Of a DNA stretch of 64,000 nt, positions 1 through 64,000 are shown one piece after another. The notes under the pieces are model-generated. The model saw only the letters and a program-made list of their open reading frames with translations. It did no database searches and had not been told where the DNA came from. Position numbers and translations under genes: made by a program. Origin of the DNA: Pteria penguin (taxonomy: Eukaryota; Mollusca; Bivalvia; Pterioida; Pteriidae); contig CM068581.1 of NCBI GenBank assembly GCA_035048485.1, positions 63,961,393 through 64,025,392 of the forward strand, written 5' to 3'. Every line of letters starts with the position of its first letter. The stretch's first letter is position 1.

Positions 1-161
1 CTAAAGTACTCAAGATAAACTGAAATTTTCAGAGTTTGTTCACTATAACACGAGCTTTGTAACGTATTATACTGCGGTATATTGTGATACAAATAAATTA
101 TTTATAGGTGTCTAAAAGTGTATCTCATGTGTTTTTAGGGAAATTTGGGCCTCCCTATCAT

Positions 162-199
162 GATCATCATGATTATCATCATCATCATCATCATCATCA
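162..199. repeat. (ATC)n microsatellite
   Basis: Imperfect ATC/ATG trinucleotide run. The same tract followed by the same unique sequence (AAGGTATTGTCTATAAAGG) recurs at 36858-36919, so it marks the edge of a repeated block rather than an isolated microsatellite. Confidence 0.9.
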
Positions 200-353
200 A
201 GGTATTGTCTATAAAGGACAGTCTTTATCAAATGAATTGTCAAAAAGGGGGGGGGGATTGATTTTTATGACGTGATACATAGAACAATTAGAAATTGCCT
301 GAATGTCACATGCTTTTACTAACCGTGAAATGGTAAGTAAATTTATATCTTTC
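200..353. repeat. Short dispersed block shared with 7165-7297 and 36919-37075
   Basis: This ~150 bp stretch (containing GACGTGATACATAGAACAAT and a G-run) is nearly identical at three places in the window. At 7165 and 36919 it continues into the same further ~300 bp. Here it is cut off at about 354 and joined to the duplicon unit at 361. No coding potential is visible. It is a junction marker for the repeated rearrangements in this locus. Confidence 0.75.
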
Positions 354-360
354 TCCTATC

Positions 361-2468
361 AGTTTTGTATACATTAAATATTTAATAAGATGAAATTCTA
401 TACAATAGCTAGTGTTGGCTGTCATTATTGAACAAGATTAATGTTTTCCCTACTGATGCAAGCATCAACATCTCTAAACGTCGAAATTTGAAACTCAAGT
501 GTCTCCAGAAAGGTATAAAAGAAGTGTATGTTTGCCAAAAACACTTGGCATGTTTGATTATTTCGTTTATATTTTGTATTTTTGTCACCTACCAAGTCTG
601 ATGAACAAAAGACTAGTAATAATTATATCACCAGTCAAAACGGTCAACCAGTAATCACAATCATGTATAATACGTTGTTTATCGGCCAGATCCTTCAAAG
701 GGTGGTTGCAGTTTAGAGCGACGTAGGCTCCGGAAGGGGCGTCGGGCTTTCTCCTACTAATACCATTTCGAACTGCTAAAATCAGTATCATCGGTACCTG
801 TTAATTAGAGATAAGAATGATCCCAGTTTTAAATACGAATGATCCCAATGCGTGCGCGTATCTCGGAAGTCCCGTATTACTGGTATCGACATTTTCGGTA
901 AAAAATGCTATCGGTACGAAAAATCCAGACGCCCTTTTATGAATCAATCGTTATACTAGTGGAATTCAACTGCTCTAAATTTTTATTGTTTTGATCGGTA
1001 TGCACACCGTTGTTTGGGAATAAATAATTTCCACAATGAGAAACATTGACTTTTATGCAGTTGTCAAAAGCTAAATTAACGACTGTTTGCCACACAATAT
1101 ATAATGCGAGATGGCCAGGGTAGTATATGTTGTATAAAATGATATCTAAACCAACTTTTTTTCTTTCGGTCGATATTGCCGCCGGTGTTATTCAGAACTG
1201 CATAATTTTACAGGGTTCAAAAGTTAAAAATCACTTAGTTTCTTACAGAATATCATATATGATAGCTGTATTAATTTTAATCGCAGATGTCATATAATGT
1301 GGGAACATGATAAAAACGAATTTCATTCATTGAAATAAAGATGCAGACTTGAGATTCAGAATGATTGTATTGTGTTAGTTCCCTACGGATAAAACCAGAT
1401 CTGACAATAGGTTCCATCTCAGTAAATCTGTCTGTCCAGTTTGTAATTACTATTTCTTTTAATGCAAACAACATATTTCCAATTATGGCTTTTGGATTTA
1501 TTGCTTCTTCTTTAACGTAAATCAACGATTATAGATTATTTCAAGTATGTGATGACGGCATCAGTATAATGCATTGCATAGAAATATATACCCTTTGCAT
1601 GAGACACAGCCAAAGCAGTGAGGAATCTTTTACGTGCAGCATCTATGTAGTGACACGAATTTCACCGTCTCGCCCTAAAAACTACACGACAGCGGTGTGT
1701 CCACGGCGGATGTCGAACCCGGAAACTCTAGATCACCAGTCGAGCACATCATCCACTGAGCCACAGTGTTTCTTATTTCTGATTACTAAGTGTTTATTGT
1801 GTACGATTATTTCACGTATCTGATGACGACATCTGCCTGATGTATGACAAAAAACTTCATATCTTTGCAACGGACACATTCATATATAATTGTTCACGAC
1901 TATGGGTGCAAACGTGTTTTAGTAAATGTACTTAAATTGCCTTCACAATGGATGTATGCTTATATGCAGTTAAAATGTCAACTCCCTTTTAATATACATA
2001 AGCATTGTATTATTTTTTCTAACTACATTAGAAAGTTATAATCGCATTATTTTTTTTTTTTCAAGTAGCATTCTCTTTTTTTTTTTTTTTTTTTTTTTGT
2101 GATGTTCTGGAATGTGTTTGATGTATACATGTAACTGCAGTCAGTGATCATTCTGTGTTAAATGAAGTGATAGCAAGCAACAGCTTTAGCATAAATTTAC
2201 CTATAAATCCTTGATACATGCAAAGTCAAATACAGGAAAACGAATATGCATTTCTGATTTAATCACATAGTAAATTTTTTAATTTGTTCATGCTTTATTA
2301 AAAAAAGTAAGATTTCAGAATTGAAACCATTCGAACAAGTTTCATTAACGCAGCGCGATATTTATATAAATGAATGTATTTAGATTCCCCTCAACAAACC
2401 CCTAAATTCCGATCGCTGCTGTATGTGATTTAGCATCATTATTCATGTGGACAAGATATACAGTGAGG
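361..2468. repeat. Duplicon unit D1
   Basis: First of four copies of a ~2 kb non-coding unit (D1 361-2468, D2 2515-4600, D3 from 8221, D4 from 52897). D1 and D3 match almost base for base from 361/8221 onwards. D1 lacks about 450 bp present in D2 (jump after 2312 to sequence equivalent to 4692) and ends in the left tip of the transposon described at 4852. The short open frames inside are repeated in every copy, but they change length with indels and show no recognisable protein; I treat them as non-coding. Confidence 0.85.
1697..1768 (-). repeat. tRNA-Thr-like (GGU) relic inside duplicon D1
   Basis: Read on the minus strand, this 72-nt block has a Pol III A-box-like start (GGCTCAGTGG), an anticodon-like stem with loop CTGGTGA that would present GGU, and a degraded B-box (GGTTCGACATCC). 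The anticodon stem is damaged in this copy and the acceptor arms do not pair. It is a tRNA-derived relic, probably a SINE head or tRNA pseudogene, and not a working tRNA. Confidence 0.5.
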
Positions 2469-2514
2469 TGCAGTCCTTACATAATATTATGTTAACGTCG
2501 CGTTAACGTAAAGT
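2469..2514. mobile_element. Left tip of the TGCAGTCCT transposon, truncated
   Basis: About 46 bp matching 4852-4898, including the palindrome around ATAATATTAT and the CGTTAACG motif. It then joins abruptly to CACCTACCAAG, the same base at which the D unit begins being shared (594 in D1). The flanking sequence upstream (2341-2468) equals 4724-4851. The simplest reading is a tandem duplication with its breakpoint inside the transposon tip. Confidence 0.75.
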
Positions 2515-4600
2515 TCACCTACCAAGTCTGATGAACAAAAGACTAGTAATAATTATATCACCAGTCAAAACGGTCAACCAGTAATCACAATCATGTATAA
2601 TACGTTGTTTATCGGCCAGATCCTTCAAAGGGTGGTTGCAGGTTAGAGCGACGTAGGCTCCGGAAGGGGCGTCGGGCTTTCTCCTACTAATACCATTTCG
2701 AACTGCTAAAATCAGTATCATCGGTACCTGTTAATTAGAGATAAGAATGATCCCAGTTTTAAATACGAATGATCCCAATGCGTGCGCGTATCTCGGAAGT
2801 CCCGTATTACTGGTATCGACATTCTTGGTAAAAAATGCTATCGGTACGAAAAATCCAGACGCCCTTTTATGAATCAATCGTTATACTAGTGGAATTCAGC
2901 TGTTCTAAATTTGTATTGTTTTGATCGGTATGCACACCGTTGTTTGGGAATAAATAATTTCCACAATGAGAAACATTGATTTTGATGCAGTTGTCAAAAG
3001 GTAAATTAACGACTGTTTGCCACACAATATATAATGCGAGATGGCCAGGGTAGTATATGTTGTATAAAATGATATCTAAACCCACTTTTTTTCTTTCGGT
3101 CGATATTGCCGCCGGTGTTATTCAGAACTGCATAATTTTACAGGGTTCAAAAGTTTAAAATCACTTAGTTTCTTACAGAAAATCATATATGATAGCTGTA
3201 TTCATTTTAATCGCAGATGTCATATAATGTGGGAACATGATAAAAACGAATTTCATTCATTGAAATAAAGATGCAGACTTGAGATTCAGAATGATTGTAT
3301 TGTGTTAGTTCCCTACAGAAAAAACCAGATCTGACAATAGGTTACATCTCAGTAAATCTGTCTGTCCAGTTTGTAATTACTATTTCTCTTAATGCAAACA
3401 ACATATTTCCAATTATGGCTTTTGGATTTATTGCTTCTTCTTTAACGTAAATCAACGAATATAGATTATTTCAAGTATGTGATGACGGCATCAGTATAAT
3501 GCATTGCATAGAAATATGTACCCTTTGCATGAGACACAGCCAAAGCAGTGAGGAATCTTTTACGTGCAGCATCTATGTAGTGACACGAATTTCACCGTCT
3601 CGCCCTAAAAACTACACGACAGCGGTGTGTCCACGGCGGAAGTCGAACCCGGAACCTCTCGATCACCAGTCGAGCACATCATCCACTGAGCCACAGGGTG
3701 TCTTATTTCTGATTACTAAGTGTTTATTGTGTACGATTATTTCACGTATCTGATGACGGCATCTGCCTGATGTATGACAAAAAACTTCATATCTTTGCAA
3801 CGGACACATTCATATATAATTGTTCACGACTATGTGTGCAAACGTGTTTTAGTAAATGTACTTAAATTGCCTTCACAATGGATGTATGCTTATATGCAGT
3901 TAAAATGTCAACTCCCTTTTAATATACATAAACATTGTATTATTTTTTCTAACTACATTAGAAAGTTATAATCGCATTATTTTTTTTTTTCAAGTAGCAT
4001 TCTCTTTTTTTTTTTTTTTTTTTTTTTTTGTGATGTGCTGGAATGTGTTTGATGTATACATGTAACTGCAGTCAGTGATCATTCTGTGTTAAATGAAGTG
4101 ATAGCAAGCAACAGCTTTAGCATAAATTTACCTATAAATCCTTGATACATGCAAAGTCAAATACAGGAAAACGAATATGCATTTCTGATTTAATCACATA
4201 GTAAATTTTTTAATTTGTTCATGCTTTATTAAAAAAAGTAAGAATAACAAGATAATAAGTAATATCGCTGCAGCATCACACATTTATCTATAAACGTAAC
4301 TGCAAACACGCTGCAAAAGAAATACAATAAGGCATCAAGGTTCTTCTAAGTGGTTAAGTTGCACGTTTTGAAACCAAACTTGCTACATTTTAACGAATAA
4401 TACTGCATGATTATGAAATCATCTTCAATTTATTTAAGGAACCTTACACGCACAAGAGAAGTCCAGGTATTTATTTCATTAAAGGCACGGCAGAATGACG
4501 TAGAGTTACACCTGGCCCAGTGTCATAGCGAACTTGAATTATACGAATAATGTGTCAGTAATACAAACATATTACAAAAAACCAACGTCCGCTTAGAGAG
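2515..4600. repeat. Duplicon unit D2
   Basis: Second tandem copy of the unit. It begins where D1's position 594 would be, and it retains a ~450 bp segment (4244-4692) missing from D1 but present in D3 and D4 (10680-11030, 56160-56510). It includes the T-rich tracts around 3980-4030 and a tRNA-like relic. No gene is seen. Confidence 0.85.
3627..3698 (-). repeat. tRNA-Thr-like (GGU) relic inside duplicon D2
   Basis: Same 72-nt block as in D1. A-box-like GGCTCAGTGG, anticodon stem TCGA/TCGA around loop CTGGTGA, and B-box GGTTCGACTTCC with one departure from consensus. Acceptor and T stems are degenerate, so it is unlikely to give a functional tRNA. Confidence 0.5.
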
Positions 4601-4851
4601 TCAATGTCCTTCCTCACAATAATAATTTTATTGAATTTCTAGACAGAGTTTTTCCTTTATTGACAAAAGGCATATAAATAAAGGCATGTATAAGATTTCA
4701 GAGTTTAAACCATTCGAACAAGTTTCATTAACGCAGCGCGATATTAATATTAATGAATGTATTTAGATTCCCCTCAACAAACCCCTAAATTCCGATCGCT
4801 GCTGTATGTGATTTAGCATCATTATTCATGTGGACAAGATATACAGTGAGG

Positions 4852-5246
4852 TGCAGTCCTAACATAATATTATGTTAACGTCGCGTTAACGTAAAGTTTG
4901 CTTTCCTCGTGCGCTCAGGACTGCTGAGCACACGAATTTGCGTGAACGCAGATTTCCACGTGAACTTAATTTTGAGACCGCGTGAACGCGCTTGACTGCC
5001 GCGTGAACGTGTTTGACAGCCACGTTCGCTTGCGTACAACTTAAAACTTGTATCAACATATTCATATAGAAATTTTTGAGGGAGAATCGATATATGCATT
5101 GTATATTCAAATATAAAAAACATAATAATGTGTAAGTAAAATATTTAGATTTAAGTAAAACCCTTCCAAGTTAAGGAATGAATTTTAAAGATATTGAATG
5201 CAATTTCCGAACATTGACTTGAATGAAATTTATTCTTATTTTAGGA

Positions 5247-5302
<56 letters not shown>

Positions 5303-5935
5303 ATAATAATAATAATAATAATAATAATGAAATAAAAGTTAATAAATATAATAATAATAATGATACTTATTATTTTCATATATTATAGAAAATAGCTTAA
5401 TTAAAAATAATAATAATGAATACCTAAATAAGAAATACATGTAAATACATAAATAAATTAGTTATAAATGAATAACCAAATAAGAAATAAAAACATAAAT
5501 AAACTAATTAAAAATAAGTAAATAAATGAAATCTAATAATGCTAGTATAAACTGATGAATTTTTTTTTTCATAAATACCTTATTGCATTTCTACGCGATA
5601 ATTTCCTTTGTTGTATTACATATAAAATCCTTAATGTAGGGTTTCATTATAACATTACATTTAATACACGTTTTTATGGCGACATTTGCGGTAATTTAAT
5701 TAGATCCATATAATTTTCTCCATCCGTATTGCATAGAGAATTACAAATATACATGAAGATATGTGAACGTGCGACTGGACCGAGCACACGCGGGAATAAA
5801 TCGCGTTAACGCGAATTCCCTCCCGCGTTAACGCGAGGAGCGCACGCGCGTCCGGTCAAGCAGTCCTAGCACGTGTGCTAAAGCGGTCATCCTGACCGCT
5901 TTTTGCGTTAACGTGCATGTTATGTTAGGACTGCA
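4852..5935. mobile_element. Non-autonomous DNA transposon with TGCAGTCCTAACATA inverted ends
   Basis: The left end TGCAGTCCTAACATA at 4852 is mirrored by TATGTTAGGACTGCA ending at 5935. Both ends carry subterminal arrays: CGTTAACG and CGTGAACG motifs near 4877-5030, and CGCGTTAACGCG motifs near 5800-5840 and 5905-5913. There is a perfect 16-bp palindrome AACATAATATTATGTT (4861-4876) and a hairpin AGCGGTCA-TCC-TGACCGCT (5882-5900). The middle is AT-rich, with (ACT)n and (AAT)n at 5247-5328, and has no transposase frame. TGCA at both edges could be a 4-bp target duplication or part of the inverted repeat. Superfamily not assigned. Confidence 0.7.
5247..5328. repeat. (ACT)n-(AAT)n microsatellite
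   Basis: About 18 ACT units followed by about 9 AAT units, inside the AT-rich core of the inverted-end transposon. Confidence 0.95.
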
Positions 5936-5950
5936 CCCATCTGTAACATT

Positions 5951-6288
5951 GAAAGAAAAAAAAAGAGGAGTTACTGGCTCAGTTATGTGGTACCTGTTGA
6001 CCCTTGTTCTTCACATGGAGGATTATTTATAAATTTTTAAATGTACGTCCTTTGATTGTTCTGCTGTTACGGTGAGTGGGAAGGTGGGCCGTAAACCGGT
6101 TAACCACACACTTTGTTTGGCTTTTGTCAAATTAAATGACCGTCCTAAGTCGGTGTCGTAATTGGACTACAATAAAATATTTTTGTAATGTGTTATATGT
6201 GCTAGTATATTATTTATATTCATGTATTGTATAGCTCCATGGGGACTTCTGTCACATAACTGAGCAAGTAACTCTTCTTTTTTCTTTT
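5951..6288 (+). mobile_element. Solo 3' tail of a Naiad-type Penelope-like element, with inverted tip
   Basis: Positions 5990-6288 match the 3' UTR end of the Penelope-like element at 46400-46704. It starts instead with the reverse complement of that element's last ~38 bp (5951-5990, GGAGTTACTGGCTCAGTTATG), so the piece looks like a 338-bp element with ~30-bp inverted ends. Penelope-like elements are known for inverted and tandem partial insertions. The SECIS hairpin lies outside this piece. It sits 15 bp beyond the end of the inverted-end transposon. Confidence 0.8.
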
Positions 6289-6950
6289 ATATATATGCAT
6301 TTTTCGGTAATAAATGAAATAAATTAGATATTTTGAAACTATTTAAAACGTCTTTTTGATAAAAAAAAAATTATACGGGAAAATAAACCTCAATTTTAAA
6401 CTTTCTTTCTGTGCGAAAATATCCTTCAAATCATATTTTTAAGTTAAGTAAGAATATTTACCGATATAAGAAAGCTTTTAATCCAAACGTTGTCTCATTT
6501 GATGATGCAAATAATTTATTTTACTTGAAATTTATTTAAAAGTAGGAAAATTGGCGATATAGGGAAAATCAAAGCAACTTCTTAGTCACTTGAACAACGA
6601 AAATTAAAACCAACACAAAGTGTCAGTAAAATATAAACCCCACCTACATTTGGGCCTATCCACAAGGGTCAGGTGGACGCCTTGTTTGACAAAAATCTTG
6701 ATTACACATCTTAAGATAGAGATCTAACATCAGATCGGGTATGAAGTGATTAACTCTTATAGCTTCTGAGAATTTTGGTAGGACAAGTTCATAGCAAGAG
6801 AGAAAAAGAGGGGAAAGAATAGGAAGAATAATAAGAAACAGTGCAAAAACGTTAATTAATCAAACCTCGTTTGGGCGACTTAATAATAAAATCGATGCAA
6901 AAAAATATGTTGCCAAACACCGTTTTTGGCGACTTGATAAGACACGGTGC
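6289..6950. other. Non-coding stretch, nothing recognised
   Basis: AT-rich single-copy-looking DNA between the Penelope tail and the PIN-like relic. I see no open frame of note, RNA gene or repeat. Confidence 0.6.
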
Positions 6951-6954
6951 AAAA

Positions 6955-7182
6955 ACTATAAGTCGCCAAATTCTGTTTGAGTGACTTAATAAGAATATCA
7001 CTATCCCTTCCAATTACGGCCACATGATTTTGCTCAGTAAGGCGGACTGCCTGCTTGACAATATCATAATCTGTAATACCATCAGCATAGACCACAGACT
7101 GCTCTAACTCTTTTCCAAGAAGGTTGATAAATCTCCTCTTATTGTTCTGATTGTCAAATGATTTATCAAATGAATTGTCCAA
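6955..7182 (-). pseudogene. Fragment of a PIN/FEN1-like nuclease-fold protein
   Basis: The minus-strand frame reads NQNNKRRFINLLGKEL, then VVYADGITDYDIVKQAV and VAVIGRDSDILIKSL. Spacing and residues fit the pattern of PIN/FEN1-like proteins common in invertebrate genomes: NK..FI..L, then A..DAD..IV..A, then V.VIG.DTDLLVLL. Here the DAD acidic cluster has become ITDYD and DTD is DSD. It is only ~80 residues long, cut at 7182 where the dispersed block begins. Two further copies lie at 11030 and 56512. The family function is unknown. Assignment rests on motif memory, not on a search. Confidence 0.5.
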
Positions 7183-7604
7183 AAAAAAGGGGGGGGGGGT
7201 TGAATTTTATGACGTGATACATAGAACAATTAGAAATTGCCTGAATGTCACATGCTTTTACTAACCGTGAAATGGTAAGTAAATTTATATCTTTCTCCTT
7301 TTTTATTCTGGAATGGAAAAATATTGTATTTCATCCATGTAACTATAGTGGCTTGTCTCCTTGGTATTATGCACCAATTAGCTGCGCTTTAATATGTGGT
7401 AATTAACATGCATTTTCTTTGCGATGTTGCTAATTAAGAGAACCTTCCTATCATGTGAATAGAGAGTTTTCATGGCGTTCCCCACAGTCTCGACAAAGTC
7501 TTAATAGATCCAATGTATAAATAATCCAAGGAGCAAACTGCATGAACACAGTTTTTTTTTTTTTTTTTTTTTTTTGTATAGGTTTCTAATTTTATGATTC
7601 GTTG
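7165..7604. repeat. Dispersed ~440 bp block, second copy at 36919-37375
   Basis: Shares with 36919-37375 a run of sequence including the G-run, ATGGAAAAATATTGTATTTC and GTTCCCCACAGTCTCGACAAA. This copy has a longer poly-T (7552-7575). No coding content. It is joined on its right to the large duplicated block. Confidence 0.8.
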
Positions 7605-9550
7605 TGCTCCGTTTATTGCTTAAAACATTATGTTATATAACATTATTCGCTTGGTTATGCAGGAGATGTAACATCTCCAAGGTAGGTACATTATTAGTCT
7701 TCGAGTGGTGTTGTAGATTATTGTTCATTTTCAATGAACCCTTTCGCTTTTACTGTAGTACAGATGTTTTGTTTTTCAAGATCATAACTGTACCCGCAAA
7801 ATGACATCAGAGACAAACAATCAAACCTAAAAAGAATTACGGGATACATTATCATTTCCAACCAAAACGCAGCACCGCAGAATAGTAGAAGGGTCTATTC
7901 ATGTTTTGAAAATCAATATTCTAAAAGTAACTGTATTTCAAACAGCAGTCTTTAAAGGCCATTTTAGCTATCAGATTTTCTTTTATACAACTGTGTTGAG
8001 AAATGTATAGCTGTCGTACCCCACACGTAAGAATTTTATGCATGACTATGGTGCCTGCAAAATAAATATTGTCATTTTTAAGACAATAACTACGTATACG
8101 AGGGATTATAACATAAACCCCTTTGTTTAGTATATTGATTCGTTTCAAAATAAAAACCCATGTTGTATATTGTGCATAACATGATACGAAATTTGCTACT
8201 TTTTGTATAATATACATATCAGTTTTGTATACATTAAATATTTAATAAGATGAAATTCTATACAATAGCTAGTGTTGGCTGTCATTATTGAACAAGATTA
8301 ATGTTTTCCCTACTGATGCAAGCATCAACATCTCTAAACGTCGAAATTTGAAACTCAAGTGTTTCCAGAAAGGTATAAAAGAAGTGTATGTTTGCCAAAA
8401 AAACTTGGCATGTTTGATTATTTCGTTTATATTTTGTATTTTTGTCACCTACCAAGTCTGATGAACAAAAGACTAGTAATAATTATATCACCAGTCAAAA
8501 CGGTCAACCAGTAATCACAATCATGTATAATACGTTGTTTATCGGCCAGATCCTTCAAAGGGTGGTTGCAGTTTAGAGCGACGTAGGCTCCGGAAGGGGC
8601 GTCGGGCTTTCTCCTACTAATACCATTTCGAACTGCTAAAATCAGTATCATCGGTACCTGTTAATTAGAGATAAGAATGATCCCAGTTTTAAATACGAAT
8701 GATCCCAATGCGTGAGCGCATCTCGGAAGTCCCGTATTACTGGTATCGACATTCTCGGTAAAAAATGCTATCGGTACGAAAAATCCAGACGCCCTTTAAT
8801 GAATCAATCGTTATACTAGTGGAATTCAACTGCTCTAAATTTTTATTGTTTTGATCGGTATGCACACCGTTGTTTGGGAATAAATAATTTCCACAATGAG
8901 AAACATTGACTTTCATGCAGTTGTCAAAAGCTAAATTAACGACTGTTTGCCACACAATATATAATGCGAGATGGCCAGGGTAGTATATGTTGTATAAAAT
9001 GATATCTAAACCCACTTTTTTTCTTTCGGTCGATATTGCCGCCGGTGTCATTCAGAACTGCATAATTTTACAGGGTTCAAAAGTTAAAAATCACTTAGTT
9101 TCTTACAGAAAATCATATATGATAGCTGTATTTATTTTAATCGCAGATGTCATATAATTTGGGAACATGATAAAAACGAATTTCATTCATTGAAATAAAG
9201 ATGCAGACTTGAGATTCAGAATGATTGTATTGTGTTAGTTCCCTACAGATAAAACCAGATCTGACAATAGGTTCCATCTCAGTAAATCTGTCTGTCCAGT
9301 TTGTAATTACTATTTCTCTTAATGCAAACTACATATTTCCAATTATGGCTTTTGGATTTATTGCTTCTTCTTTAACGTAAATCAACGATTATAGATTATT
9401 TCAAGTATGTGATGACGGCATCAGTATAATGCATTGCATAGAAATATGTACCCTTTGCATGAGACACAGCAGTGAGGAATCTTTTACGTGCAGCATCTAC
9501 GTAGTGACACTAATTTTACCGTCTCGTCCTAAAAACAACACGACACCGGT

Positions 9551-9622
9551 GTGTCCACGGCGGAAGTCGAACCCGGGACCTCTCGATCACCAGTCGAGGA
9601 CATCATCCACTGAGCTACAGGG
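9551..9622 (-). repeat. tRNA-Thr-like (GGU) relic inside duplicon D3
   Basis: Best-preserved of the four copies. On the minus strand it has A-box TAGCTCAGTGG, a perfect 5-bp anticodon stem CTCGA/TCGAG around loop CTGGTGA (T33 present, anticodon GGT) and B-box GGTTCGACTTC. The acceptor arms (CCCTGTA and TGGACAC) do not pair and the T stem is poor, which argues for a tRNA-derived SINE head or pseudogene. Confidence 0.55.
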
Positions 9623-9768
9623 TTTATTGTTTCTGACTGGTAAGTGTTTATTGTGTACGAATATTTCACGTATCTGATGACGGCATCTGCCTGATGTATG
9701 ACAAAAAACTTCATATCTTTGCAACGGACCCATTCATATATAATTGTTCACGACTGTGTGTGCAAACG

Positions 9769-10307
9769 GGTGCACGACCTTTCGGGAACACGACGTTTCG
9801 GGATCAAATATATACGACGTTTAGGGACTTGAATGCGTCGTTTCGGGATATGCTATACGTCGTTTCGGGACCTTTATTATATATATATATTATATATTTG
9901 TTTTTATTATAATAAACACGAACAAGACCTTCAAAGGATACCTGACATTAACTACTTAATTAGGAGTATGTAATTATCCACGTAACTTAGTTATTATAAA
10001 AAGTTCAAATGTCTGTTTTTTCATCATTCCACCATGTCCGATCTTGACGACTGTGTCGTGTCACTGTGTTTATGAAGAATATGTATATGTGTGTTTTTCT
10101 TACATTATTTAAATGTCTTTGTATTTCTAATAATTTTATTTTTCCACTGATTTTCATATAAATATGATATTTTGAATTTGAAAAATGAGGAAAAAAAATT
10201 AACAAAAACATAATCATTCTCATTTGATTTTGAAACGTTTATGTGAAAACCAGTGATATATTGTTAGATAGAAACATACAAAATTTCAAAGCTTTCGTGT
10301 GCAAACG
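9769..10307. mobile_element. 539-bp insertion with 11-bp target duplication and CGTTTCGGGA repeats
   Basis: Absent from D1 and D2, where the flanks join directly. The flanks carry the same 11 bp, GTGTGCAAACG, at 9758-9768 and 10297-10307, as expected for an insertion with target-site duplication. The left 100 bp holds five spaced copies of ACGACGTTTCGGGA-like sequence. There are no terminal inverted repeats and no coding frame, and the right part is AT-rich. An 11-bp duplication suggests retroposition, but I do not recognise the family. The same insertion is in copy B. Confidence 0.65.
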
Positions 10308-11029
10308 TGTGTTAGTAAATGTACTGAAATTGCCTTCACAATGGATGTATGCTTATATGCAGTTAAAATGTCGACTCCCTTTTAATATACATAAAACATT
10401 GTAATATTTTTTCTAACTACATTAGAAAGTTATAATTGCATTATTTTTTTCAAGTAGCATTCTCTTTTTTTGTGATGTCCTGGAATGTGTTTGATGTATA
10501 CATGTAACTGCAGTCAGTAATCATTCTGTGTTAAATGAAGTAATAGCAAGCAACAGCTTTAGCATAAATTTACCTATAAATCCTTGATATATGCAAAGTC
10601 AAATACAGGAAAACGAATATGCATTTCTGATTTAATCACATAGTAAATTTTTTTAATTTCTTCATGCTTTATTAAAAAAGTAAGAATAACAAGATAATAA
10701 GTGATATCGCTGCAGCATCACACATTTATCTATATACGTAACTGCAGTCACGCTGCAAAAGAAATACAATAAAGCATCAAGGTTCTTCTTAGTGGTTAAG
10801 TTTCACGTTTTGAAACCAAACTTGCTACATTTTAACGAATGATACTGCATAAATATCAAATCATCTTCAAATTATTAAAGGAATCTTATACGCACACGAG
10901 AAGTCCAGGTATTTATTTCATTAAAGGCACGGCAGAATGACGTAGAGTTACACCTGGCACAATGTCAGCCAACTTGAATTATACGAATGTTGTGTCAGTA
11001 ACACAGACATATTACAAAAAACCAAAGTC

Positions 11030-11412
11030 CGGTGCAAAACTTATAAGTCGCCAAATTCTGTTTGAGTGACTTAATAAGAATATCACTATCCGTTCCAATT
11101 ACCGTCACATGATTTTGCTCAGTAACTCGGACTGCCTGCTTGACAATATCATAATCTGTGATACCATCAGCATAGACCACATCATTACCAGACTGCTCTA
11201 ACTCTTCCAAGAAGGTTGATAAATCTCCACTTATTGTTCTGATTGGTCAGCAATACATCTTTATTTTTTCTATGACTGAAAGGTGTTGTGCCTTCAAAAA
11301 GGCCTCTGTGGCGTAAAGTTCCTTTGATCTTCTAAGATGTACGGGGTACTTTGTTCTTGGGTCATCAGGGTATCCATCCGAAACAACTACATGTATTGCA
11401 TGATAATAATTG
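11030..11412 (-). pseudogene. PIN/FEN1-like nuclease-fold protein, frameshifted relic (copy A)
   Basis: A longer piece than the one at 6955. The minus strand reads HVVVSDGYPDD, then YPVHLRRSKELYATEAFLKA, then MYC and a TGA stop. The second half, NQNNK..FINLLG followed by GNDVVYADGITDYDIV and VTVIGTDSDILIKSL, is in a shifted frame. The 'V.DGY' start, HLRRS basic stretch, NK..FI and VIGxDxD order matches PIN/FEN1-like proteins seen in cnidarians and molluscs. At least one frameshift and a stop make it non-functional. An almost identical copy is at 56512-56885. Confidence 0.5.
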
Positions 11413-11689
11413 TCCTTTGTAAGTGATGAATTTTCAAATAAAACATAATAAAAACTTATCTGATTGGAAATCGATTCTCCCTCGTGGTCTTCGTTGTTAT
11501 GGAAAACTCAGCATACGGATAAAACATATTAGAAATAAATTACTGAAATCCTGGATCCGCCACTGTATTGCTTTTTATAAGAAGAATGAGGCTCGGTTTA
11601 AATCAAATTTTATAGAATGCATCTTTATGACACGGGTATTTTATTTGGTCATTGATATTTATCTGTTAAATTAGCCTGTTAAACATTGT

Positions 11690-12235
11690 ACGTGTGAACA
11701 CAGAATGGTGCAAAATGTAAACTGAGAAATTACTGAATACAATTCCTTCTTTTCAACTTATTCTATTGTCGAATGTTCAAATGGCTTACTTCAGTTTATG
11801 TATAGAATAAAAACCAAATCCCAGTGGACTACGCCGCGATTAACTGCGGTCCTAATGTTAAGGGGAGAAATAAAACGTATTCCCGCAAAGAGGAGGTAAA
11901 AATGAAGCGTTCTTATGACGTCATAAGGTTGCTAACATTCAACGTTGATTCTAACTCGTAGTACACAAGCGCCGTCTGTGGGATGATAACGGATGGCGAA
12001 GCTCATTATTTATTGATCGGATAATAGAAGGATTTGCAAATATAACTTAAATAATTTTTCAGTGTATGGCCCCGTATGTGATCATAACGCAACAAATGTA
12101 AAGGAAAATAGTAATAATGGCTATAGCTGTCCTAACGGGACAAATACTCCTCGCGGCAACAAAATTGAAACATACAATAATTAATTCCAAGATATATCAC
12201 TGGTATAAGTGTAATGCATGTTCCACATTTTGAGG
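11690..12235. other. Non-coding stretch, nothing recognised
   Basis: Duplicated at 57170-57715 with few changes. No convincing frame, RNA gene or repeat structure. Confidence 0.6.
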
Positions 12236-12239
12236 TATA

Positions 12240-13400
12240 ATCAATGAAATCAACCTGGTTTGTGTGCACTCTTACCTTGACATGAGATACGATCTTGCTT
12301 CCAGTTCATTACACATATTATCTTCCTGCAACGTAACAGGAAGAAGTTATGGCTCGGACAAGAGGTCTGGCTAAGTGTGCAGTGTGACTTTGACCTTGTA
12401 TATATTACCCTGGTTCAAGGCCATGACATACACTTAAGTCATGTACAATTGTGTAAAATATTATCTCCCTCCAGAAAGAAGGAAGTTATGACTCGGACAA
12501 GAATTCTGGCTATGTATGCACTGTGACACTGACTTTGTAGATATGACCTTACTTCAAGGTTATGACACACCCTTGGCACATGAACAACATTTATGTAAAA
12601 TTATACCCCCCTCCAAAGTAAAAGGACAAGTTTTATGGGCAAACAAGTGGACAGGCACACAGACGGACAACACACTCCGTACAATGTGATACATCTCTGG
12701 ATCATGGAAAACAATGATGTGAAATATTATCCAGATCCTGCATAGCAGTAAGGAGCTACATATATGACCTGTATAAGGATTTGGATCTTGCGTGCACTGT
12801 GACCTTGACCTTGGAGATATTATCTTGAGTCAAGGTCTTGGCACAACCCTGGGTCATTTACAACAATTGTGTTAAATATTATTTAAATCCAATCTGGAAG
12901 TAAAATGTTATAGCACGTACACGTTATTCGGCTATGTGTGTACTGTAACTTTGACCTTAAAGAGGTCCACTTCGCTCCACGTCAGATCACACCCTTGGTC
13001 ATGGATAACAAATGTGTGAAATGTTATCCATATCTACAATAGCAGTAAGGACTTATGGCCCGGAGAGTGATTTTGACCATGCATGCACTTTAACCTTAAC
13101 CTTAAAGATAGGATATTAGGTCGAGATCATGACACATCCTTGGGTAATGGACAACAATTGTGTGAAATATTATCTTGAATAATGATCCAACCTGGCAGTA
13201 AGAGGTTTTTGCCCGGACAAGGATATTTGTTATGTGTGAACTGTCACCTTGACCTTGAAGATACTACCATGTGTCAAGGTCAAGACACACCTGTAGGTCA
13301 TGTACAAGAATTGTAAGAAATATTAACCAGATTCGACAAGGGGGTAAGAAGTTATTGCCCGGACAAATGTAAAAAGAGAGATATACTGACAAACAGACAG
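12240..13400. repeat. Divergent tandem array with TGACCTTGACCTT units
   Basis: About six degenerate units of roughly 150-220 bp. Each contains a variant of CACTGTGACCTTGACCTT, then GTCAAGGTCATGACACACC, then GTGTGAAATATTATC, then AGTAAGGAGTTATGGC..GGACAAG. Arrays of this kind are common in bivalve DNA. No coding role is visible. The last unit (13206-13617) is inverted in copy B. Confidence 0.75.
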
Positions 13401-13617
13401 ACAGGGTGATTTATATACTTCCCAAAATTTGTTTGCGGGGCTATGATAATAATAATGATGATGATGATGATGATGATGAAGTACATAAATAGGTACATAA
13501 ATAAAAACCGAAGAAAAAAGAAATAAAACAATCAAATTACAACCCCCCCCCCCCCAACAAAAAAAAAAATGAAACAAAGACAGAGAGAGAAAAAAGAAAA
13601 GAAAACGACAGAATAAT
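13206..13617. repeat. Segment inverted relative to copy B (58685-59107)
   Basis: Between AGAGG (13201-13205) and CCTCT (13618-13622) the whole ~410 bp, including the (ATG)n tract and C-run, is the reverse complement of 58685-59107. Outside these five bases both copies are collinear. Here the enclosed array unit keeps the same orientation as its neighbours, so copy A is probably ancestral. Confidence 0.9.
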
Positions 13618-14084
13618 CCTCTGAAAATCTAAGTTTTTTTTGTTTTTATTTGCTCACTAAGGTCGAATTTAAGAAATATATACAACAACAGACCTACATA
13701 TATTATATGACAGTACACAAGACAACTTTTATTCTTTCACTCATTCACTTATCCATTATAATACATTTATAAATTTATATGTATATATTAATGGTGACAG
13801 TATATTATTAATTGAAATGACAACAACTATTCACATAATGTACAAAGATACAAAGAGGTATAAAGATTATACCAGTATATCGTTGGATGAAATATCAATA
13901 ATTATTAGCATTTTGTACAAAAATACTGATCATGTAGATAAAAAATACCTGTTTGTAGGAATATATACATTAAAGTATTATACATGCATACAATTCTTTA
14001 TTCGTTTGGGTATATACTAATAGAATTCTATTGTTAAATCCAGGTAGAGAATTTTACAGAAAAATGTATGTATCAGATTAGTAT

Positions 14085-14560
14085 TACTTTTTTTCCAAAT
14101 ATTCCATTGCCTGTCAAATTTCTCCAGATTTCCTTTCCTCGTGTACATATATTTTTCACAATCAAAATAATTAGATAATTATATCCTAAAACCATTGAAA
14201 TTTACATTGGCACTTTGCCTTGATTTTGAATAAATGAAATATTTAAGCAACACAATAATTAAGTTTAATGGATGGAAACTGTGTTGATAGATTCCAAAAA
14301 GTATATTAGAGGGTGTCAAGAAAATGTTATTATCTGTATTAAGTCTTACCCAGTTATTAAATTCTGACAACACAGATCTTACAGGTGTACAGAACACAAG
14401 TAAATGTGTGATAGTCTCTGATTCTTTTCTACAAATATTGCATCGATAGGAACCTCTTATTTTAAAGGAGAATAGCAATGTATTTGTGGAGGGTATTCTA
14501 TATATCATTGAAACCATCTTATTTTAGTATCATGCGTAATTCCAAAAGGGATTGAATAGG
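14085..14560 (-). pseudogene. LINE ORF2 C-terminal fragment with zinc-knuckle-like motif
   Basis: The minus-strand frame 14517-14179 (112 codons) reads RIPSTNTLLFSFKIRG, then CNICRKESETITHLLVFC, and further on LNLIIVLLKYFIYSK. The C-x2-C-x-ESET-x-HL-x3-C pattern followed by a hydrophobic 'L.K.FIY' tail is the usual C-terminus of LINE reverse transcriptases. It contains no RT or endonuclease motif and is a remnant. Copy B keeps only part (59600-59830) because about 200 bp is missing there. Confidence 0.6.
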
Positions 14561-15259
14561 TTTGTTTCCAAAAGTCAGACGGTATGTTCACTTAGTTCAA
14601 ACCAGGTTCATGTTCCCACTTGAACTCACACTTCGGGTTTATAAAGAGATTTGATGAAAACTTCGTGCATGTATTTACATCTTCAATCTCACAATATTTA
14701 TATTGGCCAAAAGACTCACTTCACTTACAAAGTCCACTGGATCATCTTGTATGATACAGGTAATGGAACGCTCCCGAGGAACTAGAGGGGAGTAAGGGTC
14801 TCTTGTTCTGTTAGCTACACCCACTGTAAATGTAAAACCCCGTATAATATATAAGTTTGATATGTTCAAAATCGCTACGATGATCTCAAAGCGAATATGA
14901 TGCACCGCTTTGCAGAAATATCCATGACGTTCTGAGTGTGATTAAATGACTGTTCGGAAAATCCTATTATGACATCACCTTCGCCATTTATGTACATTTC
15001 TGTGTGAATTGAGACCTTTACAGTATGTGACGTATAACTGTTGCCACGGGTGTTTCATACAAACAGGAGACGTTCACTCTCCCTGGGCACCTGGTCTCAA
15101 CCCGACGTGTTGTATTTTCCGGGGTTTGCAACAGTTGAAATGGGACTATCTTATAATTTAACCTCCCCTTTTAAACTTCGACACTGGATAACTGATCGTT
15201 ACTTCTTCGTAAATATAATATCTGTTCGTAATCAATCATACATTAATTCTATTTGGGGT

Positions 15260-15290
<31 letters not shown>

Positions 15291-15381
15291 GCTGTTAAAG
15301 ATTAAGTTCTAACTATGTAAATATGAAAAAAAGAAAACGATTTATTGTATTCAATAATTTCAGCAGTAAAGGGACCCAGAT

Positions 15382-15613
15382 ATGGAAAATGCAACAGAAA
15401 CTCGGATATCAGTCATTTCTGACGGCACTCGAATAACCAAATGCCAAAATAAGATACAACAGGATGGAGGATGGGGATGGATAGTTTGTTTTGTGTCACT
15501 TATGGCACACGGAACCTCGTTTGGAGTGTTGATATCATTTGGAGTCATATACTCCTTTATTTTGAAATCGCCAGAGCTAGTAGGAGCCAACTCTCTTGTG
15601 GCATTTCGGACTT
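15382..15613 (+). CDS. Monocarboxylate transporter-like gene, coding exon 1 (copy A)
   Basis: Starts with ATG GAA AAT and ends at phase 1 in CGG ACT T before a consensus donor GTAAGT. A splice acceptor (TTTCAG, 15358-15363) just upstream suggests a 5' UTR exon further left. The 77 codons give a short charged N-terminus and then QDGGWGWIVCFVS, the hallmark SLC16/MCT motif at the start of membrane helix 1, followed by the rest of that helix. The join to the exon at 20137 gives FRT-SWIGSL, typical of the family. The MCT family (12 helices, plasma membrane) carries monocarboxylates such as lactate with protons. The exact substrate cannot be told here; a gene symbol is not justified. Confidence 0.85.
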
Positions 15614-16379
15614 GTAAGTATAACATTAATGCGTTCACTTTTATTTAATTGCCACAGTTTTTCGGTGAAATCTGAATTATTTGTATTATTATCATCACTA
15701 TTGTTATTATTATTAGTAGTAGTATTGTTGTTGTTGCTGTTATTATTGTTGTTGTTGTTGTTATATTAAACACCATTTCATTGCAGATTTCTTCATCAAT
15801 AACATTCATGTTCTCTTAAGCTTGCTGACTTACAAAGTCATGTCCGATAGTTTTATAAAGAACATTTCTCAAAAAATATTTAGTTTGAAATGCTGCGCAC
15901 ACAGATTTTTTTCAACGTCAAACTCCTGATATATTCGCTGTCATTATTCATTGAAATAGATGTTACTGCAGTATTTCGAACGTGGATTTCGAGTTAACCC
16001 CGACCTTTTCTATCTGGAGTTGCAACCGTAGCTCTACAAAACAAACTTTAAAAAACAAAAAACTACCAATAAATAGAACCACAGTGGATGGTATTATTGA
16101 ACATTTGGTTTTAATAGAAACGTATTTGATTTAAATTTTTCACTATCTTCACCACATGATGGCATATTTCTACCTGTCTGTTATCCACTTGGACAACATT
16201 TGGAAAAAAATCCAGTCAACCAAAATATGATCTCAGAGTGCCATTCGCTTAACTGGTGTATTCATTCATTAAGCATTCAGAATTTGCCTGGTATGCTGGG
16301 ATATTAGCTGCAGGAGACTACATATCTATCTACATGTCATGTTAATAAAATATGACATGTCTATTGAAATTGCATGAGG

Positions 16380-16573
<194 letters not shown>

Positions 16574-17389
16574 ATTATGAATAATTAATGTAACTATGCT
16601 TTAAGTATTATATAATCTTTAAAAATGAAAAATCTTATTAGAGATTTTAATTCATTCAGTATCTATAAATTCAACATGCATCAACGTCCATGTATAAGTT
16701 AAAAATATAGTATAAGTGTAAGGATTATACGTGAGGTATAAAAAATCTTACCAGCTCTTGCAAATTTATTGTCATGTTTTAAAGCACAACCGGACATTTG
16801 GTACACTCCAGTGGTAAGAAGTAAATATGTAGTCGTTATAATTATAAATAAAAATAAAAAATAAAATAAATTAAATAGAATGAGAAGGCGAATATACATA
16901 GTGTCACATATTGTGGTAATGATACCTAACAAAAATGATTTGTGAATCACTTATGCACCTAGATTTTAAAGTTTTTGAACTGTAAGTCAAAGATCACAGT
17001 CAAGGCCACAAGGTCAAAATATATGGATTCAACAAAGAAGAACACTTGCAAGAAGTACATATGTGAATCATCAAAGCCTTATTTCTTTTTAATTTTTACG
17101 TGACGACAAATGTCCATTTATGTAGAAGTTTTAGTCAAGAACCTATAGAAAAGCAGCAGGTAGACTATACAGTATATATACACACATATATAAGCCGTAT
17201 TTCTTCTGATGAATAAACTATACTTTACTATTCATTTGCTATTTATCCTCTATCAATCACTGCATTCTTACAATAGTATAGTAAATGGTACAAGCTACAT
17301 CGTGGGGGAAATTCCATTTTGTCGTTGATGAGTTTTTGGTACTTTGTATGCTAAAAGTAGCTTTTACGTGCTAACAGTAGAAAAGTGCT

Positions 17390-18300
17390 ACAATTTTGAC
17401 AATAAAGCCATCAGCTGGTTTCGGCCTTGTATTCCTGACCAAATTGGTAGCAGTTACTCATCTTACGTAAACTCTAGTATACTCCAGCACTCAAGTGTCT
17501 CTTGTGGCGTTCCGCAAGATTCTGTCTTAGGGTCCATACTTTTTATTATATCAACGACCTACCACTTCATATAAAATCCTCCAAACTCGATCTTTTTTGC
17601 TAACGATGCAACCTTACACAAATCCGCGTTGTTGTTCTCAACCATTGAAGGTAGCCTTAATGATGATATTTCCAATGTTGGAAACTAATGAAAAACTAAC
17701 GATTTGGAAATGATTCAAACAAATATCCAAATGTATATTGATAAGTACAGCTCGAAAAGTAGCAAAATTACCAAGAAGATATCAGTAATCGTGCACTAGA
17801 AAACTTAAAAAATGAAAAAAAAAATCACAGGCTTGTGTGTAGACTCGGATTTACAATTAAATAAACACATCGACGTTATCTGTCGATGTATTGTCTAGCA
17901 AAATTGCTCTTTTGGGGAAAATAAAAAGAAATCTCCCACTTCCCTATCGAAAATTATATTTCCCTCCATAGGCTATACTGTCTTACATTCTACGGTAACG
18001 ACCCACAAAAGTCACACAGGATACACAAGCTTCAAAAATGTGCCGCTCGTGTTAAATGAATCATCCGACTCGCTATCTCAGCTGTATTTGTAAAATTAGG
18101 TTGGTTGATAATCGTGATTTGTGTATCTCTTTTAAACCATAATAATGTATTATTTAAAGGAAACTCTCAGTACACCAGTACACAGGAGTGCAGATTTGGA
18201 ATAATTTCTCCCTCCACACTAGGACAGCCAGTAGTCTGTCAGTATTTAAGAATGCTCTTTTCAATTTTATTATTTCAAAACGATGATGAATTATTATTAT
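17390..18300 (+). pseudogene. LINE reverse transcriptase relic (copy A)
   Basis: Decayed plus-strand RT. SVSCGVPQDSVLGSILF matches the LINE RT motif GVPQGSVLGPLLF. A frame shift later come INDLPLHIKSSKLDLF and FANDAT (the FADD box with D to N), then 'HRIHKLQKCAARV', 'FVKLGWL' and 'RSADLE..LPP' of the C-terminus. Several frameshifts and stops. The layout fits jockey/CR1-like LINEs. It lies inside MCT intron 1 and has a near-identical copy at 62600-63515. Confidence 0.7.
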
Positions 18301-20136
18301 TATTACGCGGATAGACTTTATTACCATTCAGGCTATAACTCTTTCACACCTTCCTCCCCCTCCCCCCATTTGTCCTATAAATCAGAATCGAATGCCGGGT
18401 CCGACCACAATTATTTACCATGTTTGCTATATGTGACTTTCAATATTCATTTCTCTTTATAAATAAATATAGCATAAAATTACATGGTTAAGAAGTTTAC
18501 ACGTTGCTCAGTCTGTTTTCTATGTCTGTGATCTCACTGAAATGAAATATGAGGTATAGTGAAGGCGTTTAGCCAGGAAATCTAAGATTCCCATATGTGT
18601 ACCAATCATGAAGAAAAGGGAACACATAGTGGAAGGATGACTCCAACTTGCGGGTATAACCATACATATCCCGGTCTCCCTCCTAAGGTCAGACAGGAAT
18701 TTAAAATTATTTTTAGAATGTATTATCATACTAAAAATCAGAGATATTTACATCAATATCTTTATAAAAACTAAAGAATAAAATCATTATAAGATATGTT
18801 CATTATTGCCTCCCTCTTATAGCATAAAATCATACTACGGTATAATTAAAACTTTTTTATTTGAAGTGTTACTATTGTCAGAGTATTTCAAAACGATTAT
18901 AAATGTCAATTTTAGAAAAAGAAAATCTGCTACATGACTTCACGCATATTGTTAAGATGTCATTTAGTATCTCTGAGCACAAGAATGTGAAAGATACTGT
19001 GCAAATGGAATACTTTGCACTGACAATAATTAAAACTTATAAAGGAAACCGTCTTTATTATGCCCCGCGGACACGAAACAGCAAGTTTTAAAACTTTAGA
19101 TAACACAACATATTGTCCAAGCAGCAAATATATCATGCGTGTGTCTAAAGTATATCAGTTGCATTTTTTAATGATCAACATATAAATAGTCACTAAAATA
19201 TAGTATTTTTTCTTCTGTTAATATTTTTCTAGTTTTTAAATTATTAATATTAATTGTCATAAATTAGCCATCCCGCTATTCTTTAGTTATCGCGACCTAT
19301 ATGACTCGCATAAAATTTTCACCAATGTCTTATTAAATCACTACGATTAGTTCCTGATTTCCAAATTCCAAATTTTTCAGCAATGTCTCATAACATCACT
19401 ACGATTAGTTCCTCATTCTCTCCGTTTTTTTTTTCTTTTTTCAGTCTTTGTTTCTTTCGTGTGCTCTTTTTTCCATTTCCATCTTTCTTTTCTTTCTTCC
19501 TTTTTTCTGTAAAGAGGATGATACCGACATGTCGCTTCAGCAAGAAGCAAACTTTAGGAATAATTATTATTATCAATAATGCGCAATTAACACAAAAACT
19601 ACATTTCTCTTGGCTAAATTTTTTGGCCACTTTCGTTTTAACTCAAATATAAATATATTATTAAAATTCCAAAATTCGAAAATGATATTTAATTTTAAAT
19701 TCATAATTTTGTTTTCGTCAATTTCACCTCAGAGATTTTTCATTTCTGTTTAAAAATATTTCACTGTTAATCACTTTTAATTTGCGAGAGCTTTATATTC
19801 GTTTCAACTCCCGAGTATTACTCCATGCGAAAATATAATACCCTTTTCCTTGATTCCAGCAGTAAATATTAAAGGTACATTGTGTCTTGTGAAAACTATG
19901 TCTTTCGAATATATTCAAAGTTAGATTGTTGTAGATTAAAAGTGTTTTACAGTATCTGGTAGCAGCCAGTACTTTGAGATGGAAGAAACTAATATCCATA
20001 GAAACGTCTGCATTTCGTCAGTTACGTTGTTGTTCGGGTCAAATATGGTATCAAATCTAAAAAAAAAAACAAATACAAGTATTACGTAATGTACATAAGG
20101 CAAATATTTAATATGTACTTTTTATAACCTTTGCAG

Positions 20137-20714
20137 CTTGGATAGGATCCCTCAGTCAGTGTGTTTTGCTCTTCACCCACATTTTCTCAGGCATATTTTG
20201 TGATCGATTTGGCATTCGTCAGACGGGTGTTTTTGGTGCTATTTTGGGTGCATTGGGTTTTTTGATGAGCGCGTTTGTAACTAAACTTGAACTACTGTAT
20301 CTGACATATGGCTTAGTGGTGGGATTTGGAGCAGGATGCATAATGGCACCGTCAATCGTCATTCTGGGACATTACTTTAAAGAACGGATTGGACTTGCGA
20401 GTGGTATCACTGTTTGTGGTACTTCACTGTATGCGTTTGCCCTATCACTTGTATTACCAAAATTATTAGACGCTGTGAGTTTGAAATTCACTTTTATTTC
20501 ATTGGCTGGTTTGTATATCCTGATGGCTTTAGCTGCTATGGTGTGGATACCAGTACTCAGTAAACCGGAAAATACCGAGATTTCAGAAAATTCACATTGT
20601 TTGCCCTGTAAAAATGCATCTTATGGAGACATCCTGAAAAATCGACGACTCATGGTGTGGACTTTATCTTTAGATGTGGTCCTGTGTGGTTGTGCCGTTA
20701 TTGAAGTCCATGTT
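20137..20714 (+). CDS. Monocarboxylate transporter-like gene, exon 2
   Basis: Bounded by acceptor TTTGCAG and donor GTAAGT. Completing the phase-1 codon from exon 1 gives SWIGSLSQC and then 192 codons with no stop. Membrane helices 2 to 6 are visible as hydrophobic stretches. IFCDRFGIRQT follows helix 2. YFKERIGLASGITVCGTS matches the second conserved MCT signature (YF..RR.LA.G.A.AG). The exon continues through the large cytoplasmic loop (SKPENTEISENS, polar) and into helix 7 (LMVWTLSLDVVLCGC). It ends at phase 0. Fully intact. Confidence 0.85.
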
Positions 20715-21038
20715 GTAAGTACTCTACATCTCTGATTATTGTTGTAACGTGGATAAAGACAATTCCATTCAAAATTTAAGGGGGAAATCTTCCCAATAGA
20801 AACACTAGAGAAAGTGTAAAGACAATATAAAAAATACTGGGATATGAAACTTGAGATTTTACACATGTAAATGAATTTGTTGCAGTAACGTCAAGTACTT
20901 TTGGTCTATCAAAAATTCTAACGAAGTCATTGAAAAATTTCGATTGAGGAATTTTGAGGCTAATAACGTAATATACGTAGAATGCTTCAAAACGTATGAT
21001 CATCAGAAGTAATACTACTCATAAATCTTATTTTGTAG

Positions 21039-21425
21039 GTGAAACTTGCACAAGATTTATATCCCGACGCGGATGAATTTCTCCTGTTCACATTTTTGGA
21101 ATTAGGATCTGCAATAGCCAGACCGATGTTTGGCAAAATATCTGATTTGCGATGTGTGAATAGAATCTACTTGAATCAAGCGATCTTTTTCCTTCATGAG
21201 GATTTCTGATTTGTTTACCATTCATTCCAAGTTACGGTGGATTGGTGACAGTTACGACAATAGTCGGTGTATTCAAAGGTGGCATATTTGCAATGATAGC
21301 TATAATCGTCTTTTATTTAGTTGAAACCTCATCAGCTGCTAAAGCAGTAGGCATTGTGTATGGTTCTGCCGCACTACCACTTGCATTGGGCCCCCCGATT
21401 GCAGATATTAATGCTTATTATGTTA
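21039..21425 (+). pseudogene. Monocarboxylate transporter-like gene, exon 3 with frameshift
   Basis: Acceptor TTTTGTAG, then VKLAQDLYPDADEFLLFTFLE and ARPMFGKISDLRCVN in frame until a TGA at 21207-21209. The continuation CLPFIPSYGGLVTVTTIVG, then ETSSAAKAVGIVYG and LALGPPIA, is in the -1 frame. One base missing somewhere in 21198-21206 (next to GAGG) would restore it, giving helices 8-11 of the MCT fold. The expected exon end after GPPIA-G is at 21404, but the next two bases are AT instead of GT. An in-phase GT 21 bases further on (21426) could serve, adding DINAYYV. Either a decaying gene or a sequencing error plus a moved donor. Confidence 0.7.
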
Positions 21426-21611
21426 GTATTTATTTATTTATTGTTGTTTGGGGAGGGGCCTTCTGGTGCGCTCGAGAACAGCCGAGTGTGCTTACTGGTG
21501 TTATTGTGCAGTTGACCAAGAAATTCCCGGAAAATACACTAAAGTATTTAATTTTATTTTTTTGGTTACGCGACATCTATATATGCTGAAGATGTATTGG
21601 TTTATTTGCAG

Positions 21612-21718
21612 GGCTCCTGTATGATAAACTAGGAACGTATACGCCAGGTTTTGTCGGTGCAGGATGTGTATCTGTCCTTGGTTCACTTTTGATATTCACT
21701 ATGCGACCAGTAAAGAAG
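21612..21718 (+). CDS. Monocarboxylate transporter-like gene, exon 4
   Basis: Acceptor TTATTTGCAG and donor GTAAAT. After completing the phase-1 codon it reads LLYDKLGTYTPGFVGAG and then the last membrane helix, ending MRPVKK. 'G.LYD..G.Y.P.F..AG' is the conserved start of the last MCT helix. Confidence 0.8.
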
Positions 21719-23037
21719 GTAAATTTTGATAGTATTTGATAGAGGAATCTCATACTATTTATGACTGACCAGATAGTTTTACCATTCTACCGTTGTAGTC
21801 CCACATCTTGATCCTGTAACCTCCATTAGAAATAACTGTTTAAAAACAAGGGTTTTCAAGATTGAATTTTTTTTTTCACTGTTGAATAAAACCTTTATGA
21901 AACTGTTTCACCGAAAACTTGGCAAGCTGTCAACAGTCTATGGTTGTTATATTCATTCGACTCCTAATCGAGTTATTTCCAACCTTTTTTGACTCTAGTT
22001 CTCTTCTACATTGAAAAGTGATGAGTATTATTATCTTTTTGGAGCGGGATTTAACAATCTGTATACGAACCGAATTTGACGATTTTCCTACAAGTAGAGC
22101 ACAACAAATGCATGACTTCATAAAGAATACTTCAGGAGGGAAGCCACAGGATGATATTTTTATATATAAAAATAGTGAAGATATCGTACAAAATGATTTC
22201 AGTCGCTTCAAATTCTTGCCGCTGTCTGACGAGTACTTTCAGTATAAAGAGACATCTCTAGGACATATAAAGATATGTTATCGACGATCCATAACTCTTG
22301 ATAGTGTCACAGAGGTTTAAACCATTTCTAACGATATTACTTAATATTTTAAGGATATGTGAAAGTATCAAGCAACAAGTATACAGCTGTGGCGAGTTGT
22401 AACTCTCGAATCTCGTTGTCCGAACTCGTGACAGAGTGACAGGGACTAAACACAACCTAGTGACATGCATGTGTAACTATGATTTGATTGTTTTTTGTCT
22501 ATGACACTTTGACTTACGGACATTTTAAATGTATTTGCAAATACATTCTTAGGCGAATATTTAAGTTGCATGTACAAAAGTAATATAAGATTAATAACAA
22601 ATTAGATATAAAAGAAAAATTAATATTACATAGCTCATTAATGTAATAAATGAATAGATTTTGGATACACATTTCTCCTCTTATTTTCATAAGATTCATA
22701 ACAAATATAAACAAATTTAAAAGAATAAAAAGTACACTCAATGTCACATAGCTATTAATGTAATAGATACCGATGTTCACACATATTACATCAGTGAAAT
22801 ATAAGAAAACAGTCAAAATGCGAAATAATTACTTAGTGATCATCTGCAAATCTCTCTGTTTCCTTATAAAAACTTAAGGAAGTAACGAATTTTTTTCACA
22901 TGCAGGATGCTTTGACAGAAACAAATTTTAACGTATTGTGATTATGACAATATACCAAATGATTTATTTATCTGCATAATTACCAGATCAGTATGCATAA
23001 AATATTTCACCAATTCTAAAAAAATACCATTTTGCAG
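21719..23037. other. MCT intron 4 (probable), nothing else recognised
   Basis: AT-rich. A 100-codon open frame (22018-22320, starting GTG-ATG, containing FDDFPTSRAQQMHDFIKN) stands out as protein-like, but it has an in-frame stop just upstream, no fitting splice acceptor and no family I recognise. Confidence 0.5.
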
Positions 23038-23071
23038 AAATATCAATTAAATGCTGATGGTCCTGAGTCAG
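23038..23071 (+). CDS. Probable MCT tail exon 5
   Basis: 34 bp between acceptor ATTTTGCAG and donor GTATGT. Phase 0 in and phase 1 out, matching the end of exon 4 and the start of the candidate exon at 25515. Encodes KYQLNADGPES. The polar composition suits a cytoplasmic C-terminus. Prediction only from splice signals and phase. Confidence 0.45.
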
Positions 23072-25080
23072 GTATGTTCATATAATTTTGGATACACCTT
23101 TCTTTCATGTTGTACAAATTGAGTACGTTAAGCCTGTTTGTGTATTATAATGTATCTCATCCAAATTTGCCATCCACTTTCTCTAATGAGTGTTGCGACA
23201 TATAATATAATTATAAATTTGCTATTTCGATTTTTTTTTTTTTTTATTTTTGCATAAATTATCCCTTTCGTAAAAATACATCTTAAAAAGTAATATCCCG
23301 CTTATTTTTGACCGGATTGCAGAGCAAGACTGGATTATGAATCTTTTCATAGAATTAATGATACTTGTCATTCGACTTAATTTTCTGTTTGAGTGATATG
23401 GGTTTTAATGTTGATAATATCTGCTTTGCAATCCGGTTACAGCTTCCTTGATGATTCCTTGTAATTTTATATGAAATTTGTCCATTGCTTGTTTACACAA
23501 TTAGGTCAACGAAAATAAATGAATAAATACAATCAGTACGGAAACAGGAAGAACATACCACAATAAGAAAGAAGTAACACCGGGATGCTGAAGACAATAC
23601 CTTATATTTCATATGGGGATTTTCAACGGAATTTATAATACTGGGGACTGTTGCCGAAGGTTACAATACATTTACTTATAGATCTGATACACTGTTCATC
23701 TTCTAAATGGAGGCACAATGATTTTAATAAAACAGGAATACTGAATACCACACATTGTCGGGCTATGTAAAAATGGGTTAGGGTTAACCCTAATCCTAAA
23801 ATTCATTACTCTGCCATGTATCCTTTGGCATAAAAAATCGTTTTGATCACCCGATAAAGGCAAAAAGCCGAAATGTTCTGATATTGAGTGTTTCTGTTTT
23901 ATTACATTTACTTATATTTACTCACCTTTTATTATAACTTTTATTATATTGCTGTAGAAAAAGTATGATATCCGTATTGTGTAAATATACATAACATTGT
24001 TACTTTCTGATTTAATATATATATATGGAAATACATATGCATGTAGTTTATGGTACTTTATAAAGGAAGAGAAGGATTACACTTGGGAACTGTAGTAACA
24101 ACACAAATTATTTCAACAGTAAAATGTTTATTTCCCAGTTATCGTATAGTTGTCATCCCCAAACGAGATTCCTCAATACATGAACATATACAACTTCATG
24201 AACATACAGTATTCTACTTTTTCCACGGCATCAATTTGTTCCTTCATACAGTCGAGTCTCGAACAAACTATAAATTTAAACAGTCATCAAATAATACACA
24301 CTTTACTTCTTTATAGAAATATCTTAACTAAAAATATCTCACTGGACATGTACGACATGCATAATGTAATAAGTTGTGTCTACTTTAATATTTGGGCCCA
24401 GACACTGATGTTATTTCAACAATTCCTCTTCGAATCTTATATATATCACACATGCATGTTTCGAGACTACCGAAAATGCAAAGATGATGGATAAATCGAA
24501 ACCATAAGTCCGAAAATCATGAAACCAAATGTCATACAAAATAAGTGAAAATGAAAACTAAGTAGAAAGCAACGAAAAATGTCTAGTTGAAGAGTATATG
24601 TGAACCCCTTTGATGGAGTGAGATCAGGTGACCGGGAAAAGTGAGCATCTTTACTCACACAAAAATTTTGAAATGTAAGCGATTGGATTGCACATTTGAC
24701 ATTACATTCTTCTTTTAAGCCTACATGTCATTCCTTTTCATATCATATATATTTGATAATGTATGCCTTTTTCATTTTTCTATATACATGGCACTGTTTT
24801 TCTATTTATGTACATGTATTTGATATTCAGTATATGTTTTCCCTTTTATATTATTATAGTATATGTATAGTACAGTATATTTAACCTGCATTTTCCTTTT
24901 TATGTTTTCCTGTTTTCCTTTTCTATATTATATACATATAATTCATATCTGCCTTTCCACTGTTATATTCTCTGTTTTGATATCTATGTCTTATCTCTTA
25001 TAAACTTGTATTTGAAAATGTCGTTTTTGTTTATTTTTTTGGGGGGGTGGGGGTGTTCTGTCTATAGTTTTAATTTTTGT
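23072..25080. other. Probable MCT intron 5, mostly featureless
   Basis: AT-rich. It holds an imperfect inverted pair (ACCGGATTGCAGAGCA at 23311 and its near reverse complement at 23422-23437), perhaps a tiny MITE, and a palindromic telomere-like GGGTTAGGGTTAACCCTAA at 23775. No coding frame is convincing. Confidence 0.5.
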
Positions 25081-25082
25081 AC

Positions 25083-25360
25083 ATCAAGCCGGTGAATCTC
25101 GGAGGATGAGGTCCTCGGCTCGTCATCAGAAGGTCCGAGATTCCCCTACTACCGTTGGCACTCCAGTGTCATTACTGTTGGATGAGACGGCAATAACCGA
25201 GGTCCCATATCAAGGTAGGCGTGGCACGTAAAAGATCCCTCATTGCTTAAGGTGGGCTCATTACAAAGATAGAAATTTCTATGCAATGCGTCTGGCAGAT
25301 ATGGTCACCATATACGTGATCTAATCGTGGCGTGACCTCAAACAAACAATATTTTTTTTT
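25083..25360 (+). mobile_element. tRNA-derived SINE, mollusc Meta-SINE type
   Basis: Contains a decayed tRNA-like head (GGATGAGGTCCTCGGCTCG). The body includes AATAACCGAGGTCCC and GGCGTGGCACGTAAAAGATC followed by CCTCATTGCTT. The 3' end is TCGTGGCGTGACCTCAAACAAACA. This body and tail are typical of tRNA-SINEs widespread in molluscs. Diverged copy. Confidence 0.65.
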
Positions 25361-25514
25361 TTTAATATTTGTTACTACGCGCTGGCCACTACATTCTACG
25401 ATGGAAAAGAATATCATCGTTATGATCAAATAAACGTCCTTGTTCTTCAACATTTTCGGCAAAACACTTCTTTATATCACTAAGGTAATCTGTTTGTTTT
25501 TCAACTATTTGCAG

Positions 25515-25567
25515 TTTCGATTTCAGTTTCAGCATCACCGAAAAGAAGTTGTCGAATGGTAATATGA
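25515..25567 (+). CDS. Probable MCT terminal exon
   Basis: Acceptor CAACTATTTGCAG. Completing the phase-1 codon from 23071 gives VSISVSASPKRSCRMVI and a TGA stop. The sum of all exons is about 455 residues, close to the usual MCT length of 430-510. Serine- and basic-rich, as expected for the cytoplasmic tail. No family signature, so confidence is limited. Confidence 0.4.
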
Positions 25568-25641
25568 TGCACTAAATCAATTTACATAAATGTATGCTCT
25601 TATATTTATTATATAAATTTTAGGGTAGTTATACATAAAAT

Positions 25642-25830
25642 CGTAGTGCAGTCTTGGTCAATCGTTGTGCAGTATCGGACAATCGTAGTGCAGTCTTGGT
25701 CACTCGTGGTGCAGTATCAGTCAATCGTAGCGCAGTATTGGTCAATCGTTGTGCAGTATCGGACAATCGTAGTGCAGTCTTGGTCAGTCGTGATGCAGCA
25801 TCAGTCAATCGTAGAGCAGTCTTGGTCAAT
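25642..25830. repeat. 21-bp minisatellite with 84-bp higher-order period
   Basis: Nine 21-bp units of the type GTGCAGTCTTGGTCAA. Units 1, 5 and 9; 2 and 6; 3 and 7; 4 and 8 are most alike, so the array grew by copying blocks of four. Because 21 is a multiple of 3, several frames stay open across it; these are artefacts. Confidence 0.9.
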
Positions 25831-25844
25831 ATAGAGTCGATGTA

Positions 25845-26114
25845 GCTTGGTGGATGACGTGCCTATCTCGTGATTAAACGGCCTTAGTTTCGTCTCTTGC
25901 CTTGGGAACACAAGTGTTCTGTCTTTCAGATGAGACAGTGAAGACCGAGGACCCTTTTCACTAATGGTTTTGGCACAGAATTATCCCTCACTGCTTCGAG
26001 TGGATCCGTTGCAAAGGAATGAATTTCTATAAAATGCATCTCGCACATGCCACCACCATATACATAAAACAGTTGTGGAGTGACGAAAACAAAAATAAAT
26101 AAATAAATAAATCT
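25845..26114 (+). mobile_element. tRNA-derived SINE, mollusc Meta-SINE type, second copy
   Basis: Head with TAGCTTGGTGGATGACGTGCC and TCTCGTGATTAAACGGC. The body is GACAGTGAAGACCGAGGACCC, TTGGCACAGAATTATCCCTC and ACTGCTT. The tail is GTTGTGGAGTGACGAAAACA followed by an (AAAT)n tail. More complete than the copy at 25083 and in the same orientation. The minisatellite lies between the two. Confidence 0.7.
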
Positions 26115-27535
26115 TGGTCTATTGGGGCAATGTTGATGGAAATCAGGATACGTTTCTATTTACGACGCATCGCATGCGTCGACTGACTATGAATTAGATA
26201 CGTTACGACTGTCTCCATCTTGATTGAAAACTATTATCTCAGTGCTACAAATATGTGAATATCACCAAATACACATACATTCTGACCACAGGGACAAAGG
26301 GAATTGAGGGAATTGAACTCTCTCTATAGTAAAAATCGACCCAAGTTCGATCAACAGTCATTAAACACTATATTCGGTTGACGCCTAGGTTTGACTTATA
26401 TTACTCAATACATAAATAAATTTTCTATAATCTCAGCAAGTTTCAGATTTGCATCTCCGTAACAGTGGAGATACACTACTTCAAATATGGTGATCTTCTC
26501 GTAAATTCACTGCTCGGACAAAAGCCCGTCCATGGGTCGACGGTCTGATTACAGGACAACAAAATGCGAACTACAGCATCAGGCAAGTCCTTCCTCCTAA
26601 AGTTATCCCAAACACGTAAATGTATATGCACATATCCCACTCAGCGTCGAAATAAATACTTATTTCCTTCTTTACGATAATTCGGCGGCGGTATTTTGAA
26701 TCCGCCTCTCGATGCCATTTTTATGTGACGTAGGTGTAGGATGAGGGAAGAACGCGGGAGGGGGTGTGTCCATGTAAGCAATCCGCGTTGGCCGCTCATC
26801 ATACATCCTAAAATTGCCTATCAAGTGCACCAGCTCGTTCGTGAAAAGAAAATGAAGAGCACTGCTGTAAGCGACTTGAAAATTCTTATGACAGAGAAGG
26901 GAAACACGCAGTCCAACTGGACGAGTTTGTGGAATGTCGTTAGGGCACTTGGTATAGGAAAAGACGCCTCAGTGTCATCTCCCTGGCAACAATCCTAGAG
27001 GTACTCCTCCTGAACATTCTCCACCTACACGGTGTCATCTCTCCTGTATTACATATATTTATTATTTCGATTTAAAAGTATTACCAACTTATATAAGTTT
27101 GTATAATTTTGTATAACCTCATTTGAAACATATATAATTTTGTATAACCTCATTTGAAATGAACATGTAAATTTCCGATCAATAGTCAAACCTATACATC
27201 AAGCTCGATGCATATCTTCAGATTATCCGGAATATACATGTATGTATAACATACTCACTTTGTTCATTTCTTTTTATTGTTTCCCCTGTTTTTCTTCCTC
27301 TTTCACAACTCCGGTACTTGATTGTCTCCAACTTGAACAAAATATGATACCTAGTATTGTATTGATATCCCTATTGTGCCTCTGTTATTTGATGTGAAGG
27401 ACACTGCTATAACCTGATGGATTGTAGATTGATCTTTATAGAGCTAGGATATAATAGTTTATATTATTATTAAGGCATCTTAGAAAAGGGACAGAATAAG
27501 AAATTTATGTTTAATATTAATTGCGTAATCAGCCA
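26115..27535. other. Intergenic stretch with one unrecognised open frame
   Basis: An 85-codon frame at 26741-26998 (PKIAYQVHQLVREKKMKSTA then SNWTSLWNVVRALG) looks more protein-like than chance, but matches no family I know and has no clear splice context. It could be LINE ORF1 debris given the LINE relic just downstream. The rest shows nothing. Confidence 0.4.
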
Positions 27536-27539
27536 ACTT

Positions 27540-28880
27540 CTTTTGATTTTTTACACTGCAATATCTTCGATGTCAACAAGTTCCATGCCTCTTTCCCTTA
27601 TGCTTCGTATCTTACCTCTGTTATGCGGTGATATTGAAACGAACCCAGGTGGCCCCTCAAGATAACTCATCTTCAAGTACACTTACTAGTACATCAAATA
27701 GAGAAAGCAAAAGACATCTGGCAAAGATGTCTGACACAAATCACCAAGGACCTGCTCACAAAATATGACAACAGAAACATACCAATGACCTCACTTTTGT
27801 CTGATCGGTCTCAGACCATTGCTTCTTTCTCCATTGCAATACTCTGACATTTCTCCTTCACCTCAATATTCAAAGCAGAAAACCAAAAATTGATATCCAT
27901 GGATGCAGACTAAGCGAAATTGACATCATATATTATACTGAAACCTGGTTTTAAAAATGCTATGGAGAATAATTATCAAAATATGACAGGATTCACTCTA
28001 CCTATTAGATGTGACATACCTGACTAGAAATTGGGCAGCAGTGTAGCAGTATATGTATAGAAAAACTCTTCCTTAACAGGTCCTAAAGCGACAAAGCTTC
28101 GAATGTGTTTAAGTTGGAGTTAGATTTATCTAATAGGAACAATATAAATACCCAACAATCCGATCCTTATATGGAACTTAATCGAACACTCCACTGACGT
28201 GGCTAATGACACAAATATTCATAATATAATTACCGACGATTTCAACGAGTACCAACTATGTTTATCACAACCAGAAATTAAATTGATATCAGCTCATTAA
28301 TGGTTCTTCCATTTCATTGCAACCCCTACTTCGTTCACAGAGTTATCAGAAACATTAATACATTTACTACAGACATATAACTCTTTTGGCGTTGACAGCT
28401 TTAAAGTACTTCAGCCATTCTTAAATGTGAATTTAAGATATACTATCACTATCCCTATTCTTATTTGCCTTTTCAAATGGGTAAAGCTTTATGGAAATAA
28501 ATGTAAAAAAACAATATTCTTTTACGATAAAGGCATTTATGAACGAATGCGCAAAACGATTAAACATCTGCCTGGGAACGAACATATACGCGAAAATAGT
28601 AACTTAAATGGAAGCGTAAAATACTGGACAAACGAAGTAATTGCAACTTTAAAAGAATGCATCCCAAATAAATTAATTACCCTGGATCACATATGACATA
28701 AGACAGGCTAGACGAAAAAGAAATCAGTACAGAAATAAGCTTAAAAAAAGACAAACAATGCAACCGATTGGTTAATTTCGAAAAAAAACTGTAATAAGTT
28801 AACTTAATTACACGTAATTACCATATCAAAATTAGTGAGAAAAAAACTGAACCTGATAAAATTGTCTACGGCGATGAAGT
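27540..28880 (+). pseudogene. LINE ORF2 relic, endonuclease half
   Basis: LRILPLLCGDIETNPGG matches the start seen in many aquatic-animal LINE ORF2 proteins (LLLSGDIELNPGP). Downstream, in broken frames, come IIYYTETWF and ITDDFNEYQLCLS (GDFN-type endonuclease motif). Then there is an open 89-codon piece (28427-28696) with KYWTNEVIATLKECIPNK, followed in another frame by ITYDIRQARRKRNQYRNKLK, the usual linker before the RT. RT itself is missing. Many stops and frameshifts. Confidence 0.65.
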
Positions 28881-28911
28881 TCTATCCCTTCTTCCTATAT
28901 TAGTATGATTT

Positions 28912-28943
28912 GGGGAAGGGACCAACTAGCCGAAAGCCCTGTG
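28912..28943. mobile_element. Partial CACAGGGC MITE end
   Basis: GCCGAAAGCCCTGTG at 28929-28943 is the terminal inverted repeat of the hAT-type MITE found whole at 46940-47085, here at the edge of the LINE relic and without the other end. Confidence 0.45.
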
Positions 28944-28949
28944 GTTCGA

Positions 28950-31279
28950 TAAAAGGGGCAGATGAAGTTACTGTTTACAAATGTTATGTGCATGCGCGTC
29001 AAAAGTAAGATTCAAACTAAGTCGCTTCCTGAAGAAGACAGGCAGATATGAATGACAACAATATTCAACATATTCGGCAGTGTAAGTGTTATTACACGAT
29101 AAAAAGAAATGGAATATCGTACATCAATAAATATTGTAACATTTTCCAATAACTTCTGTTTGATCGTTTACATAATTCCTTGAAACAAGAGCTATAATTT
29201 ACCGTGATCCTGTTCTTGGCTTGAATGTGGTCGAGATATTTTACACAGATTATTTCTGTCTATCAGTATACCATATTGTAGATCTAAAGTTTGTTTATTA
29301 CATCTGATTTGGAACCCCATTCACCCCTCTCAGGTAAGAGGTCAGAGGAATCAACCTATCTTAGCTCATTAATCTCACCTTTTAATATTAATCATTAATG
29401 AAATTATAATGCATGATTATGAGTGTTATACTGTATACCAGTAGGTACCATACACTATATATTTCATTTCTGAAAATTATGAATCATAATTAATAGCTAA
29501 TGAAAAGAGTGATGGCATAGCATCCCCCTTTTTTCCCTTTGCATGTATCTTTTTCTTCTTCTTCTAGGTGTAATAACAGTATGCTTTATCTAAAGTGTTT
29601 CCTTTCTATTGATAAGTAGTATATTTAGAATAAACATGCATATGTACATTATGTTTGACACTGTGAAGTGAATCTAGATTTGTATGAATTTTAAGTTATA
29701 ATATGTGCAATTCTCTATATATAAATGTATCACTGTACGTATCAATTTTAATTATTTTTAAACACACTTATTTTTAAATAACCAAACACCTTTATTCATA
29801 ATATGATAGTTTCTCATACCAACGAGATTTTTTTTCTCAATCCAACGAGATTTTTTTCTCGCTCGGATGAGATGATTTATCGTTCAAACGCGGTAATTTT
29901 CTTGTGAATGATGCTCGAAAGAAATTAATTTTTTTTTTCTTTTCTAAAATGGAACGAAAACGGCTTCGTATTACTGAGAAGAAAGAAGACATTTGATCAA
30001 GCTGTATGACACAAACAACCAATGACATGCAAATAAAACTTGATAAATGGTTCAATAAAAAGAGAAAACAACATTACCAAAATATTCCATCGTACCGCAG
30101 TTATGATACAGAATTAGAACGGTCAATAAAAATAACAAACGTCACTCAATTGGTGTGGTTAACCAGTTTACGGGCGCCCACGTTCCTGACCAGACCCCCA
30201 AATAGTTGCACCTTTGAATTCAAAGCCTCAGGTAATTACTTCACCACGGTCTACAACCCTCACACTGATTGGCTGCACAAATGCTATATGAAATCAACCG
30301 AGCCGAGTGACCAGATATCCATGCACATTGCTGTTATCGGGGGTATATAAGGAAATATCGGTGTGCATACACCGTGACAGTTAGACAGTAGACTCAATAG
30401 AGTAATCAGGATACGAATTCGCTGATAAAGGACATGTTTCATGAATTAATTGATCAATCATACATAATTCAAACGAATATGTTTCACAGTGTATATGTAT
30501 AATAACGAAGAACAGAAATCCAATTAGTCATAATGTTCCATATATGTAGAAAACTGATAAATCTTTCGTTTACATTCCTATCAAATACCCCCATATTCCA
30601 CATAAATTTAACTTTACAGGACATTTTCATAGTAAATGTATTACACTAAAACAAAGAAATGAAGGATTAACGAGACAGTATGAGTAAATTTATTACTTAC
30701 ACATTTTGTCCTTTGTCCTGTATTTCAATCAAACTATAACAGTATTATTCCCATGCTCAACTCATTCAATACACGATGTTTCATTTCCGGTTTTTAAAAG
30801 GAGTGTTCGATAAAACAACGCAAAATAAACATGTATCACTAAATCTGAATTAATTAATTCGTACATGTGTATGGCAAAAGAATTACATTTGTTTATTTAA
30901 ATATTTTGAAATTTTTCAATAAATAAAAGACACTACAAATGGAAGTAGACGTAGCAAATGTCTAACATGTAGTGAAGTTCGACAGCATGTAGTAATTGTA
31001 CAAGTCAATTATGCCAATGCAACAGAAAAAAAGAGGTACTAATCATCATCATATGATGTGTTGATCTTTATATACATTTATATTTTTGTTTAAATTGATT
31101 ATAATGTAAAGGGGATAAAGATCATTTTGTCTATGCGTGTGCATCTATAAAATCTTTAATTTTTCTGAAATCTTACTGAATATAAAAACTATATATATAT
31201 TATTATTGCATTTATTCATACAGAAACAACATTTATCTGGAGATGATTTTAAAGATACAATTATGAATGTCTATAACCT
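28950..31279. other. Intergenic stretch, nothing recognised
   Basis: AT-rich. There is a short pair of CGAGATTTTTTT motifs at 29822-29862. The open frame 30006-30350 (114 codons, KLDKWFNKKRKQHYQN) has no recognised family or splice context; I do not call it. Confidence 0.5.
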
Positions 31280-31437
<158 letters not shown>

Positions 31438-31988
31438 TAAAGCTCAGCTTTAAGGTGTACCATATGCACATTTCGACAACTTTTCAGTGATACTCAAGGC
31501 CTAAGTAACTGCACGTAAATCAGTGTCGTATGTAAGAAAAAAGAGGAGTTACTGGCTCAGTTATGTGGCAGAGGTCACCATGGAGCTATACAATACATGA
31601 ATATAAATGATATACTAGAACATATAACACATTACAAAAATATTTTATTGTAGTGCAATTACGATACCGACTTAGGACGGTCATTTAATTTGACAAAAGC
31701 CAAACAAATGGTGTGGTTAACTGGTTTACGGGCCCACCTTCCCACTCACCGTAACAGCAGAACAATCAAAGGACGTACATTTAAAAATTTATAAATAATC
31801 CTCCATGTAAAGAACAAGGGTCAACAGGTATCGCATATTGAGAGGTCATAAAAATATAAACACGTAAGGTATTGTAAAACACATAATGGTATAAAAATGT
31901 ATGTGACATCAACATGATAAACCGTGCTCTGCCAGTCTGAAAGCGAGCTAAGACCCTAGATCTGTAGGAGTCCCGACTAACAGTCAGA

Positions 31989-32054
31989 GGGGACGAGGTT
32001 CAGGACCATGTCTCCTCTGAAAGAGGTTTGGACAAGGCCCGTCATATAGTCCCC
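31989..32054 (-). promoter_or_regulatory. SECIS element (form 2), truncated Naiad copy
   Basis: Exact reverse complement of the 66-nt hairpin at 46181-46246. Helix I GGGGAC/GTCCCC, core ATGAC/TGAA, helix II of ~10 pairs, unpaired AAA, and mini-stem CCTCT/AGAGG. Preserved without change in this truncated copy. Confidence 0.8.
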
Positions 32055-32226
32055 ACCGCCCTGTTAGTCAGCGTGCAACGTTCAAGTAAAAGTCTGCATA
32101 AGGCTGTAGAGGAGCCAAATACAAGACCTATACTCTTTTTGATGATCTCAGTATTATATTGTCTATTTAGAAGACGTTTGACTATTTTATTACATGATAA
32201 AATAACGTCGGAGCCTTTTACTTTCC

Positions 32227-32913
32227 TTAGTTTATATACGAGATCACCGTAAAATTATGATGGGAAATTCCATTGGATACATACTGTTGAAAAGAAATAT
32301 TTCCAAACTTAGATAGAAGTTCTGAATAAGATCTGAAGAATTTGCTGAATGTTTTTCTTAGCTTGTGATATCTGTAACCCTGAGTTAAAAGTTTAGAAGT
32401 AATTTGTAAATTTCGTTTATGAAAGTCCAAAACATCGGTGCAGCCTCTGACAAATCGAACTAATTGAGATATATAGATACCATATGATGGGAGTCGAGGA
32501 ACATCGCCATCCAAGTAAGGGAAATTTACAATAGGAAATCCAAAATGCTCACGTTTATCATAAATATTAGTATATATTAGGTTGTTGATAATTTTGATGT
32601 TTAAATCTAAGAAAGGTGTAGATTTATCTCAAGTATTAGCTTTATTCAATGTGAGCTCTGGTGAATATATTTCTGATATAAACTGTTCGAATTCAGGGTT
32701 GTCGATAACAAAAATGTCATCCAGATATCTGCAAGTATTATTAAATTTGTCAATGAGGTCAAAACGTTTTGATTTTTGAATTGAAACCATAAAATCCCTC
32801 TCATAACAATAAAGAAATAAATCTGCTATTAGAGGCGCGCAGTTAGTACCCATAGGAATCCCAACTATTTGTTGATATATCTTGCCATCAAATTGAACAA
32901 AAATATTATTCAT
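32227..32913 (-). pseudogene. Naiad RT C-terminal half with in-frame UGA (Sec) codon
   Basis: Reads IVGIPMGTNCAPLIADLFL (RT motif B), CRYLDDIFVIDN (YLDD catalytic motif C) and PELTLNKANT. Then a UGA at 32631-32629 is followed in the same frame by DKSTPFLDL and on to RLPSYGIYISQLVRF and SFQQYVSNGIS. A frameshift near 32250 ends it. The UGA is at exactly the same place as in the copy at 45600, where the rest of the frame also continues. No TAA or TAG interrupts the 38 codons after the UGA. Not active, since it is truncated, but informative for recoding. Confidence 0.75.
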
Positions 32914-33026
32914 GAGAAAATCTAGTGCTTTACATAATTCCTTGCAAGTCCAATATTTATATGAAGTATATTGTTTGTTGGAAAAGAATCCGGAATACTT
33001 TTACAGCTTTATATTCGGTATGCTAG

Positions 33027-34077
33027 TGTGATAGCGACGATGTTTTTATATTATTAATTTAACAGTATTAATTATTCCAAAGTTTAAATTAACTTAAAAC
33101 ATCGTTCTGTGTAATTTATTTTTATTTTCTAAATTATTAATTCTTTTTCCAGTTTGAATTTCCCGCCTTTAATTAACTTACTCATTATGTTTATCCGGTC
33201 ATTTCATTGGTCAATTTAGCCTTCAATTCTTCTTTTTGCCGCTTTTTTGAAGTAGTTAGATATTAGCAGAGTACATACATGTATATTATTGTTCACATAT
33301 TGATATTTTCATATATTTCATTCATTTGTTTAGATCACTGATTCGAACCCATTCAATCATTGTCTATCTTGTCTGTATTTTCTGTATTAGATCTATTACA
33401 GTTATTCAGTTTATTATATAGTTTTTAATATAACACACGTAATTAAGAGCTCTATTGAATTTCAAAAGTTCTACGTTATGTGTATGTGTATTACTAGTTC
33501 ATTACATGTACGTCATTGTGCATTGTGTATTAGAATGTGTAACTAGTTAATATTTTTGTTTTATTGTTTAGATTCATTGCACGATGTGAGATTTCTACTT
33601 GCAAGATTTACAAAAGGGTGATTGAATGTTATAACCTTCGCTCCATAAGCGGGTACGAGTTACTTTTAAACCTTTTTCTATATTGTATTTGGTATTGATT
33701 AATAAATAATATTTATTTAGGTTGATAGTACTTGTATATTTTTATATTAGATTCTTGAAAGCGTTATGTGTATAATATTTCGCGCAAATTGATTTTTTGA
33801 TAAACTTTATATGATAAGGGAGATAACTCTTATATTTCAGTATATTTTTGATAAAGTAAATTTATGGTACATGATGTCATAATTTAATATTAATTGTGTA
33901 ATGTGTTATATCTATTTCATAAAGTTGAATTGTGTTTTTATGTTATGTAGAATATTGTTTGTAAATATTTATTATGTTTATATTATATTACAGGGTTTAT
34001 CTTACACCCTATTGAAAAAAATAAAACCCTGTTCCCGAACCCGCCGAGTCTGTTATTTATGGATTGACCCGGTTACA
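33027..34077. mobile_element. Candidate solo LTR (Ty3/gypsy-like)
   Basis: Starts TGTGATAGCG, ends CCCGGTTACA, and is flanked by CTAG on both sides (33023-33026 and 34078-34081), a possible 4-bp target duplication. Near the right end an AATAAA signal (34018) is followed by CCTGTTCCCGAACCCGCC, the usual order of poly(A) signal and R/U5 in LTRs. No internal gag-pol, so it would be a solo LTR of ~1.05 kb. CTAG is palindromic and short, so this rests on pattern only. Confidence 0.5.
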
Positions 34078-34089
34078 CTAGATTATACT

Positions 34090-35075
34090 TGTATAGAGTC
34101 CATGCACAAAATGCATATCGTATATTCTTTATTACTGTAGCATGCAACTCTAAATTTCTCAATTTATACACACACACGCACAAATTAAAAAGTAGTGATT
34201 GGTACAATAGTACAAGTCTGAGGTGTAGAACAATAATAAAAGATATACAGATGAAAACAAAAGACTGTGGAAAAATGATCTTAACTTTATGTATTACTCA
34301 AAATTTGATAAGGTTCATTGTAATCTGCAGCTTTATATTTAGGTTAACGCTGTACAGCTTATGATATATTAAAGTTGTATACCCTACAATTCAGTATAAT
34401 TTCAAAAATTAGCGCATGTAAAACAAAAACTGTATTTTACTCGTATGGCTGAAGTTATTAACTTTGCGTTAATAACAGTTTTTGTTGCTTCAAACCCTCA
34501 GAGATATCAAAATAAAAAGAAAATACTTCGTAAATAAAGTGGGTATTCCATAAATACAACCATGACATGACTTCGCACATGCGCAGTTTAATTGAAACAA
34601 ATACGATGAAGGGAGACTCCAAAAGAAATCGATTTCAGTAAATACTTACTTTAGCAGACTTAAATACAGATTTTTATAGTTACTCGTCAAGTTTATTTAC
34701 CTCGCCCTCCACCAGTGTCCGTGATGCGGCGGCCTCCGAATTAGATCATGTGATAAGTTGGTTGTAAATATTCTGTTTACAAACATCATGTTTTAGACAG
34801 CCATATCTCACTTAATACGACGAATTTGATCCCAACATTTGCAAGGGTCCTAAATATGGTTTAGGCTTATTTATATTTTAAAAACAATTAAGAATAAATC
34901 AACCCATAATATGCATTCTACTAGCGAACATAGGGTATACAGCTTTAAGTTTTCTTTGTTTTGTTTATTGGATAAAATCGATGAATCAGTCATCCGAGTT
35001 GAATTATTGAACCAGGACGTGCAACACATCTACGAATATCTACCCCCAAAATAAGGAAATGATTTATAATACTGG
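34090..35075. other. Intergenic stretch, nothing recognised
   Basis: AT-rich with no repeat or frame I can interpret. Confidence 0.55.
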
Positions 35076-35079
35076 TGTG

Positions 35080-35680
35080 AATGACAGGAGTCCTGCCATT
35101 CGTGTTCCTGTGACGAATAGCCACGACAGAAATCAACTACGTTAGGTCCAAGACCATATGCAATGGAGACATCACAATTAAACCCCAGTTCTGTGTATTG
35201 CTTACTCAAGAGTTTATTTAGATTTCACAGAGTGTAGAGAAGTTCAAAAAAAAAAAAAGAAAACGTTTTGCACCTGCTTGCATCTCGGAGCACGACAGTT
35301 AGGGTAGAGGGTCTTTCATGGTATGGAAAGAAATGTGTCAACGGGAAAAGTAGTGACCTTCATATTGTTGATAACGGTACCTAAATAACAGAAAGGTATT
35401 TCAGAAGATTCTTGTACTACCACGTGCAAGATGAAGTGGGTCCAGACTTTATTTTAATTCAGGATAATCCTCATCCTCACACGGATAGCCCCACTAACCA
35501 ATACTTTGCATGTGAAATAATTGAGCTCTTACCTAGTCCTCCCAGATGCTGGAACCTCAGTTCAATTAAAGATATCTAGGATATGATTTAGAAGGTCATT
35601 TTGAAAAAGCACTTTCACAAATTCCGTCTACTTACGAATTTTCAAGCTTTCTCGCTTAGATTTACAGTCATGCTCTAAGG
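35080..35680 (+). pseudogene. Tc1/mariner transposase relic
   Basis: Broken plus-strand frames contain SFMVWKEMCQREK-like (matching SVMVWGGIS), ILIQDNPHPHTDSPTNQYF (the second catalytic aspartate region, QDNARPHTA), and then ELLPSPPRCWNLSSIKDI (matching 'LPWPSLSPDLNPIEHLWD', third acidic residue region lost). Order and spacing fit the catalytic core of Tc1-like transposases. A poly-A run (35247-35259) and many stops show long decay. Terminal repeats not found. Confidence 0.6.
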
Positions 35681-35699
35681 TCAATAATTCAACTTTCAA

Positions 35700-36855
35700 C
35701 AAAATTCAACAAATTCAATTTTATCAAAAACACAGTGCAAATAAAACTTAATATATCATAAATCGTTCAGTGTTAACATAAGCAATAAAATCCAGATCAC
35801 AAAAATTGCCCTTATCAAATACACAAGTAGTATCTAAAATAAAATCTTTCAATGTCTCTGATCATTTGCTCAATACATATCTTATTATTGCTCATCACCT
35901 TAGAGTAACACAAATGCACCAATCATTATTATCATCTTTTTCTTTTTTTTTTTTTTTTTTTGACAAAAAGCCCTGTGTAAATTTAAAAATTCACAGTTGC
36001 ACGCTTAAATAATAAAGAATATACAATATGCATTTTGAACATGAACACATATGGGTATATACTAGCATACACAATGTAAAGATGTAAAGGTATTAACGTA
36101 CGACACCTCATTTACATGCATCTATGCCATGAGCATTACTGAATGTGTTACACTAATATTTAAAACATTTAATATGTTTAAACATTATTAAAACAATCAG
36201 ATTGTAAAACTAATAGTTTTGTATAAAGTTTATAATAAGCGTCAATTTAAATCGGCCCGTCATTGTCTGGTAGTCTATCTTAAGTTTCCGCTGAATCATT
36301 GTTGCTAAATAAATGAAAGGATCTGATATATGACCTCATATGTTGATCTGTATTTAACTAACAATTTTTTATTTTATTTTTAGGATTAAGAAATTCAATA
36401 CTTTAAGTGGAATAAATATATCTTTGGCATTTGTAAATCTGAACTTGTTTTATTAAATATCTTCATTCGTTTTACACGTGTAAGAAAATAGACAATATTA
36501 CACTAGTTACATTTTTCATGTACACTCGAAATAAATAACACTATAGGGTATTTTATTTTCAGATGTATGCTCAAGTTTAGCTTGAAAGTTTCAGATATTA
36601 GTAGTAAAATGCAATAACAATGCATGTTGGGTCTTTACATTCTGACACGTTTCGATTGATCAATGATATAGATGGGATGGGAAAATGTGTATAGGGTGTA
36701 CTTTAACTTGCTTCTTCAGTTCTCAACATTTTAACAGGAAGTTGCCTTTGAAAATCAGGGATGTTTAAATACAAAATATACTTACAACATTCTTATGATT
36801 GTTCGGCATTTGACACCTATTGCTCCTCAATTTCACTTCATCAAAATTTGCAATA
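35700..36855. other. Intergenic stretch, nothing recognised
   Basis: AT-rich with a poly-T run at 35939-35960. No coding or repeat structure beyond low complexity. Confidence 0.55.
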
Positions 36856-36857
36856 TA

Positions 36858-37375
36858 ATCATCATCATCATCATGATTATTATCATCATCATCGTCATCA
36901 TCATCATCATCATCATCAAGGTATTGTCTATAAAGGACAGTCTTTATCAAAGGAATTGTCAAAAAAGGGGGTGAGTGGGTTGAATTTTATGACGTGATAA
37001 TAGAACAATTGGAAATTGCCTGAATGTCACGTGCTTTTACTAACTGTAAAATGGTAAATAAATTTATGTTTCTCCTTTTTTTCATTCGGGAATGGAAAAA
37101 TATTGTATTTCATCCATGTAACTACACTGGCCTGTCTCCTTGGTATTATACACCCATTAACTGTGCTTTAATATGTGATAATTGACATGCATTTTCTTTG
37201 CGATGTTGCTAATTAAGAGAACCTTCATATCATGTGACTAGAGAGTGTAAAACAGTGTTCATGGCGTTCCCCACAGTCTCGACAAAATCTTAATAGATCC
37301 AATGTATAAATAATCCAAGGAGCAAACTGCATGAACACATTTTTTTGTATAGGGTTCTAATTTTATCATTCGTTG
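36858..37375. repeat. (ATC)n tract plus dispersed block
   Basis: ATC/ATG trinucleotide tract (36858-36919) followed by the ~450 bp block shared with 7165-7604 and, in part, with 200-353. The His- and Asp-rich open frames across the tract are artefacts. Confidence 0.8.
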
Positions 37376-37382
37376 TACTGCG

Positions 37383-37990
37383 TTTCACTGCAAAAAACCC
37401 CAAGTTTCCGCAACTCCGGAAACCTTGCGGAAACTGGGACATCAAGTTTCCGTAACGTTCAGTTTTGCAGAAACTTGGCGGAAACTTTAAGTCAAAAGTT
37501 TCAGCAAGTTTCCGCATGACGGAAACTTCTCACAAAAGTTTCCGCAGGTGTCCGCAAGGCAAAAACTTAATGGAAACTTATATTCAAAACTTAACAACCT
37601 GAGTTCTACAGAAAATTTATGTCAAGATTCAACTTTCTTTTTCAATCACTTCAATAATATGTGTATGGTCTTCTTAAAAAATGCTGAGAGTACACTTGGA
37701 CATCAAGTTTCCGGAAGGTTTCTGCAACGGAAACCTGAGGAAACTTGCATGTAAAATTTCCGCAGGTTTCAGTTTTATAGAAACTTGGCGGAAACTTACA
37801 GTCAAAGTTTCTACATAATCGAAACTTCTCACAAACACTTCTACAGGTTTCTGCAAGGCGAAAACTTAATGGAAACTAATATTCCAAACTTAACAACCTG
37901 AGTTCTACAGAAACTTTATGTCAATTAAGATTCAACTTTTATTTTTTAATCATTTCAATAATATGTATGTTCTTTTTACAAATGCTGAGA
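37383..37990. repeat. Tandem ~280-bp repeat dense in GTTTCCGCA / TGCGGAAAC motifs
   Basis: At least 20 occurrences of AGTTTCCGCA-, GGAAACTT- or GGCGGAAACT-like motifs on both strands. The larger unit (GACATCAAGTTTCCG ... CAATAATATGT ... AATGCTGAGAG) is present twice, at about 37438-37690 and 37697-37990. Dense alternation of a motif and its complement allows many small hairpins. No coding role and no family I recognise. Confidence 0.75.
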
Positions 37991-37999
37991 GAAGTGAAA

Positions 38000-38865
38000 T
38001 GTCATAAAGCTTAATAACAAAGTATAACAGACTACAGATGACTGTCAATTTTTGATTAAATGTAAAGACACAAAGCTGATAGAAATTATAGCTTTTCACA
38101 TTCTTTCTAAACCCAAAAGTCTACAATATGCATCCTGATTTGTTCAAGTTGAATGAGATATATGATAATCTAGTTTTACTAGAGGTAGACTGGTTCATAA
38201 GGGTATATATAATCCTATGATATTTTGATAAAATCATTTCTCATATAATCTGAAAAATGTTATCTCATTTAAAGGCATTTTCATGTAAATGCTCTGTTCT
38301 GTATATTTAACTTGAAAACCTAAATATCACATTCAGAATGTACTCTACTGTCTAAGTAAATAAATTAACCAATTTCTCATTTAAAAGAAAATGGTTTAAA
38401 TTAACTTATCTGCAAATGACTGAAATGCATTCATGGACAAGTTATGATAAATAAGGCAAATCAATACATATGTTGCTAGAAAGCTAGAAATGCATGTATA
38501 ATTATACTTCACAGGTTCTTCTTTAAATATCTTGACATTTCCTATAATTAGGCTTTACATGGGATACAGTATATCTATTTCAAAACTATATCTTTGTTTC
38601 AAATTTAAATATATTTATATATCTTACTCTTAGATTTGGTACATGATGATACTAAATTAATCAAGTTAGATGAGCAACCTAATTGTAATATTGATAAAGA
38701 TAACTAAGAACTTAAACTAAACGTAATTAATATTGATTACAAAGGCCATTTTTGTAAATAGGTTTAGTATCAAAGCCATTAATTTATACAGGCCTAATTG
38801 ATACATGTACTGTACTGTAGTTGTGCCAACAGACTATAGACAGAGAAAATTCAAACTGAACTTCA
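38000..38865. other. Intergenic stretch, nothing recognised
   Basis: AT-rich DNA up to the start of the Penelope-like composite. Confidence 0.55.
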
Positions 38866-39465
38866 AAAGACTATAGGTCTTGTATTTGGCCCCTCTACAG
38901 CCTTATGCAGACTTTTACTTGAACGTTGCACGCTGACTAACAGGGCGGTGGGGACTATATGACGGGCCTTGTCCAAACCTCTTTCAGAGGAGACATGGTC
39001 CTGAACCTCGTCCCCTCTGACTGTTAGTCGGGACTCCTACAGATCTAGGGTCTTAGCTCGTTTTCAAACTGGCAGAGCACGGTTTATCATGTTGATGTCG
39101 CATATATTTTTATACCATTATGTGTTTTACAATACCTTACGTGTTTATATTTTTATGACCTCTCAATATGCGATACCTGTTGACCCTTGTTCTTTACATG
39201 GAGGTAAAATTTTTAAATGTACGTCCTTTGATTGTTCTGCTGTTACGGTGAGTGGGAAGGTGGGCCTGTAAACCAGTTAACCACACCATTTGTTTGGCTT
39301 TTGTCAAATTAAATGACCGTCCTAAGTCGGTATCGTAATTGCACTACAATCAAATATTTTTGTAATGTGTTATATGTTCTAGTATATTATTTATATTCAT
39401 GTATTGTATAGCTTCATGGTGACTTCTGCCACATAACTGAGCCAGTAACTCCTCTTTTTTCTTTC
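38866..39465 (+). mobile_element. Naiad pseudo-LTR (truncated 3' end copy)
   Basis: Matches 46099-46704 (end of RT frame, SECIS hairpin, 3' UTR) in direct orientation, with a small deletion near 39206. It sits immediately upstream of the same element's body, the tandem arrangement that gives Penelope-like elements their pseudo-LTRs. Confidence 0.8.
38950..39015 (+). promoter_or_regulatory. SECIS element (form 2), pseudo-LTR copy
   Basis: Same 66-nt hairpin as at 46181-46246, unchanged: helix I, ATGAC/TGAA core, AAA and mini-stem all intact. Confidence 0.8.
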
Positions 39466-39798
39466 ATATCTACACTTATTCTCAGATGCAGTGTGGAGCC
39501 TGTAAAAAGGTTCCCCGTTTCTGGGTGTTTCAAGTGTTATTATTCACCCAATAGTTACTGACTTGGTTGTGTGGGAGCTTTCCCCTGGGTTTGTACATCC
39601 TTACCCCCCCCCCCCCTTTCTTTAAAATGGCTTAAAATATAATAAAATTAAAATACAAATCTCCTTAAGTTATAATCACACCACTTAGATTGCCCTCTGT
39701 GTCCACTCTTCATATACCTGGTATTTCTTGTAGAAAATTATTCGGCACCACTAAAGTTCATATTTCTCCACACCAGTAGTTTCCCTATTAAACGTTCT

Positions 39799-39837
39799 AT
39801 CAATATCGAAGAAGTACCAAACCGTTAATCATTCTCA
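39799..39837. repeat. 39-bp direct repeat, left (target duplication of inner element)
   Basis: Identical to 43154-43192. It flanks the minus-strand element, and the outer element's reading frame (INIEEVPNR, one stop, SFS) resumes across it. This is what a long target-site duplication made by insertion of the inner element would give. Confidence 0.8.
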
Positions 39838-40085
39838 AAGTCCAAGGACAGATACAAAATCGTGTAAGTTTCAAAAAGAAACTGTTGTGAACCCCGAAAT
39901 ACTGAAAAATTCCGAGGTGAGACCAGCTGCCCGGGGAGAGTAAGCGTCTCCTGTTTGCATGCATCACCCGTCACAGCAGTTCTTAAGAAACATGTCAAAA
40001 TCAAGAGTTTTGGTTTCCTAATTTTACATACGAACGTACAAAACTGGTATACAAAGTCATATTTGGTGTTCACTGAACAGGTCAT

Positions 40086-41636
40086 TTAGTCGCATTCCAG
40101 AATATTATCAATCATTCTAGAAAGAGGCACATCATATTTTCGTACAAGATCCCCATAGCGACCGTAGAACTTCCTCAGTGACGATTTCAGACGTTGTTTA
40201 ACATATCCCTGCAGGAGCAACTTAGTGGCCAGTCGTTTGGCCCTTGGAATAAAACAGTCGTATAGAGAACAGGCTCTTGCGTACCTTATAAATTGAGATA
40301 TAAAAACTCCATTGGCAGGTGAGGACGGGATATTGCTGCAAAGAAACGGAAAGTTAGTTATTTGGAAGTTAAAATCGTCACGTTTGTCATACAGAGAGGT
40401 GTCCAAATGACCATTACTGTCGAAAGTTAAAAATATATCCAGATACGAAGCGGAATTATTGCTCTCGGTTGTCTCTTTTATCTCAAGTTCATGGTGATAG
40501 ATTTCATGTATGTAATCCTTAAAGTTAGGATTATTGATTGACAATACGTCGTCTATATATCTATACGTAAAATTAAACTGAGATGCAAGACTTTTTCTGC
40601 CTGTGGAGAGCATGTTTTGAATAAATTCCGCCTCATACGAATATAAGAAAATGTCAGCAAGAAGAGGGGCGCAGTTAGTTCCCATGGGAATGCCAATGAT
40701 TTGCTGAAAAATGTTCCCTCCAAACACCACGAAAATATTGTCTATTAAAAATTCCAGCATTTTGATGATTTGATCTTCGGTATACTTGTGTTTTGCATCA
40801 GAGTGTTCTTTTACAAAATATGTATCTTCCCGCCCAATAACAAGATATTTATATCTACGATTTCCATTTTTATGGAAAAAAGAATTTCGAATAATTGTAG
40901 CAAGTCTGTTTTTGAGCTTTTGATGCGGAATTGTAGTGTATAGCGTGGAGAAGTCAAAAGATTTGATGCTGAAAATTTTATCAAATTTCGGAGATTTTAG
41001 ATTCTCTAAAAGTTCTTTAGAATTCTTGAGGATCCACATCTGATTTATTCCGCTTCTGGAGTATGCGGTATCACAGTAAATTTGAAGACCATGCTTGATG
41101 TGTGTCAATATCTTCGTTAGCAATATGAATAGAGGTTTGGTGGTACACTTGGAAGAACCAGCAATGAAACGATGTTTGTAAGGGGTTTTGTGCATTTTTG
41201 GAATCCAATAAATATAAGGTAATTCAAGGTCAGAGTTGCTTGTGGTATTTCCAAAAGACTCGAGAACAGATTTGTGGTTTTGAAGTATTTCAGAAATAGA
41301 TAAATTTGTTTGTGTGTATGTTGGATTTCCAGGTGCAGAGTGTAATCCAAGTTCCTCTAACAGACAATTAATGTAAAATCTTTTGCAAACGAAGGTATAA
41401 TTGTTTGCTGCTTTGTCAGCTGGGACAATAATAAATTGTTCGTGGAGTTCAGATAGTTCTCTGGCTACATCAGGGTCATTAAATAAAGACTCGTGTTTGG
41501 TTCTTACTGAATGCCTGAGACGCCCTATTCTTCTTTTGAGTAGTTCTCCGATGGATTTCATCCACTCGGAGAGAGTGTCAGGCTCCACTTCTTCCCTTTT
41601 TGACCATCTCCTGGCATATTCCTCGCATGCATCCAT
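40086..41636 (-). CDS. Naiad reverse transcriptase domain (ORF2 part)
   Basis: 516 codons. The N-terminal part has PADKAANNYTFVCKRFY (residues 72-88, Cys84) and YIYWIPKMHKTPYKHRFIAG (141-160), typical of Penelope RT. Catalytic motifs are A FDFSTLYTTIP (227-237), B IIGIPMGTNCAPLLAD (313-328) and C YIDD (360-363), all intact. The thumb region follows with YDKRDDFNF and FISQFIRYARACS. It would copy element RNA by target-primed reverse transcription in the nucleus. It begins with ATG just after the linker and is in the same frame as the endonuclease part upstream, from which it is separated by 15 codons containing one TGA after the upstream TAA. Whether it is translated separately is unknown. Confidence 0.85.
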   Translation of the reverse strand: MDACEEYARRWSKREEVEPDTLSEWMKSIGELLKRRIGRLRHSVRTKHESLFNDPDVARELSELHEQFIIVPADKAANNYTFVCKRFYINCLLEELGLHSAPGNPTYTQTNLSISEILQNHKSVLESFGNTTSNSDLELPYIYWIPKMHKTPYKHRFIAGSSKCTTKPLFILLTKILTHIKHGLQIYCDTAYSRSGINQMWILKNSKELLENLKSPKFDKIFSIKSFDFSTLYTTIPHQKLKNRLATIIRNSFFHKNGNRRYKYLVIGREDTYFVKEHSDAKHKYTEDQIIKMLEFLIDNIFVVFGGNIFQQIIGIPMGTNCAPLLADIFLYSYEAEFIQNMLSTGRKSLASQFNFTYRYIDDVLSINNPNFKDYIHEIYHHELEIKETTESNNSASYLDIFLTFDSNGHLDTSLYDKRDDFNFQITNFPFLCSNIPSSPANGVFISQFIRYARACSLYDCFIPRAKRLATKLLLQGYVKQRLKSSLRKFYGRYGDLVRKYDVPLSRMIDNILECD

Positions 41637-41684
41637 AATAATTGTGAAATTTTCACGTCATGTGAACGAACGGGACTCTCTTTA
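41637..41684 (-). other. Two stop codons separating endonuclease and RT frames
   Basis: After LLKKGPK comes TAA (41684-41682), seven sense codons, TGA (41660-41658), then RENFTII and the RT ATG. In related proteins this linker reads through with Tyr and Trp at these places (family memory), so both look like nonsense changes of TAC/TAT and TGG. The rest of the ~1000 codons is open. Confidence 0.8.
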
Positions 41685-43076
41685 TTTAGGACCTTTCTTC
41701 AGGAGGTCTCGTAATTTCCTGTTATGTACTAAATTGAGGTCACCAGTTACCACAAGGCCGCATGAAGGGTAAAGATACCTTGATGTGGAGCATGTACAGG
41801 ACGGAACGTCTTTTGTAATATTGTGTGAATCAAGACACTGTAAAACACGTTCATAATTAAATATTTTAGAGGACACAGAAGATGTATAGCTGTAGGAAAT
41901 ACAAGGCGACTCCTGATGTTTGAAATATGGAGGGATTTTATCCTTGACTAACCTATGGTTCAAAATGTTACTCAAATTAAGAGCATCAATCCCCTTATTT
42001 GCAAATTTCATTTTAAGGAAGGGGCGATTGTTATCACCAATAGGTATATCGGTTTTAACTGCCTTGAAAAGTCTGCTAGACGATATGTCCATAATGATGC
42101 CCTGTAGTCGATATTGTGGGGAACTAGAGTCGGTAAAATGTAAGGGTATTGACGATTCGTACAATTCATATAACCTTTTCAAGGGAAGGGAATATAACTT
42201 GGTACGAATATGATGAAGCCCTAATGGTAGATTGACAAATGGTAAAAGAGCGTCAAAGGATATATCATGGATATTGGGCTTATTATACCTACGTTTTCCA
42301 TAACTTCTACGCCTTCTTGATGTATGGCCAAACAATTGAAGAACATTCACCGACTGGTTCCCAGGGCTTGTTAAGTTTCCTACAGTATTAATGTGGTCAT
42401 TGCAACCATAAGTTGCCGCGGTACCTAATTCTCTAATCCAATAATCTTCCCTTTTTCGGCGAAAGGGGGTAATTAGGTTAGGATTATTCGAAGAATGGTA
42501 TATTTTTTCTAAAATGCGGACTTTCAGGGACAAAATAGAATGGTATGGATAATTAAAATGTCTATAAAGTAATTGGTTACCACTGTGGTTTATTTGATAA
42601 CGGTGCCCTGACATCCTGGTACGTAATTGACCCTTAGTCTCTCCGACATAAATCATGCCGCATAAAGAACACTCCATACCATATATCAAGTTGGATGACT
42701 TACAAGTTAGGTTTTCAAAAGTACGAGTAGAAAAAGAACGTTTTGTAAGATTACTCGTAAAAGTGTTGTCAGTTATGAGGATCGGGCATGTTTTACAATT
42801 TCTGTCTCCGCATTTGGATATATTACAATCAGTAGGGACAAAATTGTGATCCTTTAAAATATCTACAACTTCGACTTTACATGCTTTAATAGCTATATAA
42901 TTGTCTGCATTCTTATACCACATCTTGTTGTCATCGCTAACAATGTATGTATTCTTGGTAATGTCCCGTAGGACAACATGTGGGACACCTGTATTACCTG
43001 TCATACCCGTGTCCATAGATATAGCAGTGTGGGTGGGCGACGTGCCAGCCACTATGTTACTTCTTCTTTCAGGCAT
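41682..43076 (-). CDS. Naiad GIY-YIG endonuclease with CxC linker (ORF1 part)
   Basis: 464 codons. A cysteine-rich stretch (DCNISKCGDRNCKTC, residues 83-97) is followed by NLTCKSSNLIYGMECSLC and then the GIY-YIG core (GMIYVGET, 140-147, with R152-R154 and the HFN near 173-175). The DYWIRELGT motif supplies the downstream catalytic region. The C-terminal third ends with PSCTCSTSRYLYPSCG: Cys427 and Cys429 form the CxC motif diagnostic of N-terminal-endonuclease Penelope elements, and VVTGDLNL follows. It would nick the target DNA. C125 and C136 are the two positions replaced by UGA in the outer element. The start ATG at 43076 is the first in frame; the true N-terminus may be 5'-truncated. Confidence 0.85.
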   Translation of the reverse strand: MPERRSNIVAGTSPTHTAISMDTGMTGNTGVPHVVLRDITKNTYIVSDDNKMWYKNADNYIAIKACKVEVVDILKDHNFVPTDCNISKCGDRNCKTCPILITDNTFTSNLTKRSFSTRTFENLTCKSSNLIYGMECSLCGMIYVGETKGQLRTRMSGHRYQINHSGNQLLYRHFNYPYHSILSLKVRILEKIYHSSNNPNLITPFRRKREDYWIRELGTAATYGCNDHINTVGNLTSPGNQSVNVLQLFGHTSRRRRSYGKRRYNKPNIHDISFDALLPFVNLPLGLHHIRTKLYSLPLKRLYELYESSIPLHFTDSSSPQYRLQGIIMDISSSRLFKAVKTDIPIGDNNRPFLKMKFANKGIDALNLSNILNHRLVKDKIPPYFKHQESPCISYSYTSSVSSKIFNYERVLQCLDSHNITKDVPSCTCSTSRYLYPSCGLVVTGDLNLVHNRKLRDLLKKGPK

Positions 43077-43153
43077 TCATTGTGAATTTCTGCCCGACAA
43101 GTATCCTCGGGAACAATTTGTCCACCAGCAGAGATACATGGACAGTGGTTAAA

Positions 43154-43192
43154 ATCAATATCGAAGAAGTACCAAACCGTTAATCATTCTCA
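43154..43192. repeat. 39-bp direct repeat, right (target duplication of inner element)
   Basis: Identical partner of 39799-39837. The outer element's coding region continues from here. Confidence 0.8.
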
Positions 43193-43201
43193 TTTTCTAA
43201 T

Positions 43202-43900
43202 CTATCTCATTTTCAAAAACATTCACAGCTATAAATTCTTACAGAGCTGTAAATTTTATACGCAGAGGGTATTCTAAAATTAATAAGTGCAACGCCAAGA
43301 AATATCTTACTTGCCATCATTTAAGCTGCAAGTCCAATATTGAATCTTCGGTTAATGGAAATACATTTAACACCAAATTAGACAAAGACATAGATTGAAA
43401 TACTGCCAATGTTATATATGTCATCACTTGAGAAGCTAGAGGGTGTGGGGCTCAATATGTCGGGGAAACTTCTCAAACTTTGAAACAACGTTTTCGGAAT
43501 CATTCCTATAAAATTCGTAATAATTCACGACGTAAATACCAGAATTTTCTTTATAACCACTTTAATAAATACTAACATAATATTAACAATGTGAAAATTA
43601 CTCCAGTAGAAAATATCTTTACATTACCAGGTGATACGAAATCAGATGTTAAAAAACGACTTTTGGAAACCGAGCTCTACTAGATTAAACAACTACAAAC
43701 CCCATACCCTCTTGGTCTCAACGACCAAATATATCGACAAGGTAATATTTCTTCTCGTCAGAATAAGATCAATATTTTTACATTAAGACACAAAACTATC
43801 AGAAAACGTAGGTTACATGGCGTCGCCGTAATCGTAACATCAGAAAACGTAATCGTTTTAATAGGTCATTAAACGATCTTCTATTTATCGCAAAAAAAAA
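43202..43900 (+). pseudogene. Naiad GIY-YIG endonuclease region with two in-frame UGA codons
   Basis: The frame from about 43202 reads FTAINSYRAVNFIRRGYSK, then KCNAKKYLTCHHLSCKSN. A UGA (43396-43398), ten codons NTANVIYVIT, and a second UGA (43429-43431) precede the core CGAQYVGET. In the inner element both UGA positions are Cys (C125 and C136) with the same ten-residue spacing, so they read as selenocysteine. Real decay is also present: TAA at 43573-43575, TAG at 43681-43683 (in LY-IKQL) and a frameshift around 43815. The GIY-YIG tyrosine is changed: GIY appears as GAQY. Confidence 0.75.
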
Positions 43901-44019
43901 ATAATGGCCGTCATGAACTTTTGCATGCACTATCGTCTATTCCGGTAAATAAATTGAAACCTATCCTGGGCGAAGCTGATCTTCGAAGTTTACGCAATTC
44001 TGATTGATATAAACTCAAT

Positions 44020-44436
44020 TTGATTATTTTATTTTCATATAATAAACTTTTTCCTCGTATTCCGTCTCTTCCACCCAAGCAGCCATTTCTCAAAATTAAA
44101 TTTATTAATAAAGGCTTCGATCTACTTAACATTTCTAATATTTTCCGTGATCATAGAGTCACATCTAAAATCCCCCAATATTTTGAGAATTTAGAACCTC
44201 CACTTATTTGTTACCAGTACAAAAAGCCTATAAGAAATCATATTTTAAATTATAATAAAGTTACATCTAACCCTGATGTTTCAGACTCTATTCCTTCGTC
44301 GTGTTCTTGTGAAAATTCTAAATATGTTTATAAACCGGCAGGTCATGTTATTACTGGTGACCTAAACTTATTTCGGACAAGACATTGCGCACCCTTTTTG
44401 GAAAAGGACCTAGATATAGGTTACCGTCCAGGATAG
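44020..44436 (+). pseudogene. Naiad linker region with CxC motif
   Basis: PFLKIKFINKGFDLLNISNI is close to PFLKMKFANKGIDALNLSNI of the inner element. Further on IPSSCSCENSKYVYKPAGHV gives the CxC motif, then VITGDLNL. A one-base shift near 44371-44378 moves the continuation (TLRTLFGKGPRYRLPSR) into the next frame, where the RT is encoded. Confidence 0.75.
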
Positions 44437-46193
44437 ATTTCAATAAATGCCGTGACGTTATAGAAGATGCTTTAACTACATCTTGTAAACGTTGGTGTAA
44501 AAAAGAACAGGTAAAGGTTAATGCTCTAAATGATTGGAAATACGAGATTTTAAGAATTGTCGATATCCGTATTAAGAACTTTACGGAAAATCCGCATTTA
44601 TTTCAACAGCCTAATACATTGACGGCAAATTCTATTAAAAAGAAGATAGCTGACTTACATGCTAAATATGTCTTTGTTCCTGCTGATAAAGCAGGTAACA
44701 GCATAACAGTCGTTTGAAAACTATATTATATTGAAGTACTTAAAAACGAATTAAACTCCACTCGTACATATGTGGAAAGCCCTACCTCAAAAGAAAGCAC
44801 CTTGCACGATCACCTCATGAGCATGTCCGACTTCAAAATTACAACTGATAAATCTGATCTACCAACCATATATTGGCTCCCAAAACTACATAAAAGTCCA
44901 TATAAATCACGTTTCATATCTAATTCTAGCCACTACTCTACTACGGTACTATCGAAGCATATTACGTCTGCTCTAACTGCTATAAAAGATCATATTATCA
45001 AATATTGTGATGTCGCATTTCATAATAGCAACATCAATTACTTTTGGTCGATTAATAATTCTCATGAAGTTATAGACAAACTTCTTTCGCTAAATTTCAA
45101 AGCGACTCAAATTTGTACATTTGATTTTTCTACACTTTATACATCTCTGCCTCATGATTTGATTAAAAGCAAGTTGCTGTCTCTTATACAATGGTGTTTT
45201 CACAGAGAATCTAAAACGTGCATATGTACTTCCAATAACTCCGGATTCTTTTCCAACAAACAATATACTTCATATAAATACTGGAATTGCAAGGAATTAT
45301 GTAAAGCACTAGACTTTCTCATGAATAATATTTTTGTGCAATTTGATGGCAAGATATATCAACAAATAGTTGGGATTCCTATGGGTACTAACTGCGCGCC
45401 TCTGATAGCAGATTTAATTCTTTATTATGAGAGGGATTTTATGGTTTCTATTCACAAATCAAAACGTTTTGACCTCATTGACAAATTTAATAATACTTGC
45501 AGATATCTGGATGACATTTTGGTTATCGACAACCCTGAATTCGAACAATTTATATCAGAAATATATCCACCAGAGCTCACATTGAATAAAGCTAATACTT
45601 GAGATAAATCTACACCTTTCTTAGATTTAAACATCAAAATTATCAACCACCTAATATATACTAATATTTATGATAAACGTGAGGATTTTGGATTTCCTAT
45701 TGTAAATTTCCCTTACTTGGATGGGAATGTCCCTCGACTCCCATCATATGGTATCTATATATCTCAATTAGTTCGATTTGTCAGAGGCTGCACCGATGTT
45801 TTGGACTTTCATAAACGAAATTTACAAATTACTACTAAACTTTTAACTCAGGGTTACAGATATCACAAGCTAAGAAAAACATTCGGCAAATTTTTCAGAT
45901 CTTATTCAGAACTTCTATCTAAATTTGGAAATATTTCTTTTCAACAGTATGTATCCAATGGTATTTCCCATCCTAAATTTTACGGTGATCTCGTATATAA
46001 ACTAAAGAAAGTAAAAGGCTCCGATAACGTTATTTTATCATGTAATAAAATAGTCAAACGTCTTCTAAATAGACAATATGATATTCAGATCATCAAAAAG
46101 ACTATAGGTCTTGTATTTGGCCCCTCTACAGCCTTATGCAGACTTTTACTTGAACGTTGCACGCTGACTAACAGGGCGGTGGGGACTATATGA
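44376..46193 (+). pseudogene. Naiad reverse transcriptase region with two in-frame UGA codons
   Basis: One frame of ~600 codons with no TAA or TAG. It contains KKIADLHAKYVFVPADKAGN, then UGA at 44715-44717 followed by KLYYIEVLKNEL. The inner element has Cys84 at this place (FVCKRFY). Next come IYWLPKLHKSPYKSRFI, FDFSTLYTSLP (motif A), QQIVGIPMGTNCAPLIAD (motif B) and CRYLDDILVIDN (YLDD). A second UGA at 45600-45602 after NKANT is followed by DKSTPFLDL; the inner element has Ser there, but the UGA is kept in the independent copy at 32629. The frame ends with UGA at 46191-46193. If UGA is read as selenocysteine this half is intact. Upstream frameshifts make the whole copy inactive. Confidence 0.8.
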
Positions 46194-46246
46194 CGGGCCT
46201 TGTCCAAACCTCTTTCAGAGGAGACATGGTCCTGAACCTCGTCCCC
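46181..46246 (+). promoter_or_regulatory. SECIS element (form 2) overlapping the UGA stop
   Basis: Helix I is GGGGAC (46181-46186) with GTCCCC (46241-46246). The internal loop is TAT/CCTC, and the kink-turn core ATGAC (46190-46194) faces TGAA (46233-46236). Helix II is GGGCC-T-TGTC with GACA-T-GGTCC (one G.T pair, one T.T mismatch). Unpaired AAA at 46206-46208 precedes mini-stem CCTCT-TTC-AGAGG. This order, with ~11 nt between core and AA, is the eukaryotic form-2 SECIS that recruits SBP2 for UGA-to-Sec recoding. The frame's terminal UGA (46191-46193) is the UGA of the ATGA core. Confidence 0.85.
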
Positions 46247-46704
46247 TCTGACTGTTAGTCGGGACTCCTACAGATCTAGGGTCTTAGCTCGCTTTCAGAC
46301 TGGCAGAGCACGGTTTATCATGTTGATGTCGCATATATTTTTATACCATTATGTGTTTTACAATACCTTACGTGTTTACAATTTTTTTGACCTCTCAATA
46401 TGCGATGCCTGTTGACCCTTGTTCTTTACATGGAGGATTATTTATAAATCTTTAAATGTACGTCCTTTGATTGTTCTGCTGTTACGGTGAGTGGGAAGGT
46501 GGACCCGTAAACCGGTTAACCACATTATTTGTTTGGCTTTTGTCAAATTAAATGACCGTCCTAAGTCGATATCGTAATTGCACTACAATCAAATATTTTT
46601 GGAATGTGTTATATGTTCTAGTATATTTTTTATATTCATGTATTGTATAGCTTCATGGTGACTTCTGCCACATAACTGAGCCCGTAACTCCTCTTTTTTC
46701 TTTC
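46247..46704 (+). other. Naiad 3' UTR
   Basis: Shared with 38866-39465, 5990-6288 and the minus-strand 31535-31988. Ends in TAACTCCTCTTTTTTCTTTC. Confidence 0.85.
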
Positions 46705-46939
46705 AAAGTATGAAAAAACAAAATTTACCCATACATATTTCTACAAAAGTCAGAATAATGTGTATATTATTGTGTCAGTAATGTTTAATAGATCTACTGT
46801 TTAATAAAAATGTACTCCTAGTTCAACTGGCATCTCAGTATTTGCATGTTCATTTCGACTGATTTTTATTTCGATCCAAATCAAGTCAAGTCAATACCTG
46901 GTAGAAAGTACTTACTCAGTATACAGTGTATATTAAAAG

Positions 46940-47085
46940 CACAGGGCTTTCGGCCCGTTACCCCCCCCCCCCCCCCCCTCAATTATACCAATATATATTG
47001 GTATAATTGTTGCCCCCTTCAATTATACCAGTATATATTGGTATAATTGAGGGGGGGGGGGGGGCAACGAGCCAAAAGCCCTGTG
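46940..47085. mobile_element. hAT-type MITE with 8-bp target duplication
   Basis: Terminal repeats CACAGGGCTTTCGGC and GCCAAAAGCCCTGTG, flanked by identical ATTAAAAG (46932-46939 and 47086-47093), the 8-bp duplication expected of hAT elements. The interior is nearly symmetric: C-run, palindrome around CCAATATATATTGG, GTTGCCCCCTTC, a second palindrome around CCAGTATATATTGG, G-run. No coding capacity. Confidence 0.8.
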
Positions 47086-47094
47086 ATTAAAAGT

Positions 47095-48480
47095 ATAAAA
47101 AAAACTCTCAAGAATGTATATTATACATACATGTATATAGATATGAACAAGGGATTAGGGCGATAGGAAAGCGAGGCGGGAGCATTTTTCCCTACTTGCT
47201 CATTGATGGATGTATGAAACATCTACTGAAATAAATTATATACTAAATTCTCTGCACAACTTGCATCTTGAAAATAAAGATAACATCTTTTATTGTAGTA
47301 ATATCAAGGACATATAAACAAGTTGTTTATAAGTCCATGTTAATATCAACTTCTAAAATTCTGTAACAGCATAATAACTGTACGGAGGCAGTGGCATTCA
47401 CTGCTCAGAGAGAGAGAGAGAGATTTATTTAATCCCAGGTGAGAAAAGGCAAAAAAAAATATCAATCTCAGTTACCACTGAGACTAAACATACCAAGATA
47501 CAATGAAAAATAGAGTAAATGTATGTAAAAGTATGAAAAGCTTCACAGAAAGCCTCGATTACCTGACAAAAGGGGGGGGGGGGTTGCCACAATTGTATTG
47601 AAATATGGAGCGTGTTTTGCAAAATCAATTCCTTGGTAAAAACTTTTGATCAATTAAGTTTTAAACATTGATGTGTGTGGGATTTGTAAAAATGTATCAG
47701 GAAAAAAGAATCAATTTCATTTCCTGCATATTTAACAATTTGCAATTTGAGTAACTTCCTTAAGCTCCATCCAAGCGCCCGTCTTTTCACACCTTTCTAT
47801 CGGGTCTATTGTTCTCCAATAAACTTTACCGTTACCAGGTATATGTTATATACATTGTGAATTACACAGTATATTCATATTATATATGTACATTTATACC
47901 ATGCTACTGAATATTGAATGACTAGGCTAACATTTCATTTCAAATATATGTGAAATTGAAAGCGAAGTTCCGCGTATACAGGGGCACACGAAGTTGTTCA
48001 GTACTTTTTAGCCGAGAATAGGGAAACGGGGGAAATGTTTGTGTAGATTTTTTTTCCATATGCTATTAGTTAATAAAGTCCTGCGCCGGCATAAGAATAG
48101 CATATGAGATTTTGAAACCAAAAATTTGTTTCTAAGTCCTTGCCAAAGTCATATCAAGATATAATCCGTGAAGAGGGAAAATAAATATTAAAACTGTGTA
48201 AAGTGTGCCAGTTGCGGACCCAGAGGCACGTGTGACAAGGATGTAGACTTCCATCCAAGCCTGGAGTGCGGGAGTGGCTGGTCCCTCTCGGGCCGGCATA
48301 GGGGTCTAGGGTTACCCCGGGGAGTCATTGGCACGTACGGTACGCGTGACAATTTGGCATTTATTAACTTATTATAATCTCCATGATCTGCCCTCTCTTA
48401 AAGAAATCTTTGAGTTCACAAAAAGATGTCTCTGCAAAACATTTGAAATGATCGATGGATAGCCACTGAACTGACACTGT
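47095..48480. other. Intergenic stretch, nothing recognised
   Basis: Low-complexity tracts (AGAG at 47407-47422, G-run at 47571-47583) and a GC-rich patch at 48205-48355 (GGGCCGGCATAGGGGTC). No gene is visible. Confidence 0.5.
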
Positions 48481-48495
48481 ATGGATTTTGATATG

Positions 48496-48600
48496 GTTAA
48501 CCCCCTGACTGCCAGCGGGCCGATTTGGGCCGATTGTAACGTTCCCTGACTGCCAGTGGGCCGATTGGGCCGATGCTCAAGTCCAACAAATTTATGAATG
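48496..48600. mobile_element. Possible piggyBac-type terminus, tandemly repeated
   Basis: TTAA followed by CCCCCTGACTGCCAGCGGG (48498 onwards) resembles piggyBac ends (TTAA target, then CCC.TTG..TGCCA). A second CCCTGACTGCCAGTGGGCCG follows at 48543 with the same GGGCCGAT box. The opposite end was not found. The minus-strand frame across it is repetitive and I do not recognise it. Confidence 0.4.
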
Positions 48601-48603
48601 TTT

Positions 48604-48862
48604 AATGGGGCTATTTCACTGTACGAATCCGTTTTGAGTTTTACATATTGCAGCATTCTTTTATGAGTAAAGGCAGGATAGATTCCGAATGCATGAGGGG
48701 GTATGACTTTGGTTTTATCCTAGGCCATAATGCAATGGGGCTATTTCACTGTACGTATCCGTTTTGAGTTTTACATATTGCAGCATTCTTTTATGAGTAA
48801 AGGCAGGAGAGATTCCGAATGCATGAGGGGGTATGACTTTGGTTTTATCCCAGGCCATAATG
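48604..48862. repeat. ~129-bp tandem duplication
   Basis: AATGGGGCTATTTCACTGTA starts at 48604 and again at 48733. The two units differ by a few bases and include ATTCCGAATGCATGAGGGGG. The unit is a multiple of three, so the minus-strand frame (KVIPPHAFGI, MLQYVKLKTD) is repeated too; it could be a relic of a transposon protein. Confidence 0.8.
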
Positions 48863-49301
48863 CAATTTTTCAGTAATTTTTTACAAATCCTGTTATAAAT
48901 ATTTTGAAATCCACATTTGAATTCAATGAAGAAGTATACATACATTATATATATTACATTATTTTCTCATTTAAGATAATAATCATGGTAAAACAAAAGA
49001 TTAAAAAATAAGATTTTACTTAGAAATTGAAGATAAATCCCGAGGAGTATACCTCATAACAAATCACGAATCTGGATCATCTAAGCGTTTGTGAAAATTC
49101 CCCATTACCAGTATTTCATTACCAATATACAATGAAGTAAAAATGATGACATAATTTTCAAATTTATTTATGTTCGACGTCATAATGACGTCATGCTGAA
49201 GTTATTTTCATTTGAAATTATTGCGTTGAGTACAAATAGAAATGGCTAACATTTGGGGTAGAGTACGGTGGCACAGAGGTGACATACACTACTCTTTTTT
49301 T

Positions 49302-49427
49302 TTTTTTATCTCGAGGGAACGACTTTTTATCTCGAGAGAACGACTTTTTATCTCGAGGGAACGACTTTTTTTATCTCGGGGGAACAACTTTTTATCTCGA
49401 GGGACCGACTTTTTTTATCTCGAGGTT
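49302..49427. repeat. ~21-25 bp minisatellite, ATCTCGAGGGAACGAC units
   Basis: About five units of ATCTCGAGGGAACGAC separated by T-runs of differing length, followed by decayed CTCGAGG and CTCGTGAAACGCGAG. Open frames across it (ISRERLF repeats) are artefacts. Confidence 0.85.
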
Positions 49428-49429
49428 TA

Positions 49430-50440
49430 CGTCTCGCTCATATCTCGTGAAACGCGAGATTTAGCAATAGTTTTCAATGAGGGATACAGAGTTGCCTATC
49501 CGTCTTGTTTATAAGTCCTTGCAATTGGCGGTAGGGACTGGGCAATCTCAACCCGAGTGTACAAAATAAAAAAGTCCTTGACAAGGATTGAGATTTTACC
49601 ATCTTTCCGTCATGTTGGTTTTTGATTGTTTTTCCCCCACTCAATGATTTCAAATACCAGTATGACATTTAGACATTGAAATACGTTTTCTCACGATTCG
49701 GACAGGAAAATCCTCAAACACTGCAAGTTTCGTCATGGATACCTATAGGCATGGGAACTAGGATTGAAATTTCTTTCTCCCTCCCGGAACATTGTGTTAG
49801 ATCCCATTAGTCTTTTGTTGACGTCAGTATTGAGCGCAAATAATGACGTCATGAGAAGTGGACTTACCTATAATGTAGACGGATGTTAATGCAAGAGTGC
49901 TATAGCTAACGCATGAGATCCATTCGGAACTCCTCGCCCTTTACTTGTACCTTCGAAAATAGACCGGGATGCCAATCGGCGCAATAATGTCATAAAATCT
50001 ATGAGAAATTTATTCAGTTGAATGATACGGTGTGTTACGACGCGAAGAATAAAATAGATCTAGTGTTTTGTGATATATCAGGAATTTAAAAACTATTGAG
50101 TTACAACACATTGTTGTATGACCAAAAAACTGTGTAAACATATACCAGGGATTGCCGCATGTTATAAATGCAGGATCAATTGACTTCGTTAACAGCTATG
50201 CACTACTTTCAACATTGTCGAACAAGTCGATTGACATCCGAGTGGATTTTTTTTTTTTTGGTAGTTTCGAATGGGCGAGATCGTGATAAAGAGTTCTCAG
50301 TTTCAAGTTGGAAAACCTCAAATCTTGCATAGGCTCGGAGATACTAAAACACACAGAGACGTATGAAATCAAAAATCATTGTAGGCATAAAAATTCTACA
50401 TGGAACCCTGCAGTGATGTAAATATTCGTCATTTGTATGC
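49430..50440. other. Intergenic stretch, nothing recognised
   Basis: No frame, RNA or repeat that I can support. Confidence 0.5.
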
Positions 50441-50446
50441 CACAAC

Positions 50447-50510
50447 CACAGGGCATTCGGCTCGCTGCCCCCCCCCCCCCCCTCCCCTTTCAATTACACC
50501 AATACATATT
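50447..50510. mobile_element. Half copy of the CACAGGGC hAT-type MITE
   Basis: CACAGGGCATTCGGCTCGCTG, a C-run, then CAATTACACCAATACATATTG matches the left half of 46940-47085 up to its first palindrome. The right half is absent. Confidence 0.65.
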
Positions 50511-50899
50511 GCGTAAGGAAACAGTCTAAGATGCTGTCTAATAACTTTGATGTAATTGATTGCTTCAGGCATCATTTTCCTACATTAAAACAAAATGAAA
50601 ACTACGTTGATATGAAGCGTCATGTAAGGCGATATCACATTTATGATAGCGTGAATTTTGTAGAACGCAGTTCTATTGGCTGGGCAAAAGGTGACCCCTA
50701 ATTGAGTTTCGCTAGATCTTTGCTGCTATGGGACATATAGGGAAGCGGATTAAAGATCTAACGCTATTGGGCAGTGATTGCGTTGTCCGTGTTGATTTAC
50801 TTTTTATATTTGAAATTTCAGAATAACTTAAATTTACTCCATCACAATTTATTTAACAAAATATAACTGCACTTGTAAAAGAGTTATACATTTCAGTGC

Positions 50900-51319
50900 T
50901 CAAATGAAAGAAACAAAGGCATTAGTCCGGACAGAGAAGTTAATTCCTACAGTGCAACCACATACTATTGGAATTATGTAAAAAGACCAGTGTTCAAACC
51001 ATACGTCAGTTTCGAAATACAAATAAGGACTGTCGGTTTTCGGTTTTTGTGTGCTCCTTGAATTGCAAGTTGAAGTAAAGGTGGAACACTGCTGGTCGTT
51101 ATTGTAAATGCTATCTGGGTAATTGTGAATTATAACAAATTTTTCTGTGAAAATATCAACACTAGTTTTGTTGAGCATCGTCGAAATGAAGTATCCTAGA
51201 TGCTCATGTATTATTTTTCCCCGAGAATTTTTATAATTCTTTGTAGAAGCCAATTTTCCACCGGGATCCGTTTTACTGAGGATCCAAACCGCCCAAGAAG
51301 ATAAAGAAAGTTCACACAT
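50900..51319 (-). CDS. Unrecognised 139-codon open frame
   Basis: Longest non-transposon single frame outside the MCT gene. It contains NYPDSIYNNDQQCSTFTSTC, SPYLYFETDVWFEHW and a terminal PIVCGCTVGINF. Four cysteines in two pairs and a CGC near the end recall small secreted cysteine-knot proteins, but there is no clear signal peptide and no family match I would defend. It may be an exon, a relic or chance. Confidence 0.25.
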   Translation of the reverse strand: MCELSLSSWAVWILSKTDPGGKLASTKNYKNSRGKIIHEHLGYFISTMLNKTSVDIFTEKFVIIHNYPDSIYNNDQQCSTFTSTCNSRSTQKPKTDSPYLYFETDVWFEHWSFYIIPIVCGCTVGINFSVRTNAFVSFI

Positions 51320-51639
51320 GAAACCAATAGTTCTCAGTTTTATTTTTAAAATCTATTTGACCATACAGACATTGTTATCCGTCATTATTTTCATGTATTT
51401 GTTGATTTATTCCATGGCTGTAGGAACCGGGGGGGATACTTTTTTGGCCGATCATAATTGCTTCATAGGTTGTTATCTAATTTACTAAATTGTTTTCATT
51501 AAATTCTTTTTAACATGGACAATCAGTAACAATCCTAATAACTGATAATGGTAACATACACAAATCACCTACTTCTGGTGTTAAAATTCAATATACACTG
51601 CATACTTCTTTTCACTGTGATGCATTCTGTCTGCCCGTC

Positions 51640-52310
51640 TGTCACAATGAATTGTGTCCGGGCTTTATCTCTTGAACGGTATGACATATCACATACATAT
51701 TTTAATTTGTTGTTCTTCGTTACCCAAATGTTTCATATCACTTTGACAGTCATAGGACCAAGGTCAGAATCATATTAATATATCTTGATAATGCAAATGT
51801 ATTTCCAAATCGTGTCCAGGCTATATTTCTTAAGCGGTGTTTCATATCACTTTCATATTTTTAATGTTTTCTATCATGACCCATAGATTTCACATTACTT
51901 TAACTCAACGTCAAATTACCAGAGTCAAGGTCACATTGTACATATGCATATTGTAATGTATCTTCAAATTGTGCCGGGGCTACATCACTTTCATTTTATG
52001 CCCCCGGATCGATAGATCGGGGGCATATTGTTTTGTCCTGTCTGTTTGTTCATTTGTTTGTTTGTCTGTCTGTTGTCAACTTTAACCTTCGCTATAACTT
52101 TTGAGCCGTGAGTGATAGAGACTTCATATTTGACATGCATACTCAACTAATGACACTCTTTCAAATGACACAAAGGTCGATGACGTTTTGACCTTGACAA
52201 TAACCTTGACGCTAAAAACAACTTTTTGGACTTTGTGCGCGGGGGCATAGATGTTTCACAAACAGCTTGTTTAATGTGTTTTTCATGACTCAGAAGTTTT
52301 ACATCACCTT
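51640..52310. repeat. Divergent tandem units interrupted by a MITE
   Basis: Two to three ~165-bp degenerate units (GTGTCCGGGCTTTATCTCTT, TTTCATATCACTTTGACAG, GTCAAGGTCACATTG). The array resumes after the inserted repeat at 51997-52250. Confidence 0.6.
51997..52250. mobile_element. MITE-like repeat with TATGCCCCCG ends
   Basis: Begins TATGCCCCCG and ends CGGGGGCATA. Just inside the left end ATGCCCCCG and CGGGGGCAT form a hairpin around GATCGATAGAT. A body with GTCTGTTTGTTCATTTGTTTG and GACGTTTTGACCTTGAC is a familiar interspersed repeat of bivalve DNA. No coding capacity. Confidence 0.6.
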
Positions 52311-53838
52311 ATTTGCCTAAAACATTATGTTATATAACATTATTTGCTTGGTTATGCATGAGGTGTAACATCTCCAAGGTAGGTACATCATTATTCTTCG
52401 AGTACTGTTGTAGATTATTGTTTATTTTCAATGAACCCTATCACTTTTACTGTAGTACAGATGTTTTGTTTGTCAAAATCATAACTGTACCCGCAAAATG
52501 ACATCAGAGACAAACAATCAAACCTAAAAAGAATTACGGGATATATTATCATTGCCAACCAAAACGCAGCATCGCAGAATAGTGAAGGGTCTATTCATGT
52601 TTCGAAAATCAATATTCTAAAAGTAACTGTCTTTAAAGGCCATTTTAGCAATTAGAGTTTCTTTTATACAACTGTGTTGAGAAACGTATAGCTGTCATAC
52701 TCCACACGTAAAAATTTTATGCATGTAGGATTTATGACCATGGTGCCTGCAAAATAAATATTGACATTTTTAAGACACCAACTACGTATACGAGGGATTA
52801 TAACATAACCCCCTTTGTTTAGTATATTAATTCGTTTCAAAATAAAAACCCATGTTGTGTATTGTGCATAACATAATACGAAATTTGCTACATATCAGTT
52901 TTGTATGCATTAAATATTCAATAAGATGAAATTCTATACAATAGCTAGTGTTGGGTGTCATTATTGAACAAGATTAATGCTTTTCCTACTGATGTAAGCA
53001 TCAACATCGCTAAATATCGAAATTTGAAACTCAAGTGTTTCCAGAAAAGTATAATAAAAGAAGTGTATGTTTGACAAAAAACTTAGCATGTTTGATATAT
53101 ACTTATTTCGTTTATATTTTGTATTTTTGTCACCTACCAAGGCTGATGAACAAAAGAATAGTAATAATAAAATCACCAGTCAAAACGGTCAACCAGTAAT
53201 CACAATCATGCATAATACGCTGTTTATCGGCCAGATTTGTCAAAGGGTGGATGCAGTTCGGAGCGACGTAGGCTCCGGAAGGGGCGTCGGGTTTTCTCCT
53301 ACAAATACCATTTCGTACTGCTAAAATCAGTATCAATGGTACCTGTTAATTAGAGATAAGAATGATCCCAGTTTTAAATACGAATGATCCCAATACGTAC
53401 GCGTATCTCGGAAGTCCCGTATTACTGGTATCGACATTCTCAATACAAAATGGTATCGGTACGAAAAATCCAGACGCCCTTTTATGAATCAATCGTTATA
53501 CCAGTGGAATTCAACTGTTCTAAATTTGTATTGTTTGGATCGGTATGCACACCGTTGTTTGGGAATAAATAATTTCCACAATGAGAAACAATGATTTTTA
53601 TGCAGTTGTCAAACGCTAATTAACGACTGTTTGCCACACAATATATAATGCGATATGGCCAGGGTAGTATATGTTGTATAAAATGATATCTAAACCAACT
53701 TTTTTTCTTTCGGTCGATATTGCCGCCGGTGTTATTCAGAACTGCATAATTTTACAGGGTTCAAAAGTTAAAAATCACTTAGTTTCTTATAGTATATCAT
53801 ATATGATAGCTGTATTAATTTTAATCGCAGATGTGATA

Positions 53839-54745
53839 TAATGTGGGAACATTATAAAAACGAATTTCATTCATAGAAATAAAGATGCAGACTTGAGATT
53901 CAGAATGATTGTATTGTGTTAGTTCCTCAACGATAAAACCAGATCTGAAAATAGGTTCCATCTCCGTAAATCTGTCTGTCCAGTTTGTAATTACTATTTC
54001 TCTTAATGCAAACAACATATTTTCAATTATGGCTTTTTGATTTATTGCTTCTTCTTTAACGTAACGTAATGATTATAGATTAATTCAAGTATGTGATGAC
54101 GGCATCAGTATAATGCATTGCATAGAAATATGTACCCTTTGCATGAGACACAGCAGTGAGGAATCTTTTACTTGCAGCATCTACGTAGTGACACTAATGT
54201 GGGAACATTATAAAAACGAATTTCATTCATTGAAATAAAGATGCAGACTTGAGATTCAGAATGATTGTATTGTGTTAGTTCCTCAACGATAAAACCAGAT
54301 CTGAAAATAGGTTCCATCTCCGTAAATCTGTCTGTCCAGTTTGTAATTACTATTTCTCTTAATGCAAACAACATATTTCCAATTATGGCTTTTTGATTTA
54401 TTGCTTCTTCTTTAACATAACGTAATGATTATAGATTAATTCAAGTATGTGATGACGGCATCAGTATAATGCATTGCATAGAAATATGTGCCCTTTGCAT
54501 GAGACACAGCAGTGAGGAATTTTTTACTTGCAGCATCTACGTAGTGACACTAATGTGGGAACATTATAAAAACGAATTTCATTCATTGAAATAAAGATGC
54601 AGACTTGAGATTCAGAATGATTGTATTGTGTTAGTTCCTCAACGATAAAACCAGATCTGAAAATAGGTTCCATCTCAGCACACAGCAGTGAGGAATCTTT
54701 TACATGCAGCATCTACGTAGTGACACTAATTTCACCGTCTCGTCC
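53839..54745. repeat. 356-bp tandem amplification in duplicon D4
   Basis: Two full units and one partial unit, with junctions at TAAT (53839, 54195, 54551). The normal duplicon has TAATGTGGG at the unit start and ACTAATTTC at its end, so the duplication formed at a TAAT microhomology. The third unit has an internal deletion near 54678. Absent from D1-D3. Confidence 0.85.
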
Positions 54746-54766
54746 TAAAAACAACACGACACCGGT

Positions 54767-54838
54767 GTGTCCACGGCGGAAGTCGAACCCGGGACCTCTC
54801 GATCACCAGTCGAGGACATTATCCACTGAGCTACAGGG
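54767..54838 (-). repeat. tRNA-Thr-like (GGU) relic inside duplicon D4
   Basis: Same 72-nt block as at 9551-9622, with one change in the D-arm region. Anticodon stem-loop intact, acceptor arms unpaired. Confidence 0.5.
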
Positions 54839-54984
54839 TTTCTTGTTTCTGACTGATAAGTGTTTATTGTGTACGAATATTTCACGTATCTGATGACGGC
54901 ATCTGCCTGATGTATGACAAAAAACTTCATATCTTTGCAACGGACCTATTCATATATATTTGTTCACGACTGTGTGTGCAAACG

Positions 54985-55782
54985 GGTGCACGACGTTTCG
55001 GGAACACGACGTTTCGGGATCAAATATATACGACGTTTATGGATTTGAATGCGTCGTTTCGGGATATGCTATACGTCGTTTCGGGACCTTTATTATATAT
55101 ATATTATATATGTATATATTATATGTGGAAATTATTATGAGAATTTGTACGTGAATTATGGTTTATTTATGATGCCTATTAGATAAAATTATTGCTTATA
55201 TAATATTATTAATGAATAAAACAAATTATGAAAATCAAACATATAAGTTTTGTATTTATTTTATAATATTTCATAAAATTTCGTTAAAATTCATTCTTAT
55301 TGCAAAGTATACAATTAATATGGAATGCTTTGATTAATTTATAATTGAAATAAATTATTGAAACCAAAGTTGTTTGTTTTTATTATAATAAACACGAACA
55401 AGACCTTCAAAGGATAACTGACATTAACTACTTGATTAGGAGTATGTAATTATCCACGTAACTTAGTTATTATAAAAAGTTCAAATGTCTGTTTTATCAT
55501 CATTCCACCATGTCCGATCTTGACGACTGTGTCGTGTCACTGTGTTTATGAAGAATATGTATATGTGTGTTTTTCTTACATTATTTAAATGTCCTTGTAT
55601 TTCTAATAATTTTATTTTTCCACTGATTTTCATATAAATATGATATTTTGAATTTGAAAAAAGAGGAAAAAAATTAACAAAAACATAATCATTCTCATTT
55701 GATTTTGAAACGTTTATGTGAAAACCAGTGATATATTGTTAGTTAGAAACATACAAAATTCTAAAGCTTTCGTGTGCAAACG
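54985..55782. mobile_element. CGTTTCGGGA insertion, copy B, with extra ~275 bp
   Basis: Equivalent of 9769-10307, flanked by GTGTGCAAACG at 54974-54984 and 55772-55782. Between 55104 and 55375 there is AT-rich DNA not present in copy A; it shows no inverted ends. Confidence 0.65.
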
Positions 55783-56511
55783 TGTGTTAGTAAATGTACT
55801 TAAATTGCCTTCACAATGGATATATGCTTATATGCAGTTAAAATGTCGACTCCCTTTTAATATACATAAAACATTGTAATATTTTTCTAACTACATTAGA
55901 AAGTTATAATTGCATTATTTTTTTTCAAGTAGCATTCTCTTTTTTGTGATGTCCTGGAATGTGTTTGATGTATACACGTAACTGCAGTCAGTAATCATTC
56001 TGTGTTAAATGAAGTGATATATAGCAAGCAACAGCTTTAGCATAAATTTACCTATAAATCCTTGATATATGCAAAGTCAAATACAGGAAAACGAATATGC
56101 ATTTCTGATTTGATCACATAGTAATTTTTTTAATTTCTTCATGCTTTATTAAAAAAGTAAGAATAACAAGATAATAAGTGATATCGCTGCAGCATCACAC
56201 ATTTATCTATATACGTAACTGCAGTCACGCTGCAAAAGAAATACAATAAAGCATCAAGGTTCTTCTTAGTGGTTAAGTTTCACGTTTTGAAACCAAACTT
56301 GCTACATTTTAACGAATAATACTGCATAAATATCAAATCATCTTCAAATTATTAAAGGAACCTTACACGCACACGAGAAGTCCAGGTATTTATTTCATTA
56401 AAGGCACGGCAGAATGACGTAGAGTTACACCTGGCCCAGTGTCAGAGCCAACTTGAATTATACGAATAATGTGTCAGTAACACTGACATATTACAAAAAA
56501 CCAAAGCCCGG

Positions 56512-56885
56512 TGCAAAAATTATAAGTCGCCAAATTCTGTTTGAGTGACTTAATAAGAATATCAGTATCCGTTCCAATTACCGTCACATGATTTTGCTCA
56601 GTAACTCGGACTGCCTGCTTGACAATATCAAAATCTGTGATACCATCAGCATAGACCACATCATTACCAGACTGCTCTAACTCTTCCAAGAAGGTTGATA
56701 AATCTCCTCTTATTGTTCTGATTGGTCAGCAATACATCTTTATTTTTTCTGTGACTGAAAGGTGTTGTGCCTTCAAAAAGGCCTCTGTGGCGTAAAGTTC
56801 CTTTGATCTTCTAAGATGTACGGAGTACTTTGTTCTTGGGTCATCAGGGTATCCATCCGAAACAACTACATGTATTGCATGATAA
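56512..56885 (-). pseudogene. PIN/FEN1-like nuclease-fold relic (copy B)
   Basis: Near-identical to 11030-11412. GNDVVYADGITDFDIVKQAV and VTVIGTDTDILIKSL are present; here the consensus DTD is kept where copy A has DSD. The upstream half (SDGYPDD, HLRRSKEL) is in another frame. Confidence 0.5.
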
Positions 56886-57709
56886 TAATTGTCCTTTGTA
56901 AGTGATGAATTTTCAAAGAAAACATAATAATAACTTATCTGATTGGAAATCGATTCTCCCTCGTGGTCTTCGTTGTTATGGAAAACTCAGCATACGGATA
57001 AAACATATTAGAAATAAATTACTGAAATCCTGGATCCGCCACTGTATTGCTTTTTATAAGAAGAATATGGCTCGGTTTAAATCAAATTTTATAGAATGCA
57101 TCTCTATGACACGGGTATTTTATTTGGTCATTGATATTTATCTGTTAAATTAGCCTGTTAAACATTGTACGTGTGAACACAGAATGGTGCAAAATGTAAA
57201 CTGAGAAATTACTGAATACAATTCCTTCTTTTCAACTTATTCTATTGTCGAATGTTCAAATGGCTTACTTCTATTTATGTATAGAATAAAAACCAAATCC
57301 CAGTGGACTACGCCGCGATTAACTGCGGTCCTAATGTTAAGGGGAGAAATAAAACGTATTCCCGCAAAGAGGAGGTAAAAATGAAGCGTTCTTATGACGT
57401 CATAAGGTTGCTAACATTCAACGTTGATTCTAACTTGTAGTACACAAGCGCCGTCTGACGGATGATAACGGATGGCGAAGCTCATTATTTATTGATCGGA
57501 TAATAGAAGGATTTGCAAATATAACTTAAATAATTTTTCAGTGTATGGCCCCGTATGTGATCATAACGCAACAAATGTAAAGGAAAATAGTAATAATGGC
57601 TATAGCTGTCCTAACGGGACAAATACTCCTCGCGGCAACAAAATTGAAACATACAATAATTAATTCCAAGATACATCACTGGTATAAGTGTAATGCATGT
57701 TCCACATTT

Positions 57710-59100
57710 TGAGGTATAATCAATGAAATCAACCTGGTTTGTGTGCACTCTGACCTTGACATTAGATATGATCTTGCTTCCAGTTCATTACACATATTAT
57801 CTTCCTGCAACGTAACAGGAAGAAGTTATGGCTCGGACAAGAGGTCTGGCTAAGTGTGCAGTGTGACTTTGACCTTGTATATATTACCCTGGTTCAAGGC
57901 CATGACATACACTTAGGTCATGTACAATTGTGTAAAATATTATCTCCCTCCAGAAAGAAGGAAGTTGTGACTCGGACAAGAATTCTGGCTATGTATGCAC
58001 TGTGACACTGACTTTGTAGATATGACCTTACTTCAAGGTTATGACACACCCTTGGCACATGAACAACATATATGTAAAATTATACCTCCCTCCAAAGTAA
58101 AAGGACAAGTTTTATGGGCAAACAAGTGGACAGGCACACAGACGGACAACACACTCCGTACAATGTGATACATCTCTGGATCATGGAAAACAATGATGTG
58201 AAATATTATCCAGATCCTGCATAGCAGTAAGGAGCTACATATATGACCTGTATAAGGATTTGGATCTTGCGTGCACTGTGACCTTGACCTTGGAGATATT
58301 ATCTTGAGTCAAGGTCATGGCACACCCCTGGGTCATTTACAACAATTGTGTTAAATATTATTTAAATCCAATCTGGAAGTAAAATGTTATAGCACGTACA
58401 CGTTATTCGGCTATGTGTGTACTGTAACTTTGACCTTAAAGAGGTCCACTTCGCTCCACGTCAGATCACACCCTTGGTCATGGATAACAAATGTGTGAAA
58501 TGTTATCCATATCTACAATAGCAGTAAGGACGTATGGCCCGGAGAGTGATTTTGACTATGCATGCACTTTGACCTTAACCTTAAAGATAGGATATTAGGT
58601 CGAGATCATGACACATCCTTGGGTAATGGACAACAATTGTGTGAAATATTATCTTGAATAATGATCCAACCTGGCAGTAAGAGGATTATTCTGTCGTTTT
58701 CTTTTCGTTTTTCTCTCTCTGTGTCTTTGTTTCATTTTTTTTTTTTTTTGTTGGGGGGGGGGGGGGGTTGTAATTTGATTGTTTTATTTCTTTTTACTTC
58801 GGTTTTTATTTATGTACCTATTTATGTACTTCATCATCATCATCATCATCATCATTATTATTATTATCATAGCCCCGCAAACAAATTTTGGGAAGTATAT
58901 AAATCACCCTGTCTGTCTGTTTGTCAGTATATCTCTCTTTTTACATTTGTCCGGGCAATAACTTCTTACCCCCTTGTCGAATCTGGTTAATATTTCTTAC
59001 AATTGTTGTACATGACCTACAGGTGTGTCTTGACCTTGACACATGGTAGTATCTTCAAGGTCAAGGTGACAGTTCACACATAACAAATATCCTTGTCCGG
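57710..59100. repeat. Divergent TGACCTTGACCTT tandem array (copy B)
   Basis: Copy of 12240-13400 with the last segment inverted (58685-59107, between AGAGG at 58680-58684 and CCTCT at 59108-59112). Confidence 0.75.
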
Positions 59101-59599
59101 GCAAAAACCTCTGAAAATCTAAGTTTTTTTGTTTTTATTTGCTCACTAAGGTCGAATTTAAGAAATATATACAACAACAGACCTACATATATTATATGAC
59201 AGTACACAAGACAACTTTTATTCTTTCACTCATTCACTTATCCATTATAATACATTTATAAATTTATATGTATAGATTAATGGTGACAGTATATTATTAA
59301 TTGAAATGACAACAACTATTCACATAATGTACAAAGATACAAAGAGGTATAAAGATTATACCAGTATATCGTTGGATGAAATATCAATAATTATTAGCAT
59401 TTTGTACAAAAATACTGATCATGTAGATAAAAAATACCTGTTTGTAGGAATATATACATTAAAGTATTATACATGTATACAATTATTTATTCGTTTGGGT
59501 ATATACTAATAGGAATTCTATTGTTAAATCCAGGTATAGAATTTTACGGAAAAATGTATTTATCAGATTAGTATTACCTTTTTTTCTGTTTTGATGGAT

Positions 59600-59830
59600 T
59601 CCAAAAAGTATATTAGAGTGTGTTAATGTTATTACCTGTATTAAGTCATACCCAGTTTTTAAATTCTGACAACACAGATCTTACAGGTGTACAGTACACA
59701 AGTAAATGTGCGATAGTCTCTGATTCTTTTCTACAAATATTGCATCGATAGGAACCTCTTATTTTAAAGGAGAATAGCAATGTATTTGTGGAGGGTATTC
59801 TATATATCATTGAAACCATCTTATTTTAGT
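59600..59830 (-). pseudogene. LINE ORF2 C-terminal fragment (copy B, shortened)
   Basis: Retains the CNICRKESETI..LLVYC region seen at 14179-14517, but ~200 bp of its downstream part is deleted. Confidence 0.55.
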
Positions 59831-60678
59831 ATCATGCGTAATTCCAAAAGGGATTGAATAGGTTTGTTTCCAAAAGTCAGACGGTATGTTCACTTAGTTC
59901 AAACCAGGTTCATGTTCCCACTTGAACTCACACTTCGGGTTTATAAAGAGATTTGATGAAAACTTCGTGCATGTTATTAAATCTTCAATCCCACAATATT
60001 TATATTTGCCAAAAGACTCACTTCACTTACGAAGTCCACTGGATCATCTTGTATGATACAGGTAATTGAACGCTAGAAGGGAGTAAGGGTCTCTTGTTCC
60101 GTTAGCTACACCCACTGTAAATGTAAAACCCCGTATAATATATAAGTTTGATATGTTCAAAATCGCTACGATGATCTCAAAGAGAATATGATGCACCGCT
60201 TTGCAGAAAGATCCATGACGTTCTGAGTGTGATTAAATGACTGTTCGGAAAATCCTATTATGACATCACCTTCGCCATTTATGTACATTTCTGTGTGAAT
60301 TGAGACCTTTACAGTATGTGACGTATAACTGTTGCCACGGGTGTTTCATACAAACAGGAGACGTTCACTCTCCCTGGGCACCTGGTCTCAACCCGACGTG
60401 TTGTATTTTCCGGGGTTTGCAACAGTTGAAATGGGACTATCTTATAATTTAACCTCCCCTTTTAAACTTCGACACTGGATAACTGATCGTTACTTCTTCG
60501 TTGTTTATTATAATATGTACTATCTCTGTTCGTAATCGTACATTAATTCTATTTTGTGTGGGGTTTTTTTTTTGGGGGGGGGGGGGGGCTGTTAAAGATT
60601 AAGTTCTAACTATGTAAATATGAAAAAAAGAAAACGATTTATTGTATTCAATAATTTCAGCAGTAAAGGGACCCAGAT

Positions 60679-60910
60679 ATGGAAAATGCAAAAGAAACTC
60701 GGATATCAGTCATTTCTGACGGCACTCGAATAACCAAATGCCAAAATAAGATACAACAGGATGGAGGATGGGGATGGATAGTTTGTTTTGTGTCACTTAT
60801 GGCACACGGAACCTCGTTTGGAGTGTTGATATCATTTGGAGTCATATACTCCTTTATTTTGAAATCGCCAGAGCTAGTAGGAGACAACTCTCTTGTGGCA
60901 TTTCGGACTT
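60679..60910 (+). CDS. Monocarboxylate transporter-like coding exon 1 (copy B)
   Basis: Same start, acceptor and GTAAGT donor as 15382-15613, with QDGGWGWIVCFVS intact. Two amino-acid differences from copy A (T5K and A70D, by order in the exon) and no silent ones. The exons that would complete this copy lie beyond the right edge, so whether it is a second gene, a partial duplicate or the other allele cannot be decided here. Confidence 0.8.
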
Positions 60911-61676
60911 GTAAGTATAACATATAATGCGTTCACTTTTATTTAATTGCTACAGTTTTTCGGTGAAATCTGAATTATTTGTATTATAATCATCACTATT
61001 GTTATTATTATTATTATTAGTATTGTTGTTGTTGTTGTTGTTATTATTGTTGTTGTTGTTATATTAAACACCATTTCATTGCAGATTTCTTCATCAATAA
61101 CATTCATGTTCTCTTAAGCTTGCTGACTTACAAAGTCATGTCCGATAGTTTTATAAAGAACATTTCTCAAAAAATATTTAGTTTGAAATGCTGCGCGCAC
61201 AGATTTTTTTAATGTCAAACTCCTGATATATTCGCTGTCATTATTCATTGAAATAGATGTTACTGCAGTATTTCGAACGTGGATTTCGAGTTAACCCCGT
61301 CCTTTGCTATCTGGAGTTGCAACCGTAGCTCTACAAAACAAACTTTCAAAAACAAAAAACTACCAATAAATAGAACCACAGTGGATGGTATTATTGAACA
61401 TTTGGTTTTAATAGAAACGTATTTGATTTAAATTTTTCACTATCTTCACCACATGATGGCATATTTCTACCTGTCTGTTATCCACTTGGACAACATTTGG
61501 AAAAAAATCCACTCAACCAAAATATGATCTCAGAGTGTCATTCGCTTAATTGGTGTATTCATTCATTTAGCATTCAGAATTTGCCTGGTATGCTGGGATA
61601 TTAACTGCAGGAGACTACATATCTATCTACATGTCATGTTAATAAAATATGACATGTCTATTGAAATTGCATGAGG

Positions 61677-61796
<120 letters not shown>

Positions 61797-62599
61797 ATTA
61801 TGAATAATTAATGTAACTATGCTTTAAGTATTATATAATCTTTAAAAATGAAAAATCTGATTAGAGATTTTAATTCATTCAGTATCTATAAATTCAACAT
61901 GCATCAACGTCCATGTATAAGTTAAAAATATAGTATAAGTGTAAGGATTATACGTGAGGTATAAAAAATCTTACCAGCTCTTGCAAATTTATTGTCATGT
62001 TTTAAAGCACAACCGGACATTTGGTACACTCCAGTGGTAAGAAGTAAATATGTAGTCGTTATAATTATAAATAAAAATAAAAAATAAAATAAATTAAATA
62101 GAATGAGAAGGCGAATATACATAGTGTCACATATTGTGGTAATGATACCTAACAAAAATGATTTGTGAATCACTTATGCACCTAGATTTTAAAGTTTTTG
62201 AACTGTAAGTCAAAGATCACAGTCAAGGCCACAAGGTCAAAATCTATGGATTCAACAAAGAAGAACACTTGCAAGAAGTACATATGTGAATCATCAAAGC
62301 CTTATTTCTTTTTAATTTTCACGTGACGACAAATGTCCATTTATGTAGAAGTTTTAGTCAAGAACCTATAGAAAAGCAGCAGGTAGACTATACAGTATAT
62401 ATACACACATATATAAGCCGTATTTCTTCTGATGAATAAACTATACTTTACTATTCATTTGCTATTTATCCTCTATCAATCACTGCATTCTTACAATAGT
62501 ATAGTAAATGGTACAAGCTACATCGTGGGGGAAATTCCATTTTGTCGTTGCTGAGTTTTTGGTACTTCGTATGCTAAAAGTAGCTTTTACGTGCTAACA

Positions 62600-63515
62600 G
62601 TAGAAAAGTGCTACAATTTTGACAATAAAGCCATCAGCTGGTTTCGGCCTTGTATTCTTGACCAAATTGGTAGCAGTTACTCATCTTACGTATACTCAGC
62701 AATCTAGTGTCTCTTGTGGCGTTCCGCAAGATTCTGTCTTAGGGTCCATACTTTTATTATATCAACGACCTACCACTTCATATAAAATCCTCCAAACTCG
62801 ATCTTTTTTGCTAACGATGCAACCTTACACAAATCGGCGTTGTTGTTCTCAACCATTGAAGGTAGCCTTAATGATGATATTTCCAATGTTGGAAACTAAT
62901 GAAAAGCTAACGATATGGAAATGAATTAAACAAATATCCAAATGTATATTGATAAGTACAGCTCGAAAAGTAGCAAACTTACCAAGAAGATATCAGTAAT
63001 CGTGCACTAGAAAACTTCAAAAATGAAAAAAAAATCACAGGCTTGTGTGTAGACTCGGATTTACAATTAAATAAACACATCGACGTTATCTGTCGATGTA
63101 TTGTCTAGCAAAATTGCTCTTTTGGGGAAAATAAAAAGAAATCTCCCACTTCCCTATCGAAAATTATATTTCCCTCCATAGGCTTTACTGTCTTACATTC
63201 TACGGTAACGACCCACAAAAGTCACACAGGATACACAAGCTTCAAAAATGTGCCGCTCGTGTTACATGAATCATCCGACTCGCTATCTCAGCTGTATTTG
63301 TAAAATTAGGTTGGTTGATAATCGTGATTTGTGTATCTCTTTTAAACCATAATAATGAATTATTTAAAGGAAACTCTCAGTACACCAGTACACAGGAGTG
63401 CAGATTTGGAATAATTTCTCCCTCCACACTAGGACAGCCAGTAGTCTGTCAGTATTTAAGAATGCTCTTTTCAATTTTATTATTTCAAAACAATGATGAA
63501 TTATTATTATTATTA
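62600..63515 (+). pseudogene. LINE reverse transcriptase relic (copy B)
   Basis: Partner of 17390-18300 with the same SVSCGVPQDSVLGSIL motif and the same decay, plus small extra indels (for example near 62690 and 62750). Confidence 0.7.
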
Positions 63516-64000
63516 TTACGCGGATAGACTTTATTACCATCCAGGCTATAACTCTTTCACACCTTCCTCCCCCTCCCCCCATTTGTCCTATAAATCAGAA
63601 TCGAATGCCGGGTCCGACCACAATTAGTTACCATGTTTGCTATATGTGACTTTCAATATTCATTTCTCTTTATAAATAAATATAGCATAAAATTACATGG
63701 TTAAGAAGTTTACACGTTGCTCAGTCTGTTTTCTATGTCTGTGATCTCACTGAAATGAAATATGAGGTATAGTGAAGGCGTTTAGCCAGAAAATCTAAGA
63801 TTCCCCTATGTGTACCAATCATGAAGAAAAGGGAACACATAGTGGAAGGATGACTCCAACTTGCGGGTATAACCATACATATCCCGGTCTCCCTCCTAAG
63901 GTCAGACAGGAATTTAAAATTATTTTTAGAATGTATTATCATACTAAAAATCAGAGATATTTACATCAATATCTTTATAAAAACTAAAGAATAAAATCAT

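Follow-up and report, generated by a model that had tools for sequence, protein, structure and literature searches.

A Naiad-type Penelope-like element of Pteria penguin with five in-frame UGA codons, very probably read as selenocysteine under the direction of a predicted SECIS hairpin

Selenoproteins are few and are usually host enzymes. Selenoprotein P-like host proteins carry several UGA codons served by SECIS signals on the 3′ side, and in the GPx of poxviruses the SECIS lies within the coding region. Among retroelements, Naiads of clams and spiders are reported to contain several selenocysteines, in a study by Craig and co-workers that appeared in Mol Biol Evol in 2021; among the papers covered by our literature search, none joined Naiad with selenocysteine, or Penelope-like elements with selenocysteine or selenoprotein. 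The element described here, which we call the Sec-Naiad, lies in a window of 64,000 nucleotides of Pteria penguin DNA, the whole stretch that was analysed. It shares with the clam and spider Naiads, as reported, an N-terminal endonuclease, a CxC linker, a C-terminal reverse transcriptase and multiple in-frame UGAs, and on this comparison it is a further member of the already reported selenocysteine-coding Naiads. Like selenoprotein P, it combines multiple UGAs with a SECIS on the 3′ side, but selenoprotein P is a host protein, whereas the Sec-Naiad is a mobile element with one SECIS at the end of its frame and a further copy in an upstream tandem repeat. In poxvirus GPx the SECIS likewise overlaps translated sequence; in the Sec-Naiad just the last codons and the stop lie within it. 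Perhaps new, though we claim no priority, are two predicted selenocysteine columns (325 and 858) without a general Cys ancestor and a stop codon in the SECIS core. The family has a 1,054-codon Naiad frame whose five in-frame UGAs are very likely decoded as selenocysteine under the direction of the predicted SECIS.

The copy in the window is a broken Naiad-type Penelope-like element from a recently multiplied family in which open copies exist. It runs from 38865 to 46703 on the plus strand and is split by a second, Cys-type Naiad. Its upstream part (38865..39626) consists of a tandem 3′ end resembling a pseudo-LTR (38865-39464) and a 5′ leader, as delimited by blastn of a genomic copy (L013) that served only as a coordinate reference: positions 1894-2833 of L013 align to 38865-39801 of the window, and its 3′ end aligns to 38865-39464. 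By alignment to other copies, the frame begins at the ATG at 39627 and continues to about codon 59 (39627..39801), where it is interrupted; the rest, columns 58-1054, occupies 43201..46190 and encodes the endonuclease, a linker with the CxC motif and the reverse transcriptase. The 3′ untranslated part and the element end follow at 46194..46703, and most copies cease matching at about 46701-46709. The original prediction placed the element at 43202..46246, an interval that does carry the UGAs it described, but the frame starts at 39627 and the element reaches 46703. In the window copy the frame is interrupted by TAA at codons 3 and 182 and by TAG at codon 218, and from 43201 onward it carries three frame-changing indels; the copy is therefore dead. 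The nested Cys-type Naiad lies on the minus strand (~39802..43200) with TCTATC on both flanks; a direct repeat of 39 bp near its ends (39799-39837 and 43154-43192) exceeds this 6-bp flanking repeat in length. Immediately 3′ of the Sec-Naiad stands a long inverted repeat (46943-47087) that many miRNA models matched below their cut-offs and that is perhaps a MITE-like hairpin; a stretch near 50444 resembles it.

Assignment to the Naiads draws on homologs and on motifs. No Pfam model was matched by the Sec-Naiad query itself or its pieces, and the query aligns over both its endonuclease and reverse transcriptase parts to three full-length proteins (P0028, P0048 and P0050) that contain a GIY-YIG domain (PF01541) at about 107-222 and RVT_1 at about 625-857. 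The linker CxC motif is present as SSCSC (columns 424 and 426), where, among the commonest letters listed for relatives, Cys numbers 147 (with 23 W) at 424 and 171 at 426. A YLDD version of the YxDD motif occurs in the frame and in the alignment of the C-terminal reverse transcriptase, for which homologs match PF00078, and the pseudo-LTR arrangement is seen both in the window and in L013. No hammerhead ribozyme reached the gathering score in the 64-kb window, and Naiads are not known to carry one. The name Naiad follows from domain order, and should be read as a probable assignment. A PDB sequence search returned just four matches (E 0.08-0.09) to ubiquitin thioesterase, which we take as chance.

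The copies were tallied over 40 rows, comprising the window and 39 copies fetched from the 838-Mb assembly (49 contigs), with each column scored only where covered. From 2,627 candidates, the 39 that match the window copy best were taken; they form a non-random sample biased to its own young subfamily, and they are about 97-99.8% identical to the reference copy. The four in-frame UGAs that had been predicted at 43396, 43429, 44715 and 45600 are all real and lie at exactly those positions; a fifth internal UGA at 44005 had been missed, and a terminal UGA lies at 46191. In the endonuclease, the UGAs at column 123 (43396..43398) and at column 134 (43429..43431), the latter within the endonuclease Cys/His set, are TGA in 18 of 18 and 19 of 19 covering copies. 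The linker UGA at column 325 (44005..44007) is TGA in 35/35, that at the start of the reverse transcriptase part (column 562, 44715..44717) in 39/40 with a single TAA, and both the second reverse transcriptase UGA (column 858, 45600..45602) and the terminal one (column 1055, 46191..46193) in 40/40. A consensus of TGC, TGT or TGG at these columns had been proposed as the outcome that would speak against recoding; apart from that one TAA, every covering row has TGA. Across the sampled copies, the codon fixed at these columns is UGA and neither of the other two stops. Within 44376-46193 the reverse transcriptase frame contains, as had been described, UGAs at 44715 and 45600 and neither TAA nor TAG; its final codon is also UGA.

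Sporadic stops over a 1,211-codon stretch of the 40 rows comprise 15 TAA, 7 TGA and 3 TAG, and beyond the fixed UGA columns no column of the frame has a stop in at least three copies. By simple arithmetic, five TGAs in a row would be drawn from this spectrum (7/25 TGA) with a chance of about 0.002. Outside the frame, TGA also fills a column upstream of the ATG (13/13) and another in the 3′ part (39/40). Seventeen rows have no other stop or frameshift over their covered stretch, and seven of these span all 1,054 codons.

Selection on the frame was assessed from variants in 39 rows, leaving out L038, a likely duplicate of L037, and without counting variants seen exactly twice. Variants common to at least three copies are distributed 11/6/31 over codon positions 1/2/3 with an N:S of 21:27, against 121/128/131 and 281:99 for singletons (Fisher P = 3.9e-5), which presumably arose mostly after insertion. 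The third-position excess is present in all three segments between columns 134 and 858; after column 858 the shared variants number 5/0/5 by codon position, and just two lie upstream of column 123. A comparison with related elements from the fetched loci, over 11 alignments at 67-80% nucleotide identity that exclude rows above 92% and all lie downstream of column 325, gives 299/251/579 differences by codon position. These patterns indicate coding selection before and after columns 325 and 562, so that each of these two conserved in-frame UGAs is flanked by apparently selected coding sequence.

Related proteins and elements show what stands at the UGA columns when UGA does not. The Cys-type Naiads, including the minus-strand copy in the window, P0028, P0050 and others, have the same domain order but carry Cys instead of UGA at columns 123, 134 and 562, and in them the stretch from the endonuclease Cys of column 134 to the following Cys is two residues shorter. 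The nested copy, 37% identical to the Sec-Naiad in amino acids, has Cys at 123, 134, 424 and 562 and Ser at 325 and 858. The earlier match of the first three reported UGAs to Cys residues of this minus-strand Naiad, with ten residues between the first two, is thus reproduced; Ser stands at the columns of 44005 and 45600. Three protein searches, for each of which 120 relatives were listed out of 390, 127 and 4,791 found, extend the comparison. In the first set (120 listed of 390), column 123 is Cys in 37/38 relatives, column 134 in 39/40 and column 562 in 106/117, and the other residues at these columns are Trp except for one Leu at 562. In the same set, Cys is rare at column 325 (4 of those counted), and most relatives have Ser or Thr at column 858. 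The link of the UGAs to Cys sites therefore holds for 43396, 43429 and 44715, but 45600 and 44005 are not Cys in most relatives.

The Trp residues and the ends of the related proteins point to UGA beyond this family. With residues 326-561 as query, 40 of the 120 listed relatives end exactly at 561, the next commonest end being shared by two; these 40 are 43-74% identical. UGA is the codon that table 11 treats as a stop and table 4 as W, and Trp at these columns is best read, as far as protein records go, as a TGA that a gene caller using code 4 has translated. Since W would then occur only where UGA is read as Trp, none is expected in relatives that end at 561. Among those 40, 29 cover column 424 (28 Cys, one Ser) and 10 cover column 325 (all Leu), with Trp in none, and none of the listed proteins that carry W at 325, 424 or 562 stops at 561. 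Statistically, the exclusion of Trp at 424 is of modest strength (Fisher P = 0.03, the comparison group being approximate). One relative (P0016, 57% identical) has W at 123, 134, 325, 424 and 562 together. At column 424, in the CxC motif, W is found in 23 of 175 proteins, and the window family has Cys there. Of 120 listed relatives, four terminate at 857 (two of them about 75% and two about 51-53% identical) and one has W at 858, so selenocysteine at this column may be shared with near kin. DNA of related elements in the loci shows TGA at 562 together with TGT at 858 in L045; column 858 is instead Pro in L020 and Ile in L026, and column 562 is TGT in L010, an element of the Cys type. Together these observations support the view that column 562, and the others to a lesser degree, behaves like UGA also in distant relatives. 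Column 896 had been considered as an extra selenocysteine site; W stands there also in proteins ending at 1054, and it is an ordinary Trp.

A SECIS-type hairpin had been predicted to follow the frame, and an independent model recovers it: Rfam SECIS_1 matches 46182..46245 on the plus strand at 36.6 bits (gathering score 35). The fold has z = -3.44, with an energy better than all 200 shuffles. A second SECIS with identical letters and the same score lies in the upstream tandem 3′ end (38951..39014, plus strand). In the 64-kb window no other Rfam family reaches its gathering score, and the three SECIS_1 matches all fall in 3′ ends of Sec-Naiads. Two further fragments of the family occur in the window, at 31518-32994 on the minus strand, with its own SECIS at 31990-32053, and at 5984-6295. 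Among the 39 fetched loci, the main copy matches SECIS_1 at gathering score in 36 (L012, L029 and L034 miss it), and a related element in L022 scores 40.1 bits. From its position, the SECIS presumably belongs to the same transcript as the UGA frame.

The terminal UGA at column 1055 falls in the 5′ core of this SECIS, and 16 of 120 listed relatives (third set, of 4,791) end at column 1054. W stands at column 1055 in five relatives (P0008, P0009, P0014, P0015 and P0263). A group of about 50% identity ends four residues beyond 1054, and this placing of the stop is not universal. Coding past 46191 was considered and set aside: P0008, P0009, P0014 and P0015, which are about 61-72% identical and read on, are by eye little alike after the first few residues. 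We infer that the SECIS motif supplies the terminal UGA, and that a ribosome arriving there would have opened the hairpin and hence terminate.

The host appears equipped for selenocysteine insertion. For tRNA-Sec, two genes with a UCA anticodon were identified, at 77.8 and 77.3 bits against a cut-off of 47; three more matches lie right at the cut-off (47.2), and 5 of 14 prokaryote controls also passed this cut-off. SepSecS is represented by seven matches on one contig, two of which carry TAA in the scored stretch. With fixed UGAs and the SECIS, these genes support the original prediction that the family recodes UGA through the host selenocysteine machinery. A possible second selenocysteine family (L048, L052; G000:C8:34507300-34509641) was set aside: it consists of young Cys-type Naiads, 70% identical to the Cys-type Naiad of the window, with one TGA in 14 of 15 listed copies, the fifteenth match ending before it. 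The single copy retrieved has the TGA close to its C-terminus, at the end of a relative (P0063). Beyond it the frame stays open for 24 codons, and the 779 bases retrieved, with about 750 beyond the TGA, contain no match to any Rfam family, SECIS among them, at E <= 1. The position of the TGA at the end of P0063 and the lack of a downstream SECIS make it, on this one copy, likely a terminal stop, although its alignment with a Cys that stands two codons short of the end of the window Cys-type Naiad points the other way; on the same basis UGA is likely still a stop codon in this genome. Elsewhere on that contig (G000:C8:30930443-30944577), three Cys-type Naiad matches about 6.3 kb apart share an identical stop pattern, perhaps through tandem duplication.

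Other accounts of the fixed UGAs have to be set against selenocysteine decoding. A non-coding or defective lineage could have been moved in trans, with its stops fixed by descent from one founder; among copies about 97-99.8% identical to the reference, shared descent could indeed fix codons, and fixation within the family weighs little on its own. We judge this account highly improbable, given that all five fixed in-frame stops are TGA whereas sporadic stops are mostly TAA, that coding selection is visible, that relatives down to 43% identity retain a stop exactly at column 562, and that a SECIS stands at the end of the frame. Equally remote is the idea that the UGAs are read as another amino acid, by near-cognate read-through or by reassignment of UGA to Trp. 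The inserted residue is itself a predicted one, which leaves room for that idea, but three of the five columns are Cys in relatives (37/38, 39/40 and 106/117), Cys being the usual partner of selenocysteine; SECIS and tRNA-Sec(UCA) are present; and the Cys-type Naiad copy discussed above suggests that UGA is likely still a stop in this genome.

Insertion of selenocysteine might instead be partial, with termination at the UGAs itself useful in yielding short endonuclease products and little full-length protein. Selenocysteine decoding is inefficient, and with five UGAs to pass in turn only processive decoding would yield more than a little full-length product; that the reverse transcriptase is conserved, on the other hand, suggests that the full-length product matters. 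We regard such partial insertion as possible though doubtful, and it is compatible with selenocysteine decoding at all five UGAs, so the likelihoods assigned to the two readings are not exclusive.

For the preferred reading, decoding of the five UGAs as selenocysteine, the mechanism would be as follows, with decoding, termination and mobility all inferred from sequence. A host SECIS-binding protein and a selenocysteine-specific elongation factor, both assumed to be present, would bring Sec-tRNA to the UGAs, and selenocysteine would be inserted at columns 123 and 134 of the endonuclease, 325 of the linker, and 562 and 858 of the reverse transcriptase. At the sixth UGA, in the SECIS core, the arriving ribosome would unfold the hairpin and terminate. 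Copying and insertion of the element would then be the work of the complete protein, in which a GIY-YIG endonuclease is fused to a reverse transcriptase. If this is correct, one codon would have two readings on one mRNA, selenocysteine with the hairpin folded and stop once the ribosome enters it, and a stop inside the SECIS would be a simple rule for telling the two apart. A broader proposal, for which we see an even chance, is that the lineage gains and loses selenocysteine column by column (123, 134, 325, 424, 562 and 858), two of these columns being mostly non-Cys in relatives, with the SECIS core supplying the stop. Because relatives differ in their UGA columns, they offer a natural experiment on the gain and loss of selenocysteine, and columns 325 and 858 provide a case for whether selenocysteine can arise where no Cys stood. 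A selenocysteine-dependent family with 2,627 candidate matches, 40 of them scored, would also be a heavy and selfish user of the host selenium pathway.

Beyond the host genome, the search of contigs yielded one Cys-type Naiad fragment, in a mussel-symbiont assembly (L051), and no relatives among the viral contigs searched for related loci. Naiad sequences in bacterial assemblies of bivalve symbionts (L051 and P0368) are likely host DNA binned with the symbiont. Two Naiad proteins, P0023 and P0032, have a ubiquitin carboxyl-terminal hydrolase domain (PF00443) behind the reverse transcriptase, placed by hmmscan in P0032 and listed only for P0023.
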